Shown: one piece after another, positions 1 to 64,000 of the stretch
Numbering within the stretch: position 1 is the first letter of the stretch
How the letters are laid out: every line of letters starts with the position of its first letter
Assembly: GCF_028553745.1 (NCBI RefSeq)
Contig: NZ_CP067129.1
Location: forward strand, 1,780,501-1,844,500
Direction: 5' to 3'
DNA: 64,000 nucleotides
From: Paracoccus seriniphilus
Lineage (GTDB): Bacteria > Pseudomonadota > Alphaproteobacteria > Rhodobacterales > Rhodobacteraceae
Made by a program: the position numbers and the translations under genes
Notes under the pieces: generated by a model
What the model saw: only the letters and a program-made list of their open reading frames with translations
Told to the model about the DNA's origin: nothing
Databases searched by the model: none

Positions 1-1893
1 GCGTTCATGATTGACGATGTAATCTGCGTAATCCCGGTATTTCGGGCTGCCATCCTCATTGGTAAAGCCCGGCAACTTCATCCGGTTGGCCAGCTGGATC
101 AGCACCGTCTGGAAGCCCCGCACCTCGCGGTCCGGCTCGATCACCGGCCAGCGGATGGCGTCCGCCACCGCATCCGCCTCGCAGATCGGGCGATCCAGCA
201 GGCTGATGCAGTCATGCCGCTCAAGATAGGTCGTGTCAGGCAGGATCAGATCGGCATAGGCCACCATCTCGGAGGAATAGGCGTCCGAATAGATGATGCG
301 CGGTATGACATATTCGCCATTCTCGTCCTTGTCGGTCAGCATCCTGATGGTCTCGGCGGTATTCATCGACGAGTTCCACGCCATATTGGCCATATAGAGA
401 AACAGTGTGTCGATCCGATAGGGATCACCGGCATGGGCATTGGCAATGACCATATGCATCAACCCATGAGCCGACATCGGGTTTTCCCAGGTAAAGGCCT
501 TGTCAATGCGCGCAGGCGTCCCCTCGGGCGTCAGGGCAAGCTGTTCCGGCCCATGCACAAAGCCCAGATGCGGCCCGTCCAGCGGGCTGTCGGGCCGGCT
601 GTTGAAATGCGGACGGGGATGCGCCTCGGAGGATTTGGGATAGGGAGGCTTGAAACGAAAGCCGCCCGGAACCTCGACCGTTCCCAGCAGGATCTGCAAC
701 ACATGGATCGCCCGGCAGGTCTGGAAGCCATTGGAATGGGCCGAAATGCCACGCATGGCATGGAAGGAAACCGGCCGACCGATCATCCGCTGATGCGTTT
801 CGCCGCGAAAATCCGTCCATTTCTTTTCGATCTCGAACGCCTCGTCAAAGGCCACACGCGCCAATTCCTCGGCAACCGCGCGGATCCGCTCGGCGGGAAT
901 GCCGCAGGTTTCGGACACGGCTTCGGGCGCATAGGCGGGGTCAAGATACATGTCCGCCATATGCTGGAACACGGTGCGATGTCCCTCATGGCGTGCGGCC
1001 AGATCGGGAAGGATTCCAGGCGTATCGAATGCGGTGATCTTGCCCGTCTTGCGGTCGCGGACCAGCGGTTTGCCTGCCTCGTCGCGCAGGAACATTCCGG
1101 TCCCATCCTCCAGCAAGACCGGTGCATTGCTGTATCGGGCCAGATAGTCCAGATCGACCCGGCCAGCCGAGATGAGGCAATGGATCAGCGACAGAACGAA
1201 CAGCCCGTCGGTGCCCGGGGTTATGCCGATCCAGTCATCCGCGATCGCATTGTAGCCCGTGCGGATCGGGTTCACCCCGATGACCCGCGCGCCGCGCGCC
1301 TTGATCTTGCCCAGGCCCATCTTGATCGGGTTGCTGTCGTGATCCTCGGCCACGCCGAACAGCATGAACAGCTTGGTGTAATCCCAGTCCGGCTGGCCAA
1401 ATTCCCAGAAGGCACCACCCATCGTATAGATGCCGGCTGTCGCCATGTTGACGGAACAGAAACCGCCATGCGCCGCGTAGTTGACGGTGCCGAAATTCTG
1501 CGCCCAGAAGCCGGTGAAGCTTTGCGACTGGTCGCGCCCGGTGAAGAAGGCAAGCTTCGAGGGATCCTTGCGCCGCAAGGGTTCCATCCAGCCTGTGGCA
1601 ATATCAAGCGCCTCGTCCCAGCTGATCTCTTCGAACTCCCCCGATCCGCGCGGCCCGACCCGGCGCAGCGGTGCCTGCAGGCGTGAGGGAGCATTCACCT
1701 GCATGATCCCGGCTGATCCCTTGGCGCAAAGCACCCCGCGGTTCACGGGATGATCCCGGTTTCCCTCGATATAGGCGACCTTGCCATCCTTCATATGAAC
1801 ATTGATGCCGCAGCGGCAGGCACACATGTAGCAGGTGGTCTTGCGGATCTCGTCCGAGACCCTGGGCGATGTATCGACAAAGGGCTGGTTCAT
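1..1893 (-). CDS. soeA: Molybdopterin oxidoreductase, SoeA-like (C-terminus beyond window)
   Basis: Catalytic subunit of a molybdenum bis-MGD enzyme, open to the left edge (631 codons visible). Near the N-terminus it has the [4Fe-4S] pattern C21-x2-C24-x3-C28-x27-C56 (CYMCACRCG ... GVLCAKGSAG), followed by the molybdopterin oxidoreductase fold. No twin-arginine signal is visible, so a cytoplasmic location is likely, as for the quinone-linked sulfite dehydrogenase SoeABC. It is the last visible gene of an operon with sulfoacetate-type genes, so oxidation of released sulfite is a sensible role. The ATG at 1893 overlaps the stop of the preceding small ORF (ATGA) but has a weak ribosome site. The open frame continues upstream without another ATG. 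Family assignment is firm; the SoeA identity is inferred from motif and context. Other DMSO-reductase family members, including formate dehydrogenase-like proteins, are possible. Confidence 0.8.
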   Translation of the reverse strand, partial: MNQPFVDTSPRVSDEIRKTTCYMCACRCGINVHMKDGKVAYIEGNRDHPVNRGVLCAKGSAGIMQVNAPSRLQAPLRRVGPRGSGEFEEISWDEALDIATGWMEPLRRKDPSKLAFFTGRDQSQSFTGFWAQNFGTVNYAAHGGFCSVNMATAGIYTMGGAFWEFGQPDWDYTKLFMLFGVAEDHDSNPIKMGLGKIKARGARVIGVNPIRTGYNAIADDWIGITPGTDGLFVLSLIHCLISAGRVDLDYLARYSNAPVLLEDGTGMFLRDEAGKPLVRDRKTGKITAFDTPGILPDLAARHEGHRTVFQHMADMYLDPAYAPEAVSETCGIPAERIRAVAEELARVAFDEAFEIEKKWTDFRGETHQRMIGRPVSFHAMRGISAHSNGFQTCRAIHVLQILLGTVEVPGGFRFKPPYPKSSEAHPRPHFNSRPDSPLDGPHLGFVHGPEQLALTPEGTPARIDKAFTWENPMSAHGLMHMVIANAHAGDPYRIDTLFLYMANMAWNSSMNTAETIRMLTDKDENGEYVIPRIIYSDAYSSEMVAYADLILPDTTYLERHDCISLLDRPICEADAVADAIRWPVIEPDREVRGFQTVLIQLANRMKLPGFTNEDGSPKYRDYADYIVNHER

Positions 1894-2198
1894 GACGGCA
1901 CCGCCATGTCCATAGCGATGGACAGTTTGACCGGGGAGCGGCCTGCTTTGCCAAAGGCGTCTGTCGTCGCGGATCGCGCTACATTTCCGGGGATCATTCT
2001 CGACGGCCTCATATTGTTTTCCTTGAAACTGTGGCTTGTGAGGGGCCGGGACATTTGCCGCCCCGGCCCGACGACCTGTTCGCGCCACGCCCTGCCCAGG
2101 CGATGATCCGACCCTGCTGCGATACGGGATCCGATCATGGCGCGGATATCATCCATGTTGAGCACTCTGCCGAAGGTCCTGTCGAACATCCTTTTCAT
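1890..2198 (-). CDS. Small hypothetical protein between tctA and soeA-like gene
   Basis: A 102-codon frame that I do not recognise. In its favour: a strong Shine-Dalgarno (TGGAGGA, about 5 bases before the ATG at 2198), position 90 bases after tctA in the same direction, and a stop that overlaps the next start (ATGA). Against it: the composition is Arg- and Met-rich, there is no recognisable domain, signal peptide or membrane segment, and the N-terminal half (begins MKRMFDRTFG) looks like non-coding translation. A second in-frame ATG at about 2009 follows an AAGGA. It may be a small accessory protein, a translated leader coupling soeA expression to tctA, or spurious. Confidence 0.35.
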   Translation of the reverse strand: MKRMFDRTFGRVLNMDDIRAMIGSRIAAGSDHRLGRAWREQVVGPGRQMSRPLTSHSFKENNMRPSRMIPGNVARSATTDAFGKAGRSPVKLSIAMDMAVPS

Positions 2199-2288
2199 GT
2201 CATTCCTCCATTCGCGTGCATTCGGCAGGCCGAGACCCATGCGGGCAGCCCCAGCAGGCCCGCCGCGCAGGACGGCCCTGCGGGTGCT

Positions 2289-3794
2289 TCAGGCCATGAG
2301 CTGTTTCATCCGCGACATCGCCGATGTGATCGGAGCCCAAAGGGACCAAAGCACAAAGAGCAATGCGAGCAGCAGGATCGTTCCGCTGATCGGGCGGGTG
2401 AAAAATACCGTCCAGTCCTGGTTGGAATTCGCAAGCGATGTCAGGAAATAGCGTTCTGCCAGAGGGCCAAGTATGACACCAAGCACCATCGGCGCCGATG
2501 GAAATCCGATCCGCTTCATTCCCCAGCCCAGAACCCCGAAGGCAAGGCAGACATAGACGTCGAAGATATTGTTCCGGATCCCGAATGCCCCCACGACGCT
2601 GAGAACGATGATGAATGCCGCCAGAATCGCCGGAGGTGTGCGCATCAGCGTCGAAAAGACCTGTGCGACCCCGATCCCGGCACAGATCATCAGGATATTC
2701 GCGATGATCATGGCCGCAAAGATCGTGTAGACCATCGAAGGGTCCATGATGAACAGCAGCGGGCCCGGGTTGATGCCATGCAGCATCATCGCCGCCAGCA
2801 TGATCGCCGTCGCGGCACTGCCGGGGATTCCCAGAGTCAGCAGCGGCACCATCGCCGCACCGGTCGTGGCATTCTTCGCGGCTTCGGGCGCGGCCAGTCC
2901 CTCTTCGACGCCGGTTCCGAATTCGTCGCCGCGTTTGGAAACCTGCTTTTCCACCCCATATGCAATGACCGCACCAGGGGTTGCCCCCGCGCCCGGGATC
3001 ATCCCGATCATGCAGCCAAGGCCCGTTCCGCGGGCGATGGCGCCCTTCAGCCTGAACATGTCGCGCAGACCCGCCCCTTTTCCTGCGCCTTCGGTCTTTT
3101 TCGGGCGCAGATCGCGATTGGTGGCGATCAGGTCCACGACCTCGCCGATCGCGAACAGACCGATCATCACGACCACGAAGCGGATGCCGTTTTCCATCTC
3201 GGAGATACCAAAGCTGAAACGCGCCTGCCCATACAGCGGATCGACCCCGACGGTGCCAATGGCAATCCCCGCCAGCAGGGATACGACGGTGATCACCGGC
3301 TGGTCCTTGGCGATGGCAATGACACTGACCAGACCAAGCACCGTCGCCGCAAAGAATTCGGGTTGGGAAAATTTCAGCGCAAAGGCCGCGAATGGAGCCG
3401 AGAGAAAGGCCAGAACCAGCGCACTGACCAATCCGCCCGTGGCCGAGGCAGTGACGGCAATGGTCAACGCGCGCTTGACCTCGCCCCTTCGGGTCATCTG
3501 ATATCCATCCCAGGTGGCCGGAAGGGACGCGGGTGTTCCCGGAACATTGATGATGATGGCCGAGATGGACCCCCCGAAGACCCCACCGACATAGATGCCA
3601 CCCAGGAACAGCATGGATTGCGTGGGTTCCATCACATAGGTGAAGGGCAGCGCCATCGCCATTGCATTGACAAACGAGATGCCGGGAAGCGCCCCCGCCA
3701 CGACGCCGACCAGAAGACCGATCACGATCGTGGCAAAGGCAACCAGCTGAAACGCGGAGTGAAAGCCGCCTGCCAGTAATTCGAACGAACTCAT
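2289..3794 (-). CDS. tctA: Tripartite tricarboxylate transporter, large permease TctA
   Basis: Inner-membrane large subunit of a TTT-family secondary transporter (about 500 residues, the usual TctA length, 10-12 hydrophobic segments). The TctA signature is clear near the N-terminus: GALPGISFVNAMAMALPFTY, followed by FLGGIYVGGVFGGSISAII and the NVPGTPASLPATWDGY stretch. The start at 3794 (MSSFELLAGG) is preferred over a possible start nine codons upstream because GGAG lies 8 bases before it. It follows tctB by 13 bases in the order tctC-tctB-tctA. The neighbouring CoA ligase and CoA-acylating dehydrogenase suggest that the imported substrate is a small organic acid, possibly sulfoacetate rather than a tricarboxylate. 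Confidence 0.93.
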   Translation of the reverse strand: MSSFELLAGGFHSAFQLVAFATIVIGLLVGVVAGALPGISFVNAMAMALPFTYVMEPTQSMLFLGGIYVGGVFGGSISAIIINVPGTPASLPATWDGYQMTRRGEVKRALTIAVTASATGGLVSALVLAFLSAPFAAFALKFSQPEFFAATVLGLVSVIAIAKDQPVITVVSLLAGIAIGTVGVDPLYGQARFSFGISEMENGIRFVVVMIGLFAIGEVVDLIATNRDLRPKKTEGAGKGAGLRDMFRLKGAIARGTGLGCMIGMIPGAGATPGAVIAYGVEKQVSKRGDEFGTGVEEGLAAPEAAKNATTGAAMVPLLTLGIPGSAATAIMLAAMMLHGINPGPLLFIMDPSMVYTIFAAMIIANILMICAGIGVAQVFSTLMRTPPAILAAFIIVLSVVGAFGIRNNIFDVYVCLAFGVLGWGMKRIGFPSAPMVLGVILGPLAERYFLTSLANSNQDWTVFFTRPISGTILLLALLFVLWSLWAPITSAMSRMKQLMA

Positions 3795-3807
3795 GCGACC
3801 ATCTCCG

Positions 3808-4392
3808 TCAATAGATTCCAAGGGTCTGAAGCAGCCAGATGCTGAAATGATCGAAGCCCCCCTGCCCCCGGCTGAGCGGCATCAGCGCCAGCCCCATGAA
3901 GACCCACAGCAGAATGGCGGTCCCGATCAGTGACACCGACGCGACGACCAGCGGATTCCGGATGCCTCCGTAAAGGGTCCAGATGGCGATGAAACCGGCC
4001 GTGGCCAGGGCAAAGCCAACAAGGCTCAGAACCGCGCCATAAATGACGATCAGCAAGATGCCGACCAGGGCCTTGCCATAGCGATAGACCTCGTCATCCT
4101 CCTGGGCCTTCAGCATCGGCCGTCGTCCGGCGCGGCCAAGCACCCAAAGTTCGTGCACAAGCCAGATGGCGGAAAAGATCGCCAGCCCGTCTAGGATCAG
4201 GTCCGGCCATGCTGCCGGCCCCAGGCCCTCGGTCACTTTCGGCGCACCCTGCCAGAACATGAATTGCGGCAGGATCAGCGCCAGCAGGAACAGCATGGCC
4301 GGCAGCACTGCGGGGCGCAGCAGGATCAGGCCCGAGGCGTGATCCCGCGCCGGTCGGTCAGCGACAGCGACTCGATTGGATGAAGTAGACAC
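3808..4392 (-). CDS. tctB: Tripartite tricarboxylate transporter, small permease TctB
   Basis: Small membrane subunit of the TTT transporter, 194 residues. Four hydrophobic segments are visible (around LPAMLFLLALILPQFMFW, the DLILDGLAIFSAIWLV stretch, LVGILLIVIYGAVLSLVGFA, and the C-terminal VASVSLIGTAILLWVFMGLA). A GTG start at 4392 is chosen because it lies 11 bases after the tctC stop and follows GAGGGAG with 6-7 bases of spacing. The longer open frame would run back into tctC. TctB is poorly conserved in general, so the call leans on topology and position between TctC and TctA. Confidence 0.88.
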   Translation of the reverse strand: MSTSSNRVAVADRPARDHASGLILLRPAVLPAMLFLLALILPQFMFWQGAPKVTEGLGPAAWPDLILDGLAIFSAIWLVHELWVLGRAGRRPMLKAQEDDEVYRYGKALVGILLIVIYGAVLSLVGFALATAGFIAIWTLYGGIRNPLVVASVSLIGTAILLWVFMGLALMPLSRGQGGFDHFSIWLLQTLGIY

Positions 4393-4403
4393 GGCGCACT
4401 CCC

Positions 4404-5360
4404 TCAGGTTCCGAGATGAGCGGCGATCTGACTGCGGAAGCCGGAAATCATCGCCTGTGCCGCATCGCCCGTCACGGGTTCGATGCAGGAATATGTCTTC
4501 TTGCAAAACGCCTGCCAGTCATCCGTCGCCACCGCGCCCAGAACCGCTTCCTGCAGCCGGTCAACGATGTCATCGGGCGTGCCGGCCCGCACCGCCAGGC
4601 TGCGGAAATTGTCCAGCCCGGAAATATCTATGCCAAGCTCGGCTGACGTGGGCACATCCGGGAATGCCGGATGGCGTTCCGACGAGAACACCACCACAGG
4701 CACCAGTTGTCCTGCCTCGATGAACTGCGCGACATCACCGGGTTCCTCATAAATGGCCTGCGTATGACCACCAATTGGCGAAGCATAGCGCTCGGCCGGG
4801 GCCTGGAAGGGAACGTTCTTCATCTCGACCCCGGCATCTGTCAGCAGTTTGAGCGTCACGTCATCCTGAGTGCCATATCCCGATGTCGCGACGGTAATCT
4901 CGCCCGGATGGGACCTGGCATAGTCGAACAGCTCCTTGCCACTTTTGTGCGGGCTGCTGGCCGGTACGAAAAGAAAGGACGGGGAACTTTGCACCACGGC
5001 GACCACACGAAAGTCCTCGGGCTCATTGTCGCCCAGCCCCGAAGCCCATGACGCCACCGTCAACGAGATCAAAGTGCCCACCGTGTAGCCATCGGCCGGA
5101 TTCGTCCGCAAATGGGTCAGCCCGGCATTGCCCGATGCACCGGCCACATTCGCCACGGGCAAAGGCACACCCAGCGGTTCTTCCAGCAGTTTCGCCATCT
5201 GCCGTCCCATGACATCGGCACCGCCACCGGGGCCAAATGTCACGGCCAGCTCGATAGGCCGGTTCGGATAATCCTGGGCGCTGACCGCTCCACCGGCCGT
5301 CATGGCCCCCAGCATCATCAAGGCACGAAGGGCGTTGCCCCTGCTTTTGAACATATCCAT
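4404..5360 (-). CDS. tctC: Tripartite tricarboxylate transporter substrate-binding protein TctC (BUG family)
   Basis: Periplasmic solute receptor of the TTT system, 318 residues, the usual length. It has an N-terminal signal peptide (KSRGNALRALMMLGAMTAGG, cleavage near AVSA-QDYP), then the BUG-family start YPNRPIELAVTFGPGGGADV and the NVAGASGNAGL loop that binds the substrate carboxylate. The later segments FLVPASSP-like and AFPDVPTSAELG are also typical. The ATG at 5360 follows GGGAGG by 6-7 bases. It is first of the three transporter genes, 87 bases downstream of the CoA ligase gene and probably co-transcribed with it. BUG proteins bind many carboxylates, so specificity must come from context; sulfoacetate is inferred. 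Confidence 0.92.
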   Translation of the reverse strand: MDMFKSRGNALRALMMLGAMTAGGAVSAQDYPNRPIELAVTFGPGGGADVMGRQMAKLLEEPLGVPLPVANVAGASGNAGLTHLRTNPADGYTVGTLISLTVASWASGLGDNEPEDFRVVAVVQSSPSFLFVPASSPHKSGKELFDYARSHPGEITVATSGYGTQDDVTLKLLTDAGVEMKNVPFQAPAERYASPIGGHTQAIYEEPGDVAQFIEAGQLVPVVVFSSERHPAFPDVPTSAELGIDISGLDNFRSLAVRAGTPDDIVDRLQEAVLGAVATDDWQAFCKKTYSCIEPVTGDAAQAMISGFRSQIAAHLGT

Positions 5361-5447
5361 CTGTTATCCTCCCTTTGCGTTCATTGACGACGCAGCTTTG
5401 TCGGTGGCCTTCCGCTCTCCCTTTCGGTCGGCCACTTGCTGCCTGTT

Positions 5448-6983
5448 CTAACCTCCGGCCCTCGTGATCTCCAAAAGATGTCTGCGCTGGATCTTTCCCG
5501 ACGGCCCCTTGGGCAGTTCGGCCAGAAAATGGATCGAGTCGGGACTTTTGAATTTTCCCAGTTTTTCGTGACACAACTCGATCAGTTCAGCCTCGGATGC
5601 GGCGGCTCCGGCGCGCAGCGCAACCGCCGCCTCGACCCGCTCGCCATAGCTTGAACATGGGCGCGCGAAAGCAGCCGCCTCGACAACATCGGGATGGGCA
5701 TAGAGCGCCTCATCCACCTCTCGAGGGGCGATATTCTCGCCACCCTTGATGATCAGTTCCTTGAGCCGCCCGGTGACAAAGACGAACCCGTCGGCGTCCA
5801 TGCGCCCCAGATCCCCGGTACGCAGCCAGCCATCCTCGGTCAGCGCCTCCTTCGTCGCAGCCTCGTTCTTCAGATATCCGCGCATGACATTGGGGCCGCG
5901 CACGGCAATCTCGCCCTCGGTATCAGGGGGCAGCGGCATCAGATCGGGACCAAGGATCACCACCCTGTCGCCATAGGCCTTTCCCGGCGAACCGATCTTG
6001 CGCTCGGCCTCGGACAGCGGATTGGACAGGATCTGCGCCGCAGTTTCCGTCAGCCCCATGGTCTCGATCAGCGATATACCGAAACGTTCTTCGAAAGCCC
6101 GGTGGACCTCGGGCGCCAGCGCCGAGGATGCCGAGCGGCCGAAACGGATGCGTTCGCGTGTGTCCACATCAGGTCGCTCGTCGCTATGCAACAGATGCGA
6201 CACGATCGTCGGCACGACCGAGAACCATGTCACCTCGGCCTCGCCGCATTGATCCCAGAACTTGCGCGCAGAGAAACGCTCGCAGATGGCGACGGATCCC
6301 CCCGAGACCAGCGGCCCCATGACGGTCACGCAAAGCCCGTTGATATGGCAGATCGGCAGCACGCAAAGCGCGCGATCCTCGCTGGTCAGTTCATGCGCCA
6401 GTGCCGTCGTCCAGCCGCCTGCCAGCAGACTGGAATGGCTGTGCACCACGCCCTTGGGACGTCCTGTCGTCCCCGAGGTATACATCAGCAGCGCATCATC
6501 CTGGGCATTCAACTCGCAAAGCGGCGCTTCGCCAGTTGCGGCAGGCCAGTCAATGCCATCCTCCACCCGTATGGCAATGGCGTTGAAATCATGCGACTGG
6601 GCGGCGCTTGCAAACAGTTCTTCCTGCCCTGCGCCGACGAAGACGTGACTGGCCTCGGAATGGGACAGGGCATAGCCGATGGCCTCGGCCCCGGCCGCCA
6701 GATTGATGACCGTGGTGCGAAACCCGCCATAGAGCACACCGAAAAGACAAAGGATCGCGTCCCTGCTGTTGGGCAGCATCACGGCCACGCTGGTGCCCCT
6801 GGACACTCCCAGACCTGCCAGACGGGCCGCAATGACGCGTGCCTCGTCGCGAAGTTCGGCCCAGGTCAAGGGCGCCGCACTGCCGGGAAACAGGTGACTG
6901 ATCGTCCGGCCTGCCGTCTCTGCGCGATGATCAAGCCAGTCGCGGACCGTGCCGATGGGCGGTGTCGAAGCGTCGTAGTTCAC
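5448..6983 (-). CDS. sauT: AMP-forming acyl-CoA ligase, SauT-like (sulfoacetate-CoA ligase candidate)
   Basis: ANL-superfamily enzyme of 511 residues that would activate a carboxylic acid to its CoA thioester with ATP. Visible motifs: the P-loop LLMYTSGTTGRPKG (about residues 165-178), MGLTETAA (adenine binding), GWLRTGDLGRMDADG (hinge and ribose binding), KELIIKGGENIAP, and the C-terminal catalytic lysine in GPSGKIQRRH. The start is GTG at 6983, overlapping the stop of the upstream dehydrogenase gene (GTGA). Pairing of such a ligase with a CoA-acylating aldehyde dehydrogenase is the arrangement known for SauT/SauS in Cupriavidus necator sulfoacetate degradation. The ligase class is certain; the substrate is inferred. 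Confidence 0.85.
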   Translation of the reverse strand: MNYDASTPPIGTVRDWLDHRAETAGRTISHLFPGSAAPLTWAELRDEARVIAARLAGLGVSRGTSVAVMLPNSRDAILCLFGVLYGGFRTTVINLAAGAEAIGYALSHSEASHVFVGAGQEELFASAAQSHDFNAIAIRVEDGIDWPAATGEAPLCELNAQDDALLMYTSGTTGRPKGVVHSHSSLLAGGWTTALAHELTSEDRALCVLPICHINGLCVTVMGPLVSGGSVAICERFSARKFWDQCGEAEVTWFSVVPTIVSHLLHSDERPDVDTRERIRFGRSASSALAPEVHRAFEERFGISLIETMGLTETAAQILSNPLSEAERKIGSPGKAYGDRVVILGPDLMPLPPDTEGEIAVRGPNVMRGYLKNEAATKEALTEDGWLRTGDLGRMDADGFVFVTGRLKELIIKGGENIAPREVDEALYAHPDVVEAAAFARPCSSYGERVEAAVALRAGAAASEAELIELCHEKLGKFKSPDSIHFLAELPKGPSGKIQRRHLLEITRAGG

Positions 6984-8389
6984 TTTCCTGCCTCCGCCCA
7001 GTAGTCAGCAAAGATCTCCTCCAGCGCCGGTTCGCGTGCGGGAATGGGACGGATGACCCGTGACCGTTGAACGAAATGGCGCCAATGCAGGTTGTCGTCG
7101 ATCGAATTTCCGCCCCAGCTTCCACAACCCATCGACAGCGAAAACGGAAGCCCGTTGTCAAAGGCGCCGCCCGTGGCAAAGCAATGCGCCTGGTTGACGA
7201 TCACGCGGCAGGTCGGCATCCGGCTGGCCAGCGCAAGCGGGCGGTCCGGGTTTTCGGTATGGATCCCCAGCGAATGACCGGCACCCTGAAACTGCAATAT
7301 CCGCTGCGTGATATCGACGGCGTCTTCATAGTCACGTGCCCGGTACAGCGCGACGATCCGGCTCATTTTCTCGCCCGAAAGCGGATGGCCCGGACCTATC
7401 CCCTGCGTCTCGACCGCAATGAAACGCGTGGCTTCGGGCAACTTGTCGCCAAGGCCAAGCTTTTCGATCATCACATCCGCATCCTTGGCGATGATCTCGC
7501 GGCTCAAGTGCCCGCCCGGCCACAGGCGTTCGACGATCCCTGCCTCTTCCGAAGCCGGAAGCACCGCCCCGCCGACCTTGCGCAGGGCAGCGGTGAAAGC
7601 GTCATAGACGGACTCCACGACGACCAGCGCGTTTTCCGATGAACAGGAAGTCGCATTGTCGAATGTCTTTGATGCGGCGATCTTGCTGGCCGCGTCTTCC
7701 AGATCGGCGGTTTCATCCACGATGACGGTCACATTCCCCGCACCGACGCCAATGGCTGGCGTGCCGCTGGAATAGGCGCGGCGGACATTGTCCTGGCTTC
7801 CGGTCACGATGGCCAGATCGACCTGTTCCAGAAGACGTTGCGTCTTGGCCTTGCTGCCGGGGGCGGGCAGCATCTGCACAAGGGCCTTGTTCTCGCCGAT
7901 CTTGTCGAACTCGGCGTGGATGAATTCCAGCAACAGCGTGCAGCAGGCCACCCCTTTCGGAGAGGGCGACAGGATGATCGCATTCCCGCCCTTCAGCGCA
8001 TTGATGATATTGTTGGCTGGCGTGGCCGCAGGGTTGGTCGAGGGAACGACCGCGCCGACCACGCCGATCGGCCGCAGGAAGGTGGTGATCCCGCTCTCGG
8101 CGTCATCGGACAGCACACCGAACGTCTGTGCCTGGCTGATATCGCGCATCAGGCCAAGGGTCTTGCGATGGTTCTTGGTGATCTTGTCGCTCACGTTACC
8201 CAGACCCGTCGTCTTCACGGCAAGCTCTGACAGGCTGCGGTTGCGGGCGGGTTCCATGATGGCCCAGCCAGCGGCCTGCGCCGCCCGATCATAGCGCGAC
8301 TGGCTGCCGTTGCGCTCGTATTCCGCCTGGGCGGCACGGGCCTCGGCGATGATCCGATCGACCACCAATGTTTCTTCCTGAGCGTTCAT
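6980..8389 (-). CDS. sauS: CoA-acylating aldehyde dehydrogenase, SauS-like (sulfoacetaldehyde dehydrogenase)
   Basis: NAD(P)-dependent acylating aldehyde dehydrogenase of 469 residues. In the SauS reaction it would reduce sulfoacetyl-CoA to sulfoacetaldehyde. Catalytic Cys249 lies in FDNATSCSSENA; the cofactor region VTGSQDNVRRAYSSGTPAIG and the conserved NQAHCFATGGAFDNGLPFSL stretch match the SauS/PduP/EutE-type branch rather than ordinary hydrolytic ALDHs. The start at 8389 follows GAGGGAGG with ideal spacing; a longer frame to 8479 would cover the promoter region. It is the first gene of the leftward operon, divergent from a LacI regulator. A related acylating dehydrogenase of other short aldehydes cannot be excluded from sequence alone. 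Confidence 0.87.
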   Translation of the reverse strand: MNAQEETLVVDRIIAEARAAQAEYERNGSQSRYDRAAQAAGWAIMEPARNRSLSELAVKTTGLGNVSDKITKNHRKTLGLMRDISQAQTFGVLSDDAESGITTFLRPIGVVGAVVPSTNPAATPANNIINALKGGNAIILSPSPKGVACCTLLLEFIHAEFDKIGENKALVQMLPAPGSKAKTQRLLEQVDLAIVTGSQDNVRRAYSSGTPAIGVGAGNVTVIVDETADLEDAASKIAASKTFDNATSCSSENALVVVESVYDAFTAALRKVGGAVLPASEEAGIVERLWPGGHLSREIIAKDADVMIEKLGLGDKLPEATRFIAVETQGIGPGHPLSGEKMSRIVALYRARDYEDAVDITQRILQFQGAGHSLGIHTENPDRPLALASRMPTCRVIVNQAHCFATGGAFDNGLPFSLSMGCGSWGGNSIDDNLHWRHFVQRSRVIRPIPAREPALEEIFADYWAEAGK

Positions 8390-8506
8390 GATCCTCCCTC
8401 CCAAGTTGGCACCGACAGTTCGAAACCATCGTCCCGACAGCACTGCCGCAGGCATTTCCCGAAGCTGCGTGATGCACATTTCTTGTTCCGTCCATCTCAG
8501 GATATG

Positions 8507-8538
8507 TTATGAAAATTACATTGCAAATGTTTTCATAA
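8507..8538. promoter_or_regulatory. Operator-like inverted repeat between sauS and lacI-type gene
   Basis: Perfect 9-base inverted repeat TTATGAAAA (8507-8515) and TTTTCATAA (8530-8538) separated by 14 bases, with a smaller TTGCAA dyad almost at its centre (8521-8526). It lies in the 174-base divergent interval, 118 bases upstream of the sauS-like start and 26 bases upstream of the regulator start. This is the natural place for autoregulation and control of the operon. The region is clearly AT-richer than its surroundings, as expected for promoter DNA. Binding by the adjacent LacI protein is inferred. Confidence 0.6.
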
Positions 8539-8563
8539 TATCTGCCGAACAGGACATAACCAT

Positions 8564-9595
8564 ATGAAAAAAAATGCTTCCAAGGCCGATATCGTTTCCG
8601 TTGCCAAGCTTGCCGGGGTTTCTCCGGCGACCGTATCCCGGGCGATAAACCATCCGGAAATGGTCAATCCCAAGACCCGAAAACGAATCGACACGGCGAT
8701 CCGCAACTCGGGCTACATCAGGAACCGCGCCGCACAGGCCATGCATGGAAAACGCAGCGCCACGATCGGCCTTGTGGTGCCCACCGTCAATTACGCCATC
8801 TTCGCCGACGTCGTGCAGTCCTTCAATGACGAGGTCAGCGCACATGGCTTTACCCTGCTGCTTGCATCGCATGGCTATGATCTGTCGCTGGAATACAATG
8901 TCATCAGGAAACTGCTGGAACACAGGGTCGATGGCGTGGCCCTGATCGGGCTTGATCACAGCCCGGACAGCCTCTTGCTTCTGAAGAAACAACAGGTGCC
9001 GTCACTGGCAATCTGGAATTATTCGCCCAAGTCGGAATTATCCTGCATCGGCGTCGACAATGCCGAGGCCGGTCGTTGCGCGGCCGAACATCTGCTGGTT
9101 CTGGGACATCGCCGGGTCGGTCTGGTCTTTCCCCCGACAGCGGAAAATGACCGCGCGCGCACGCGACTGGACGCGGCCCGCAGTACGCTGGCGTCAGCAG
9201 GTGTGGAAATTGCCGAGGAATGGTGCGCAGAAACGCTTTACAGCCTGTCGCAATCCAAAAGCGTATGCACCGGGATCCTCGGCCGCGCCAGCCAGCCGAC
9301 GGCCCTGCTTTGTGGCAATGACATCATCGCACAGGGGGCCGTCTATGCGGCACTCAGACTGGGCATTTCGGTCCCGCGCGACCTGTCGATCATCGGCATC
9401 GGCGATTTTCCCGGCTCAGCCGACATGGAGCCGACCTTGACCACCGTCCGCATCCCCGCCAGACGGATCGGAGCGGCAGCGGCACGCCATATGGTCACGG
9501 CGATCTCGCATGGGGATCCGCAAGCCGTCACGCGGATGCAGCTGGATGTCGAACTGATGATGCGCGCCACAACCGCGCCGCCAAGACAGCCCTGA
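8564..9595 (+). CDS. LacI-family transcriptional regulator of the sulfonate-type operon
   Basis: Regulator of 343 residues, typical of the LacI/GalR family. The N-terminal helix-turn-helix is explicit: VAKLAGVSPATVSRAINHP, followed by the hinge segment RNRAAQAMHGKRSATIGLVV and a periplasmic-binding-protein-like ligand domain (HRRVGLVFP ... TALLCGNDIIAQGAV ... LSIIGIGDFPG). It diverges from the sauS-sauT-tct-soeA-like genes, so the ligand is probably their substrate or a CoA or aldehyde intermediate. A short AGGA lies about 12 bases before the ATG. The gene ends 64 bases from the converging 2-hydroxyacid dehydrogenase gene, which marks the end of this locus. Confidence 0.92.
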   Translation: MKKNASKADIVSVAKLAGVSPATVSRAINHPEMVNPKTRKRIDTAIRNSGYIRNRAAQAMHGKRSATIGLVVPTVNYAIFADVVQSFNDEVSAHGFTLLLASHGYDLSLEYNVIRKLLEHRVDGVALIGLDHSPDSLLLLKKQQVPSLAIWNYSPKSELSCIGVDNAEAGRCAAEHLLVLGHRRVGLVFPPTAENDRARTRLDAARSTLASAGVEIAEEWCAETLYSLSQSKSVCTGILGRASQPTALLCGNDIIAQGAVYAALRLGISVPRDLSIIGIGDFPGSADMEPTLTTVRIPARRIGAAAARHMVTAISHGDPQAVTRMQLDVELMMRATTAPPRQP

Positions 9596-9659
9596 CGCAG
9601 CACTCGCGACCCGTGCATTCGACATCACGGCAGGGCTGCCCGAGGGCGCCGTCCCCGGC

Positions 9660-10574
9660 TCAATATCCTTTCTGCCGATCCACGCGCCACAGCAGGTCCC
9701 TGCCCTGCCGCAGTCTTGTCAGGTTCTGCGCAACATTGGCCGCAGCGGTTCCCGCATCAGTGCGCCCGGCGACATGGGGGGTGATCAGGCAGTTGGGAAA
9801 GCCCCAGATTTCGCTGTCCTCGGGCAAGGGTTCCCTGTCGAAGACATCGATGACGGCGACGCCAAGCTGCCCCGTCCGCAGTGCATCCCCCAGATCCCGA
9901 AATACGCATTGCGCGCCGCGACCGGCATGCACCAATGCCGCTCCCGGCTTCATCCGGTCAAAGAACGCGCCGGAAAGCAGACCATGCGTTTGCGGGGTCA
10001 GCGGCAAAAGGCAGACGACGATATCCGCAGTCGGCAACAGCGAAAGATAGCCCGCCTCTCCGCCTGCACAGGCAATGCCGGGGATGTCACGCCCACTGCG
10101 GGACCAGCCTGATACCCGGCACCCCAGCGCGCAAAGCGCCCGTGCGGTCGCCTGACCAATCTCTCCCAGTCCGAGAATCGCGATCTCTGAATTTGCCAAG
10201 GACCGTGGGGGATCGGGCTGCCATAGTCTCTGTCCCTGCCGGGTGGCATAGACCGGAAACCTCCGCAGACATGCCAGACAGGCCGCCAGCACATAGTCCA
10301 CGACATATTGCGTGTTGTTGCCGTCCACCATCTTGATCAGATCGACATGTCCGGGCAGTGTCGAGAACTGATCGACCCCGGCAGACACGGAAAACACGAC
10401 CCTGAGATTGGGAAACCGCGCCCAGTCATCGACCGGTTGCCAGGTAAAGATGTAGTGGATGTCCCGGGCGTCATACCCCTCGTCCGACCTTACCAGCCGG
10501 ACCGGAAAATCGCGAAACGCCTTTTCAAAGGCCTCGATCCGTTCAGGGTCTGTCACATTCAGCAAGAGCGCCAT
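9660..10574 (-). CDS. D-2-hydroxyacid dehydrogenase (glyoxylate/hydroxypyruvate reductase A-like)
   Basis: NAD(P)H-dependent 2-ketoacid reductase of 304 residues, probably cytoplasmic. The Rossmann motif AILGLGEIGQATARAL is in the middle, and the catalytic triad is visible as Arg in HAGRGAQC, Glu in DVFDREPLPE and His in ITPHVAGRT. The overall length and the divergent N-terminal domain fit the GhrA branch. It is the last gene of a long minus-strand series, one base after an FAD oxidase gene. It may reduce the 2-oxoacid produced when the oxidases deaminate or cleave an amino acid-like substrate. The exact substrate cannot be read from sequence. Confidence 0.88.
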   Translation of the reverse strand: MALLLNVTDPERIEAFEKAFRDFPVRLVRSDEGYDARDIHYIFTWQPVDDWARFPNLRVVFSVSAGVDQFSTLPGHVDLIKMVDGNNTQYVVDYVLAACLACLRRFPVYATRQGQRLWQPDPPRSLANSEIAILGLGEIGQATARALCALGCRVSGWSRSGRDIPGIACAGGEAGYLSLLPTADIVVCLLPLTPQTHGLLSGAFFDRMKPGAALVHAGRGAQCVFRDLGDALRTGQLGVAVIDVFDREPLPEDSEIWGFPNCLITPHVAGRTDAGTAAANVAQNLTRLRQGRDLLWRVDRQKGY

Positions 10575-10575
10575 G

Positions 10576-11937
10576 TCAGGCCTTGGCTCCCTGAATGATG
10601 TTCTTCATGGGCGTGATCCGCGATCCATCAGAAAAACGGTGCAACCGGAAGGCCGACGGATCGAGACAAGGCGCTTGGCCCGAGATCAGCTCTGCCGCAA
10701 GCCGCCCCGCCCCTGTTCCAAGACCGAATCCATGACCCGAGAACCCAGAGCAGACATATAGTCCAGGCAGGCCGTTCCTGACCCCCTCGGTCGCCGAAAT
10801 CACCGGAATAACATCCGGCAGGACGTCCATGTATCCTGCCCACCGCTGCGCAACTCTGGCATTCTTGAACGGCGCATGGGCGGCTTTCACCGCGGCCAAT
10901 GCACTGTCCAGAATCCTGTCGTCCGGTTCAGGGTCGAGAATACGCATCCTTTCGAACGGGCTGATATCCGTCGCTTTCCAGCGCCGCGGCGTGCGAAGGG
11001 CGTCGAGAAAGGCCGGGCCGATGCCCAGACCTATGCTGCGCCATTCATTTCTCAGCGTCGGCAGGAATCTGGTCAGCAGCCGAAAGCTGTCCGGCGTCAG
11101 CTGATAGCGGCCTGGTGTGGCCGAGGCGATCGTATAGCCACCATCGGCACGTTTGCGCATGGCGAAATCGGGATGTTTCAGCGTGCCCTCGGGGCCGTTC
11201 GCCAACGGCTCGATGCGCAGGACGCTGCCCTTGGTCTGCAGTTGAGGAAGATCAATGCCCAGGTTTCCCAGGAACAGCCGTGACCAGACCCCGGCGGCCA
11301 CCAGCGCGGCATCACAGGCAATACGCCCCTTTTCCGTGATCACGGCGCAGACCCTGCCTGCTGCGGTTTCCACGCTGCGAACAGCGCATTCCTGATGAAT
11401 GCTGCCGCCCTTTTCCTGCACCGCCCGTGCAATGGCCGGGGCCGCCTTCTGCGGCTCGGCACGCCCGTCATGCGGGTTGTGAAGCGCCCCCCTGATATCC
11501 GAAGTCAGACCGGGAAATGCCTGCAGAACCTCGTCACGAGTCAGCATGCGCGCGGGAACCTGAAATGATTGCAGGGCATCCACCGCATGACGTTCGGCCT
11601 CAAGGGCGGATTCGCTGTTGACCACATAGGTCGAGCCACATTGCCGATAGCCGGTCTGCTGCCCCGTGCGCCGATCCATGTCCTGCCACAGACGCACGGA
11701 TTCCAGCATCAATGGCATTTCGCGAGGGTCACGATGTGTCAGTCGCACCCAGCCCCAGTTGCGGCTGGATTGCTCGGCCCCAATCCGGCCCTTCTCGCAG
11801 ATCGCCACGCTCTTGCCCTGTTCGAGCAGTTCCAGCGCCGCGCAAACCCCTGCAATCCCGCCACCGATGATGACGACATCGACCTGCCGTGGAAGCTCGG
11901 CATTGCTTTCGACCGGATCAGGTTTCGGTCCCGGCAT
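10576..11937 (-). CDS. FAD-dependent oxidoreductase, DAO family (paralogue A)
   Basis: Flavoprotein of 453 residues with the N-terminal dinucleotide site VVIIGGGIAGVCAALELLEQ and the C-terminal FAD-closing segment CSGFSGHGFGLGTGAGRLA, a D-amino-acid-oxidase/glycine-oxidase fold (pfam DAO). Shared landmarks with the gene at 17030-18361 are SSRNWGWVR, RDPRE, DGRAEPQKAAPAIA and QRWAG, so the two are clear paralogues. The start at 11937 (MPGPKPDP) follows AGGAG with 7 bases of spacing. It lies in an operon with a dipeptide-type ABC transporter, so oxidation of an imported amine, imino acid or N-substituted amino acid is likely. The product specificity is unknown. Confidence 0.85.
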   Translation of the reverse strand: MPGPKPDPVESNAELPRQVDVVIIGGGIAGVCAALELLEQGKSVAICEKGRIGAEQSSRNWGWVRLTHRDPREMPLMLESVRLWQDMDRRTGQQTGYRQCGSTYVVNSESALEAERHAVDALQSFQVPARMLTRDEVLQAFPGLTSDIRGALHNPHDGRAEPQKAAPAIARAVQEKGGSIHQECAVRSVETAAGRVCAVITEKGRIACDAALVAAGVWSRLFLGNLGIDLPQLQTKGSVLRIEPLANGPEGTLKHPDFAMRKRADGGYTIASATPGRYQLTPDSFRLLTRFLPTLRNEWRSIGLGIGPAFLDALRTPRRWKATDISPFERMRILDPEPDDRILDSALAAVKAAHAPFKNARVAQRWAGYMDVLPDVIPVISATEGVRNGLPGLYVCSGFSGHGFGLGTGAGRLAAELISGQAPCLDPSAFRLHRFSDGSRITPMKNIIQGAKA

Positions 11938-11981
11938 CTTCGTTCTCCTGTTGCTGTGCAAATCCGGTGCCGGATGTGGCC

Positions 11982-13304
11982 CTAGGCATAGGGCGGCAAT
12001 TCAGCCCGCTGTCTTTTCGCACGTATGTTGTCGCGCAGCCGATAGCTGCGCAGTGCAAGTTTCGGAGCAATGCTCATATAGAGGGGTTGCCGGCTCAGGG
12101 GCTCGATCCTCAGGTCCAGATCTTTCTCTGCCACGCCCATGGCCCAATCGGACAGGATGCCACCAATCATCGACCCGGTGGGCACGCCGCGTCCCGACAG
12201 GCCGGTCATTGCCACCACGCCGGGCGCCAGGGCGTAAAGGCGCGGCACAGTGCGCCGCTGCATGTCCAGATCACCATACCAGAAAAATTCCCAATGCGGC
12301 TCTTCGCGCAATTCGGGGTGCAGCCATTTCAGACGTTCAGACAGGATCTTGCGCGTCAGCTCTGGGTCACGCCCGCGCGGGCCCATGGGAAACATCGAGG
12401 CGACGATGCGGTTTTCGCGATTGTACTTGTAGACATAGATATCGCCGCGTCCGTCCTGAATGGTCGTGCGCCCCGGCAGGACGACAGCCTGCGAAGCCGC
12501 CGAGAAGGGCTGGGTCGCGGCCACGAAGACCCGCATGATCCGAAAGGTCCGGTCCAGCTTTGGCCATCCCGCAACCGTATAGGCCCCGGTCGTGTAGATC
12601 ACCTTTTCGGCACGCACCGAACCGCGCGGGGTTTTGACCACCCATGCCTGCCCGTCACGATCACAGCCCGTGACTGTCGTGCCGGTGAATATCCGGCCAC
12701 CCTCTTCCATGACCGCCCGTCCAAGACCGCGCGCATAACCAAGCGCGTTCAGCCCCCCAGCCTCTTCATGCAGCCAGCCGCCGAAAAAGCGCGACGAGCC
12801 GGTGACCGCCCGAACCTCGTCACGATCAAGCAGGCGCGTGCGCGCGCCCACGGCGTTATAGCTTTTCATGTGGTTGCGCAGGGTGTCGACATGCGAGGGA
12901 TACAAGGCCCCCTGAACATAGCCGTTCTGTTCCCATTCACAGTCGATCCCATAGCGCGCGATCATCTCGCCCACCTTGTCATTGGCACGGGTCTGGCGCC
13001 GGATCAGGCGTTCCGCCCAGGGCGCCCCCAGATGTGCGCGAAGTTCATCGAGACTGAAATGCGTGAATGTCGGCGTGCAATGGCCCGCGTTGCGTCCGGA
13101 TCCGCCAAAGCCGATCAATTCGCGTTCCAGCACCGCGACCGAAACGCCCTGCCGGGCCAGTTCCAGCGCCGTGGTCAGGCCCGAATAACCCGCCCCGACA
13201 ACGCAGACATCGGCCTTGATCTCTTCCTCAAGAGGCCGGGTTTGCGGCGCAGCAGGTGCGGTCGCATACCAAAGCGTATCCGTGAACCTCGAGAATTTCT
13301 GCAT
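11982..13304 (-). CDS. FAD-dependent oxidoreductase, DAO family (PuuB/GlpD-like branch)
   Basis: Flavoprotein of 440 residues. FAD-binding motif ADVCVVGAGYSGLTTALELA near residue 30, then LIGFGGSGRNAGH, which is characteristic of gamma-glutamylputrescine oxidase-like members, and the C-terminal TGLSGRGVPTGSMIGG. It differs from the two NWGWVR-type oxidases of this cluster. The start at 13304 (MQKFSRFTD) lies 11 bases after the upstream permease gene and follows a GGGGG run; the longer frame would overlap the permease. The role is probably oxidative deamination or dealkylation of the substrate brought in by the neighbouring ABC transporter. Confidence 0.85.
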   Translation of the reverse strand: MQKFSRFTDTLWYATAPAAPQTRPLEEEIKADVCVVGAGYSGLTTALELARQGVSVAVLERELIGFGGSGRNAGHCTPTFTHFSLDELRAHLGAPWAERLIRRQTRANDKVGEMIARYGIDCEWEQNGYVQGALYPSHVDTLRNHMKSYNAVGARTRLLDRDEVRAVTGSSRFFGGWLHEEAGGLNALGYARGLGRAVMEEGGRIFTGTTVTGCDRDGQAWVVKTPRGSVRAEKVIYTTGAYTVAGWPKLDRTFRIMRVFVAATQPFSAASQAVVLPGRTTIQDGRGDIYVYKYNRENRIVASMFPMGPRGRDPELTRKILSERLKWLHPELREEPHWEFFWYGDLDMQRRTVPRLYALAPGVVAMTGLSGRGVPTGSMIGGILSDWAMGVAEKDLDLRIEPLSRQPLYMSIAPKLALRSYRLRDNIRAKRQRAELPPYA

Positions 13305-13315
13305 CAGACCGCCCC

Positions 13316-14191
13316 CTATTGATGGTCGCTGCGGCTGTCGAACGCATCGCGCAGACCGTCGCCGATGAAATTGAACCCGGCCACGGCAATGGTGATGGTC
13401 ACCCCGGGCACGATCGCCAACCATGGGGCCGAGGCAAGATATTGCTGCGCCCCATTCAACATGTTGCCCCAGCTGGGCAGCGGCGGCTGGATGCCGTAGC
13501 CCAGAAAGGAAATATAGGCTTCCAGCAGGATCGCGCGGGCCACCGTCAGGGTCGCTGCGACGATGATCGGGCCGATGGCATTGGGCAACAGCTCACGAAA
13601 CATGATCCAGCGATTGGACAGCCCCAGCATATGTGCGGCCTGAACGAAATCCTGGTTGCGCAGCGATTTCACCTCGGCTTCGACGATCCGCGCGACCTCC
13701 ATCCAGGAGGTGGCCGAAATGATCAGCGCAATCATCACCGGTCCGGGCTGAATGAAGGCCGCCAAAGCCAGAAGCAGAAACACCGAGGGAAAGGATAGAA
13801 AGGCGTCCACAATCCGCATCAGCACGGCTGAAACACGCCCCCCGTAATATCCCGAAACCACCCCGACGACAGAGCCGATACTGGTGGCAATCACCATCAC
13901 CGCAAACCCCACCGCCATGGAAATCTGCCCCGCATGGAACAGCCGCGCGGCAATGTCGCGCCCCAGGGGGTCGGTGCCAAGGATATGCCCGCCCGTTCCC
14001 GGCGGCGCAAAGCGCGAAAGCAGGTCTATGTAGAGTTCGTCATAGGGCAGGAGATAGGGGCCGATGAAACAGGCGGCCGTAAGGCTCAGCACCATCAACA
14101 GACCGATCAGGGCCAGCCGGTGCCCCAGAAAGCGGCGCAGGGCGCGGGACTTGATGAAGGGCCGTTTGCTGTATGTCACGGTTGTCGTCAT
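13316..14191 (-). CDS. Dipeptide/oligopeptide-type ABC transporter permease (DppC-like)
   Basis: Inner-membrane permease of about 291 residues with the N-terminal cytoplasmic segment and first TM typical of DppC (LIGLLMVLSLTAACFIGPYL), the GTDPLGRDIAARLFHAGQIS motif, and the EAA loop EAYISFLGYGIQPPLPSWGNML near the C-terminus. About six membrane segments are present. The start at 14191 (MTTTVTYSK) follows AAGGA; an upstream in-frame TTG would overlap dppB. It pairs with the DppB-like gene (stop and start overlap region 14191-14205), the SBP at 15262-16923 and the fused ATPase at 19835-21460. Confidence 0.92.
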   Translation of the reverse strand: MTTTVTYSKRPFIKSRALRRFLGHRLALIGLLMVLSLTAACFIGPYLLPYDELYIDLLSRFAPPGTGGHILGTDPLGRDIAARLFHAGQISMAVGFAVMVIATSIGSVVGVVSGYYGGRVSAVLMRIVDAFLSFPSVFLLLALAAFIQPGPVMIALIISATSWMEVARIVEAEVKSLRNQDFVQAAHMLGLSNRWIMFRELLPNAIGPIIVAATLTVARAILLEAYISFLGYGIQPPLPSWGNMLNGAQQYLASAPWLAIVPGVTITIAVAGFNFIGDGLRDAFDSRSDHQ

Positions 14192-14204
14192 GGCGATATG
14201 TCCT

Positions 14205-15155
14205 TCACTCAAGGCGGATGCGCGGATCGATCAGCGCGACGCCAAGATCCGCGATGAGATTGCCGATCAGGACCAGCATGGCCGAGGCCATCAGCAGCCC
14301 CATCACCACCGGATAATCCGAATATCCAAGGCTATCGAGGAACAGCCGCCCCATGCCGGGCCAGGTGAACACCGTCTCGGTCACCAATGCACCGCCCAGA
14401 ACCATCGGCAGTTGCAGACCGGCCAGGGTGATCATCGGAACCAGCGAGTTGCCGACGACATGTTTCAGCAGCACCCGGCGCCGGGTCAGCCCCTTGGCCT
14501 TGGCGGTGCGCACGAAATCCTGATTGACCACATTGAGTGTCGAGGTGCGCATGTAGCGGCTCCAGATCGCCACATCGACAAGGGCCAGCACCGACGCGGG
14601 CAGGATCAGATGTCGCAGATAGTCGATCACCGATCCATCCCCGACCGTGTACATGTTCCCTGCGGGCAACCATCCAAGGTTGAGCGAAAAGACATAGATC
14701 GCAATGAGACCGAACCAGAATGTCGGGATGGACAGCGCCACCATGGCCAGAACCGTCATGCTGTAATCAAAGGCGCTGCCACGTCGCAGGGCGCTGCATA
14801 TGCCGATGGAACTGCCAAGGGTGACCGACATCACGGTGGCCGAACCCATCAGCAGCAGCGTCGCGAAAAGATGACTGCCGATCACATGCAGGACCGACTG
14901 TCCGTCGCGATAGGAGGTTCCCCAGTCGCCGACCACAAGATGCCGCAGCCAGTCGAAATATTGCACCCAAACCGGTCGATCGAGCCCCATCTGAGAGGCG
15001 ATCTTGTCAATCTGCTCTTGCGTCATGCCCGGACTCAGCGCGAATTGCGACAGCGGGCCGCCGGGGGCAAGGGTCAGCACTGCAAAACCGATGAAGGACA
15101 CGATCAACAGCAGGATGAGGCTCTGGCCGAGCCGGGACAGAGTATAGCGAAACAT
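14205..15155 (-). CDS. Dipeptide/oligopeptide-type ABC transporter permease (DppB-like)
   Basis: Inner-membrane permease of 316 residues, typical DppB length. It begins MFRYTLSRLGQSLILLLIVS, contains the periplasmic GLDRPVWVQYFDWLRHLVVGDWG region and ends with the conserved EAA-type segment VTETVFTWPGMGRLFLDSLGYSD and DPRIRL. Six membrane segments can be traced. It lies 106 bases downstream of the solute-binding protein gene and directly upstream of the DppC-like gene. It is not specific enough to name a substrate. Confidence 0.92.
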   Translation of the reverse strand: MFRYTLSRLGQSLILLLIVSFIGFAVLTLAPGGPLSQFALSPGMTQEQIDKIASQMGLDRPVWVQYFDWLRHLVVGDWGTSYRDGQSVLHVIGSHLFATLLLMGSATVMSVTLGSSIGICSALRRGSAFDYSMTVLAMVALSIPTFWFGLIAIYVFSLNLGWLPAGNMYTVGDGSVIDYLRHLILPASVLALVDVAIWSRYMRTSTLNVVNQDFVRTAKAKGLTRRRVLLKHVVGNSLVPMITLAGLQLPMVLGGALVTETVFTWPGMGRLFLDSLGYSDYPVVMGLLMASAMLVLIGNLIADLGVALIDPRIRLE

Positions 15156-15261
15156 GGCGAACGTCCTCTGAATGAGTCGTATTCCGGGCTGGTCGGCCGC
15201 ATGAAGACAGCCGACGCTGACGCGCAGCAGCGCCGCGCGTCAAAGGCACAAGGAAACTGCC

Positions 15262-16923
15262 TCAGCTGCGCGCCCAGTCGCGCACATTCCAGGTGTCGAT
15301 GCGGTTGTTGATATTCGGGACCGGGCCGGTGACATCATCCTTCCAACCCTTGATCAACGCGTATTGGAACATCGGCAGGAAGGGCAGGTCTTCACGGATC
15401 ACGGCCTGCATCTCCTCATAGATCGCCTTGCGTTCCTCGGGCACAAAATTCCTGGCACCGGTTACCAGCAATTCGTCCACCTTGGGGTTCTGATAGGCGA
15501 AGGTGTTCTGCCCCGAGCCACCCAGGGCCGGCGACATGCTGGACAGAAAGTAATCCGACGCATCGGGGTCTGCGCCAGCAAGGACATTCAGGCCGACAAC
15601 CACCGAGTCGAACTCGGAATTCATCCAATAGTCGCCCCACATGACGGCAGGCGGCAGATTCTTGATCGTCATCTCGACTCCGATCAACGCAAATGTCTGC
15701 TGAATGAATTGCTGCGCCTGTTCGCGCAGATGGTTGCCCGCCGTGGTCGAATTGGAAAAGGACAGGCGCACGCCATCCTTTTCGCGAATGCCATCGCTGC
15801 CTTTCGCCCAGCCTGCCTCATCCAGCAGCGCGTTGGCCTTTTCGATGCTGAACTCATGCCTGGGCAGCGTCTCATTGTAGTAATAGGACTGGCGCGGCAT
15901 GTAGGTTTCGGTGGGCGTGGGCACACCATAATACAAAGCGTCGATGATCGAACCCTTGTCGATCGCCATGTAGAGCGCCTGGCGCACGGCCTTGTCCTGG
16001 AACTGCGGGCGCGTCATGTTCAGCCCGATGCTTTCGAATGTCGCCGCCCCGACAACCTCGACGACCTTGCCTGGCAGCTTCTCGGCCTCGCCCAGATGGT
16101 CGGGCGAGATGTATTGCAGGCCGATCACATCAATGTCGCCGGATTTGAACTGCGTGTACATCACGTTCAGATCGGGCACATACTTGATGATCAGCGTCTT
16201 CAGGAACGGCCCGTCCATGTGATAATCGGGATTGGCCTCAAGCTCGATATGATCGCCTGCCATGCGGTTCTTGAACCGGAAGGGGCCGGTGCCGATGGGC
16301 GCGGTATTCAGGATCGTGGCGTTCTTGTCCTCGACCCCGTCGAAGGCATGCTTGGGCACCATGTAGGTTGATGCCAGAATTGCCGTCATGGGCGCGAAGG
16401 ACTCGCTCATGGTCCATGTCAGTTCCGTGTCCGACACCACGGTAATGTCCTTGATGAACCTGTAACCGGTCGAACGGAAGGACCGGAAATCGGGATCCAT
16501 CGTCAGTTCCAGCGAGAATTTCACATCTTCAGCGGTAAATGGCGTGCCGTCATGCCATGTGACACCTTCCTTCAGCTTCAGCCGCCAGGAAAGACCATCC
16601 TCGGAAATGCCGCCATTTGCCACCGAGGGCACCTCGGCAGCAAGGACCGGGAAAAACTCGCCATCGGGATCGAAATCGAACAACGGGTCATAGACGGCGT
16701 AATAGACCCCTTCATCGACTTCGATATGCGGCATCAGGGGATTGAACACCGTCGGCTCTTGCGAAAATGCCAGAACCAGCTGACCGCTTGCATCGGCATT
16801 GGCCGCAAAGGCGCGATCACGCCCGATCATCATGGGGGTCATGAGACCCGCACCCGCGGCCCCCATCATCATCAAGGCCTGACGGCGATCAAGATGTGCG
16901 GATTTTTTGTTCCTGTCAGTCAT
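15262..16923 (-). CDS. ABC transporter substrate-binding protein, DppA/OppA family
   Basis: Periplasmic receptor of 553 residues (SBP_bac_5 family). The N-terminus HLDRRQALMMMGAAGAGLM contains two arginines before a hydrophobic stretch, so export may be through Tat. Family landmarks: EGVTWHDGTPFTAEDVKFS, TGPFRFKN, VRQALYMAIDKGSIIDAL and the LLDEAGW segment. It lies downstream of the NWGWVR-type oxidase gene and upstream of the two permease genes. The ligand could be a peptide, but many relatives bind opines, glutathione or other amino compounds, which fits the oxidases around it. Confidence 0.9.
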   Translation of the reverse strand: MTDRNKKSAHLDRRQALMMMGAAGAGLMTPMMIGRDRAFAANADASGQLVLAFSQEPTVFNPLMPHIEVDEGVYYAVYDPLFDFDPDGEFFPVLAAEVPSVANGGISEDGLSWRLKLKEGVTWHDGTPFTAEDVKFSLELTMDPDFRSFRSTGYRFIKDITVVSDTELTWTMSESFAPMTAILASTYMVPKHAFDGVEDKNATILNTAPIGTGPFRFKNRMAGDHIELEANPDYHMDGPFLKTLIIKYVPDLNVMYTQFKSGDIDVIGLQYISPDHLGEAEKLPGKVVEVVGAATFESIGLNMTRPQFQDKAVRQALYMAIDKGSIIDALYYGVPTPTETYMPRQSYYYNETLPRHEFSIEKANALLDEAGWAKGSDGIREKDGVRLSFSNSTTAGNHLREQAQQFIQQTFALIGVEMTIKNLPPAVMWGDYWMNSEFDSVVVGLNVLAGADPDASDYFLSSMSPALGGSGQNTFAYQNPKVDELLVTGARNFVPEERKAIYEEMQAVIREDLPFLPMFQYALIKGWKDDVTGPVPNINNRIDTWNVRDWARS

Positions 16924-17029
16924 CTCAGTTTCCCTGTTGTTGCGAGCGAAGGAAATTCCAGAACGGCGCGCGTCATGCGCCGCTCTTCAGGACCCGGCTC
17001 GCTCACGTGCCGCGCCCCCTGCGGAAGCA

Positions 17030-18361
17030 TCAGAACCCGCTTATGATCTCGATCTTTGATCCATCCGTGAAACGCGAGAAACGGAAGGCATGCGGATCGA
17101 CCAATGGGCTGCGCCCGCTGACCAGATCGGCGGCCAGACGTCCCGCGGCAGGACCGATACCGAACCCATGGCCGGAAAAGCCCGTCGCGATATGGAACCC
17201 TGGGATATCCTCGATCCCCGAGATCACCGGAACCGCATCCGGTGTCACGTCGATCGCCCCCGCCCATCGCTGCGCGATCTCGGCCTTTTCGAAAACCGGG
17301 AAAGCCTTTCGCAGATTGGCAAGAGCTTCGTCCTGCATGGAAAATGACGGTTTCGGATCAAGCACGCGGTTGTACTCGAAAGGACTGGCCTCGGTCAGGG
17401 ACCATTTGTTGGGAATGCGGGCCTCGTCATAGAAACGCCCGCCGAAACGCAGCAGAAGCGATTTCCACTCGGCGCCAAGCGCGGGAAGAAATTCTCGCAT
17501 GTAGCGAAAGCTGTCCGGAACGATATCGACGATATTGCGGAATCCATCCGCGATCGTGTAGCCGCCATCCTGGCGTTTGCGGATCGAAAACCCGTCGGAC
17601 CAGATCGCATGTTCCGGCCCGCCTTCCAGCGGCTTGGTGCGGATGACCGAATTCTTGACCTTCAGCTGAGGCAGACGCAGCCCGGCATTGCGGGCAAAGA
17701 GGCTTGACCATGCCCCGCCGGCCAGCAGCACCTGATCACAGGCGATCTCGCCGCGTTCGGTGACCACCCCGCATACGGCCCCTGCCTTGGTCTCGATCCC
17801 GCGCACGGCACATTCGGTCAGGATATGCGCACCACGATCCCGCGCGGCCTCCGCAATTGCAGGTGCGGCCTTCTGGGGTTCGGCACGACCGTCGGCCGAG
17901 GTGAACAGCGCCCCCTCGATGGGCATCTGCATCCCCGGTGTCATGGCTGCGAATTCTTCGGCCGACAGCATCCTGCTGTCGAACTGATAATCCTTGATAT
18001 GTTCAAGCCAGCGTTCGTGTTCGGCAAAGGCCTTGGCCGTCCGGCAGACAAAGGCGATCCCGGCCCGCTCATAGCCCAGATCGCGCCCCGTGCGTTCCGC
18101 CAGGGTCGGCCAGATGCGCAGGGCCTCGGCCATCAAGGGGATTTCGCGCGGATCGCGGCGCGTGATGCGCACCCAGCCCCAGTTGCGGCTGGATTGCTCA
18201 TGGGCGATCCCGCCCTTTTCGCAAAGCGCCACTTTCAGCCCCTGGTCGACCAGTTCAAGCGCCGCTGAACATCCGATGATGCCCCCGCCAATGACCACCA
18301 CGTCAACTTTCCGTGGCAACTCCAGATCACCATGAACAGGCGTCACGAAAGGACCGGGCAT
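17030..18361 (-). CDS. FAD-dependent oxidoreductase, DAO family (paralogue B)
   Basis: Flavoprotein of 443 residues closely related to paralogue A at 10576-11937. It has VVVIGGGIIGCSAALELVDQ, SSRNWGWVRITRRDPREIPL, DGRAEPQKAAPAIAEAA and ATGFSGHGFGIGPAAGRLA. Its ATG shares one base with the stop of the upstream SDR gene (TGATG), so the two are translationally coupled. It precedes the solute-binding protein gene by 106 bases. Having two copies of the same oxidase type around one transporter suggests either two stereochemical or chain-length variants of the substrate or two successive oxidations. This is inference. Confidence 0.86.
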   Translation of the reverse strand: MPGPFVTPVHGDLELPRKVDVVVIGGGIIGCSAALELVDQGLKVALCEKGGIAHEQSSRNWGWVRITRRDPREIPLMAEALRIWPTLAERTGRDLGYERAGIAFVCRTAKAFAEHERWLEHIKDYQFDSRMLSAEEFAAMTPGMQMPIEGALFTSADGRAEPQKAAPAIAEAARDRGAHILTECAVRGIETKAGAVCGVVTERGEIACDQVLLAGGAWSSLFARNAGLRLPQLKVKNSVIRTKPLEGGPEHAIWSDGFSIRKRQDGGYTIADGFRNIVDIVPDSFRYMREFLPALGAEWKSLLLRFGGRFYDEARIPNKWSLTEASPFEYNRVLDPKPSFSMQDEALANLRKAFPVFEKAEIAQRWAGAIDVTPDAVPVISGIEDIPGFHIATGFSGHGFGIGPAAGRLAADLVSGRSPLVDPHAFRFSRFTDGSKIEIISGF

Positions 18362-19065
18362 CAGAAACTCTCCTCAAGTTGGCAATTCACGCAGAACTCG
18401 GCGACGCTGGCCTCATTGGGCAGTTCGATCAGCATCCGGATCACCCGCGCCAGATCGCCGGGCTGGGTCATCGCCTTGCTGGATCGCTCCGTCAGCCCCA
18501 TGGCCATATCCGTGGCAACGAATCCCGGACAGACCGCCGTCGCACGAATGCCCTGCTCAAAGCCCGTGTGACGCAGGGCATGGGCCAGACCGACCGCCGC
18601 AAATTTGGAAATCGCATATGAACCCGACCTGGCCGATTTGACCCGCTTTCCCGACAGCGATCCCAGGATGATCACCCTGCCCCGCCCGGATCGGGCCAGC
18701 GCATCCCAGCAGGCCGCCGCAAGCCTGCGTGGCCCCTGGACATTCACCTCCAGAAGCCGGGACATTTCCTCGTCGGTGATCTCTATCGGGGTCTTTGTGG
18801 TCGCGATCCCGGCGTTGGCAACCACGGCATCGATCCGCCCCCAGATCCCCATCACTTCGGCGACCCAGTTCCGGGGGCTTTCGGCTTCGAACGCATCATA
18901 GGTGAACAGATGCACACGCTCGGGGGCCGCTTCGGCCCATTCCGGCATGACCGGAGTCCGCATTCCCAGTGACACCTGCCAGCCCGCATCAAACAAGGTT
19001 CTGGCAGTGGCGGCACCAATGCCGCGGCTGGCACCGGAAACAAGGGCTACTTGAGACTGGGTCAT
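18361..19065 (-). CDS. Short-chain dehydrogenase/reductase
   Basis: Classical SDR of 234 residues: cofactor motif VSGASRGIGAATARTL at the N-terminus, NAG in VVANAGIATT, catalytic Ser in LGSLSGKR and the catalytic pair YAISK. The Asp or basic residues that would settle NAD versus NADP preference are not clear. The gene is sandwiched with 4-base (MarR side, ATGA) and 1-base overlaps, so it belongs to the same transcript as the regulator and the oxidase. It may act on an alcohol or carbonyl product of the oxidases. Confidence 0.88.
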   Translation of the reverse strand: MTQSQVALVSGASRGIGAATARTLFDAGWQVSLGMRTPVMPEWAEAAPERVHLFTYDAFEAESPRNWVAEVMGIWGRIDAVVANAGIATTKTPIEITDEEMSRLLEVNVQGPRRLAAACWDALARSGRGRVIILGSLSGKRVKSARSGSYAISKFAAVGLAHALRHTGFEQGIRATAVCPGFVATDMAMGLTERSSKAMTQPGDLARVIRMLIELPNEASVAEFCVNCQLEESF

Positions 19066-19562
19066 GGGCGTTTCTTTCTCATGTTCAGATAGGCACGCTT
19101 GAGCATGCGCATGAATTCCCGCCGGTCGTCCGGAGCGATGAAATCGAAGAACTCCTCTTCCTGCTGGCGAATGATCTGGCGAACTTCCTCGGCAACCCTG
19201 TGCCCTTGCGGGGTGATGTAGAGCGCCTGGGCACGCTGGTCCCCGGCGGCCGTTTCCCGCCGGATGTCACCTGCCTTTACAAGGGTATCGATGATCCGGC
19301 CCGTTGCGGGACGGTCTCTCATCAGGACTTCGGAAATTTGCGACGGACGAACGCCGGGATAGTCATCGACCAAAAGCAAGGCGGTGATCTTTCCCTTGCC
19401 CCTGGCCACGTCAAGATGCGCCATGCGTCGATCCAGATCCCGGGACACGACCGAATCGAGAGATCGGATATACCAGCTGAAGGCACCATCCAGCACATCT
19501 ATGTGCAGCCCGCCAATCGTGATCGGTGCGTCCATATCCTGATCAGTGGGCCTTTTAGTCAT
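19062..19562 (-). CDS. MarR-family transcriptional regulator
   Basis: Winged-helix regulator of about 166 residues. The recognisable DNA-binding core is VRPSQISEVLMRDRPATGRIIDTLVKAGDIRRE, followed by the wing and the YITPQGHRVAEEVRQIIR helix; the C-terminus is basic. I chose the ATG at 19562; the ATG at 19583 is also possible but has no separated ribosome site. It is the first gene of the transcript that continues into the SDR and oxidase genes (ATGA overlap). A 6-base inverted repeat 66 bases upstream is its likely operator. Self-repression lifted by a substrate-derived ligand is the usual mode for the family. Confidence 0.85.
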   Translation of the reverse strand: MTKRPTDQDMDAPITIGGLHIDVLDGAFSWYIRSLDSVVSRDLDRRMAHLDVARGKGKITALLLVDDYPGVRPSQISEVLMRDRPATGRIIDTLVKAGDIRRETAAGDQRAQALYITPQGHRVAEEVRQIIRQQEEEFFDFIAPDDRREFMRMLKRAYLNMRKKRP

Positions 19563-19627
19563 GCCATGGGTCTTCCCTGTCATCCTGTGTTCATGCTTGG
19601 GCCAAAATCGGTTTCGCGCAAGAAATA

Positions 19628-19644
19628 AGTTGTGAAATACAACT
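19628..19644. promoter_or_regulatory. Candidate MarR operator
   Basis: Perfect 6-base inverted repeat AGTTGT-GAAAT-ACAACT, 17 bases in all, 66 bases upstream of the MarR start and in the AT-rich part of the intergenic region. Size and AGTTG/CAACT half-sites are what many MarR-family proteins bind. Binding by the adjacent regulator is inferred from position. Confidence 0.6.
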
Positions 19645-19770
19645 ATCGGATCTGAAGCGGGCGATGATTGCCCCTCTTTTGGGCATGGCTTTCTCTGTGA
19701 TCCCACACGCAAGATCCCGGCAGCCCCGATGCCTGCGCCCTTATCGCGCGGCGCGGACCACCTCGCGGTC

Positions 19771-19810
19771 GTCAAACAAGAAAGAGGGGCATCCGGCGGT
19801 CACCCCTCTT
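19771..19810 (-). terminator. Rho-independent terminator of the ABC ATPase gene
   Basis: An 8-base perfect stem AAGAGGGG (19782-19789) and CCCCTCTT (19803-19810) with a 13-base loop. Read on the minus strand it is followed by TTCTTGTTTG. It lies 25 bases after the ATPase stop and upstream of the MarR gene, so the ATPase and the MarR-led genes form two transcripts. Confidence 0.75.
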
Positions 19811-19834
19811 GCATCGGCGCGGCAATTCCGCCCA

Positions 19835-21460
19835 TCAGGCGGCATCAATACCGGGAATGGCGGCGACAAGAGAGCGCGTATAGTCATGCTGCGGCCGCTG
19901 GAAAATCTGGCTGGGCGGACCGCATTCCACCATCTTGCCGCGATGCATCACGATGATCTCGTCGCAGATCTGGCTGGCAACGCGCAGGTCATGGGTGATG
20001 AATACCATGGCCAATTTGCGTTCGCGCCGGATTTGGTCCAGCAATTCAAGAACCTGCGCCTGAATGGAGACATCCAGCGCAGAGACAGCCTCATCTGCGA
20101 CGATCACCTCGGGGTCGAACATAAGCGCGCGGGCAATGCCGACCCTTTGTCGCTGCCCCCCCGAAAATTCATGCGGATAGCGATCAAAGGCAGAGGCGTC
20201 GAGGCCGACAAGCTCCAGAATACCCTCGGCTTTTTTTCGTGCATCCCGATGCGTCAGCAGACGGTGGGCGATCGGTCCCACGGTCAGCGCCTGCCCGATC
20301 GTGAAACGGGGATTAAGCGAGGCAAAGGGATCCTGAAAGATCATCTGGATCAGGGGGCGCAGATGGCGGAATTCCTCCTCGGACATGGCCAGCGTGTTTT
20401 CCCCCTGAAAGCGGATCTCTCCGCTGTCGGCGGAAATCAGTTTCATCAGCACTTTTCCCATCGAGGATTTCCCCGAGCCGGATTCTCCGACGATGCCGAT
20501 GGTTTCACCGGCATGCAGGGTAAAGCTGATGTCATTCACAGCATTGACCTCGCGCATTCGCCCCATGAGTCCGCTGCGCGTGCGATAGGTCTTGTGCAGA
20601 TTGCGGACGTTCAGGACGACGCTGCGCTTCTTGTCGCGCGCGCGATCATCTTCACGCATCTTCGGCACGGCGGCGATCAGTTTTCTTGTGTAGGGATGCC
20701 GGGGCGCGGTCAGCACCGAATGGGCATCGCCCTGCTCGACCAATTGGCCCTGTTCCATCACGATCACCCGATCCGCGATTTCGGCCACCACGCCGAAGTC
20801 ATGGGTGATGAACATGACGCTCATGCCCTTGTGTTTTTGAATGCGGGCAATCAGGTCCAGGATTTGCGCCTGCGTGGTGACATCCAGCGCGGTGGTTGGC
20901 TCATCCGCAATCAGGATATCGGGATCAAGCGCCAAGGCCATGGCGATCATGACGCGCTGTCGCTGCCCACCAGACAGGCGAAACGGATATTGATGCTGGA
21001 TCAGCAGCGGATCGGGCAGACCGACCTCTGTCAGCATCTCGACCACCCGCTCGGCACGGCTGCCCTTGGTGCCGATCCCATGCGTGTCCAGCACTTCGCG
21101 AATCTGGTCTCCGACGGTCATCAGGGGGTTCAGGGCAGACAGCGGATCCTGAAAGATGATCGAAACCGCACGTCCGCGCAGTTTGCGCAACTCGGCCTCG
21201 GGCAGGTCAAGCAGGGCCTTTCCCTTGAAATCAATCCTGCCACGTTCGACGGTCATCACGTCGGGCAAGAGCCCCATCACCGCATTGGCAGTGACGGATT
21301 TCCCCGAGCCGGACTCCCCGATGATGCAAAGGATTTCGCCAGGCATCAGATCGAAACTGATATCCTGCACGGCATAAGGACGGTCATGTTTTCCGGGCAA
21401 GGCGACTGTCAGATCGCACACGGAAAGGACGGGGGCCGTCCCCCTGTTGGTATCGGTCAT
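19835..21460 (-). CDS. Dipeptide-type ABC transporter ATPase, fused double domain (DppD-DppF)
   Basis: Single 541-residue protein containing two nucleotide-binding domains. The first has Walker [15 protein letters not shown] and signature [17 protein letters not shown]; the second has Walker [15 protein letters not shown] and signature [17 protein letters not shown]; each is followed by Walker B and an H-loop (FITHD). The C-terminal oligopeptide-transporter extension occurs after each (RHPYTRKLI and QHDYTRSLV). The gene is separated from its presumed permeases by the MarR, SDR and oxidase genes and has its own terminator. The fusion itself is common in alphaproteobacterial Dpp-type systems. 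The start at 21460 is chosen as the first Met before the domain. Confidence 0.93.
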
Positions 21461-21812
21461 CGGTGTTCTCTTCGTTTATCATTATTATGCCCATCCATAA
21501 GAATGCCTGCCCTGAAGAAATCAAAGCATTTGATACCCGCGCCATCGCAACGGGATGACCTGTGCACACTCAGAGAGTCCGGAACCGGGACTGAGTGAAA
21601 ATCAGGCAAGAATGACAGGAAGGTGGCGCCACGCCTCATGCAGCGCAGCCGCTCACCAATTGTTGAACGAACGCTCAAGTATATTGTTGAGCATTCATTC
21701 AAGATTGGCTAGACGCCATTCAGCGGCCTCTTGCAAGTCCGCCCCTCATTTCCCGTGCGTTCTTCACGCCGGGTTCCTTTCGCCCGCCACCCAGCAGGAA
21801 AGAACGACCGAC
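21461..21812. promoter_or_regulatory. Divergent intergenic region with a double TTGA-N8-TCAA element (21663-21702)
   Basis: This 352-base gap between the ABC ATPase gene and a small membrane protein gene has no convincing coding frame. It holds two 16-base elements, TTGAACGAACGCTCAA (21663-21678) and TTGAGCATTCATTCAA (21687-21702), separated by 8 bases. Each begins TTGA and ends TCAA, and the two are inverted copies of one another with 14 of 16 positions matching. Such tandem dyads are typical of TetR-type operators. No TetR gene is present in this window, so the binder is unknown. Confidence 0.55.
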
Positions 21813-22274
21813 ATGATGAGCCGTCACCTATTCAGGAATCTTTTGCTGGCCGGCTTGGCCGGTGAAATCGCATTCGAAATCTATGCCTGGCTGATCTCGC
21901 CCCTGCTGTTCGGCGTGGCGCTTGCACCGGCGAATCTGGTTGTTGCGCTGATCAGGATCGGATTTGGCATCCCTGTCCCGTATTGGGCCGGATTCATCCT
22001 GCATGTCGCGATCGGCACGATCGGATTTTCGGGCTTCCTGTGGATGACCCATCTGATCCTGAAACGAAACCTGGTTCTTGCGGGCGCAATTGCCGGTCTG
22101 ATCCTGTGGTTCGTTGCACAGGGTCTTCTGGCGCCACTGGTCGGACGCAGCTTCATGATGGGTTTCGGCGCTTACACGCAGTCTTCCCTTGTCGGCCATA
22201 TCGGCATGGCGATGCTGATGGGATATGTCATGGCGTCGCTGCAGGCCAGACAATCGCGCAACGGGCCCAACTGA
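21813..22274 (+). CDS. Small hypothetical integral membrane protein
   Basis: About 153 residues with four hydrophobic segments (LLLAGLAGEIAFEIYAWL, LAPANLVVALIRIGFGIPV, GFILHVAIGTIGFSGFLWM, LVLAGAIAGLILWFVAQGLL) and a conserved-looking HIGMAMLMGYVMASL end. I do not recognise the family. Two adjacent ATG codons at 21813 and 21816 follow AGGAAAG, which is a little far. The upstream frame back to 21555 looks non-coding. It converges with the TRAP permease gene, 37 bases apart. No catalytic motif is evident. Confidence 0.7.
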   Translation: MMSRHLFRNLLLAGLAGEIAFEIYAWLISPLLFGVALAPANLVVALIRIGFGIPVPYWAGFILHVAIGTIGFSGFLWMTHLILKRNLVLAGAIAGLILWFVAQGLLAPLVGRSFMMGFGAYTQSSLVGHIGMAMLMGYVMASLQARQSRNGPN

Positions 22275-22283
22275 CAGGCCCGT
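22261..22283. terminator. Hairpin between convergent genes
   Basis: ACGGGCC (22261-22267) and GGCCCGT (22277-22283) form a 7-base perfect stem with a 9-base loop overlapping the stop of the membrane protein gene. It lacks a clear T-run in either direction, so termination activity is uncertain. Confidence 0.3.
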
Positions 22284-22311
22284 CGCAATCTGCACCATGC
22301 TCTGCCGGTCG

Positions 22312-24102
22312 CTATATCAACGCCGGAAGACCGTAGATGATGCCAAGTCCAAGGATGAGGGCGAGCGCCGATTTCCACAGGCTTTGCACCGAGATCAGCC
22401 CATAGGCGATGATCAGGCATCCTCCACCCACCAGCAAGGCTGCAATCACCGCGGGCACTGGCGCATCGGCCAGACGGATCAGATCGGGCTGTGCCACCAT
22501 GCCAATCGGGATGAGATACAGCCCCACGCCCAGCGCCATGGCGGTTGCGGCGACGCGCAGCCAGTTTTCCTGGGCCATCCCCGCCGCGATGAAGACCGCC
22601 CCGCAAACCGGCGGAGTGATCGTCGACAACAGTGCGAACCAGAAGACGAACAGATGGGCCTGCAAGGGTTCCAGCCCCAACGATGTCAGCGCCGGTCCTG
22701 CAACCGAGATGCAGATCACATAGGCTGCAGTTGTCGGCACCTCCATGCCCAGCACCAGACAGGCCAGCGCGGTCAGGATCAGCGTCGGCCAGATCTGACC
22801 GTTCGACGCGGAAAGAATCAGCGAGGTGATCTTCACGCCAAGCCCGGTCATCGCCAGGACGCCTACAATGATCGACGCGCACAGAATGATCGAGGCGATC
22901 ATGGCAACCTGCCGCGCGGCCCCGATCAGCGCGGTCTCGGCCCGCGTCAGGGCCCGCGCCAGGTCCATGCGCATGTCCGCCCCGAACAGCAACAGCAGCG
23001 ATCCGGAAATAATGGCCAGGGCCGCCGAATACTGCGGCGTATAGCCGATCCAGAACATGCCACCCAACAAGACAGCGAAAGGCACCGCGAAAAAGGCGGA
23101 TGTGATCGCCACTTCCTGCAGGGACGGGCGCTGATCGGCCGGCAAGGCCCCCAGATTGAATCGACGGGCATAGGCATCGATCCCGAACCAGACCACGACG
23201 AAATAGAGCAGCGCCGGCAGCAAGGCTGCAAAGATGATCTGTGTATAGGGCGTGCCGGTCAGCTCGACCATGACGAAGGCTCCTGCCCCCATCAGCGGCG
23301 GCATGATCTGGCCACCGGATGAGGCAACCGCCTCGACTGCCGCCGCAATGCGCCGCGGATAGCCCAGGCGGATCATCGCCGGAATGGTCACGGCCCCTGT
23401 CGAGGCGACATTTGCCGAAGCCGAGCCCGAGATCGAACCGAAGAGTGCCGAGGCAACGACCGAGACCTTCCCGGCCCCGCCCCGCAGCCGACCGGCGGCA
23501 GCGGCAGACAGGTTCATGAAGCCCTGCCCCGCCTCACCGGCATTCAGCACCGCGCCGAAGATGACGAAGATGGCGACAACGCCGACTGACACCCCCGCCA
23601 GTTGGCCGAATATTCCACCCTCGGCCAGAGTCAGCGTGCCCATCAGGCTTGCGGCGGGCAGGACGGCATGGCCGAATTCTCCGGGCACATATTGACCGAA
23701 CCCCGCATAGAGCAATCCGATGGCGGCTATCAGTGGCAAGGGCCAGCCGATCGCCCGGCGTGCAGCCTCAAGAACTGACAGAAGCAGCACCGCCCCGACA
23801 ACATATTGGAACCACGTTTCGACAAAGCCGTATTGATCGGCCAGTCGGTCCGCGTTCAGCGCGATCCATATCGCGGCCGCAATGCCCGCCGCGCCCAACA
23901 GCATTCCAAACAGCCCTGCAACCCGCCCGCGCGGCGTGGCAAAAAAGAACACCCAGGGCAGGATCAGCGCCAGATGCAGTGGACGCGCAACCAGATTCGG
24001 CACGATCCCCGAAAAGACCAGCCCCAGATGGAAGCCGACCAAAAGGATCGCGGCGGCCAGCATTGCCAGCCGCCGCGTTCTGGACATCGAAGTCATCGTC
24101 AT
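22312..24102 (-). CDS. TRAP transporter fused permease (DctQM type, TAXI system)
   Basis: Membrane protein of 596 residues with about 16-18 hydrophobic segments: an N-terminal four-helix DctQ-like part joined to a DctM-like permease. Landmarks of the TAXI-associated fused permease (TRAP 4TM/12TM) are the GSASANVASTGAVTIPAMIRLGYP stretch, SSGGQIMPPLMGAGAFVM and EVPTTAAYVICISVAGPAL. Its start overlaps the stop of the receptor gene by four bases (ATGA), so receptor and permease are one unit. It would import an organic acid using the sodium or proton gradient; substrate unknown. Confidence 0.93.
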   Translation of the reverse strand: MTMTSMSRTRRLAMLAAAILLVGFHLGLVFSGIVPNLVARPLHLALILPWVFFFATPRGRVAGLFGMLLGAAGIAAAIWIALNADRLADQYGFVETWFQYVVGAVLLLSVLEAARRAIGWPLPLIAAIGLLYAGFGQYVPGEFGHAVLPAASLMGTLTLAEGGIFGQLAGVSVGVVAIFVIFGAVLNAGEAGQGFMNLSAAAAGRLRGGAGKVSVVASALFGSISGSASANVASTGAVTIPAMIRLGYPRRIAAAVEAVASSGGQIMPPLMGAGAFVMVELTGTPYTQIIFAALLPALLYFVVVWFGIDAYARRFNLGALPADQRPSLQEVAITSAFFAVPFAVLLGGMFWIGYTPQYSAALAIISGSLLLLFGADMRMDLARALTRAETALIGAARQVAMIASIILCASIIVGVLAMTGLGVKITSLILSASNGQIWPTLILTALACLVLGMEVPTTAAYVICISVAGPALTSLGLEPLQAHLFVFWFALLSTITPPVCGAVFIAAGMAQENWLRVAATAMALGVGLYLIPIGMVAQPDLIRLADAPVPAVIAALLVGGGCLIIAYGLISVQSLWKSALALILGLGIIYGLPALI

Positions 24103-25040
24103 TGAGGCGTCGCCACTCCGATCTCTTCATAATAACGTGCCGCACCCGGATGCAGCGCCCCGATTCCGGCCACCTGATCGGTATTCACACCTGCCCACCA
24201 GGGCGCAGTCTCGGCCATCCTGTCGCGTTGCGACCAGAATGCCTTGGTCAGTTCATAGGCGGTGTCATCATCCATTTCGGTCGAGGCAAAGGCCACAACC
24301 GTCAGACCCGTGGTGGTGATGTCGCCCGCCTGCCCCGGATAGACATCGGCGGGGATGACCACCTTGTCCCGTCCCGTCTGGGCGATCTGTTCATCACTCA
24401 ACGAAAGGACACGCACACCTTCGCTGGCAGCCGCCTCGACGACATTGGGTGCAGGATAGCTGCCCGCCGTGACAAAGCCGTCAATCTGCCCGTTCGTCAA
24501 CGCGTCACCGGCATTCGACAGTTCGGCATCTGCAACCGTGATCTTGTCGGTCAGTCCGAACAGATCCAGATATTTCGCGCCTTCGGTTGCCCCGAAACTG
24601 CCCTTGCCCAAAAGGATCTTCTTGCCCTCCAGTGCGTCCAGAGTCGTCGTCCCCTCATTCCCCGCCAGCACGAAATGCATGGTCAACGAAGGGATCGGGA
24701 ACAAGGCACGGATGTTCTCGAACTTCGGATTGCCCTTGCCCTCGAAAGGCCCCGTCCCGGCCTGTGCGGCCCCCACCAGTGAAGGAGGTCCGGTAAAGAC
24801 ATAGTCGCCTCCGCGTCCGCGCACCTCCATCACGTTCTGAACCGACCCCTGGCTTTCCTCGACCGTCATGGTGATATCGCCATCCGTCGCGGCCTTGACC
24901 GCCTCGGACAGTTCTACACCCATCTGGTAATAGGATGTGCCGGTCTTTGCCGATTTATAGGTCAGCCGCGTCTCTGCCCCGGCCACCCCGGCCGCCAGGA
25001 TCATCGCGCCGACCAGCCCAGCGCAGTGCCAATGTTTCAT
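24099..25040 (-). CDS. TAXI-family TRAP transporter solute receptor
   Basis: Periplasmic receptor of 313 residues. The start at 25040 follows AGGAGG by about 8 bases and gives a good signal peptide (MKHWHCAGLVGAMILAAGVAGA-ETRL); the longer frame to 25253 has no such features and overlaps the divergent regulator gene. TAXI characteristics: YQMGVELSEAVK, the GSVQNVMEVRGRGGDYVFTGP segment, GKGSFGATEGAKYLDLFGL and late ELTKAFW. The gene is divergent from a two-component system that probably senses the same substrate. Known TAXI receptors bind glutamate or other dicarboxylates, but the ligand here cannot be read. Confidence 0.9.
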   Translation of the reverse strand: MKHWHCAGLVGAMILAAGVAGAETRLTYKSAKTGTSYYQMGVELSEAVKAATDGDITMTVEESQGSVQNVMEVRGRGGDYVFTGPPSLVGAAQAGTGPFEGKGNPKFENIRALFPIPSLTMHFVLAGNEGTTTLDALEGKKILLGKGSFGATEGAKYLDLFGLTDKITVADAELSNAGDALTNGQIDGFVTAGSYPAPNVVEAAASEGVRVLSLSDEQIAQTGRDKVVIPADVYPGQAGDITTTGLTVVAFASTEMDDDTAYELTKAFWSQRDRMAETAPWWAGVNTDQVAGIGALHPGAARYYEEIGVATPQ

Positions 25041-25236
25041 CTTTCGTCCCTCCTGATCGATCGCGTCACGTCCATGGGCGGGACGCGCAAACTGTCTGCC
25101 ATCTAGTCTCATGTTCCGCGTTCCGCGGGCAACCGGCTTTTGCCGGAGAGACGGCGCGCGGGGAAGGAAATTGTCCCTAGACGCCCGCGCTGCTTTCGCC
25201 ATGATGCAATCCAAACCGCGAGAGAGGGAGGCTCTG

Positions 25237-26607
<1,371 letters not shown>

Positions 26608-26610
26608 TCC

Positions 26611-28581
26611 ATGACGCGCGTACCGCGTTTCCTGCAGTCGGTCCGGATGCGGCTTCTGGTCATCGCGCTATTGCCGATGCTGGTACTCTTGCCCCTGATG
26701 CTGGGCAGCACCATGTGGCGATGGTCGGGCAAGGTCGACGACATCCTGATCACCAAGGTGAATGGCGATCTGACCATTGCCGATCAATATCTGGCGCGGC
26801 TGATGGAACTGTCGGGCGAACGGCTGGATGCCATCGCCCGCTCGGTCACGCTGCGCGACGCGCTGGATCAGCAGGATGCACTGGCGGGGCTGCTGGAAGA
26901 GCGGCGAGATGCGTTGCAACTGGATTTCCTCTATCTGACAACCGGTGATCACGGCCCCGGCGGCTTTGAACCGGTCAGATGGCCGGTGGTGCAATCCGCC
27001 CTGAGCGGTGCAACCGAAAGCGCCATCGACATTCTGTCGGCACCGGAAATGGACCAGCTTGTGCCGGGACTGTCAGATCGCGCGGCGACGCATCTGGTGC
27101 CGACGGTCGCGGCCACACCAACCGATCGCGAGGTCGAGGATCGGGGCATGATCATCCATTCCGCCGCCCCGGTCCTTTTGCCCGACGGACGTCGAGCGGC
27201 ACTGGTGGGGGGACGACTGCTGAACGGCAATCTGGATTTCATCGATACGATCAATGCGCTGGTCTATCGCGAGCAAAGCCTGCCCGAGGGCAGCAAGGGT
27301 ACCGCAACGCTGTTCCTTGAAGATGTGCGCATCTCGACCAATGTGCGGCTGTTCGAAAATGTCCGCGCTCTGGGCACACGGGTCTCGGCTGCGGTGCGCG
27401 CGCGGGTGCTGGACCAGGGGCGAACCTGGCTTGACCGGGCCTTTGTGGTGAATGACTGGTATATCTCGGCCTATGAACCCATTGTCGACAGCTTTGGCAA
27501 TCGGGTCGGCATGCTGTACGTCGGCTTTCTGGAAACCCCTTTCCGGCAGGCCAAGATAATGTCGGTGCTGACGATCACGCTGGTCTTCCTGCTGATCGCG
27601 GCTGCCTCGGTGCCGATCTTCCTCAGATGGGCCGGGCGGATCTTTCTGCCGCTGGAACGCATGACCCAGACCATCGCAAGGGTCGAAGCCGGGGACTGGC
27701 AGGCCCGCAACGGCGATACTGGCGATGCCGGGGAAATCGCGCAGGTGGCCAGCCATCTGGACGACCTGCTTGACCAGATACAGGAGCGTGACCGCCAGTT
27801 GCGCGACTGGGCCAACAGCCTTGAACAAAAGGTCGAGGAACGAACCGCCGATCTGCGTATCGCCAATCGCAAGCTTGAGAAAACGACCGAGCGCCTGATC
27901 ATGTCGGAAAAGCTGGCGGCCGTCGGGGAAATCACCGCCTCGGTCGCGCATGAGATCAACAATCCGATTGCAGTGATTCAGGGCAACCTTGAGGTCGCGC
28001 GCAGCCTCCTGGGCGAAAATGCCAGCACTGTGGACACCGAATTCCGGCTGATCGACGATCAGGTCTATCGCATCGGATCCATCGTATCGAAGCTGCTGCA
28101 ATTCGCACGCCCCAACGAATATTCCGGTGCTGCCAATGTCATTTCACCCGCCGAGGTGGTGCGTGACTGCCTGCTCTTGACCCGTCACCAGACCGAAGCC
28201 AACGGCATCGAGGCACAGACGGATTTCAGCTCGGCGCGAAAGGTGCTGATGGCGCGCACCGAATTGCAGCAGGTGATCGTCAACCTGATCCTGAACGCGG
28301 TCCATGCCATGCCCGAGGGTGGCCAGCTGCAGCTTGTGGTGCAGAATGCGCCGCAAGGCGTGGAAATCATCGTCGAGGACAATGGGACAGGCATTCCCCC
28401 CGACACGCTGCGTCGGATCTTTGATCCCTTCTTCACCACCAAACATGCCGTGGGCACCGGTCTGGGGTTGTCGATCAGCCAGACATTGGTGAGTCGCGCC
28501 GGTGGGCGTATTACCGTGACGTCGGAACCCGGACAGGGCAGCCGCTTCGTGATTTTCCTGCCCGCAACCGATTTGAATTGA
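26611..28581 (+). CDS. Sensor histidine kinase with periplasmic Cache-type domain, HAMP and HATPase
   Basis: 656-residue membrane sensor. First TM at about residues 14-34 (LLVIALLPMLVLLPLMLGS), a large periplasmic domain of about 270 residues with Cache-like end (WYISAYEPIVDSFGNRVGMLYVGF), second TM (VLTITLVFLLIAAASVPIFL), HAMP, a coiled-coil LEQKVEERTADLRIANRKLE, the dimerisation H-box SVAHEINNPIAVIQGNLE with the phospho-His, and the N, G1 and G2 boxes (NLILNAVHAMPEGG, DNGTGIPP, GTGLGLSISQTLV). This is the DctB/NtrB-like kinase class. It partners the response regulator directly upstream. The signal is probably the substrate of the neighbouring TAXI-TRAP or MFS carrier. Confidence 0.92.
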   Translation: MTRVPRFLQSVRMRLLVIALLPMLVLLPLMLGSTMWRWSGKVDDILITKVNGDLTIADQYLARLMELSGERLDAIARSVTLRDALDQQDALAGLLEERRDALQLDFLYLTTGDHGPGGFEPVRWPVVQSALSGATESAIDILSAPEMDQLVPGLSDRAATHLVPTVAATPTDREVEDRGMIIHSAAPVLLPDGRRAALVGGRLLNGNLDFIDTINALVYREQSLPEGSKGTATLFLEDVRISTNVRLFENVRALGTRVSAAVRARVLDQGRTWLDRAFVVNDWYISAYEPIVDSFGNRVGMLYVGFLETPFRQAKIMSVLTITLVFLLIAAASVPIFLRWAGRIFLPLERMTQTIARVEAGDWQARNGDTGDAGEIAQVASHLDDLLDQIQERDRQLRDWANSLEQKVEERTADLRIANRKLEKTTERLIMSEKLAAVGEITASVAHEINNPIAVIQGNLEVARSLLGENASTVDTEFRLIDDQVYRIGSIVSKLLQFARPNEYSGAANVISPAEVVRDCLLLTRHQTEANGIEAQTDFSSARKVLMARTELQQVIVNLILNAVHAMPEGGQLQLVVQNAPQGVEIIVEDNGTGIPPDTLRRIFDPFFTTKHAVGTGLGLSISQTLVSRAGGRITVTSEPGQGSRFVIFLPATDLN

Positions 28582-28584
28582 AAC

Positions 28585-28681
28585 GGACAGAATGTCCCGC
28601 TTTGCCAGCCCCCTTGCCCGCCGCGAGGACAAAATGTCCCGAACCAACCCCAAAGCAGGCAGATACCGGATCAGAATGTCC
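28585..28681. repeat. Three operator-like repeats GGACA-N3-TGTCC at 42-bp intervals
   Basis: Two perfect 13-base inverted repeats, GGACAGAATGTCC (28585-28597) and GGACAAAATGTCC (28627-28639), and one degraded copy GATCAGAATGTCC (28669-28681). Their centres at 28591, 28633 and 28675 are exactly 42 bp apart, i.e. four helical turns. They lie between the sensor kinase stop (28581) and the MFS gene (28839). The likely binder is the response regulator encoded just upstream, which has a Fis-type HTH; this is inference from position and symmetry. Confidence 0.75.
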
Positions 28682-28703
28682 ATATATCATATTGATTTAA
28701 AAC

Positions 28704-28709
28704 GATAAT
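28704..28709 (+). promoter_or_regulatory. Candidate -10 element of the MFS gene promoter
   Basis: GATAAT in a strongly AT-rich stretch (28681-28715). If used, transcription would start near 28716 and the third repeat would be centred near -41.5, the classical position of a class II activator overlapping a poor -35. Alternatives are TATATT at 28709-28714, or a TTGACA at 28714-28719 that has no good -10 downstream. Confidence 0.45.
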
Positions 28710-28838
28710 ATATTTGACAGAACTACATTCTCCTGCCCAAAACTCGATGTGGCATGCCGCCGCATGCCGGTTTGACGGGTCGCGCGCCTCGGGTGGAGGC
28801 ACGCCGCCCAGGTCTGACGAGAGAGGGAGGACAACCAA

Positions 28839-30563
28839 ATGAATGACGCCCAAGGTGGCGGCGCGCTCGGCTTTCTGCACAAGAGCAATATCGTCGCCGA
28901 ACCCGGCTATAACCGCTGGCGGGTTCCGCCGGCATCCATCGCAATTCACCTGTGCATCGGCTCGGTCTATGCATGGTCGGTATTCAACCCGGCGCTCACG
29001 CGCCAGCTTGGCGTGGTCTCTCCGGCTGCAGGCGACTGGAGCCTCAGCTCGGTCGTCTGGATCTTTTCGGTGGCGATCGTCTTCCTTGGTCTTTCCGCCG
29101 CCTTCGCGGGGAAATGGCTGGAAGAGGTCGGCCCCAGAATGGTCGGGGTCGCTGCCGCCTTCCTGTGGGGCGGCGGTTTCATCATCGGCTCGCTTGGCAT
29201 TTCCAGCCACCAGCTCTGGCTAATCTATCTGGGTTACGGCGTGCTGGGCGGCTGCGGCCTGGGTCTTGGCTATGTCTCGCCTGTTTCGACGCTGCTGCGG
29301 TGGTTCCCCGACCGGCGCGGCATGGCGACCGGCATGGCCATCATGGGCTTTGGCGGTGGCGCGATGATCGCGGCCCCGGTCAAGGGCTGGCTGCTGAACA
29401 TCTATGAGCGCGCCCCGGAATATCTGGGCACGCAAGAGGCCGTCTCCACGACCATCCAGAATGGCCGCATCTTTGCGGAAACAGCGGCAGGCCAGGTCGA
29501 AGTGGTCATTGCGACCGCCTCGCAGGCGGCCGAGCTGGGCGGTCAGGCGGGCGTCTATGTGGTTGGCACCGGAAATACCGGCGCCGCGGCCACCTTCATG
29601 ACGCTTGGTATCGTCTATTTCATCGTGATGATGATCGCGGCCTTCCAGTATCGCGTCCCGGCCCCGGACTGGAAACCCGAAGGCTGGCAACCCAAACCCG
29701 CATCCTCGGGCCTCGTCTCGCAGAACAATGTCGACATCGACCAGGCGCTGAAGACGCCGCAGTTCTGGCAGCTGTGGCTGATGTTGTGCCTGAACGTGAC
29801 CGCCGGGATCGGCGTGATCGGCGTGGCAAAGACCATGATGAGCGAGATCTTCGGCACCATGATGCCGCTTGTCGTCACCGCCGGGTTTGCCTCGACCTAT
29901 GTCCTGATGATCTCGGTCTTCAACATGCTGGGCCGGTTCTTCTGGGCCTCGACCTCGGATTACATCGGGCGCAAGACGACCTATATGTGCTTCTTCGTGC
30001 TGGGCACGGCGCTGTATCTGTCGATCCCCTATTTTGCCACGGCGGGCGCCAACTCTCCGTCGATGTTCTACCTGATCGGCTTCTATGTCGCGACGATGAT
30101 CATCTTCTCGATGTATGGTGGCGGTTTCTCGACGATCCCGGCCTATCTGGCCGACATGTTCGGCACCATGCATGTCGGTGGCATCCACGGCCGTCTGCTG
30201 ACCGCATGGTCGACGGCAGGCGTTCTGGGACCGCTGGCCATCACCTCGCTGCGCCAGGTGTCGGTCACCAGCGCGATCAATGATCTGGCCGGACGGGTCG
30301 ATCCCGCGGTCTTTGAAGATACCTTTGGTGCGCCGATCTCGCAGTTGCAGGCCCTGGTGGATGCCCATACGGTCACCATCGCGCGCCTGATGGAAATCGC
30401 CCCGGCCGGCACGGTGGACCCGACGCCCAGCCTTTACAACACCACCATGTATTGCATGGCGGCATTGTTGGTCGTGGCCTTTTTCGCCAACTTCTTCATG
30501 CGCCCAGTGAAAGAGCATCATCACCACAAGGAGCCGGACCTGATGGGCGTTCCCGGTGAATGA
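28839..30563 (+). CDS. MFS transporter, oxalate/formate antiporter (OFA) family-like
   Basis: 574-residue membrane carrier with 12 predicted helices. OFA-type features: the N-terminal RWRVPPASIAIHLCIGSVYAWSVFNP, GLGLGYVSPVSTLLRWFPDRRGMATGMAIMGFGGGAM, and the second-half GRFFWASTSDYIGRKTTY. Compared with ordinary OFA proteins (about 400-430) it is long. The extra length is in an insertion of about 60 residues after helix 6 and in a C-terminal part between the last helices, and it ends with a His-rich tail KEHHHHKEPDL. The start has a strong AGGGAGG. It is preceded by three phased repeats and probably regulated by the upstream two-component system. The transported monocarboxylate is unknown. 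Confidence 0.85.
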   Translation: MNDAQGGGALGFLHKSNIVAEPGYNRWRVPPASIAIHLCIGSVYAWSVFNPALTRQLGVVSPAAGDWSLSSVVWIFSVAIVFLGLSAAFAGKWLEEVGPRMVGVAAAFLWGGGFIIGSLGISSHQLWLIYLGYGVLGGCGLGLGYVSPVSTLLRWFPDRRGMATGMAIMGFGGGAMIAAPVKGWLLNIYERAPEYLGTQEAVSTTIQNGRIFAETAAGQVEVVIATASQAAELGGQAGVYVVGTGNTGAAATFMTLGIVYFIVMMIAAFQYRVPAPDWKPEGWQPKPASSGLVSQNNVDIDQALKTPQFWQLWLMLCLNVTAGIGVIGVAKTMMSEIFGTMMPLVVTAGFASTYVLMISVFNMLGRFFWASTSDYIGRKTTYMCFFVLGTALYLSIPYFATAGANSPSMFYLIGFYVATMIIFSMYGGGFSTIPAYLADMFGTMHVGGIHGRLLTAWSTAGVLGPLAITSLRQVSVTSAINDLAGRVDPAVFEDTFGAPISQLQALVDAHTVTIARLMEIAPAGTVDPTPSLYNTTMYCMAALLVVAFFANFFMRPVKEHHHHKEPDLMGVPGE

Positions 30564-30572
30564 AGCGACATC

Positions 30573-30592
30573 TGGCCGGAGAAATCCGGCCA
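30573..30592 (+). terminator. Strong hairpin after the MFS gene
   Basis: TGGCCGGA (30573-30580), loop GAAA, TCCGGCCA (30585-30592): an 8-base perfect stem with a stable tetraloop 10 bases after the MFS stop. No T-run follows (GCCCCCC), so it is either a weak terminator or an RNA-stabilising hairpin. Confidence 0.45.
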
Positions 30593-30689
30593 GCCCCCCA
30601 TCGGCAACCTGATGCCTTGCAGCAGAACAGGGCTCAAGACCTGCCTTCTCGCTGCCGCATTCGATCCAGGATCGACTTCGTATTCGTGC

Positions 30690-31664
30690 TCAGGGAACGA
30701 GCAGAAGCGCGCCCCCACCTGCCATACCCTCCAGAATGTCATGCGCCCTTTGCGCATCGGCAAGCGGCACAGGCGTCGGCTCCGGTGGTTGCAAGCGACC
30801 GGATGCGAATTTTTGCAAGGCATTTTCGGCCATTGCACGATATTGGATGGGGTCGCGCAGGTAATGAAACAGGATGGGCCGGGACAGGGTCAGCGACCTG
30901 GCCGCAAGCGTGCTCATCAAGACTGGTTCGATTGGCCCGGATGATTGACCGAAATTCACCAGGTGGCCACAGTACCCCAGAGTTTCGACCGACCCCTTGA
31001 ACGTGTCAGCCCCCACCGAGTCATAGACGACATCAACACCCCGGCCATTGGTGATGTCAGCCACGGCCCTGGTGAAATCCTGCTGGCGGTAAAGAATGGT
31101 ATGGGTACAGCCATTGGCCCTGGCTATTTCGGCCTTTTCGGCCGTTCCGACGGTTCCGATCACGCTCGCCCCAAGATTTGAAAGAGCCTGACACAGCATG
31201 CGCCCGACACCCCCGGCTGCCGCATGCACCAAGACGCTCATGCCGGGACGGATCCTGCATACAGGCCCGGTCAGCATTTCCACGGTCATCGCACGCAACA
31301 GGTTCGAAGCCGGTGCCGCATCCCCTACGCCCGGGGGCATCGGCACGGCCAGGTCCGCAGACAGAAGCCTGTGCGAGGCATAGGCCCCATAGCGTCCCGT
31401 CACATAGGCGACCCGATCCCCGACCTGAAAGCCGGAAACCTCGGGGCCGACAGCTTCCACGACACCCGTCGCTTCACACCCCGGAACTCCCGGCAAGGTC
31501 AGCGTCTTGTAAAGGCCCGAGCGCACATAGACATCATGGAAGTTCACCCCGATCCCGGTATGCCGAATGCGCAGTTGACCGGCACCTGGCTCACCGACCG
31601 TGACCTCCTCGCAGATCAGCACCTCTGATCCACCATATTCCCTGATTACGATTGCATGAGCCAT
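30690..31664 (-). CDS. Zinc-independent quinone oxidoreductase (Qor-like, MDR superfamily)
   Basis: 324 residues, NADPH-dependent reductase of the medium-chain dehydrogenase family. N-terminal GroES-like part (GVNFHDVYVRSGLY, PGVPGCEATGVVEAVGPEV, VGDRVAYV), then the Rossmann site VHAAAGGVGRMLCQALSNLG and VDVVYDSVGADTFKGS. The zinc-binding cysteines of alcohol dehydrogenases are absent, as in QorA. The start at 31664 follows AGGGAAAG. It lies 63 bases downstream of a DUF1330 gene and the remnant leucine dehydrogenase gene, in the same direction, so the three may once have formed one transcript. Confidence 0.9.
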   Translation of the reverse strand: MAHAIVIREYGGSEVLICEEVTVGEPGAGQLRIRHTGIGVNFHDVYVRSGLYKTLTLPGVPGCEATGVVEAVGPEVSGFQVGDRVAYVTGRYGAYASHRLLSADLAVPMPPGVGDAAPASNLLRAMTVEMLTGPVCRIRPGMSVLVHAAAGGVGRMLCQALSNLGASVIGTVGTAEKAEIARANGCTHTILYRQQDFTRAVADITNGRGVDVVYDSVGADTFKGSVETLGYCGHLVNFGQSSGPIEPVLMSTLAARSLTLSRPILFHYLRDPIQYRAMAENALQKFASGRLQPPEPTPVPLADAQRAHDILEGMAGGGALLLVP

Positions 31665-31727
31665 GACAGCTTTCCCTGCGTGCTGGACTGCGGACGGGTT
31701 GCAAAGACGGCCATTTCCCTGGCTGCG

Positions 31728-32048
31728 CTAGAGTTTCGGATCAGGGTCTTCGGTATTCTGGCCTCCTTCCTGCAACAGCAGGTAATGCATGGTCGAAGCA
31801 GCCTGTCGAAAGACCATGGCCTCCTGATACTCGGGGTCATTGAACCACGCCTCGACATCTGCCCTGGACGGAAATTCAAGGATCACCAGACGCCCGTCAT
31901 AGTCATTCCCCTCGACACAGGTGAAGGCTTCGCCCCGGGTCAGGAACCTGCCACCATGTTTCCTGACAAGAGGCGGGGTGCGGTCGGCATATTTCCTGTA
32001 TGTTTCGACATCATGGATCGACATCATCGACACGACATAGGCGGGCAT
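31728..32048 (-). CDS. DUF1330 family protein
   Basis: 106-residue ferredoxin-like-fold protein. The opening PAYVVSMMSIHDVETYRKYA and the DYDGRLVILEFPSRADVEAWFNDPEYQ segment with the following ALxxR-like helix are diagnostic of DUF1330 (YciI/EthD-like superfamily). The start at 32048 is preferred because AGGGG lies 8 bases upstream; another ATG two codons earlier is too close to it. It overlaps the last bases of the truncated dehydrogenase gene. The function of the family is not known; members accompany amino acid and aromatic catabolism. Confidence 0.87.
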   Translation of the reverse strand: MPAYVVSMMSIHDVETYRKYADRTPPLVRKHGGRFLTRGEAFTCVEGNDYDGRLVILEFPSRADVEAWFNDPEYQEAMVFRQAASTMHYLLLQEGGQNTEDPDPKL

Positions 32049-32568
32049 CAGCATTTCCCCTCGGAATTGATCCGTTCACGTGCCATCGCATCCGCGATCT
32101 CGGAACTTGGTTTTCGCTCACGCAGCGCACGGGTCAGGATCTCCTTGATCTTGCCCTGCAACCCTTCGATCTGCCTGATCGACGCTTCGCGCGATGGCTG
32201 GGAAAAAATCACGGTCGAGGCCCCCATCATCCCCCCCCCGCGTTCACCACGTAATCGGGCACATAGGCAATTCCTGCCTGGCGCAGCATTTCGCCGTGCC
32301 GGGCTTCGGCCAGTTGGTTATTGGCAAGCCCGCAAATGGCCCTGGCCTTGATCTCGGGGATCGTTTGATCGTTCAATCCGGCACCAAGGGCACAAGGTGC
32401 GAATACATCGACATCTGCCGTATGGATGCAGTCTGGCTCAACCGCCGTCGCCCCGAATTCCGCAACCGCGCGACGCACCGCGTCGTTGTTGACATCCGCC
32501 ACGACCAGTTCCGCCCCGGCATCGTGCAGATGTCGCGACAGGGCATGGCCCGTCGCACCCAGCCCCTG
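32048..32568 (-). pseudogene. Leucine dehydrogenase-like (Glu/Leu/Phe/Val family), C-terminal remnant with frameshift
   Basis: C-terminal NAD-binding half of an amino acid dehydrogenase. Reading from 32568 it starts exactly at QGLGATGHALSRHLHDAG (the Rossmann glycines), continues VDVFAPCALGAGLND, ANNQLAEARHG and YVPDYVVNAGG, then shifts frame within a G9 run (32231-32239 on the plus strand as C9) and continues ASTVIFSQPSREASIRQIEG ... SSEIADAMARERI to the stop at 32048. A run of 7 or 10 G would restore the frame. The catalytic N-terminal half is missing because hsdM-derived sequence begins here. Without it the enzyme cannot work. Confidence 0.82.
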
Positions 32569-33225
32569 CGCTGGGAGCCGAGCGAGGAGATGGCGAAGGA
32601 CTTCCGCTTCAAGGTCTACGGGCTCGCGCCGAAATCAGCGGCCGACTTCGCCTTTCTTTTGCACGGATTCCACTTCCTCGCGAAGGACGGAACCATGGCG
32701 ATCATTCTGCCGCACGGTGTGCTGTTCAGGGGTGGGGCAGAGAAGAAGATTCGCACCAAGCTTCTGAAGGACGGGAACATTGACACGGTCATCGGCCTGC
32801 CGGCCAAGCTGTTCTACTCGACCGGAATTCCGGTGTGCATCCTGGTGCTGAAGAAATGCAAGCGGACCGATGACGTTCTCTTCATCAATGCGGCCGAGCA
32901 CTACCAACCGGGAAAACGGCAAAACACGCTGCTGCAGGAGCATATCAACAAAATCGTAGAAACCTATCAGCACAGGAAAGAAGAGGACCGCTATTCGCGA
33001 GTCGTGAGTCTCGACGAGATTGAAAAAGAGCATGATTTCAACCTCAACATCTCTCGATACGTCAGTACTGCTGAGCCCGAGGAAGAGGTCGATCTTGTCA
33101 GTGTGCATAAACACCTCTCGGATCTCCAGACGCAAATCAGTTCGGCGGCCGCGACGCATAATAGGTATCTGAAAGAGCTTGGAATCACGCCGCTACCACT
33201 TGGTTTTGAGAAGGCTACCGATTGA
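32566..33225 (+). pseudogene. Type I restriction-modification methyltransferase HsdM, C-terminal fragment
   Basis: 219 codons homologous to the C-terminal part of HsdM. The sequence LRWEPSEEMAKDFRFKVYGL is what normally follows the NPPY catalytic motif, then PKSAADFAFLLHGFHFL, MAIILPHGVLFRGGAEKKIR, VIGLPAKLFYSTGIPVCILV and DFNLNISRYV. The SAM-binding and catalytic motifs lie upstream of the break and are absent, so it is inactive. The frame happens to stay open into the antisense of the leucine dehydrogenase remnant, so a chimeric frame from 32194 exists but is not a gene. No hsdS or hsdR follows. Confidence 0.85.
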
Positions 33226-33572
33226 CGTCGCCAGGGGCGAAATTGCCGGAAAGAGGAGCAGCCCGGAGCGAACATTAGGGTTCACGCCGGGCATGCACTT
33301 GTTGGCGAACGTCCGGTGCCGGTCGCTTTTCCGGTGTTGCCACCGCAATCGAAGTGTTCAGGTCGCGCTACATATTTTCCGAGCCCGATCAATTACTTGC
33401 GAAAAATTCACCAAACCGGCGCAGGCAACAGGTTCAGAGAATTTCGGCCCTGAGAGACCGATTTCGGCCGTCTCGCGCCGGGCGTGGTGAATAGCCCCTC
33501 CCGCATAACCCTCGAAAACAACGGAAAAATCCGGCTGCGTCCGTATAGGGAGAGCGATTTCAGAAAGATAAG
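33226..33572. other. Intergenic stretch after the hsdM fragment; no gene seen
   Basis: 347 bases between the hsdM remnant and tRNA-Ser. I find no convincing coding frame, hairpin or repeat of the tRNA 3' end in it. Together with the two truncated genes it is probably the residue of an excised or decayed island. Confidence 0.5.
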
Positions 33573-33662
33573 TGGCGGAGACGAAGGGATTCGAACCCTC
33601 GAGACCCTTTCGGGCCTGCACCCTTAGCAGGGGTGTGCCTTCGACCACTCGGCCACGTCTCC
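33573..33662 (-). tRNA. tRNA-Ser (anticodon GCU)
   Basis: A 90-base tRNA on the minus strand: acceptor arm GGAGACG / CGTCTCC, discriminator G and encoded CCA (complement at 33573-33575), D-arm TGGCCGAGTGGTCGAAGGC, anticodon loop CTGCTAA with anticodon GCT, a long variable arm (GCAGGCCCGAAAGGGTCTC) and T-loop GGTTCGAATCC. The long variable arm and the anticodon make it serine, reading AGC/AGU. tRNA genes like this are common integration sites; the gene is intact here. Confidence 0.96.
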
Positions 33663-33800
33663 GCTGATCCGTATATTCAGCTTGCCAAAGACTGACAAGT
33701 GCTTTTTCGCGGATATGGGAAACACCGGGCAAGCAATTGTTTTTTTGCTGCAAAACAGCGGGAATTTTCCTTTCCTCCGTCTGAAGCTCACCGGAAACAG

Positions 33801-33824
33801 CCCGCCATGACGTCGCATGGCGGG
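33801..33824 (-). terminator. Hairpin downstream of ychF
   Basis: CCCGCCAT (33801-33808) and ATGGCGGG (33817-33824) form an 8-base perfect stem with an 8-base loop, 27 bases after the ychF stop. In the minus direction it is followed by CTGTTTCC, a weak T-tract. Confidence 0.5.
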
Positions 33825-33851
33825 CGGAAAAACTGTTGCGGATGAGGCTCT

Positions 33852-34949
33852 TCAGGCGTTGAACAGGAAGTGCAGCACGTCGCCATCCGCCACTTCGTAG
33901 GATTTTCCCTCGACCCTCAGCTTGCCGGCATCGCGCGCGCCAGCCTCGCCATTGCCGGCAATATAGTCGTCATAGGCGATCGTCTCGGCGCGGATGAAGC
34001 CTTTCTCGAAATCACCGTGAATGACCCCGGCGGCCTGGGGGGCCAGAGTGCCCTTGGTGATCGTCCAGGCCCGCGCCTCTTTCGGACCGATGGTGAAATA
34101 GGTCTTCAGCCCCAGCAGGTCGTAGCCCGCGCGGATCAGTCGGTCCAGACCGGCCTCGTCCAGTCCCATCTCGGTCAGGAACATCTCGGCTTCATCGCTT
34201 TCCAGCTGGCTGATCTCTTCTTCGATCCGCGCCGAAATGACGACATGCCCTGCGCCCTGCGCCTCGGCCATCTGTGCAACCTTGTCGGACAGGGCGTTAC
34301 CCTTGGCGGCCTCGTCCTCGGCAACGTTGCAGACGAAAAGCACCGGCTTGGCGGTCAGCAGTTGCAGCATGTTCCACGCCTTGAGATCATCCGGCGCAAC
34401 CTCGATGCTGCGAGCGGGGCGGCCCGCCTCCAGCGCGGTCAGCGCCTGCTTCAGCAGCCGGTCCTGATCCTGAGCCTCCTTGTCATTGCCTTTCAGCTTG
34501 CGCTGCAGGTTCGCCAGCCGACGCTCGATCGATTCCATATCGGCGATCATCAACTCGGTCTCGATCACCTCGGCATCGGCCAGGGGATCCACGCGGCCTT
34601 CGACATGGGTCACATCGCCGTCTTCGAAACAGCGCAGCACATGGGCGATGGCATCCACTTCGCGGATATTGGCCAGGAACTGGTTGCCCAGACCTTCGCC
34701 CTTGCTGGCACCTTTGACCAGACCCGCGATATCGACAAAGGTGATCCGTGTCGGGATGGTCTGCTTCGACCCGGCAATTGCAGCCAGCTTGTCCAGACGA
34801 GGATCCGGCACCGCAACCTCGCCGACATTCGGCTCGATCGTGCAGAAGGGAAAGTTTGCGGCCTGCGCGGCGGCAGTTTTCGTCAGCGCGTTGAACAGCG
34901 TGGATTTCCCGACATTCGGCAACCCGACGATTCCCATGCGAAAGCCCAT
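33852..34949 (-). CDS. ychF: Redox-regulated ATPase/GTPase YchF (Obg family)
   Basis: 365 residues, full length for YchF/OLA1. G1 is [15 protein letters not shown]3 FVDIAGL, and in place of NKxD it has NVAE (FVCNVAEDE), which is the YchF hallmark giving ATP preference. A helical insertion follows, then the C-terminal TGS domain ending DVLHFLFNA. It associates with ribosomes and takes part in stress responses. The gene is divergent from trpA, 127 bases apart, and is separated from tRNA-Ser by a hairpin. Confidence 0.97.
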
Positions 34950-35076
34950 TGATGCACCTTTTCCTGAATTTCGCGGTTACTTAGGCATCTGCGCCGCGCA
35001 AGTCCAGCCTGCGCAGCGGATTGCGAAAGCCGCGGAACGGGGCTAGTGCTGGGGGCAAGCACTTCAGGGACGGGCC

Positions 35077-35874
35077 ATGACCAGAATCGATGACACATTC
35101 GCGGCACTGAAATCACAGGGCAAAAAGGCTTTCGTTGCCTATATGATGGCAAGCGATCCCGACGACGCGACCGCGCTTGAAATCATGCGCGCCCTGCCGG
35201 ACGCCGGGGTCGATGTTATCGAATTGGGGATGCCCTTCACCGATCCGATGGCAGATGGCCCGACGATTCAGGCTGCGGGCCAGCGCGCGCTTGCGGTCGG
35301 TGGCAGCGTGACGCGCACCCTGGATATGGTGCGGGCCTTCCGCAAGGATGACCCGAAGACCCCAATCGTGCTGATGGGATATTACAACCCGATCTATGCA
35401 CGCCCCGGGGGCGTGACAAAATTCCTCAGCGACGCCGTTGAGGCAGGCGTTGACGGGTTGATCGTGGTAGATCTGCCGCCCGAAGAGGATGACGAGCTGT
35501 GCGTTCCCGCCAATCAGGCCGGGCTGAACTTTATCCGCCTTGCCACCCCGACCACGGATGATCGCCGCCTGCCCGCCGTCATCGCCAATACCAGCGGCTT
35601 CCTGTATTATGTCAGCGTGACGGGCATCACCGGCGGCGCGGCGGCAAATGCCGCTGATGTGGCCCCGGAAGTGGCCCGCATCCAGGCCGCCGCCAATCTG
35701 CCCGTCGTGGTCGGCTTCGGCATCTCGACGCCCGAGGCCGCCGAAAGCATCGCCTCGATCGCGGATGGCTGCGTGGTGGGCTCGGCCATCGTCAAGATGA
35801 TCGGCGAAAAGCGCCCGGTTCCGGAAATCGTAGATTTCGTCAGGAAGCTGGCAGAAGGCGCGCATCGCGGCTAG
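35077..35874 (+). CDS. trpA: Tryptophan synthase alpha subunit
   Basis: 265 residues; cleaves indole-3-glycerol phosphate to indole and glyceraldehyde 3-phosphate, with TrpB completing tryptophan. The catalytic Glu and Asp lie in [19 protein letters not shown], and [50 protein letters not shown] and [14 protein letters not shown] are the usual conserved stretches. trpB is not in the window on either side. A short hairpin (AGTGCT/AGCACT, 35045-35063) lies just before the ribosome site and could affect expression, but no attenuator-like leader is visible. Confidence 0.97.
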
Positions 35875-35950
35875 GCCGGCCCAGCCGACAGGGGCGGGCG
35901 AATCTCCGTTCGCCCTACCGTCCCGCAGCAAAGCCGGATATTGTGCAGCC

Positions 35951-36679
35951 ATGGATACGACCGCGCAACACCCGCCCTGCCCAAATCTGCCAAAGCCACG
36001 CAGCTTCTGGCAGCGCATTGCCGACCGTCTGGCCGCCTTGCTGGGCAACCAGCGCAGCGCGACGCCGCCGGAACGCTCGGTCGCCTTTACCATCGCGATC
36101 ATTGCGCTGGGGGCCAAGCTGGCCAAGGCCGACGGCTTTGTAGCACGATCCGAGGTGGCGGCCTTCCGCCGGGTGTTCATCATTCCCCGTGCCGAGGAAA
36201 AGAATGCCGCCCGGGTCTTTGATCTGGCGCGTCAGGATGTGGCCGGATTCGACGCCTGGGCGCGCCGGATCGCAGCCATGTTCCCTCCCGGTGATCCGGT
36301 TCTGGACGATGTGATCGAAGGGCTGTGCATCATTGCCCTTGCCGATGGCGAAATGCATGAATCCGAGATTGCCTTCATCGAGGAGGTCGGCCGGATCTTC
36401 GGCATGTCACCGGCACGCATTCTGGCGATCCGCAACCGCCACGATCCGCATGCGGGCTGCCCTCCCTGCCAGATGCTGGGCGTGGCACCGGACACGCCGC
36501 TGCCCGAGGCGCGCAAACGCTGGCGCGAGCTGGTTCTCGAGGCGCATCCGGACCGCGCCATTGCCCGCGGCCTGCCGCCTGAAGCCGTGCGTCTGGCCGA
36601 GGCCCGGACCCGCAGCCTGAACGAGGCATGGGAGAAATTCAGGGCCATGCATCTGCCAAGCGATCAGATTTCACAATGA
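35951..36679 (+). CDS. TerB/DjlA-like protein with C-terminal J-domain
   Basis: 242 residues. An N-terminal TerB-like helical domain (FTIAIIALGAKLAKADGFVARSEVAAFRRVF ... IIALADGEMHESEIAFIEEVGRIFG) with the acidic metal-binding positions D and E, and a C-terminal J-domain (CQMLGVAPDTPLPEARKRWRELVLEAHPDR) that keeps the HPD tripeptide needed to stimulate DnaK. There is no N-terminal membrane segment, unlike true DjlA. It is a predicted cytoplasmic co-chaperone. It lies 76 bases after trpA in the same direction; a functional link is not evident. Confidence 0.88.
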   Translation: MDTTAQHPPCPNLPKPRSFWQRIADRLAALLGNQRSATPPERSVAFTIAIIALGAKLAKADGFVARSEVAAFRRVFIIPRAEEKNAARVFDLARQDVAGFDAWARRIAAMFPPGDPVLDDVIEGLCIIALADGEMHESEIAFIEEVGRIFGMSPARILAIRNRHDPHAGCPPCQMLGVAPDTPLPEARKRWRELVLEAHPDRAIARGLPPEAVRLAEARTRSLNEAWEKFRAMHLPSDQISQ

Positions 36680-36753
36680 AATTCCAGGAACCGTGAATCG
36701 GTTGTCGCCCGCTGGCGGCAAGGCTAGAGTGTCGCGGCAAGATCGGGTGGTGG

Positions 36754-38538
36754 ATGAGCGATAACGAACAAAATTATCAGGTGCTGGCCCGGAAATACCG
36801 GCCGGAAACCTTTGCTGATCTGGTCGGTCAGGATGCGATGGTGCGGACGCTGAAGAATGCCTTTGCCGCCGACCGGATCGCACAGGCCTTCATCATGACC
36901 GGGATTCGCGGGACCGGGAAAACGACCACGGCGCGGATCATCGCCAAGGGCATGAACTGCATCGGCCCCGACGGCAATGGCAGCCCGACGACCGAACCCT
37001 GCGGTGTCTGCGAACATTGCGTGGCGATCAGCGAAGGCCGTCATGTCGATGTGATGGAAATGGACGCGGCCTCGCGCACCGGTGTCGGCGACATTCGCGA
37101 GATCATCGAGTCGGTGCATTACCGTGCCGCCAGCGCCCGCTACAAGATTTATATCATCGACGAAGTTCACATGCTGTCGACCAGCGCTTTCAACGCGCTG
37201 CTCAAGACGCTGGAGGAGCCGCCTCCCCATGTAAAATTCATCTTTGCCACCACCGAGATCCGCAAGGTTCCCGTCACCGTGCTGTCGCGCTGTCAAAGGT
37301 TCGACCTGCGCCGGATCGAGCCCGAGGTGATGATCGACATGCTGACGCGAATCGCCAGGAGCGAGGGCGCGCAGATCGCACCGGACGCGCTGGCGCTGAT
37401 TACCCGCGCCGCCGAGGGTTCGGCCCGCGACGCCACTTCGCTGCTGGATCAGGCGATCAGCCATGGCGCAGGCGAAACCACCGCCGAGCAGGTCCGCGCG
37501 ATGCTGGGGCTTGCCGACCGTGGCCGGGTGCTGGACCTGTTCGAGATGGTGCTGCGTGGCGATGCGGCGGCGGCCCTGACCGAACTGCAGGCACAATATG
37601 CCGATGGAGCCGATCCCATTGCGGTCCTGCGCGATCTGGCCGAGATCACCCATTGGGTTTCCGTGGTCAAGATCACGCCCGATGCCATCGAGGATCCGAC
37701 CGTCGCCCCGGATGAACGGACGCGCGGCAAGGAACTGGCCGACCGTCTGGCGATGCGGGTGCTGACGCGCATGTGGCAGATGCTGCTGAAGGCTCTGGAA
37801 GAGGTCTCTGCCGCGCCCAATGCGATGATGGCGGCGGAAATGGCGATCATCCGTCTGACCCATGCGGCCGATCTGCCCGACCCGGACGCCCTGATCCGCA
37901 AGGTACAGCAATCACAGGCGGCGGGTGATTTTTCGCGCCGGAACACGCCTGCGGGCACGGCAGGAAATGCGCCCCAGGCGCGCCGCGCCGTGCCGCCACG
38001 CGCGGTGGTGCAGCCCTCGGGCGCAGCCACGGCGCTGGCGGTTTCCCCGGATGCCTTTGCCGCCTTTCCCGATTTTGCCTCGGTTCTGGACCTGATCCGG
38101 CGCATGGGTGACATGCTGTTGCTGGTGCAGGTCGAAAACCATGTGGCGCTGGCCAGATACAGTCCGGGGCGGATCGAGTTCGAACCCCGAGGCAATCCGC
38201 CGGTCGATCTGGCGCAACGTCTGGCCGAGCGGTTGCGGGGCTGGTGTGGCGGTCAGCGATGGGCCGTCACGGTCACCAACAGCGGTGGTGCCCCGACGAT
38301 TGCCGAAACGCGAGAGGCCGAAAACGCCAAGGCGCGCAAACGGGCGATGGAACTGCCGATCGTCCAGCAGGTGATGGCGGCTTTTCCCGGTGCCACATTG
38401 AAAAATGTCACGCGCATCACACATGACACAACGATCGCCGAGGAAACGGTCGCCGAAGGTGCGGCCAACCCGCATGATGCAACACAGGGGCCCGTCGCGG
38501 AAGTCGAGGAATGGGATCCCTTCGAAGATGAGGACTGA
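36754..38538 (+). CDS. dnaX: DNA polymerase III subunit gamma/tau
   Basis: 594 residues, clamp-loader ATPase. Walker A GIRGTGKTTTARIIAKGMNC, four-cysteine zinc module CGVCEHC with the preceding cysteine, Walker B with IIDEVHMLS, sensor 1 and the SRC arginine finger (VTVLSRCQRFDLR). The C-terminal tau-specific part is variable and acidic at the end (EVEEWDPFEDED). It is followed after 4 bases by ybaB and then recR, the conserved dnaX-ybaB-recR order. No programmed-frameshift A-run is visible, so gamma, if made, would need proteolysis. Confidence 0.97.
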   Translation: MSDNEQNYQVLARKYRPETFADLVGQDAMVRTLKNAFAADRIAQAFIMTGIRGTGKTTTARIIAKGMNCIGPDGNGSPTTEPCGVCEHCVAISEGRHVDVMEMDAASRTGVGDIREIIESVHYRAASARYKIYIIDEVHMLSTSAFNALLKTLEEPPPHVKFIFATTEIRKVPVTVLSRCQRFDLRRIEPEVMIDMLTRIARSEGAQIAPDALALITRAAEGSARDATSLLDQAISHGAGETTAEQVRAMLGLADRGRVLDLFEMVLRGDAAAALTELQAQYADGADPIAVLRDLAEITHWVSVVKITPDAIEDPTVAPDERTRGKELADRLAMRVLTRMWQMLLKALEEVSAAPNAMMAAEMAIIRLTHAADLPDPDALIRKVQQSQAAGDFSRRNTPAGTAGNAPQARRAVPPRAVVQPSGAATALAVSPDAFAAFPDFASVLDLIRRMGDMLLLVQVENHVALARYSPGRIEFEPRGNPPVDLAQRLAERLRGWCGGQRWAVTVTNSGGAPTIAETREAENAKARKRAMELPIVQQVMAAFPGATLKNVTRITHDTTIAEETVAEGAANPHDATQGPVAEVEEWDPFEDED

Positions 38539-38542
38539 GTAG

Positions 38543-38887
38543 ATGTTCAAAGGATTGGGCGGGCTGGGCGACATGTCCAAGATGGTGAAAGCCGCCAAGG
38601 ACATGCAGGATCGCATGCAGCAACTGCAGGAAGACATGGACAAGCTGACCGTCACCGGGGAATCCGGTGCCGGACTGATCAAGGCCACCGCGACCGCCAA
38701 GGGCGAGCTGACCGGCCTTGAGATTGATCCCTCGATCTTCCAGCCTACCGAAAAAGAGGTCGTCGAGGATCTGATCCTTGCCGCGATCAAGGATGCACAG
38801 CGCCGTGCGCAGGACAAGATGCAGTCCGAAATGGCCCGGATCACCCAGGAACTGGGGCTGCCCGCAGACATGAAACTGCCGTTCTGA
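38543..38887 (+). CDS. ybaB: Nucleoid-associated protein, YbaB/EbfC family
   Basis: 114 residues. N-terminal [20 protein letters not shown] and central [20 protein letters not shown] with [20 protein letters not shown] are characteristic. It binds DNA as a small dimer and is thought to act with RecR or as a nucleoid protein. It lies between dnaX and recR with 4-base spacers, so the three genes are one transcript. Confidence 0.95.
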
Positions 38888-38891
38888 GGCA

Positions 38892-39491
38892 ATGGCCGAA
38901 GGCAGCGATGACATACAGGCGCTGATCACGCTGATGGGGCGCCTGCCCGGGCTGGGGCCACGCTCGGCCCGGCGCATCGTGCTGCAACTGATCCGCAAGC
39001 GCAGCGGACAGATGACACAGCTGGCGCAGCTGCTGGATCGTGTCGCCACCAATTCGCGCGAATGTCTGACCTGCGGGAACATCACCGACAGCGATCAATG
39101 TGCCATATGCAGTGATCCGCGTCGCGACACCGGTGAAATCTGCGTCGTTGAAGATGTCGCCGATCTTTGGGCGTTGGAACGAGGCAACAGCTTTCGCGGG
39201 CGCTATCACGTTCTGGGCGGCACGCTGTCGGCCCTGGATGAAATCGGGCCCGAGGATCTGGGCATCCCCGCCCTGCTTGAGCGGATCGAGAACCAGAATG
39301 TGCGAGAGGTCATCCTGGCATTGAACGCCACCGTGGATGGCCAGACGACCGCCCATTACATTGCCGATATCCTGAACGACATGGGCGTTGCAGTGACCGG
39401 GCTGGCTCATGGCGTGCCCATTGGCGGCGAGCTGGATTATCTGGATGACGGCACGATCAGTGCCGCACTGAATGCGCGGCGCAAGTTGTGA
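38892..39491 (+). CDS. recR: Recombination mediator protein RecR
   Basis: 199 residues, normal length. Helix-hairpin-helix near the N-terminus ([16 protein letters not shown]), a C4 zinc finger ([16 protein letters not shown]), the Toprim motif ([14 protein letters not shown]), and the Walker-B-like C-terminal [24 protein letters not shown]. With RecF/RecO it loads RecA on gapped DNA. It is the third gene of the dnaX-ybaB-recR operon. Confidence 0.97.
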
Positions 39492-39543
39492 CCATCGTCT
39501 GACCTTCGCGCCAACGGCATTCCTGCATGAGAAACCCGCATGG

Positions 39544-39573
39544 AAAAGGCCCGGGAACTGATGCCCCCGGACC
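39544..39573 (-). terminator. Rho-independent terminator of the small heat-shock gene
   Basis: On the minus strand GGTCCGGG (39573-39566) pairs with CCCGGGCC (39555-39548), an 8-base stem with one G-U pair and a 10-base loop, followed by TTTTCC (39547-39542). It lies 19 bases after the hsp20 stop. Confidence 0.6.
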
Positions 39574-39591
39574 CCGCCTTCAGTTCAGGAT

Positions 39592-40044
39592 TCAGGAATC
39601 CAGCTTTTCGACGCGCGGTGCGGTCTTGGCGATCTCGATACGGCGCGGCTTGAGTGCCTCGGGCACTTCGCGGATCAGATCGATATGCAACATGCCGTCG
39701 GAATGGCTGGCACCTTCGACCCGGACATGGTCGGCCAGAGTGAATTTGCGCTCAAAGGCGCGGGTGGCGATGCCACGGTGCAAATAGGTGCGGTTTTCGT
39801 CTTCCTCGGCCTTGCGGGCAGAGACGACCACGGCACCATCGCGCATTTCCACGGTCAGGTCATCAGCCGAGAAACCGGCCACGGCAATCGAGATGCGATA
39901 GCTGTCCTCGCCGGTCTTTTCGATATTGTAGGGCGGATAGGTCGGCGCGGCCAGATCGGCCGTCATGGCGCGATCAACAACATCGGCCAGACGATCAAAG
40001 CCGACAGACGCACGGTAAAGCGGGGTCAGGTCAAAATTACGCAT
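39592..40044 (-). CDS. Small heat-shock protein, Hsp20/alpha-crystallin family (IbpA-like)
   Basis: 150 residues, ATP-independent holdase. The N-terminus MRNFDLTPLYRASVGFDRLAD and YPPYNIEKTGEDSYRISIAVAGF open the alpha-crystallin domain typical of alphaproteobacterial IbpA/HspD proteins; the GIATRAFERKFTLADHV strand region and an Arg-Ile end (RRIEI) follow. The start at 40044 has AAGGA about 9 bases upstream, so a longer six-codon extension is less likely. The 138-base upstream region holds no clear ROSE-type thermometer that I could identify. Confidence 0.93.
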   Translation of the reverse strand: MRNFDLTPLYRASVGFDRLADVVDRAMTADLAAPTYPPYNIEKTGEDSYRISIAVAGFSADDLTVEMRDGAVVVSARKAEEDENRTYLHRGIATRAFERKFTLADHVRVEGASHSDGMLHIDLIREVPEALKPRRIEIAKTAPRVEKLDS

Positions 40045-40182
40045 GGGTTCACATCCTTCCATAAGCGATGTTCCTGGTGCCCCCCGATCATCGGGCGGGC
40101 CTGAACCGGCGCCATTGCGGCCGCCGGTATCATTGATTTAGGCATCGCTTTTTCGGGTTCAAGACATCACCCTGCGCAAAAA

Positions 40183-41478
40183 TCAGTTCGGTTTCTCCAA
40201 TCCGCGCGGTCGCGGCCCTCCGGTCGCCCAGTCCAGCAATTCCACCGTATGAACGACCGGCAACGCCGTCGCCCCTCCGATCTGCATCATGCAGCCGATA
40301 TTCCCGGCGGCGATGATTTCGGGTGTGGTCCCTTCCAGAGTTGCAACCTTGCGCGCGCGCAGCTCTTGCGACAATTCCGGCTGCAGCAGGTTATAGGTGC
40401 CCGCCGAACCACAGCACAGATGCGGATCTTCGGGTTCGACCACCGTGAAACCGGCATGGGTCAACAGCGATTTCGGTGTCGATCTGATCCGTTGCCCATG
40501 CTGCAGCGAGCAGGCCGAATGATAGGCGACGCGATGCGCACCAGGCCGGGTCACTTCGGGCAGGGCATGGCGTTCCAGAAACTCGGTCACATCCTGCGCC
40601 AGCGCCGACACCCGTGCAGCGTCCTCGGCGATGTCATCATGCTGGAACAGGTGACCATAGTCCTTGATCGTGGTGCCACATCCCGAGGTATTGATGATAA
40701 CGGCATCCAGCGGAGCCTCGGCCTCGGCGGCAAGCAAACGGGCGATACTGTCGCGCGCGCTTGCCTTGGCCTGTGATTCCTTGCCCATATGCAGGGTCAG
40801 CGCACCGCAGCAGCCGAACTTCTCGGGGATGACCACGTCACAGCCTGCACGCCGCAACAAACGGATGGTCGCGTCATTGATATCGGTGTTCAGCGCCCGC
40901 TGCGCACAGCCGATCATCAGCGCAACCCGCGCCCGGCGGGGCCCCGTGGCGGGCAGAAGCTGCCCCTTGTCATTTGCGCTGACCCTGGGAACCGAGGCCG
41001 GGGCCATTTCGACCATGGCGCGCAAGCGCTTGTCGGGCAGCAGTGCACGAAACGGGCGGGCCAGCCGCGCGGCATGCAGGGCCAGACGGAAGCGACCGGC
41101 ATGGGGAATGATGCCTTTCAGCGCCCATCGCAGCGCCCGATCGTGCCAGGGCCGGCGATAGGTCTTTTCGATATGCACCCGGGCATGGTCGATCAGATGC
41201 ATGTAATCCACGCCGGAAGGACAGGTGGTCATGCAGGACAGGCAGGACAGGCAACGGTCGATATGCTTGACGGTCTTTTCATCCGCCGGACGTCCGGCCT
41301 CCAGCATGTCCTTGATCAGATAGATCCGCCCACGCGGGCTGTCCAATTCATCGCCCAGAACCTGATAGGTCGGGCATGTCGCGGTGCAGAAGCCGCAATG
41401 AACGCAGCTGCGCAGGATCTTGTTCGATTGCGCGATGGCAGGATCCTGCAATTGCAGTTCGGTGAAATTGGTTTGCAT
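40183..41478 (-). CDS. glcF: Glycolate oxidase iron-sulfur subunit
   Basis: 431 residues. Two [4Fe-4S] ferredoxin-type clusters (CVHCGFCTATCPTY near residue 25 and CLSCLSCMTTCPSGVDY near 80), then two CCG-type domains with GCCGAL and CCGSAGTYNLL. With GlcD and GlcE it oxidises glycolate to glyoxylate and passes electrons to the quinone pool. The ATG at 41478 shares a base with the glcE stop (TGATG), with AGGAG upstream; a GTG one codon earlier is possible. It is the last gene of glcDEF. Confidence 0.97.
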   Translation of the reverse strand: MQTNFTELQLQDPAIAQSNKILRSCVHCGFCTATCPTYQVLGDELDSPRGRIYLIKDMLEAGRPADEKTVKHIDRCLSCLSCMTTCPSGVDYMHLIDHARVHIEKTYRRPWHDRALRWALKGIIPHAGRFRLALHAARLARPFRALLPDKRLRAMVEMAPASVPRVSANDKGQLLPATGPRRARVALMIGCAQRALNTDINDATIRLLRRAGCDVVIPEKFGCCGALTLHMGKESQAKASARDSIARLLAAEAEAPLDAVIINTSGCGTTIKDYGHLFQHDDIAEDAARVSALAQDVTEFLERHALPEVTRPGAHRVAYHSACSLQHGQRIRSTPKSLLTHAGFTVVEPEDPHLCCGSAGTYNLLQPELSQELRARKVATLEGTTPEIIAAGNIGCMMQIGGATALPVVHTVELLDWATGGPRPRGLEKPN

Positions 41479-42518
41479 CACTCGGCTCCTGCAAAAATGC
41501 CACGCGGATCGAAACGCTGCCGCAGCCCTGCCTCCAGTCGCGCCGTGACCGGATCAGGGGCGGGCAGAACGGCAGGGGCTGCACCCGAAACGCGCCGCGC
41601 ATGACCCCAGAATTTCGGCAGTTCTGGCAGTTCACCTGCGGGCAGACGCAGCAGGATCAATCCCCCACCCCAATCCATCATTTCCGGCGCAGGCAAGGCG
41701 GCCAACAACGCCGGAGCCTCGCTGGGGCGGCAGACGATCCGCCACAGATCGCCTTCGCCATTCTGCGGCCCGTTGCGAAGCTGCTGCCATGGATCGCTGT
41801 CCAGAACATGCACCTCGCCGAAACCGGACAAGAGCCGGGTCAGTTCGGCCGCGCGGGTCTGCACCGAACCCGACAGCCCTTCGATACGCAGCAACGCGCC
41901 GGCCCCGGGCAGCCAACCGGCCCCGCTGACATCCAGCGGGCTTCCAAGCGCGGTGGTCAGCGCCGCGATCGCCCCGATGGCATCCAATGCGGGCAGCGTC
42001 AGAGTGCAGCTTGCCGGTGGAACAGGCGCCGTGCGCAGGCTGAGTTCGGTCAGGGCACCCAATCTGCCCCGACTGCCAGCCATCAGCTTCACCAGATCAT
42101 AGCCGGTGACATTCTTCATCACCCGCCCGCCATTGCTGATGATCTCGCCATTGCCATCCACGAAACGCACACCAAGCAGCGCATCCCGCGCCGCGCCCAG
42201 CTGAATGCGTCGAGGGCCAGAGCTGTTGGTCGCAAAGACACCACCTATGGTCGATCCGGGATGGCAGGCCGGTTCAAAGCCCAGCATCTGTCCCTCGTCC
42301 GCCAGCATCTTTTCGACACTGGCCAGAGAAGTTCCGGCACGCACCACCAAGGTCAGCGCGGCGGGTTCAAACAGCGTCACCCCCTGCAGACCAGTCATGT
42401 CCAGACGCAGGCCCTGGCCTTCGCCCGGCTGATGACGGGTCGCGCCGCCGGTGATCGACAGGGGGCGTTCGGCCTGCCGGATCAGCGCGGCCAGTTCTGC
42501 TTCACTTTCAGGACGCAT
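41478..42518 (-). CDS. glcE: Glycolate oxidase FAD-binding subunit
   Basis: 346 residues, a shortened FAD_binding_4 protein. PLSITGGATRHQPGEG, the AGTSLASVEKMLADEGQMLGFEP segment and GGVFATNSSGPRRIQLGAARDALLGVRFVDGNGEI are typical of GlcE. The start at 42518 overlaps the glcD end by 11 bases, so translation is coupled. It forms the glycolate oxidase complex with GlcD and GlcF. Confidence 0.95.
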   Translation of the reverse strand: MRPESEAELAALIRQAERPLSITGGATRHQPGEGQGLRLDMTGLQGVTLFEPAALTLVVRAGTSLASVEKMLADEGQMLGFEPACHPGSTIGGVFATNSSGPRRIQLGAARDALLGVRFVDGNGEIISNGGRVMKNVTGYDLVKLMAGSRGRLGALTELSLRTAPVPPASCTLTLPALDAIGAIAALTTALGSPLDVSGAGWLPGAGALLRIEGLSGSVQTRAAELTRLLSGFGEVHVLDSDPWQQLRNGPQNGEGDLWRIVCRPSEAPALLAALPAPEMMDWGGGLILLRLPAGELPELPKFWGHARRVSGAAPAVLPAPDPVTARLEAGLRQRFDPRGIFAGAE

Positions 42519-43968
42519 GATGTACCCCCAGGCGCGCAACGCGCTTGCGTTCCGCCGAAAGATCAAGGGGGAAGACCTTGGCCGCATTCAACAACCAGCC
42601 CGGATCAAAGACATCCTTGACGCGCATCTGGGCCTCGAGATCGGCAGAGGAATATTGCTCGCGCATCAGGTCCCGCTTTTCGATACCGACGCCATGTTCG
42701 CCGGTGAGGCATCCACCCGCCCTGACACAGAGGCGCAGGATATCCGCGCCCAGAGCCTCGGCCTTGTCCAGCTCGCCCGGCGTATTGGCATCATAGAGGA
42801 TCAGCGGATGCATATTGCCGTCACCGGCATGAAAGACATTCGCGACGGCCAGCCCGTATCTTTTGGACAGCACGCCGATTTCGGCCAGAACGACAGGCAG
42901 GGAGGACACCGGAATGGTTCCATCCAGACAGATGTAATCGCCAAGCTGCCCCATCGCCCCAAAGGCCGATTTGCGCCCCAGCCAGATCCGGCGGGATTCG
43001 TCCTCGCTCTGGCTTTCGCGGAACTCGATGGGATCGAATGACTGCGCCACGGCGCGAATAAGCCCAAGTTGCTCGTCAATCTCGGGATCGCTGCCCTCGA
43101 CCTCGATGATCAGCAGTGCCTCGCAATCGGGATAGCCTGCGCCGGAATGGGCCTCGGTCGCGGCAATGCAGGGACCATCCATGAATTCGATCGCCACCGG
43201 CAGAACGCCCGAGCGAATGATCGCGGCCACGCAGGCTCCGGCAGTTTCGCTGCTGTCGAATGCCACCAGAACCGGGCGCGCGCCCGCGGGTTTGGGCAGA
43301 ATACGCAAAGTCGCCTCGGTCACGATGCCCAGCTGGCCTTCCGCGCCACAGACCACGCCCAGCAGATCCAGCGAAGGCCCCTCGCCGGATGGCCCGCCCA
43401 GATCAACGATGGTGCCATCCATCAGCACCAGCCTGACCCCCAGCAGATTATTGGTGGTGACGCCATATTTCAGACAATGGGCACCGCCGGAATTCATGGC
43501 GATATTGCCGCCTATGGCGCAGGCCAGCTGGCTGGAGGGATCGGGTGCAAAGAAGAACCCCTGGCCCTCGACCGCCGTTGTGACCGACAGATTGGTGCGC
43601 CCGGTCTGCACCCGCACCAGACGGTCCTCGGGCGCGATTTCCAGCACCTTGTTCATCCGGGCCAGTCCGATCACGACGGCATCGGCGGTGGGCATGGATC
43701 CGCCCGCAAGGCTGGTGCCGGCCCCGCGCGGCACGACAGGCACGCCAAGGCGGTGACAGGTGGCCAGAACCACCGAAACCTCTTCGGTGCTGCGCGGCAG
43801 GACAACGGCCAGGGGTGCACAGCGATAGGCCGACAGCGCATCACATTCATAGACGCGGGTCTCGGCGGGATCATCAATGACGGCATCCGGTGCCGCCTGA
43901 CGCAAGGCAGCGATGATCCCGGCCCTGTTCGCCAGCACCGCCGTATCCGGCTCGGGCATTTGTATCAC
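42508..43968 (-). CDS. glcD: Glycolate oxidase subunit GlcD (FAD-linked)
   Basis: 486 residues, catalytic flavoprotein. PLAVVLPRSTEEVSVVLATC, VVPRGAGTSLAGGSMP (FAD pyrophosphate), IGGNIAMNSGGAHCLKYGVT and the C-terminal NVFHAGDGNMHPLI with GEHGVGIEKRDLM mark the GlcD/D-lactate dehydrogenase family. The start is GTG at 43968, 8 bases after GGAG; ATG three codons later is possible. It is the first gene of the operon. No GlcC-type regulator is adjacent; the upstream neighbour is a divergent DUF599 gene. Confidence 0.96.
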   Translation of the reverse strand: MIQMPEPDTAVLANRAGIIAALRQAAPDAVIDDPAETRVYECDALSAYRCAPLAVVLPRSTEEVSVVLATCHRLGVPVVPRGAGTSLAGGSMPTADAVVIGLARMNKVLEIAPEDRLVRVQTGRTNLSVTTAVEGQGFFFAPDPSSQLACAIGGNIAMNSGGAHCLKYGVTTNNLLGVRLVLMDGTIVDLGGPSGEGPSLDLLGVVCGAEGQLGIVTEATLRILPKPAGARPVLVAFDSSETAGACVAAIIRSGVLPVAIEFMDGPCIAATEAHSGAGYPDCEALLIIEVEGSDPEIDEQLGLIRAVAQSFDPIEFRESQSEDESRRIWLGRKSAFGAMGQLGDYICLDGTIPVSSLPVVLAEIGVLSKRYGLAVANVFHAGDGNMHPLILYDANTPGELDKAEALGADILRLCVRAGGCLTGEHGVGIEKRDLMREQYSSADLEAQMRVKDVFDPGWLLNAAKVFPLDLSAERKRVARLGVHHAS

Positions 43969-44088
43969 GATATTGGCTCCCTGCTCGCGCGCGGTTGGGA
44001 ACGCGCAGCGGCAATTAGTGGCATCCGGGAAGAATACTGTTTGAACATATTGCTTTCAAGCGCCGCCACCGCCGCATAAATACCGGAT

Positions 44089-44850
44089 ATGGACAAGTAT
44101 CTTTATCTTCCACTCACTTTGGGTTTCGCCGACCTGAGCGCCGTCGCACTGTTGTTCATAGGCTGGTTCGCCATGGGCCGGGTAACCGAACATCCCCCTG
44201 CCTCGCGGCCGTCGGTTTCGGTGCTGATGAAACAATACCGGCGCGAATGGATGTTGCAGTTCCTGACACGCGAGCCGCGCATCTTCGATGGCGGCATCCT
44301 GTCCACCCTGCGCGATGGGACAGCCTTTTTCGCCTCGGCCTGCATGATTGCCACGGGCGGAATCCTGGCTCTGGTCAGCGACACCGACCAACTGCGCGGC
44401 CTTGTGCGCGAGCTGGACCTCGAACAGGGCACCGCGGTCCTGTGGGAGATCAAGCTTCTGGTCGCGATGTTCTTTGTCGTCAACGCCTTTCTGAAATTTG
44501 CCTGGGCTCATCGGCTGTTCGGCTATTGCGCCGTCATGATGGCCGCCGTGCCCAATGACGTGACCGACCCCTCGGCACGGGACAAGGCGTTGCAGGCGGC
44601 CGAATTGAACATCACCGCGGCGCGCAGCTTCAATGCCGGATTGCGCAGCGTCTATTTCGCCCTTGCGGGGCTGGCCTGGCTGGCCGGCCCCCTTGCCCTG
44701 CTTGTGGCGACCGCCGTCGTGCTGTTCGTCACCTGGCGCCGCGAGTTCGCGTCAAACTCGCGCCAGATCATTCTGCATGCTCTGCCATCCCGGGATGTGC
44801 ACGCTCATGGCGAACCGCAAGGGTCAGAATCACGGCACCCGCAGCCGTAA
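44089..44850 (+). CDS. DUF599 family membrane protein
   Basis: 253 residues with four or five hydrophobic segments. The stretches FADLSAVALLFIGWFAMG, REWMLQFLTREPRIFDGGIL, STLRDGTAFFASACMIATGG, ELDLEQGTAVLWEIKLLVAM and NAFLKFAWAHRLFGYCAVMM are the DUF599 pattern. Function unknown. The last 83 bases overlap the end of the convergent MFS gene, so the hydrophilic tail HAHGEPQGSESRHPQP is encoded opposite that gene's C-terminus. The ribosome site is weak. Confidence 0.87.
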   Translation: MDKYLYLPLTLGFADLSAVALLFIGWFAMGRVTEHPPASRPSVSVLMKQYRREWMLQFLTREPRIFDGGILSTLRDGTAFFASACMIATGGILALVSDTDQLRGLVRELDLEQGTAVLWEIKLLVAMFFVVNAFLKFAWAHRLFGYCAVMMAAVPNDVTDPSARDKALQAAELNITAARSFNAGLRSVYFALAGLAWLAGPLALLVATAVVLFVTWRREFASNSRQIILHALPSRDVHAHGEPQGSESRHPQP

Positions 44851-45970
44851 GCCCGATCCCGACCAGCCCCGGCGCGCGCCAGCCCCAGCCCGCCGCAAGG
44901 GCAAGCCCGGCCAGGAACGGCCCCAGTGCATTGGCGGCGTTGAAGGCGGCATGGTTCATCGCCGCCGCCATGTTCTGGGCGCGTCCGGCGACATCCATCA
45001 GTCGCGTCTGCAGGGGGATCACCAGCCCCGCCCCGGCCGCCAACAGAAACGACGACAGCACCATCAGCTGCCAGTTTCCAACCGCGAATGAGGCGAAAGC
45101 CTGCGTGATCGCCATGGCCGCAAAGCTGACATAGGCGGCGCGGATCGGCCCGAGTCGGCTGGTCACACGTCCAGCCCCCCAGGTGCCGAAAGTGCCGCCC
45201 AGCCCGAACATCGCCAGAGTCAACGGAATTGACCATGAGGGCGCCTGCGTCGTCGCCAGGATGGCCGCCGTCAGAAAGGCATAAACCGCGAACAGCCCGC
45301 CGAACCCGATCGAACCTACCGCCAGCATCCACAAGACGCGGGGATTGCGCAAAGCCTGCAGTTCATCCAGGGGCCGTGCATCCGGGTTGCCGCCCACGCG
45401 GGGTGCGACCCGCAGGATCAGCCAGGACGATGCCAGAGCCAGAACACCGGGCAGTGCAAACCCCCAGCGCCACCCGATACTCTGCCCAAGGAAGCCGGCA
45501 AGGGGCACCCCGACCGTATTTGCCACGGTCAGCCCCAGCATCACCTGTGCCGCGCCGCGCGCCCTTTGCCCCAGCGGCAGGGCGTCCGCCGCATAGAGCA
45601 TCGCCACGCCCAGAAAGCCGCCATGGGGCAAACCCGCCAGAAAGCGCATGGCAGTCAGGGCCATCAGGCCGGGCATCACCGCAGCCAGCAGGTTCATCAA
45701 CCCGTAAAATGCCATCAGGGCCGCCAGATAGCGACGACGCGGCAATCTGACCCCCAGCAGCGAGGTAATCGGCGCACCGACGACCACCCCCAGCGCATAG
45801 GCGCTGATGACATGGCCCGCCTGCGGATCGGAAATTCCCAGGTCGGCCGCGTAATAGGGCAACAGCCCCATGGCGGAAAATTCAGAGGTTCCGACGGCAA
45901 AGGCCCCCAGCGCAAGTGCCAGAATGGCATTGCGAAGGCTGACCGGCCCGGAATCAGTGGCGGTTGTCAT
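44768..45970 (-). CDS. MFS transporter, DHA1/arabinose-efflux type
   Basis: 400 residues with 12 hydrophobic segments. The first-helix region ALALGAFAVGTSEFSAMGLL and the loop LLGVRLPRRRYLAALMAFYG (motif A-like) plus RFLAGLPHGGFLGVAML (motif of helix 4-5) identify the DHA1 drug or sugar efflux group (AraJ/YdhP-like). The substrate cannot be told. It converges with the DUF599 gene, overlapping it by 83 bases. Confidence 0.9.
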   Translation of the reverse strand: MTTATDSGPVSLRNAILALALGAFAVGTSEFSAMGLLPYYAADLGISDPQAGHVISAYALGVVVGAPITSLLGVRLPRRRYLAALMAFYGLMNLLAAVMPGLMALTAMRFLAGLPHGGFLGVAMLYAADALPLGQRARGAAQVMLGLTVANTVGVPLAGFLGQSIGWRWGFALPGVLALASSWLILRVAPRVGGNPDARPLDELQALRNPRVLWMLAVGSIGFGGLFAVYAFLTAAILATTQAPSWSIPLTLAMFGLGGTFGTWGAGRVTSRLGPIRAAYVSFAAMAITQAFASFAVGNWQLMVLSSFLLAAGAGLVIPLQTRLMDVAGRAQNMAAAMNHAAFNAANALGPFLAGLALAAGWGWRAPGLVGIGLTAAGAVILTLAVRHERAHPGMAEHAE

Positions 45971-46076
45971 AAGGCTATCCTGTTCGAGTTCGTCCCAAGG
46001 TCATGCCGCAAGGCAGCATTTGCAAGTGACCGCAACCGGTCACCAGCCTTGCGTCACATGCATTTCAGGCCCTTTG

Positions 46077-46475
46077 TCAGATATGTCCGCGCTGCACCAG
46101 AAGCCAGACGATCACCGCGCCCAGAACCAGCAATCCGAAACAGACTGATGCCGCAAAGCTGATCGCACGGCCGCGCCAGCGGCTGAACTCTCCCAGGGGA
46201 CGCAGATAGGCGATCAGATCGCCATGGGCCCGGGCCAGACCGGCCAGATCCAGCTGCCGGGCGATCTTGGGCTGGGCGCTCAGACGGTCGGCCTCGGCCA
46301 GACGCGCAGCAGCATTCCGCAGACGACGCGGCAACGCCCCGCCACGGCGGCGCAACATGACGGCCAGCGGCGGATGCTCACCCCGGCGGGCACCGCCGAA
46401 ACGTGCCTTGATCAGGTCGGAAACCTCGTCCGCCATGGGTTGAATATCGGTGAAATTGATTGCTTCGCGTGTCAT
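46077..46475 (-). CDS. Hypothetical single-span membrane protein
   Basis: 132 residues. Soluble, arginine-rich N-terminal region (SDLIKARFGGARRGEHPPLAVMLRRR as a short helix-rich part, given here in pieces) followed by one C-terminal membrane segment ISFAASVCFGLLVLGAVIVW and the tail LLVQRGHI. I do not recognise the family. The start at 46475 is the first Met that gives a plausible N-terminus (MTREAINFTD); it lacks an obvious ribosome site, and the frame further upstream is antisense to the esterase gene. It lies head-to-head with that gene, 54 bases apart. Confidence 0.65.
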   Translation of the reverse strand: MTREAINFTDIQPMADEVSDLIKARFGGARRGEHPPLAVMLRRRGGALPRRLRNAAARLAEADRLSAQPKIARQLDLAGLARAHGDLIAYLRPLGEFSRWRGRAISFAASVCFGLLVLGAVIVWLLVQRGHI

Positions 46476-46529
46476 GTCGCGATGATAGACGCTATGGCAG
46501 ACGGGTGCCAGACATCCTAGGATCACGAC

Positions 46530-47303
46530 ATGAAACTGAAGCATAGAATCACCGGCCCGGAAGATGGGCTTCCCGTCATTCTGGTGCATGGCCTCTTCGG
46601 TCAGGGCCGCAATCTGGGCGCTCTGGCCCGTCGTATTGCCAAGGATCGTCCGGTCGTGACCGTCGATCTGCGCAATCACGGCGAAAGCCCGCATAGTGAA
46701 GAGCATGACTATCCCGCCATGGCTGCGGATCTGGCTGAACTGATTCGCGATCTGGGCGGTCGCGCGGATGTCGCGGGTCATTCGATGGGCGGCAAGACCG
46801 CGATGGTGCTGGCGCTGACCCATCCCGAGTTGCTTCGCAGGCTGGTGGTGATGGATATTGCGCCGCTGGCCTATAGCCACAGCCAGTCGCATCTGATCGA
46901 TGCCATGCAATCCCTTGATCTTTCGACGATCGAACGCCGCAGTCAGGCCGATGCGGCCCTGCGTGAGCTGATCCCCGAAGCAGGCATTCGCGCCTTTCTG
47001 CTGCAATCGCTGGAAATCAAACCCGGCCAGAGCAAATGGCGTCTGAACCTGCCGGTCCTCAAGGAACGCATGTCTGCCCTTGTAGGCTGGCCGTCGGATC
47101 TGCCCCGGAACAGCTTTCATGGTCCCGTCATGGCGCTGGCAGGTGCGGAATCGGACTATGTGCTGGCCGAGGGGCAGGCAGCGCTGCGCGAATATTTCCC
47201 GCAGGTCCGCATCGTCACGCTGAAAAATGCCGGGCATTGGCTGCACGCCGATACGCCCGAAGCCGTGGCCAACAGCCTCGACGCATTCCTGAACGCCCAA
47301 TAG
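46530..47303 (+). CDS. Alpha/beta hydrolase (YbfF-like esterase)
   Basis: 257 residues with the oxyanion segment VILVHGLFGQGRNLGALARR, VDLRNHGESPH, nucleophile elbow AGHSMGGKTAM and catalytic His in LKNAGHWLHADTPE. The DLRNHG and length are typical of the YbfF/ABHD11 esterase group, which act on short acyl esters or acyl-CoA. Cytoplasmic, no signal peptide. It is followed by a 68-base gap and the convergent zapA gene. Confidence 0.92.
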   Translation: MKLKHRITGPEDGLPVILVHGLFGQGRNLGALARRIAKDRPVVTVDLRNHGESPHSEEHDYPAMAADLAELIRDLGGRADVAGHSMGGKTAMVLALTHPELLRRLVVMDIAPLAYSHSQSHLIDAMQSLDLSTIERRSQADAALRELIPEAGIRAFLLQSLEIKPGQSKWRLNLPVLKERMSALVGWPSDLPRNSFHGPVMALAGAESDYVLAEGQAALREYFPQVRIVTLKNAGHWLHADTPEAVANSLDAFLNAQ

Positions 47304-47371
47304 GCGCAGTCGCGCCCTCCATGACGCAAGTCATGGGCGCGCTGCCATGCCGGACCATCCGCCTGGTCGGA

Positions 47372-47740
47372 TCAGGCCGGGTCCTGCTGCTGATCCGCCA
47401 GCCGTTCGGCCAGCGTCTCGGCCCGCGCGGCCAATTCGGCCATGGCCTCTTTCAGATCGGATGGAATCACCGGCACCTCGACCCGCGCCGGATTGGACTG
47501 AAGACGTTTCAAGTGCCGTTCAGCCTTTTCTGCACGTTCAACCATGGTGACATAACGGTCGGCCAGCATCAGGCCGGCCAGCAGCAAAAGGCGCGGCTCG
47601 GGCATGCGCCCTGCCTGTTCCAGAATCTGGCGGGCCTCGCCGTCCAGAACTTCCGCAGCGCGCTGCAACAGCTTTTCCTCGCCGTCCTGCGCGCCCAGAC
47701 GGTATTCCTTGTGCCCGATGACAAAATCAACTTCGGCCAT
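47372..47740 (-). CDS. zapA: Cell division protein ZapA
   Basis: 122 residues. N-terminal VDFVIGHKEYRLGAQDGEE and LLLLAGLMLADRYVTM are the ZapA core that bundles FtsZ filaments; the C-terminal half is a coiled coil. The gene starts one base after the stop of a coiled-coil protein gene, an arrangement seen in many Rhodobacterales. They are surely co-transcribed. Confidence 0.9.
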   Translation of the reverse strand: MAEVDFVIGHKEYRLGAQDGEEKLLQRAAEVLDGEARQILEQAGRMPEPRLLLLAGLMLADRYVTMVERAEKAERHLKRLQSNPARVEVPVIPSDLKEAMAELAARAETLAERLADQQQDPA

Positions 47741-48304
47741 TTACCTGTCTCCGTCCTGATCGGATTTCACATCCGGCACGCCTGCAGCATCTCCCGCAAC
47801 CTCTGGCAATGCGGCAGAGAGAGATGCCCCATTCGCCGTCGGCTGTTGGGCCATCAGTCGCTCCAGTTCCTGCATGATATCGCCCATCTGCGCGATTTCG
47901 GCCGCGCGCGCGGCCCGCAGGGCGGTAATTTCGGCCTCCAGTGTCTGGATGGTGGCATCGGCCTGATCGCCATTGCCCGACGCCGCCTCGATCAGGGCGC
48001 GATTGGCCGCGGCAAGATCGTCATTGGCCGCCGACAATCGCGCCGCCTCATTCCCGACGGCCTCCAGACGGGCCCGGGCCTCGGCCAGCGCGGCCTCAAG
48101 CGGGCCGGCTCGCTGCGTGCGCAGGGCAGCAAGTTCATTGGCTAGGCGTGTGTTTTCTGCATCCAGCGTCGCAATGCTGTCACGCAATTCGGCGATTTCG
48201 GCGTCATCGCCCCCTGCCCGTCGCGGGCCACCGGCCTCCAGCAACTGGTCGATGCGATCTAGCGCGGCGCTGAGCCGGCGTTCACTGGCGTTGATATCGC
48301 TCAT
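47741..48304 (-). CDS. Coiled-coil protein upstream of zapA (DUF4164-like)
   Basis: 187 residues, almost entirely Ala/Glu/Leu heptads (ELRDSIATLDAENTRLANEL, ALAEARARLEAVGNEAARLS, TLEAEITALRAARAAEIAQM) with a disordered, acidic C-terminus. The start at 48304 follows AAAGGA; the longer frame has no such site. The place directly upstream of zapA suggests a role in the divisome or as a ZapA partner, which is an inference from context. Confidence 0.82.
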   Translation of the reverse strand: MSDINASERRLSAALDRIDQLLEAGGPRRAGGDDAEIAELRDSIATLDAENTRLANELAALRTQRAGPLEAALAEARARLEAVGNEAARLSAANDDLAAANRALIEAASGNGDQADATIQTLEAEITALRAARAAEIAQMGDIMQELERLMAQQPTANGASLSAALPEVAGDAAGVPDVKSDQDGDR

Positions 48305-48362
48305 CCCGACGGTCCTTTGATGTCGTGCTTTCCCGGTTTTCGCACCCGGCGGACCATATGAC

Positions 48363-48388
48363 AAGAACGGGCGGGAAAATCCCGCCCG
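48363..48388 (-). terminator. Rho-independent terminator of the BCCT gene
   Basis: CGGGCGGGA (48368-48376), loop AAA, TCCCGCCCG (48380-48388): a 9-base perfect GC stem. On the minus strand TTCTTGT follows. It lies 24 bases after the BCCT stop. Confidence 0.7.
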
Positions 48389-48411
48389 CTCCATCACTTG
48401 TTCACGGCCTT

Positions 48412-50148
<1,737 letters not shown>

Positions 50149-50279
50149 GCGTCCCTTTCTCTATCTTCAGGTTTGGATCGGGTCGTGCCTCGGTCGGACA
50201 CAGCGGATATCCGCTTGCGAGGTCGGGCTTCTTGCATAATTTCATCAGGATGACCACAGCGCCCCCTCAGGGTGCAGGC

Positions 50280-50309
50280 ATTCGCGACATTTGATCCTCG
50301 ATTCGCGAC
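50280..50309. repeat. ATTCGCGAC direct repeat, 21-bp period
   Basis: ATTCGCGAC at 50280-50288 and again at 50301-50309, in the 295-base region between the divergent BCCT gene and hisB. Two helical turns apart, on one face of the DNA. No other structure was found in this gap. It could be a regulator site or chance. Confidence 0.35.
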
Positions 50310-50443
50310 TCCATTCGAAGCCCAGATGCCGATTCTGCCGCGTCGGGATTACATTTCCGCAAAGACCCGACCGCGACGGATCAGAGGACCTTGGCGGATC
50401 GTGCCATGGGCCCTATAAGGCGCAGGCTGTGAAAGGATATTGC

Positions 50444-51031
50444 ATGCGCGAAGCGACCGTCTCCAGAAAAACCGCTGAAACACAGATCGAGGTATCCCTG
50501 AATCTGGATGGAACCGGCACTTACGACAACCAGACGGGCGTCGGCTTCTTCGACCACATGCTGGACCAGTTGTCGCGGCATTCGCTGATCGACATGACCA
50601 TTCGTGCCAATGGCGATCTGCATGTCGATGATCACCACACGGTCGAAGACACCGGCATTGCCATCGGTCAGGCGTTGGTAGAGGCGCTTGGCGACAAGAA
50701 GGGCATCCGGCGCTATGGCAGCTTTCATCTGGCCATGGACGACACGCTGATCCGCGCGGCGCTGGATCTGTCGGCCCGCCCCTTCCTGGTCTGGAACGTC
50801 GATTTTCCGACCGAAAAGATCGGCAGCTTTGATACCCAGCTTGTGCGCGAGTTCTTTCAGGCCCTGTCGACGCATGGCGGCATCACGCTGCATGTCGACC
50901 GTCTGCATGGCGTCAACAGCCACCACATCGCCGAGGCCGCCTTCAAGGCAGTGGCCCGCGCGCTGCGCGAAGCGGTCGAGCCTGATCCGCGCATGTCGGG
51001 CGTATTGCCCTCGACCAAGGGGGCGCTGTGA
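50444..51031 (+). CDS. hisB: Imidazoleglycerol-phosphate dehydratase
   Basis: 195 residues, monofunctional HisB as in alphaproteobacteria. Metal-binding motifs [14 protein letters not shown] ([12 protein letters not shown]) and [12 protein letters not shown] and the opening [13 protein letters not shown] are clear. The start at 50444 has AAGGA 7 bases upstream. It dehydrates imidazole-glycerol phosphate in histidine synthesis. hisH follows with a TGATG overlap. Confidence 0.97.
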
Positions 51032-51660
51032 TGCGCGTCGCCCTGATCGACTATGACAGCGGCAATCTGCATTCGGCGGAAAAGGCGTTCCAGCTGATGG
51101 GACGCGAAGCAGAGGCCGAAATCGTGGTCACCTCGGACCCCGAAATCGCCGCCCGCGCCGACAGGATCGTGTTGCCGGGCGATGGAGCCTTTCCCGCCTG
51201 CCGCACCGCATTGGGCGAGGTTGACGGCATGGCCGAGGCCCTGCGCGAAGCGGTCCTGCAGCGCGGCGTCCCTTTCATGGGCATCTGTGTCGGCATGCAG
51301 ATGCTGGCGACAACGGGCTTTGAATACAGGCCGACCGCCGGGCTTGACTGGATCGGCGGCGAGGTCAAGGCCATCGATGCCCCCGGTCTGAAGGTTCCGC
51401 ACATGGGCTGGAACGATCTGGTCATCGACCGCCCCCATCCGGTGCTGGAAGGCATCGCAACGGGCGATCACGCCTATTTCGTCCATAGCTGGCAATTTCA
51501 GGTCGCCCACAACGAACACCTTCTGGCCCATGTCGATTATGGCGGGCCGGTCACGGCTGTGGTGGGGCGCGACAATATCATCGGCACCCAGTTCCACCCC
51601 GAGAAATCACAGGCCGTCGGGCTGCGTCTGATTGCGAATTTCTTGCGCTGGATGCCCTGA
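51031..51660 (+). CDS. hisH: Imidazole glycerol phosphate synthase, glutaminase subunit
   Basis: 209 residues, class I glutamine amidotransferase. LIDYDSGNLHSAEKAF, the LPGDGAFPACRTAL region, nucleophile Cys in GICVGMQMLAT, and His/Glu in QFHPEKSQAVG. It supplies ammonia to HisF. Its ATG shares a base with the hisB stop. In related genomes hisA and hisF follow hisH closely; here the next gene is a glycosyltransferase. Confidence 0.97.
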   Translation: MRVALIDYDSGNLHSAEKAFQLMGREAEAEIVVTSDPEIAARADRIVLPGDGAFPACRTALGEVDGMAEALREAVLQRGVPFMGICVGMQMLATTGFEYRPTAGLDWIGGEVKAIDAPGLKVPHMGWNDLVIDRPHPVLEGIATGDHAYFVHSWQFQVAHNEHLLAHVDYGGPVTAVVGRDNIIGTQFHPEKSQAVGLRLIANFLRWMP

Positions 51661-51750
51661 TCCGCAGGTGATCATCTGTCCTTGCAAAGGAATTCGTGCT
51701 AGTTTGCGGCGTGTTCAACCGTCCAATCTGTAAAGTTGTCAGTATCGCGA

Positions 51751-52800
51751 ATGTTGCGCCTGGACCCCATACGCCCGATTGCCAACCGATTTTGCCGTCT
51801 GGTCGGCCTGCCCCGCCCGGAACTGACCGATCTTGCCATCGAGCGATGGGAGATCTCGCCCGCCGAAACCCGCGAGGTTCCGCCGGTGATTGCCCTTCCC
51901 GGTCAGGCCGAGCGCATCACCCGCACGGAATTCGCCCCCATCGAGGCGGTTCTGCAATCGCTGGCTGGCGACCCCGCCGAATTCATTCCCGCCACCATGG
52001 GATACCGGCTGCGAGACGTCGATTTCGTGGACGGTGCCCTTTACGCGGGCGGAGCCGAACTGCACCTGCGGCGGCGCCAAAGATCGCATCTGACCCATCA
52101 CCACCCGCGCGACTCGATTTCGGGTGCATTGTATGAAAGCTGGGTCGGCAATCGCTGGTTCGGGAACTGGCTGCTTGACGATTGTCTCAGCTATCGGCTT
52201 GCCGAGGAATATGGCCAGCCCGTCACGTCCACCCCGCCCCGAGGTGGCCATGTGCCCCGCTATGAAGAACTGCTGTCGATGAACCCGCAGCGGATCGGCG
52301 ACGTCCATTTCGACGAACTGATCCTGTTTGACGACCACCACAACAACTCGGGCCGCCTTGCCCGCGCTCAGGACATGCGCCAGCGTCTGATTGCCGGGCA
52401 CGAGCTGACCCCCTGCCCCGGTGTTTTCCTGTATCGCGGACGCAGTGGCGATGCGCGGATTCTGGAGAATGAGGACGAGATCGCCGAGAAGCTGGAAAGC
52501 CAATATGGTTTCCGCATCATCTTCGCCGAAGACCACAGCGTGGATGAACTGATCTGCGCCTGTGGCGACACGATGATCATCGCCGGCGTCGAGGGCAGCC
52601 AGCTCAATCACGGCATGGCCGTCATGCCTCCGGGGGGCACCCTGCTGACCATGCAGCCTGCCGATCGTGCGACCACGGCCATGAAGCTGCTGACCGACCG
52701 CTGGCAGCAGCGATTTGCCCTGATGGTCGGGCATGGCACGGCAGAAGGTTTCCGAATTGAATGGTCCGAAGTGCAGGCCACGCTGGACCTGATCCTGTAG
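51751..52800 (+). CDS. Glycosyltransferase family 61-like protein (DUF563)
   Basis: 349 residues, predicted soluble. ELILFDDHHNNSGRLARA, PGVFLYRGRSGDARILENED, FRIIFAEDHSVDELICACGD and IIAGVEGSQLNHGMAVMPPG match the C-terminal capsule-type DUF563/GT61 domain (the last motif normally GxxHGA). An N-terminal RSHLTHHHPRDSISG stretch is unusual. The start at 51751 is the first ATG after an in-frame TTG at 51736; neither has a good ribosome site. It is the first gene of a five-gene cassette and lies 90 bases after hisH, in the same direction. Donor and acceptor sugars are unknown. Confidence 0.72.
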   Translation: MLRLDPIRPIANRFCRLVGLPRPELTDLAIERWEISPAETREVPPVIALPGQAERITRTEFAPIEAVLQSLAGDPAEFIPATMGYRLRDVDFVDGALYAGGAELHLRRRQRSHLTHHHPRDSISGALYESWVGNRWFGNWLLDDCLSYRLAEEYGQPVTSTPPRGGHVPRYEELLSMNPQRIGDVHFDELILFDDHHNNSGRLARAQDMRQRLIAGHELTPCPGVFLYRGRSGDARILENEDEIAEKLESQYGFRIIFAEDHSVDELICACGDTMIIAGVEGSQLNHGMAVMPPGGTLLTMQPADRATTAMKLLTDRWQQRFALMVGHGTAEGFRIEWSEVQATLDLIL

Positions 52801-52934
52801 ATAAGGACAGGCCTCAGGCTTTCAAATCAATATCAGCTTGAATTGTCAGGGGCTTCCGGTCATTTTCGACACGCCCTGCATATGTATGCGCTGTTCAGGG
52901 GCGCGCCTTTTGGTTTGTTGTTCAGTTCGGAGTT

Positions 52935-53483
52935 ATGGGTCCCGTGTGGCGTGAAATTTGCAAGGATTATGAAACACATGGCCGCCGCCTGAGCGATCCG
53001 GCCTTTGTCTCTCTGGCCATCTATCGCTATGGCCGATGGGCCATGCAGCGTGAAAACCGCGTCCTGCGCTGGTTCGCCAACAAGCTGTATGGCCTGCTGT
53101 GCATTCTGATCCTGAATGTCACCAAGGTCTGGATTCCGCCAAGCGTCAAACTGGGAGAGGATTTTCACATCATCCATGCCGAAGGCTCGCTTTCGATCCA
53201 CCCCGAGGTGGTGATAGGGGATCGCTGCGGTGTCATGCACAATGTCACCATCGGCACGAATATGGGGCCGGGTGCACCCAAGATCGGCGATGATGTGTTT
53301 ATCGGCGTCAACTCGACCGTGCTGGGAAGAATCCGCATTGGCAATCGCGTCCGCATCGGTGCCAACACCGCCGTCTCGACCAATGTGCCCGATGACAGCA
53401 TCGTGGTCGGCTCTCCGGCGCGGATCTATCCCAATCTGCCGATCTTTGCGCAGAAGACCAAGAAACCCAAAGGTGACGCATGA
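52935..53483 (+). CDS. Serine O-acetyltransferase-like LbH protein (EpsC/CysE family)
   Basis: 182 residues with a left-handed beta-helix of hexapeptide repeats. HIIHAEGSLSIHPEVVIGD, CGVMHNVTIGT with the catalytic His, and VFIGVNSTVLGRIRIGNRVR are CysE-like, but it lacks the long N-terminal domain of housekeeping CysE. Related short forms occur in capsule and exosortase loci. The frame begins at 52935, where GGAG is only 2 bases away; a GTG at 52944 is a better-spaced alternative. It overlaps the ligase gene by four bases, so they are coupled. Acetyl transfer to a serine or sugar hydroxyl is plausible but unproven. Confidence 0.8.
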   Translation: MGPVWREICKDYETHGRRLSDPAFVSLAIYRYGRWAMQRENRVLRWFANKLYGLLCILILNVTKVWIPPSVKLGEDFHIIHAEGSLSIHPEVVIGDRCGVMHNVTIGTNMGPGAPKIGDDVFIGVNSTVLGRIRIGNRVRIGANTAVSTNVPDDSIVVGSPARIYPNLPIFAQKTKKPKGDA

Positions 53484-55057
53484 GTGACGCGGGCGAGAAA
53501 TCCATGTGGCGCCTGTTGGCGGACAACCTTCCCGAACGCGGCGACAAGACGGCGCTGATCGATGCAAAACGCGATGTGACCTATGCTCTGGCCGCGGATG
53601 AGGCCAACCGCGTCGCGGCATGGCTGCAGGCGCGCGGCATAGCTGCAGGGGATCGCGTCATCGTGCATCTGCGCAAGGGTATCGATGAGGTCGCCGCCAT
53701 GTTCGGCGTCTGGAAGATCGGCGCCGTGGTGGTGAATGTGAACCACCAATGGACCGCCGCCCAACTGGGTTATGTCGCCGAAGACTGCCGCGCCCGCGCC
53801 GCCATTCTGGGCGCCAGCGTGTTGAAATCCCTGACGAGCCAGCCTCTGCCCGCCTCGGTGACTGATCTGCTGGTGCAGGGCCGCGCCAGCGCCATTCCCG
53901 GGAATGCGACATTGTGGAGCGATCTGCCGGCTTCTTCTGCGGATGAGGCCATGCCTGATCCGGGTGATCTGGCGATGATCATCTATACGTCAGGCTCGAC
54001 CGGAAAACCCAAGGGTGTGATGCTGAGCCATCGCAATATCCGCGTCGGCGCGGATTCAGTGGCCGAATACCTGGGGCTGGGCGAGGATGACCGGCTGCTG
54101 TCGGTCCTGCCCTACAGTTTTGATGCCGGGTTGAACCAGTTGACCAGCGCCTTTCTGCTGGGCGCGACGGTTGTGCATCAGCCGGTCTCGATGCCTTCCG
54201 AGGTCGTGCGCATGGCGCGCGACCATCACGTGACAACCATTGCCGGGGTGCCGCCGCTGTGGAATCAGGTGGTGCGCTATCTGGATGACGCCGATATTCG
54301 ATTGCCGGATCTGCGCCGCGTCACCAATACCGGTGGCAAGATCCCGCCAAATATCCTGGAACTGATGCCGAAGGTGTTTCCCGACACCGACATCGTGCTG
54401 ATGTATGGTCTGACCGAAGCCTTTCGTTCGACCTATCTGCCCCCTGACCGTTTCGCACAGAAAATGGGCTCGATCGGGCGGGGCATCCCCAATGCGCAGA
54501 TCTTTGTCGTCAAACATGGCGAAGGCATTGCCGGTCCCGGCGAACAGGGGGAATTGGTCCATGCCGGCCCTCTGGTCAGCCTCGGCTATTGGGAACGCCC
54601 CGAAATGACGGCTGAAAAGATCCGCATCTGTCCCGAATTGCGGGACCAGCTGGGTGATGCACCGGTCGTCTATTCGGGCGATCTGGTGCGTCTGGACGAG
54701 GATGGCGACATGTGGTTCGTCAGCCGCATGGACGACATGATCAAGACACTGGGGTTCCGTCTGTCGCCGACCGAGGTCGAGGATCTGCTGTCGCAATCGG
54801 GGCTGGTCGGCGATGTGGTCGCCTATGGTGTCGATGACGACGATCACGGGCAGGTCGTCCATGTCGCCGCCACGATGATCGGAACGGCAGATGTGGACGC
54901 GCTGATGTCCCATGCCCGCCGCAGCATGGCGCATTACATGGTGCCCCGCCATATTCATCACTGGAGCGGTGCCATGCCGCGTACCGCAAGCGGGAAACTC
55001 GACCGCCCCACCATCATCGCCGCAGCAAAAGCCGCTTTTGACAAGGATATGCAATGA
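53480..55057 (+). CDS. AMP-forming acyl/aminoacyl ligase of the ACP cassette
   Basis: 525-residue ANL enzyme. P-loop MIIYTSGSTGKPKGVMLSH (about 166-183), VTNTGGKIP and MYGLTEAFRSTYLPPDRFAQ, YSGDLVRLDEDGDMWFVSRM, and C-terminal catalytic Lys in PRTASGKLDRP. It starts by overlapping the acetyltransferase gene (ATGA) and ends overlapping the ACP gene by four bases, which strongly suggests that it charges that ACP with a carboxylic acid or amino acid. It resembles the CoA ligase of exosortase-A loci in length and motif layout. The substrate-pocket residues cannot be assigned by eye. Confidence 0.87.
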   Translation: MSDAGEKSMWRLLADNLPERGDKTALIDAKRDVTYALAADEANRVAAWLQARGIAAGDRVIVHLRKGIDEVAAMFGVWKIGAVVVNVNHQWTAAQLGYVAEDCRARAAILGASVLKSLTSQPLPASVTDLLVQGRASAIPGNATLWSDLPASSADEAMPDPGDLAMIIYTSGSTGKPKGVMLSHRNIRVGADSVAEYLGLGEDDRLLSVLPYSFDAGLNQLTSAFLLGATVVHQPVSMPSEVVRMARDHHVTTIAGVPPLWNQVVRYLDDADIRLPDLRRVTNTGGKIPPNILELMPKVFPDTDIVLMYGLTEAFRSTYLPPDRFAQKMGSIGRGIPNAQIFVVKHGEGIAGPGEQGELVHAGPLVSLGYWERPEMTAEKIRICPELRDQLGDAPVVYSGDLVRLDEDGDMWFVSRMDDMIKTLGFRLSPTEVEDLLSQSGLVGDVVAYGVDDDDHGQVVHVAATMIGTADVDALMSHARRSMAHYMVPRHIHHWSGAMPRTASGKLDRPTIIAAAKAAFDKDMQ

Positions 55058-55290
55058 GCCTGACCACCGAAGATCTGATCCGCTTCATTCGTGACGAACT
55101 GAATGTCGAAGAGGAAATCGCTGCGGATACCGAATTGTTCTCGACCGCCATCCTGGATTCGGTGGCGATGATGAACATCATAGCCTTCGTCGAAGAAAAG
55201 GCGGAAATCGAGGTCCGCCCTGCCGATGTAACGCTGGAAAATTTCGACACCGTCCAAGCCATCGTGGATTATGCGCGTGAACAGGCCTGA
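55054..55290 (+). CDS. Acyl carrier protein
   Basis: 78 residues, acidic, four-helix carrier. The phosphopantetheine Ser36 lies in AILDSVAMMNIIAFVEEK (DS motif with hydrophobic follow-up), and the sequence is not that of the fatty-acid AcpP (no DSLDTVELVM). It is therefore a dedicated carrier for the ligase encoded just before it. The start overlaps the ligase stop, and its end overlaps the decarboxylase start by 20 bases. A phosphopantetheinyl transferase is not in the window. Confidence 0.93.
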   Translation: MSLTTEDLIRFIRDELNVEEEIAADTELFSTAILDSVAMMNIIAFVEEKAEIEVRPADVTLENFDTVQAIVDYAREQA

Positions 55291-56527
55291 ATCCGATATC
55301 GACCCCATTCTGACGCAGGCCGCCGACCGGTTCGGAACGCCCGCCTATGTCTATTCCACCGATCTGATCGATGCGCGGATCACGGCGCTGGAACGCAGTC
55401 TGGGCCGCTGGTTCAAGCTGTCCTATGCGATGAAGTGCAATCCGAACCCCGAATTGCTGTCCTGGTTGCACAAGCGCATTCCCTGTATCGACGTCTCCTC
55501 GGGCGGAGAGCTGATGCTCGCGCTTGGCGCGGGATGGCGGGCAGATCAGGCGAGTTTCACCGGCCCCGCCAAGCGCGAGGTCGAGTTGCGCCATGCCATC
55601 GAGGCAGGGCTGGGCGAACTGGTGGTCGAATCGCTGCGCGAGGCGCGGCTGGCGAATCGCATCGCCGGTGAAAGCGGCAAGATCCAGAATGTCGTCATCC
55701 GCATAGCCCCGGACCGTGTGCCCAAGGGCTTTGGCGACCAGATGGCCGGGCGACCCAGCCCCTTTGGCATCGACATCGAGGAAGCTCCGGCGGCCCTGAC
55801 CGAGATCGCCGCCCTGCCCCATCTGCGCATCGCGGGTCTGCATATCTATTCCGGCACGCAATGCCTGAAGCCCGCCGCACTTGTCGAGAACTGGGGGATC
55901 TTCATCTCGATCTTTCGCGAGCTGTGCGAACACCATGACCTGCATCCCGACCGGCTGATCTTTGGAGCCGGGTTGGGCATCCCTTATCACCCCGGCGACC
56001 AGGCTCTGGATCTGGATGAGATCGCCGAGGCCATCGCGCCCGAACTGGACGCGCTGCGCAGCGATCCGCGCTTTTCGGACACCGATCTGGTGCTGGAACT
56101 GGGCCGCTATCTTGTCGGCCCGGCAGGCTATTTCGTGACCCGTGTCACCTCGATAAAGGAATCGCGGGGCACCCGCATCGCGATCTGCGATGGCGGCATG
56201 AACGGCCATCTGGCGGCCTCGGGGAATTTCGGCATGGTGTTGCGACGCAATTACGTGATCCATCGCGTCGGTGGCGGAGCGGGCGAGGAACCGATCGACA
56301 TCACCGGCCCGCTCTGCACCTCGATTGACAAGCTGGGGGCCAAGGTCGCCCTGCCCCGCATCGAGGAAGGGGATCTGATTGCCATTCACGCCAGCGGCGC
56401 CTATGGTCCGACCTCCAGCCCGGTGAATTTCATCAGCCATCCCGCCCCGCGCGAGATCATTGCCCAGGGCGGCCAGTTGACCGATGCCACACGCATCGAA
56501 AGCTGCGGCCTGCGCGACCCGTCCTGA
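55271..56527 (+). CDS. PLP-dependent amino acid decarboxylase (Orn/DAP group, exosortase-A-like branch)
   Basis: 418 residues, fold III decarboxylase. PLP-Lys55 in [28 protein letters not shown], the HIYSGTQ loop, [25 protein letters not shown], active-site Cys in [11 protein letters not shown] and the terminal [19 protein letters not shown]. The last two fit the branch found with ligase and ACP genes in exosortase-A loci rather than LysA or SpeC. The substrate may be a free diamino acid or an aminoacyl group bound to the neighbouring ACP; this is inference. The ATG at 55271 ([10 protein letters not shown]) is the best start; a GTG two codons later is also possible. Confidence 0.86.
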
Positions 56528-56609
56528 CTGCCCCGTCTGGACCTCGCCCGGTCTGGACCCCGCCCGCAGGATGGGGTTCTGTGCAGGCGATATCAAAATG
56601 GAGTCCGCG

Positions 56610-58307
56610 ATGACGAAACTGGAACAGCGTATCGCGCAGGCACGCGGGGATGAGCCCGCCGATCTGGTGCTGCGCGGTGGCAAGGTCTTTGATCTGATCA
56701 CCGGCACGATGATCGAGGGCGATGTCGCGATCTGCGGCGACCGGATCGTCGGAATCGCTGCGGATTACGAGGGCCGGCACATCATCGATGTCAGCGGGCT
56801 GACGCTGGTTCCGGGTTTCATCGACACGCATCTCCATGTCGAAAGCAGTCTGGTGACCCCTTTCGAATTCGACAGATGCGTCACCCCCCGCGGGATCACC
56901 ACCGCGATCTGTGATCCGCATGAGATCGCAAATGTCATCGGGATCGACGGCATCCGCTATTTCCAGCAGGCGTCGGAACATCTGCTGATGGACCTGCGGG
57001 TGCAGCTGTCATCATGCGTGCCCTCGACCGAGATGGAAACATCCGGCGCCCGAATCGAGGCTGACGATCTGCAGCAGATGATGAACCACCCTTCGGGCAT
57101 CGGTCTGGCCGAATTCATGAACTATCCCGGCGTGATCCATCGCGATCCGGCCGCACTGGCCAAGCTGAAGCTGTTCGAGGGCGGTCATATCGACGGCCAT
57201 TGCCCGCAACTGTCCGGGCGCGACCTGAACGCCTATATCAGCGCCGGCATCCGCACCGAGCACGAGGCCACGACCGCAGAGGAAGCGCTGGAAAAACTGC
57301 GCAAGGGGATGCGCGTGCTGATCCGCGAGGGTTCGGTGTCCAAGGATCTGGACGCCCTGCAGCCGGTGCTGACCGAGGCCACCAGTGCCTATATCTGCCT
57401 GTGCACGGATGACCGAAATCCGCTGGATATCGGCGAATATGGCCATCTGGACTACATGATCCGCCGCCTGATCGAACTGGGCACATCACCGCTGGCCGCC
57501 TATCGCGCCGCATCGCTTTCCGCTGCCGAAGCCTTTGGCCTGAAGGATCGCGGGCTGATTGCACCGGGGTTGCGCGCCGATATCGTCGCCATTGACGATC
57601 TAGCGTCCTGCCGGGCGCAACTGGTTCTGACCGCTGGCCGTCCGGTCACGGATGAGGCCTTTGCCGCGCGGCGTGATATTGCCCCTGTCGGCCGCAATTC
57701 GGTTCTCGCCCCGCAAGTGAGCGCCGAGGATTTCCGTTCGACCGGCAATCGCAGCCAGACCGATGTCATCGGCATCATCGAAGGCAAGATCATCACCCGC
57801 CATCTGAGTGAAGAAATCCGGCCCGTCGATGGTGACAAGCGCCCCGATCCCAGCCGCGATCTGGCACGGATCGCGGTCATCGAGCGCCATGGCAAGAACG
57901 GCAATATCGCCACCGGGTTCGTGCGCGGCTTTGACATCAAGGGCGGGGCCATCGCCTCGACCGTATGTCATGACCATCACAATATTGCCGTCGTCGGAAT
58001 GGACTATGATGACATGGCGCTGGCCGCAAACCGCTTGAGCCGGATCGAAGGCGGGTTCGTCGTCGTCAGGGACGGGGAAATCCTCGCCGAACTGGCACTG
58101 CCCGTCGCCGGGCTGATGAGCCTGATGCCCTTTGAAGAGGTCGGCGACGCGCTGATCACCCTGCGAGCTGCCGCGCGCGATCTGGGCGTCATGCTGGAAG
58201 AGCCTTTCCTGCAACTGGCCTTTCTGGCCCTGCCCGTCATTCCGGCGCTGAAGATCACCGATCGAGGGCTGGTCGATGTCACGAAATTCGAGATCATCGC
58301 CGGTTGA
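56610..58307 (+). CDS. ade: Adenine deaminase
   Basis: 565 residues; amidohydrolase converting adenine to hypoxanthine. [20 protein letters not shown] carries the metal histidines, followed by [50 protein letters not shown] and the C-terminal [20 protein letters not shown] of bacterial Ade. The start at 56610 follows GGAG by 7 bases; an ATG four codons earlier is less well placed. It is 82 bases downstream of the decarboxylase gene. It is probably an ordinary purine salvage gene and not part of the cassette. Confidence 0.95.
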
Positions 58308-58319
58308 GACAGGCCCTGC

Positions 58320-58904
58320 CTAGCCGCGCACCCGTTCCACGGCCGCGATCGCGGTGGCAACGGCCTCGTCGATATCCATGTTGCTGGTGTCGATGATCAC
58401 CGCATCATCAGCCGGACGAAGGGGGGCAGCGGCGCGCTCACTGTCGCGGCGATCGCGTTCGCGCAACTGCACCAGCATCTCGGCCGGATCGGCATTCAAT
58501 TCCTGGGCGCGGCGCGCGGCGCGGACCTCATCCGAGGCCACGACATAAAGTTTCACCGGCGCCTGCGGACAGATCACCGTGCCGATATCGCGCCCGTCCA
58601 GAACCGCCCCCGGTTCACGCAGGGCAAAGCGATGCTGGAAATCGACCAAAGCGGCCCTGACATCGGCAATGGCGGCAATGCGGCTTGCGGCCTGCCCGGC
58701 TTCGGCACTGCGCAGATCCGGCCGCGCCAGATCCTCTGCCGTCAGGCTGCGTGCCGCCTCGACCGGATCGCCGCCCTTGGCGCCAGTGGCGCGATAAAGC
58801 AGACCGGTATCCAGATGATGAAAGCCAAAATGATCCGAGATCGCACGCGCGATGGTGCCCTTTCCCGAGGCAGCCGGGCCGTCGATGGCGATGACAAATG
58901 GCAT
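58320..58904 (-). CDS. cmk: Cytidylate kinase
   Basis: 194 residues, slightly short for Cmk (about 210-225). P-loop [26 protein letters not shown], the [20 protein letters not shown] stretch and [20 protein letters not shown] fit d(CMP) kinase. The NMP-binding insert typical of enterobacterial Cmk is shortened, which is usual in alphaproteobacteria. Converges with ade, 12 bases apart. Confidence 0.93.
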
Positions 58905-59081
58905 GTGAAATTGATCCGCTTCTGGTCAAGGCTTGAAGTCGTCTCAATCGCACAGGTCCGCCCGCAAGGTCCAGCCCGCGAGGCTTCCTTGCAGCGTCTT
59001 TCGAAATTGTGCTTGGCAAATGCCCTGCCTTGTTCTCCAATGGTCGCGTTGTATTTGTAGTTTCCATTTCCTGTCGTATTC

Positions 59082-59828
59082 ATGCAGACCGATTTTCTTG
59101 AAACCATTCTGAGCGCACGGACCGATACTGACGTGCAGCACCATTTTCTCGAGACCCTCGACCATCTCGGATTTTCTCACGGCCTTTATGCAGCACGCTT
59201 CATGCTGTCATTGCCAGACAGCATATCCCGCGAGGACTATTATTGCTTTGGCAATTTTCCGGCGCCCTTCATGGATGCCATCGAGTCGCGGCAGTTGCTT
59301 GCCTCGTCTCATTGGATGACGTGGTCCCATCAGCAGACGGGCAGCGCCCCCTGCCAGCAGATCGATGCGGAACTGACCACCGAATGCGCACGCCTTGCGG
59401 ATCGGCACGGGCTGAATTCGGGATATGTCCTCAGCCTCAGAAACCAGATTCCCGACGTGCACGGGATGGTGGTCGTCACACCACATGCGCATGCCAGTCC
59501 GATCAAAAGCCGTCGTTTGTGGGAGATCGCTGGCGGACGAATACGGATGCTGTCCACCCTGCTGCATTTCCGTATGGCTACCCTGCGGCGAAACCGCCGC
59601 GCACAATCCCTGACCCGTCGGCAGCGCGAAGTTCTGGAATGGAGTGCGACAGGCAAGACCGTTTCGGAAACCGCAGTGATCCTGGGGGTTTCGGCAGCGA
59701 CCGTCGAAAAGCACCTGCGCCTGGCCCGTGCCGCGATGTCCGCAGGCAATACGGCACAGGCCATTCTGAAAGCCTATGTGACCGATCAGCTGTTCACGAC
59801 AAGTTCAGACAAATACGATAAAAGGTAA
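59082..59828 (+). CDS. LuxR-type regulator, autoinducer-binding family (solo)
   Basis: 248 residues: N-terminal autoinducer-binding-like domain and C-terminal LuxR HTH (LTRRQREVLEWSATGKTVSETAVILGVSAATVEKHL). The Asp-Pro pair that normally contacts the acyl-homoserine lactone is not where expected (ESRQLLASSHWMTW), though a Trp is kept, so the pocket may bind something else or be altered. No luxI-type synthase lies in the window. Divergent from cmk with 177 bases between. No ribosome site is obvious; the ATG at 59082 is the first in-frame Met. Confidence 0.85.
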   Translation: MQTDFLETILSARTDTDVQHHFLETLDHLGFSHGLYAARFMLSLPDSISREDYYCFGNFPAPFMDAIESRQLLASSHWMTWSHQQTGSAPCQQIDAELTTECARLADRHGLNSGYVLSLRNQIPDVHGMVVVTPHAHASPIKSRRLWEIAGGRIRMLSTLLHFRMATLRRNRRAQSLTRRQREVLEWSATGKTVSETAVILGVSAATVEKHLRLARAAMSAGNTAQAILKAYVTDQLFTTSSDKYDKR

Positions 59829-60103
59829 GGGATTCCTGACTTTATCTTCCAAGCAGGGAATACTCTATTCGATCTGCTCCATGAGTGGTGACACCTCGGT
59901 GTCAGGAGCTTGCATCCATTGTTCAACGTTGCCTGAACGGGTGCATACCGGCCTTGCCGGTCGGTCCTGCCGGTCACGCCATTTGCTGTGCCCGGCAGGG
60001 CCGGGTTTCCCCAACGCGACCACCGGAGTGCCGCAATGAAAAACGCCGGCCAATGGCCGGCGTTCATCCTTTGCATCGATGGGCAATGCTGCCCCGTCAG
60101 GAA
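59829..60103. terminator. Intergenic region with the tsf terminator (60042-60064)
   Basis: AACGCCGGCC (60042-60051), loop AAT, GGCCGGCGTT (60055-60064): a 10-base perfect stem, followed on the minus strand by TTTCATT. It lies 40 bases after the tsf stop. A second smaller hairpin ACCGGC/GCCGGT (59947-59961) closer to the luxR gene has no T-run. The rest shows no gene. Confidence 0.75.
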
Positions 60104-60994
60104 TCAGGAGCCGCCCAGGGTCTTGGCGACCTCTGCTGCGAAGTCTTCTTCTTTCTTCTCGATGCCTTCACCGACAGCAACGCGGGCATAGCCGGTCACT
60201 TCGACACCGGCTTCCTTGGCGGCATCGGCAACGGTCACATCGGGATTGACGACGAATTTCTGACCCAGAAGCGTGACTTCCTCGAAGAATTTCTTCATCC
60301 GGCCTTCGATCATCTTTTCGATCACGGCATCGGGTTTGCCCGATTCACGAGCCTGTTCGGTCAGAACGGTTTTTTCACGTTCGACCAGGGCCGGATCCAG
60401 ATCTTCGGCCGAGAGCGAAGCCGGGTTGGTTGCCGCAATATGCATTGCGATCTGACGGCCGATTTCCTTGGCCTTGTCCTCGGGGCCATTCAGCGCGACC
60501 AGAACACCGATCTTGCCCATGCCTTCAGCGGCGGCATTGTGGACATAGGACACGATCGTGTTGCCTTCCAGAACGTGCATCCGGCGCAGGGTCATGTTCT
60601 CGCCGATACGCGCGATGGCATCGGTCAGCACATCGGCGACGGGACGGCCGTTCAGATTGGTCGCTTTCAGAACCTCGATATCGTCACCGGTGGTCAGGGC
60701 GACATCGGCGATGTCCCGAACCAGCTGTTGGAAGTCGGCATTCTTTGCAACGAAATCGGTTTCCGAGTTCAGCTCGACGGCAACACCCTTGCCATCGGTG
60801 ACGGAGACACCGACCAGACCTTCGGCAGCAACGCGGCCGGATTTCTTGGCAGCTTTTGCCAGGCCCTTGGTGCGCAGCCAGTCAACGGCGGCTTCCATGT
60901 TGCCTTCGTTTTCGGTCAGCGCCTTCTTGGCGTCCATCATACCTGCGCCGGTTTTCTCGCGCAGCTCTTTCACCATCGCGGCAGTGATAGCCAT
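60104..60994 (-). CDS. tsf: Translation elongation factor Ts
   Basis: 296 residues. [20 protein letters not shown], the [14 protein letters not shown] core that displaces Mg from EF-Tu, and the two following subdomains with the [25 protein letters not shown] region are typical. The start at 60994 follows AAAGGAG. Downstream of rpsB by 97 bases and transcribed with it. Confidence 0.97.
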
Positions 60995-61091
60995 GATCCG
61001 TCTCCTTTGTTCAACACGTCAGGCGGGGCATATCCCCGCCTGACGACAATTCCGTAAATCTACGGCGTAATTCGATCCGTTCCGATCGGGA

Positions 61092-61889
61092 TCAGGCGTC
61101 GGTCGTGGCCTGCTCTTCGGCTTTGACCTCGGCTTCGCCTTCACCCAGCAGCTCTTCAGGAGCTTCGGCCAGAGCACCGACATCAACGCCGGCAGCGCCC
61201 ATTTGTGCCGACATGCCTTCCAGGGCCGCACGGCTGACCAGATCGCAATACAGCGCGATGGCACGGGCCGCATCGTCGTTGCCGGGGATGATGTAATCCA
61301 CGCCATCGGGCGAGCAGTTGGTGTCGACGACGGCCACGACCGGGATACCCAGTTTCTTGGCTTCGGCGATGGCCAGGTCTTCCTTGTTCACGTCGATGAC
61401 GAACAGCAGATCGGGAAGGCCGCCCATGTCGCGGATACCGCCAAGCGAAGCCTGCAGTTTGGCTTGCTCGCGCTCAAGGCCCAGACGCTCTTTCTTGGTC
61501 ATGCCTTCGGCGCCGCCAGCCATGGTTTCGTCAATCGCCTTCAGGCGGTTGATCGACTGCGACACGGTTTTCCAGTTGGTCAGCGTGCCACCCAGCCAGC
61601 GGTGGTTCATGTAGAACTGAGCCGATCTTTCGGCGGCATCTGCGATGGCTTTCTGGGCCTGACGCTTGGTGCCGACGAACAGCACGCGGCCACCTTTGGC
61701 AACCGTGTCATGCACGACCTGCAGCGCCGCATCCAGCATGGGAACGGTCTGGGTCAGATCGAGAATGTGGATGCCGTTACGGTCACCATAGATGTATTCG
61801 CCCATGCGGGGGTTCCACCGCTGGGTTTGGTGACCATAGTGAACGCCAGCTTCCAACAGCTGACGCAGAGAAAATTCGGGAAGCGCCAT
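61092..61889 (-). CDS. rpsB: 30S ribosomal protein S2
   Basis: 265 residues. [21 protein letters not shown] and [20 protein letters not shown] open the protein; [32 protein letters not shown] and [25 protein letters not shown] are diagnostic. The start at 61889 has AAGGA 8 bases upstream; the 47-codon upstream extension is leader. The tail of about 30 residues is rich in Ala and Glu, as in other alphaproteobacteria. Confidence 0.97.
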
Positions 61890-62054
61890 ATCCATGTCCT
61901 TTCCGGTTTGCGCCTTGGCAGAGGTTTTGAAGGCAAATGCCTCAACCGGTGGACCTTTCGCGGATGTCTCCCGCAAGGGCCCTCCTCTGCCTGAGAAGTG
62001 AGCGGGCAAATAGCCTCTGCCCGCGACCATTGCAAGTGTTTTCCGCGTGACCTG

Positions 62055-63605
62055 CTAGACGAAGGCGTCCGGCACGGCCGCTTTCTTGCGGGCGACGTAA
62101 TCATCAAGCGCCTCGGCGATGCCCGGATCAATCGCCGGAGCCTGATATTCGCCCAGCATTTTCTGCACCTTCTGCGCAGCAAGCGTGGCGGTATCGCGGG
62201 CACCTTCCTCTTCCCAGGTCTCGAAAGGCTTGTAGTCCAGCAGGCCGCTGCGCCAGAAGGCGTCCTTGTAATTGTCCTGCGTATGCGCGCAGCCCAGGAA
62301 GTGGCCGCCCGGCCCGACCTCGCGGATGGCATCCATGCCCTGCCCGTTCGCAGAGATGTCCACCCCGGCGGCCAACTTGTGCAGCACCCCCAACTGGTCC
62401 GCGTCCATGACATATTTCTCATAGCAGGAGACCAGCCCGCCCTCCAGCCAGCCACAGGCATGCAGCATGAAGTTCACCCCGGACAGCAGGCCGATATTCA
62501 GGCTGTTCGCCGTCTCATAGGCCGCCTGCGCATCGGGCAGCTTTGACCCGCAGAACGATCCCGCACTGCGATAGGGCAGACCCAGTCGCCGCGCCAGTTG
62601 CCCGGCCCCAAGGGTGATCTGCGCAGCCTCGGGCGTGCCGAATGTCGGCGCACCGCTGTTCATGTCGATCGAGGTCACGAAGGCACCAAAGACCACTGGC
62701 GCGCCCTTGCGGATCAACTGACTGTAAGCCACGCCGGCCATGACCTCGGCCAGCACCTGCGTGAGGGTTCCAGCGACCGTCACCGGAGCCATCGCGCCCC
62801 CGACGATAAAGGGGCTGATGATCGCGGCCTGATTGGCCCGGGCATAGGCCTCCAGCGCCCCCATCATGACCGAATCGAAGGTCAGCGGGCTGTTGATATT
62901 GACCAGGCTGGTCATCACCGTGTGCTGATCGACAAAATCGCTGCCAAAGAGAATGCGCGACATCTCGATCGAATCCTCGGCCCTTTCAGGCAGGGTCACC
63001 GAACCCATGTAGGGTTTGTCCGACAGCGTCATATGGGCCTGCAGCATATCCAGATGCCGCTTGTTCACCGCGACATCGGTCGGCTCGCAGACAGTGCCGC
63101 CACTGTGATGCAGCCATTTCGACATCTGGCCCAGCTTCACGAAATTGCGGAAATCCTCGATTGTCGCATAGCGGCGACCGCCCGCCTGATCACGCACGAA
63201 GGGCGGGCCATAGACCGGTGCCAGAACCAGGTTGCGCCCGCCGATCTCGACATTGCGTTCGGGGTTGCGCGCATGCTGCGTAAAGGTCGAGGGTGCCGTT
63301 GCGCAAAGCTGGCGCGCCAGCCCCCGGGGGATGCGCACCCTTTCCCCGTCAATATCGGCACCGGCATCCTTCCACAGCGCAAGCGCTGCGGGGTTGTCGA
63401 CGAAATTGACGCCGACTTCCTGCAGCACGGTTTCGGCATTGGCCTCGATGATCTCCAGCGCCTCGGTGTTCAGTATCTCGAAATCGGGCACATTGCGGGT
63501 GATAAAGCGCGAAAACTCGGACCGGGTGGCCGTTCGTTCCGCCCGGCGCGCGGCCCCACCACCTGATCTGCGACCACGGCGCACCGCGCCTGCTTCTTGG
63601 GTCAT
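62055..63605 (-). CDS. Trimethylamine methyltransferase family protein (non-pyrrolysine MttB superfamily)
   Basis: 516 residues. TIM-barrel of the MttB family: ATIEDFRNFVKLGQMSKWLHH, SGGTVCEPTDV, NINSPLTFDSVMMGALEAYA, PVTVAGTLTQVLAEVMAGVA, YRSAGSFCGSKLPDAQAAYE and DQLGVLHKLAAGVD. The frame has no in-frame amber codon, so it is not pyrrolysine-dependent. The best-known non-pyrrolysine relatives transfer methyl groups from glycine betaine or similar quaternary amines to a corrinoid protein. No corrinoid protein or methyltransferase partner is visible within the window. The start is ATG at 63605 (GGAG 8 bases before) or GTG at 63608. Confidence 0.88.
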   Translation of the reverse strand: MTQEAGAVRRGRRSGGGAARRAERTATRSEFSRFITRNVPDFEILNTEALEIIEANAETVLQEVGVNFVDNPAALALWKDAGADIDGERVRIPRGLARQLCATAPSTFTQHARNPERNVEIGGRNLVLAPVYGPPFVRDQAGGRRYATIEDFRNFVKLGQMSKWLHHSGGTVCEPTDVAVNKRHLDMLQAHMTLSDKPYMGSVTLPERAEDSIEMSRILFGSDFVDQHTVMTSLVNINSPLTFDSVMMGALEAYARANQAAIISPFIVGGAMAPVTVAGTLTQVLAEVMAGVAYSQLIRKGAPVVFGAFVTSIDMNSGAPTFGTPEAAQITLGAGQLARRLGLPYRSAGSFCGSKLPDAQAAYETANSLNIGLLSGVNFMLHACGWLEGGLVSCYEKYVMDADQLGVLHKLAAGVDISANGQGMDAIREVGPGGHFLGCAHTQDNYKDAFWRSGLLDYKPFETWEEEGARDTATLAAQKVQKMLGEYQAPAIDPGIAEALDDYVARKKAAVPDAFV

Positions 63606-63815
63606 CACATCTTCTCCACGTCTCGACTTTATCCAGTGATACCCCCGCCATCATCCCTGCGCGCCATGTTTGCGCCGGTCCGTCGCCTCAAAGCGACATT
63701 CGGTGGCCGGAAAGCGCCGCAGGGCAAAACTGACTAAAAGGATGAATTGTATCGCAGGGTCGCAACCTGCAACATAGGGTCATACATAAATCCCGAGATG
63801 AAAGGAAAGGCCGCG

Positions 63816-64000
63816 ATGAGCAGCCAGTTCCGCTTTGGCAGAAACTATGACTTCAGGGAACTTCTGGCAGACGGCATCGTGCATGGCCTGGGGGTGGTTC
63901 TGGCGCTGATCGGCGTCACGGCCCTGATCTTTCACGCCAGCATCTGGGGCAATCCGGGCATGCGGATCGCGGCCTGGGTCTATGGGCTGGGGCTGATCGG
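63816..64000 (+). CDS. Hemolysin III family membrane protein (C-terminus beyond window)
   Basis: Only 61 codons are present. MSSQFRFGRNYDFRELLADG and IVHGLGVVLALIGVTALIFH fit the opening of the hemolysin III/adipoQ-receptor family (YqfA-like), where ADxxxHxxG is characteristic. The ATG at 63816 follows AAAGGAAAGG; an in-frame ATG at 63798 is less likely. It reads out of the right edge of the window. Confidence 0.75.
   Translation, partial: MSSQFRFGRNYDFRELLADGIVHGLGVVLALIGVTALIFHASIWGNPGMRIAAWVYGLGLI

Follow-up and report, generated by a model that had tools for sequence, protein, structure and literature searches.

In the loading of the vicenistatin starter in Streptomyces, the ligase VinN puts 3-MeAsp on the carrier protein VinL, and the thioester is needed before decarboxylation by VinO (extract of PMC11284099); for the butirosin side chain in Bacillus circulans, BtrI-S-glutamate is decarboxylated by BtrK to yield GABA-BtrI (extract of PMC7857480). 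The end product of this second system is an aminoglycoside. The butirosin ligase, BtrJ, has a different fold. Relatives of the ligase and decarboxylase are also found in exosortase-A-associated loci, where TIGR03098 and TIGR03099 stand in NCBIfam as 'hypothetical equivalog' models only; at E values up to 1e-75, TIGR03099 matches in 104 of the 349 genomes of a phylum sample. In the open-licence literature, no described product or function was found for the combination of ligase, ACP and decarboxylase when it stands in a glycan locus. The remark of the first-pass annotation that no product is described for such a set is thus upheld for the glycan setting and does not extend to the chemistry, which has precedents in BtrI/BtrK and VinN/VinL/VinO.

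The window (the whole stretch of Paracoccus seriniphilus DNA that was analysed, 64,000 nucleotides) carries the following genes:

51751-52800, + strand: GT61, glycosyltransferase family 61 protein, 349 aa (PF04577, 56.8 bits)
52935-53483, + strand: LbH, short left-handed beta-helix acyltransferase of the CysE/EpsC/WcaB kind, 182 aa (PF00132)
53480-55057, + strand: LIG, stand-alone adenylating ligase, 525 aa (PF00501, 276 bits; PF13193)
55054-55290, + strand: ACP, acyl/aminoacyl carrier protein, 78 aa, LDS site (PF00550, 29.5 bits)
55271-56527, + strand: DC, BtrK-like PLP decarboxylase, 418 aa (PF02784/PF00278)

This five-gene cassette had been recognised from the letters alone, and its open reading frames, domains and overlaps were all verified: every Pfam match exceeds its gathering score, codon use in all five frames is of the coding type, LbH/LIG, LIG/ACP and ACP/DC overlap by 4, 4 and 20 bases, respectively, and 134 bases separate GT61 from LbH. 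The set is flanked by hisH on one side and an adenine deaminase gene on the other. Like VinN-VinL-VinO, it comprises a stand-alone adenylating enzyme, a stand-alone ACP and a PLP decarboxylase (VinO being likened by its described role), and the loading of an acidic amino acid followed by decarboxylation on the carrier, described there in the extract of PMC11284099, is what we propose here. By contrast, GT61, LbH and, in most relatives, a CE2 esterase accompany the trio, polysaccharide genes lie near the set where it is linked to any whereas macrolactam genes are found in the vicenistatin system, and none of the five genes is a counterpart of VinM or VinK (second aminoacylation and PKS transfer). 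As for butirosin, DC is homologous to BtrK, and an AMP-binding ligase takes the place of BtrJ.

Since the codon-based gene caller erred in some GC-rich loci (L002, L045, L047, L049 and L055, for example), loci were counted by tblastn. The sample consists of 36 Paracoccus loci, that is, 38 minus G040 and G027, which have a variant arrangement; G101, in which the decarboxylase is split, was never among the 38, and the 3.85 kb contig of G335 is too short to be resolved. LbH, LIG, ACP and DC lie in this order on one strand in 36/36 loci and GT61 adjoins them in 34, which rules out a chance arrangement of the five genes. A CE2/SGNH esterase gene is present as a sixth member in 33 of the 36, so that the description as a five-gene set is right about each gene and incomplete as to the unit; no such esterase was detected in the P. 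seriniphilus genome by a profile search run without a positive control. LIG and LbH hit the same six plasmid records, and the close matches of GT61 and of DC fall in these six too; LbH adjoins LIG in each of them, and LbH and LIG are fused in a single frame in one relative. Records of P. pantotrophus and P. versutus match LIG, LbH, GT61 and DC. At the level of sequence, the gene set, its conservation and its enzyme families are thereby established.

Two BtrK entries lead the solved matches of DC (225.6 bits), and one of them, 7ru7, bears the name L-glutamyl-[BtrI acyl-carrier protein] decarboxylase; the best diaminopimelate decarboxylase reaches 152.5 bits. A decarboxylase tree built from 46 rows gathers the 15 cassette enzymes in one clade (support 100/100), and a branch of 3.01 separates the cassette enzymes, the exosortase-type rows and BtrK from three Paracoccus LysA rows. 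These three were chosen from the open reading frames by the motif HIGSQ, and HIGSQ is therefore no finding. The motif CE(S/T)GD of LysA is changed to CT(S/P/T)xD in the cassette, exosortase-type and BtrK rows. The predicted substrate of DC is an aminoacyl-ACP.

Regarding LIG, amino-acid adenylation domains and VinN are its best solved matches, ahead of acyl-CoA ligases, and VinN becomes the top match when the pocket stretch is taken alone. The Asp, Ser and Arg of the VinN pocket have a role in the recognition of acidic beta-amino acids. D215, T284 and R316 of LIG, whose predicted structure has a pLDDT of 92.3, align to these residues, so that an Asp, a Ser/Thr and an Arg are common to both pockets. 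D215 and R316 are kept in all 38 family ligases examined (30/30 of set A1 and 8/8 further ones). Asp and Arg occur together in 0/22 other ligases, namely 11 ligases of the loci and 11 AMP-ligases of the P. seriniphilus genome, the latter taken from 19 such rows and including one (L157) that is gapped at the Arg position. These counts leave out the truncated ligase ORF L116:18365-19000 and a repeated control at window positions 5448-6983. The pocket residues are in this way fixed by alignment. The ACP gave weak NCBIfam matches, for instance to the OlsHI ACP, DltC and AmcB, all below cut-off.

An amino acid loaded on the ACP and then decarboxylated, which had been called conceivable in the first-pass annotation, has become the best-supported reading through the BtrK likeness, the VinN-type pocket and the tree. 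We put the chances at about even that the set works as a module which aminoacylates a carrier protein and decarboxylates the bound amino acid in the service of a Wzx/Wzy-type exopolysaccharide. In the mechanism that we infer, as regards the amino acid, the order of the steps, LbH as the transferase and the acceptor, LIG would adenylate the side-chain carboxyl of an acidic amino acid (most likely L-aspartate or a 3-substituted aspartate, glutamate being the other candidate) and would then load this amino acid on the phosphopantetheine of the ACP, a likely activator of which is the Sfp-type transferase of the organism's own polysaccharide cluster. DC with its PLP would strip the free alpha-carboxyl, so that an omega-aminoacyl thioester remains, which would be beta-alanyl-ACP in the case of Asp and GABA-ACP in that of Glu. 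LbH would probably move this group to a sugar hydroxyl or amine in the cytoplasm, GT61 would build or finish the decorated unit, which would be exported with the polymer, and in the relatives the CE2 esterase may trim or move the ester.

The link to a polysaccharide comes from gene neighbourhoods. In five loci (G044, G055, G103, G668 and Neorhizobium), the set sits inside a cluster of exopolysaccharide genes that also carries an NRPS-like gene, which establishes for some genomes that it is linked to a polysaccharide cluster of one particular kind; in P. seriniphilus the counterpart cluster lies approximately 530 kb from the set (stretches L186/L187). In G153, exopolysaccharide genes were sought across approximately 99 kb around the cassette and only a weak PKS match (85 bits) was obtained. 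The PKS of the cluster is present in all 36 Paracoccus genomes with the set, as is its NRPS, which was also detected in 26 of 85 Paracoccus genomes without the set (raw genome counts). The omega-aminoacyl-ACP could accordingly be a starter or building block for these PKS and NRPS-like enzymes, as happens for beta-amino acid macrolactams. The outcome would be either a small metabolite or a group of polyketide-peptide type, with LbH and GT61 acting later or on another substrate. VinN-type loading does supply a PKS, according to the extract of PMC11284099. We consider this unlikely: the 26 genomes that have the NRPS and lack the set indicate that the PKS/NRPS pair does not need the set, the set brings its own acyltransferase, glycosyltransferase and (33/36) esterase, and the five genes include neither a second A-enzyme nor a malonyl-type acyltransferase.

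A second alternative is plain O-acetylation of the glycan, in which LbH would add acetyl from acetyl-CoA and CE2 would remove it, LIG, ACP and DC serving some other small-amine or lipid pathway. LbH does resemble the CysE/EpsC/WcaB acetyltransferases, with NCBIfam scores below cut-off for both EpsC (89.5 bits, cut-off 150) and cysE (78.7 bits, cut-off 210.65), and the esterase of the relatives has CE2_N as a match, together with an acetylxylan esterase/deacetylase model that it hits below cut-off. Against it, LbH adjoins LIG in every one of the 36 loci and in the six plasmid records, and once shares a frame with it, and we hold this alternative to be quite improbable. Acetylation of the amino acid itself by LbH, also suggested earlier, is possible, and no observation favours it above a transfer of the group bound to the carrier. 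LbH is predicted to transfer an acyl group, probably the omega-aminoacyl one.

Membership of an exosortase-A/PEP-CTERM protein sorting system was also weighed. The exosortase-A-associated models do give LIG and DC their top scores, and the pocket D and R are shared, in line with the branch likeness that had been pointed out; this likeness stands as a relationship within the same wider families, both proteins falling below the curated NCBIfam cut-offs (LIG 509.7 bits for TIGR03098, cut-off 592.35; DC 374.8 bits for TIGR03099, cut-off 478.45) and the cassette decarboxylases forming their own clade. The lack of exosortase and PEP-CTERM proteins, first noted for this stretch, holds for the whole P. 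seriniphilus genome, which gave no match to PF09721 (among the controls of this search, Methanocaldococcus jannaschii gave one) and none above cut-off to PF07589 (best 16.4 bits, cut-off 20.7). The survey that had been proposed for sets without exosortase found no exosortase match in 32/36 set-bearing Paracoccus. The separation is therefore true of P. seriniphilus and not of all its relatives: the other four have a match, in G103 and G055 within the same polysaccharide locus as the set, that of G103 being TIGR04162, the VPEID type. Conversely, no LbH or GT61 relative was found among the called genes of the exosortase-type loci, except for a weak 29-bit LbH match in L100; LbH, GT61 and CE2 appear as additions in the set. 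The exosortase link is rejected for the P. seriniphilus genome and kept as possible for G103 and G055; as a general account of the set it is very improbable.

That DC is a second lysine/ornithine/diaminopimelate decarboxylase for free amino acids, as a TIGR01048 lysA score of 244.3 bits might suggest, is hardly credible given an equivalog cut-off of 297.9, a separate LysA-type gene elsewhere in the genome, the CE to CT change common to DC and BtrK, and the company of LIG and ACP in 36/36 loci.

Returning to the carrier-bound route, we advance a wider proposal only tentatively and rate it as somewhat doubtful: the exopolysaccharide would bear an omega-amino acid, either beta-alanyl or GABA, supplied from a dedicated carrier by chemistry of the natural-product kind and possibly extended by the cluster PKS and NRPS-like enzyme, to give a positively charged polymer, and the trio of exosortase loci would perform the same glycan decoration. 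If the pocket and the BtrK likeness mean what they suggest, the product of the trio is a beta-alanyl- or GABA-type thioester, which would give a widespread ligase/ACP/decarboxylase trio a testable function. Cationic aminoacyl groups would be predicted on polysaccharides of Paracoccus, Neorhizobium and Novosphingobium and, by extension, of Sinorhizobium meliloti pSymB, and nonribosomal and polyketide loading chemistry would be bridged to biofilm polymers.

As to the sugar, gmd and a DegT-family gene were detected by tblastn near the set in 15 of 36 loci; in one of the neighbourhood analyses, a GDP-fucose-synthase-like gene lies between the two. The DegT protein has HH in place of the expected PLP lysine (FFSHHISTMEGG) in 9/9 rows, two of which, L003 and L061, represent one species; we take it to be of the ColD/RfbH type, and its top score is to RfbH, below cut-off. 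Perosamine, an amino sugar that the two neighbouring genes had brought up as a possible acceptor, was therefore dropped, the HH and the RfbH score making a dideoxysugar likelier.

Re-examination of the window confirmed the coordinates and family assignments that the first-pass annotation had proposed for five co-directed genes flanked by hisB-hisH on one side and an adenine deaminase gene on the other:

51751-52800, + strand, GT61
52935-53483, + strand, LbH, left-handed beta-helix acyltransferase
53480-55057, + strand, LIG, AMP-type ligase
55054-55290, + strand, ACP, carrier protein
55271-56527, + strand, DC, BtrK-like PLP decarboxylase

Starting at LbH, successive genes overlap by 4, 4 and 20 bases. 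The window lies on contig C1 of its own genome, G000, a 4.26 Mb Paracoccus genome (completeness 100), and six of the eight named relatives of LIG are from Paracoccus.

Among 121 Paracoccus genomes, 38 carry a decarboxylase of the DC type (E <1e-90, beside a lower-scoring LysA-like match). Stretches of 11.5-21 kb around all 38 genes, window included, were read, and 36 loci were counted after exclusion of G040 and G027 for their different arrangement. The order and strand of LbH-LIG-ACP-DC were kept in 36/36 loci. GT61 adjoins the set in 34 of them, is absent in G060 and G004 and is found downstream in reverse orientation in G095. A CE2/SGNH esterase gene, found nearby in 33 loci, is missing in G000, G110 and G095, and a genome profile search (run without positive control) found none in G000; the esterase copies match CE2_N and GDSL, some of them under one or both cut-offs. 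The cassette neighbours an Mrp antiporter gene in 23 loci, an adenine deaminase gene in 8 (7 of these with hisH) and polysaccharide genes in 4 (G028, G055, G044, G103), the last locus having none of these kinds. It follows from these varied surroundings that the cassette moves as one unit.

Outside Paracoccus, the cassette is rare in the genome samples searched. A decarboxylase match (E <=1e-75) was obtained in 7 of 295 genomes of the family, including G000 and G044; of the others, the set is present in G153, the arrangement differs in G130, G194 and G263, and G335 is the seventh match. In the class sample (n=385), G000 alone reached the level of the cassette decarboxylase (748 bits, the next match scoring 455). 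All five genes are also present in Novosphingobium (L006), G668 and Neorhizobium sp. SOG26, whereas the metagenome-assembled genome L005 has a close ligase with LbH, ACP and DC all missing within 17.5 kb. In the plasmid collection, the same six records match LIG (E <=1e-100), LbH, DC at no less than 56% identity (among the matches listed, 40 of 60) and GT61 at no less than 44% identity (6 of 7 records). Separately, three loci (L057, L058, L060) combine a variant decarboxylase and a ligase without LbH or GT61, with an ACP seen in L060 and, weakly, in L057. L057 and L060 share a related protein of ~330 aa; neither Pfam nor NCBIfam matches the L060 copy. A sulfotransferase is also encoded in L060, and the decarboxylase there is split over two ORFs.

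One kind of exopolysaccharide locus has genes within ~30 kb of the cassette in G044, G055, G103, G668 and Neorhizobium. All five linked loci contain glycosyltransferases and an NRPS-like gene of ~1540 codons, which in G668 encodes formyl transferase, AMP-binding, luciferase-like monooxygenase and carrier domains. A PKS gene accompanies it in G044, G055, G103 and G668 and was not found in 23 kb of the Neorhizobium locus; a phosphopantetheinyl transferase is present in G103, G668 and Neorhizobium, and relatives of sugar transferase, WecG, Wzy, Wzx, Wza and Wzc occur in varying subsets. In G028, the cassette has Wzy, Wzx and phosphopantetheinyl transferase genes close by, and the NRPS and PKS are on a separate contig. 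G000 has its own cluster of this kind at ~C1:1275000-1301500 (L186, L187), ~530 kb from the cassette and itself without one, containing PKS, NRPS, phosphopantetheinyl transferase, Wzx and Wzy; its PKS is a single-module protein of 2132 aa. No description of an exopolysaccharide cluster with this PKS and NRPS-like protein was found in the literature searched. Across Paracoccus, NRPS was detected in 62 of 121 genomes, that is 36/36 with the cassette against 26/85 without (Fisher 2.9e-14, common descent ignored), and PKS in 65, including all 36 cassette genomes. However, 32 of the 36 Paracoccus cassettes do not adjoin that cluster within the stretches read, and none was seen within ~99 kb of the cassette in G153, both of which count against the link. 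We read the cassette as an optional addition to an exopolysaccharide system of this kind. It should also be noted that Gmd, GDP-fucose-synthase-like and ColD-like genes (e.g. L044:1818-5032) accompany the cassette in 15 of the 36 loci (Gmd and ColD tested), and that G000 carries all three on another contig, C3:123800-127050.

The best solved relatives of DC are two BtrK sequences (225.6 bits), compared to 152.5 bits for the best diaminopimelate decarboxylase. BtrK acts on glutamate bound to the carrier BtrI, its decarboxylation yielding GABA-BtrI (PMC7857480). In a tree of 46 rows, 15 cassette decarboxylases form one clade (100/100), and a branch of 3.01 separates three Paracoccus LysA rows from the cassette and exosortase-type enzymes, BtrK and others; the 15 rows labelled exosortase-type do not form a single group (2 changes). 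The LysA motif CE(S/T)GD reads CTSxD in the cassette rows and CTPED in BtrK. DC scores under the cut-offs of both TIGR03099 (374.8 against 478.45 bits) and the lysA model (244.3 against 297.9). A further BtrK-like decarboxylase, scoring 270-304 bits against TIGR03099, occurs in a different setting in 61 mostly small genomes of family f32 (e.g. L122-L126), and the tree groups L123, L126 and L117 (family f29) in a separate clade.

LbH is a short left-handed helix resembling CysE, EpsC and WcaB, under every NCBIfam cut-off shown. In comparison with CysE structures, a His of the family aligns with the His of the CysE LDH motif; the preceding Asp is absent, and the His is Asn in 1 of 12 members. 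In G095, LbH and LIG form a single frame of 711 residues (L059:349-2481), 69% identical to the window LbH over 178 residues and 68% to LIG over 513. This one fusion in a draft genome suggests that LbH and LIG function together.

Taken together, LIG and DC probably act in succession, an acidic amino acid being loaded through its side-chain carboxyl and then decarboxylated on the carrier. By analogy with the pocket of VinN, a ligase loading 3-methylaspartate on an ACP, conversion of aspartate to beta-alanine would be the likelier course, and that of glutamate to GABA the less likely one. Should both steps occur, there is a good chance that the product is used on the polysaccharide of this system. 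LbH is somewhat better understood as a transferase of the carrier-bound group than as an acetyltransferase. The individual parts are already known; the literature searched yielded no description of them together with glycan genes, nor of any product of the set.

The first-pass annotation held that an exosortase and PEP-CTERM substrates elsewhere in the genome would refute its reading; since the genome search found no exosortase in G000, this objection does not apply there. Exosortase matches of 33-56 bits were obtained in 4 of the 36 cassette genomes (G056, G104, G055, G103) and of 50 bits in G153, with none in G668. The G103 protein (L168:8394-9950) is a VPEID-type exosortase/protease (TIGR04162, 362 bits) encoded in the polysaccharide locus of the cassette beside a 60-residue VPEID protein (L168:10022-10204), and the G055 match is ~16 kb from the decarboxylase gene. 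Finally, a glycosyltransferase locus on Sinorhizobium meliloti pSymB (L174, CP140959) contains an exosortase-A-type ligase and decarboxylase; its gene table, itself incomplete, lists no exosortase over 21 kb. S. meliloti is a model organism that would allow the pair to be tested.
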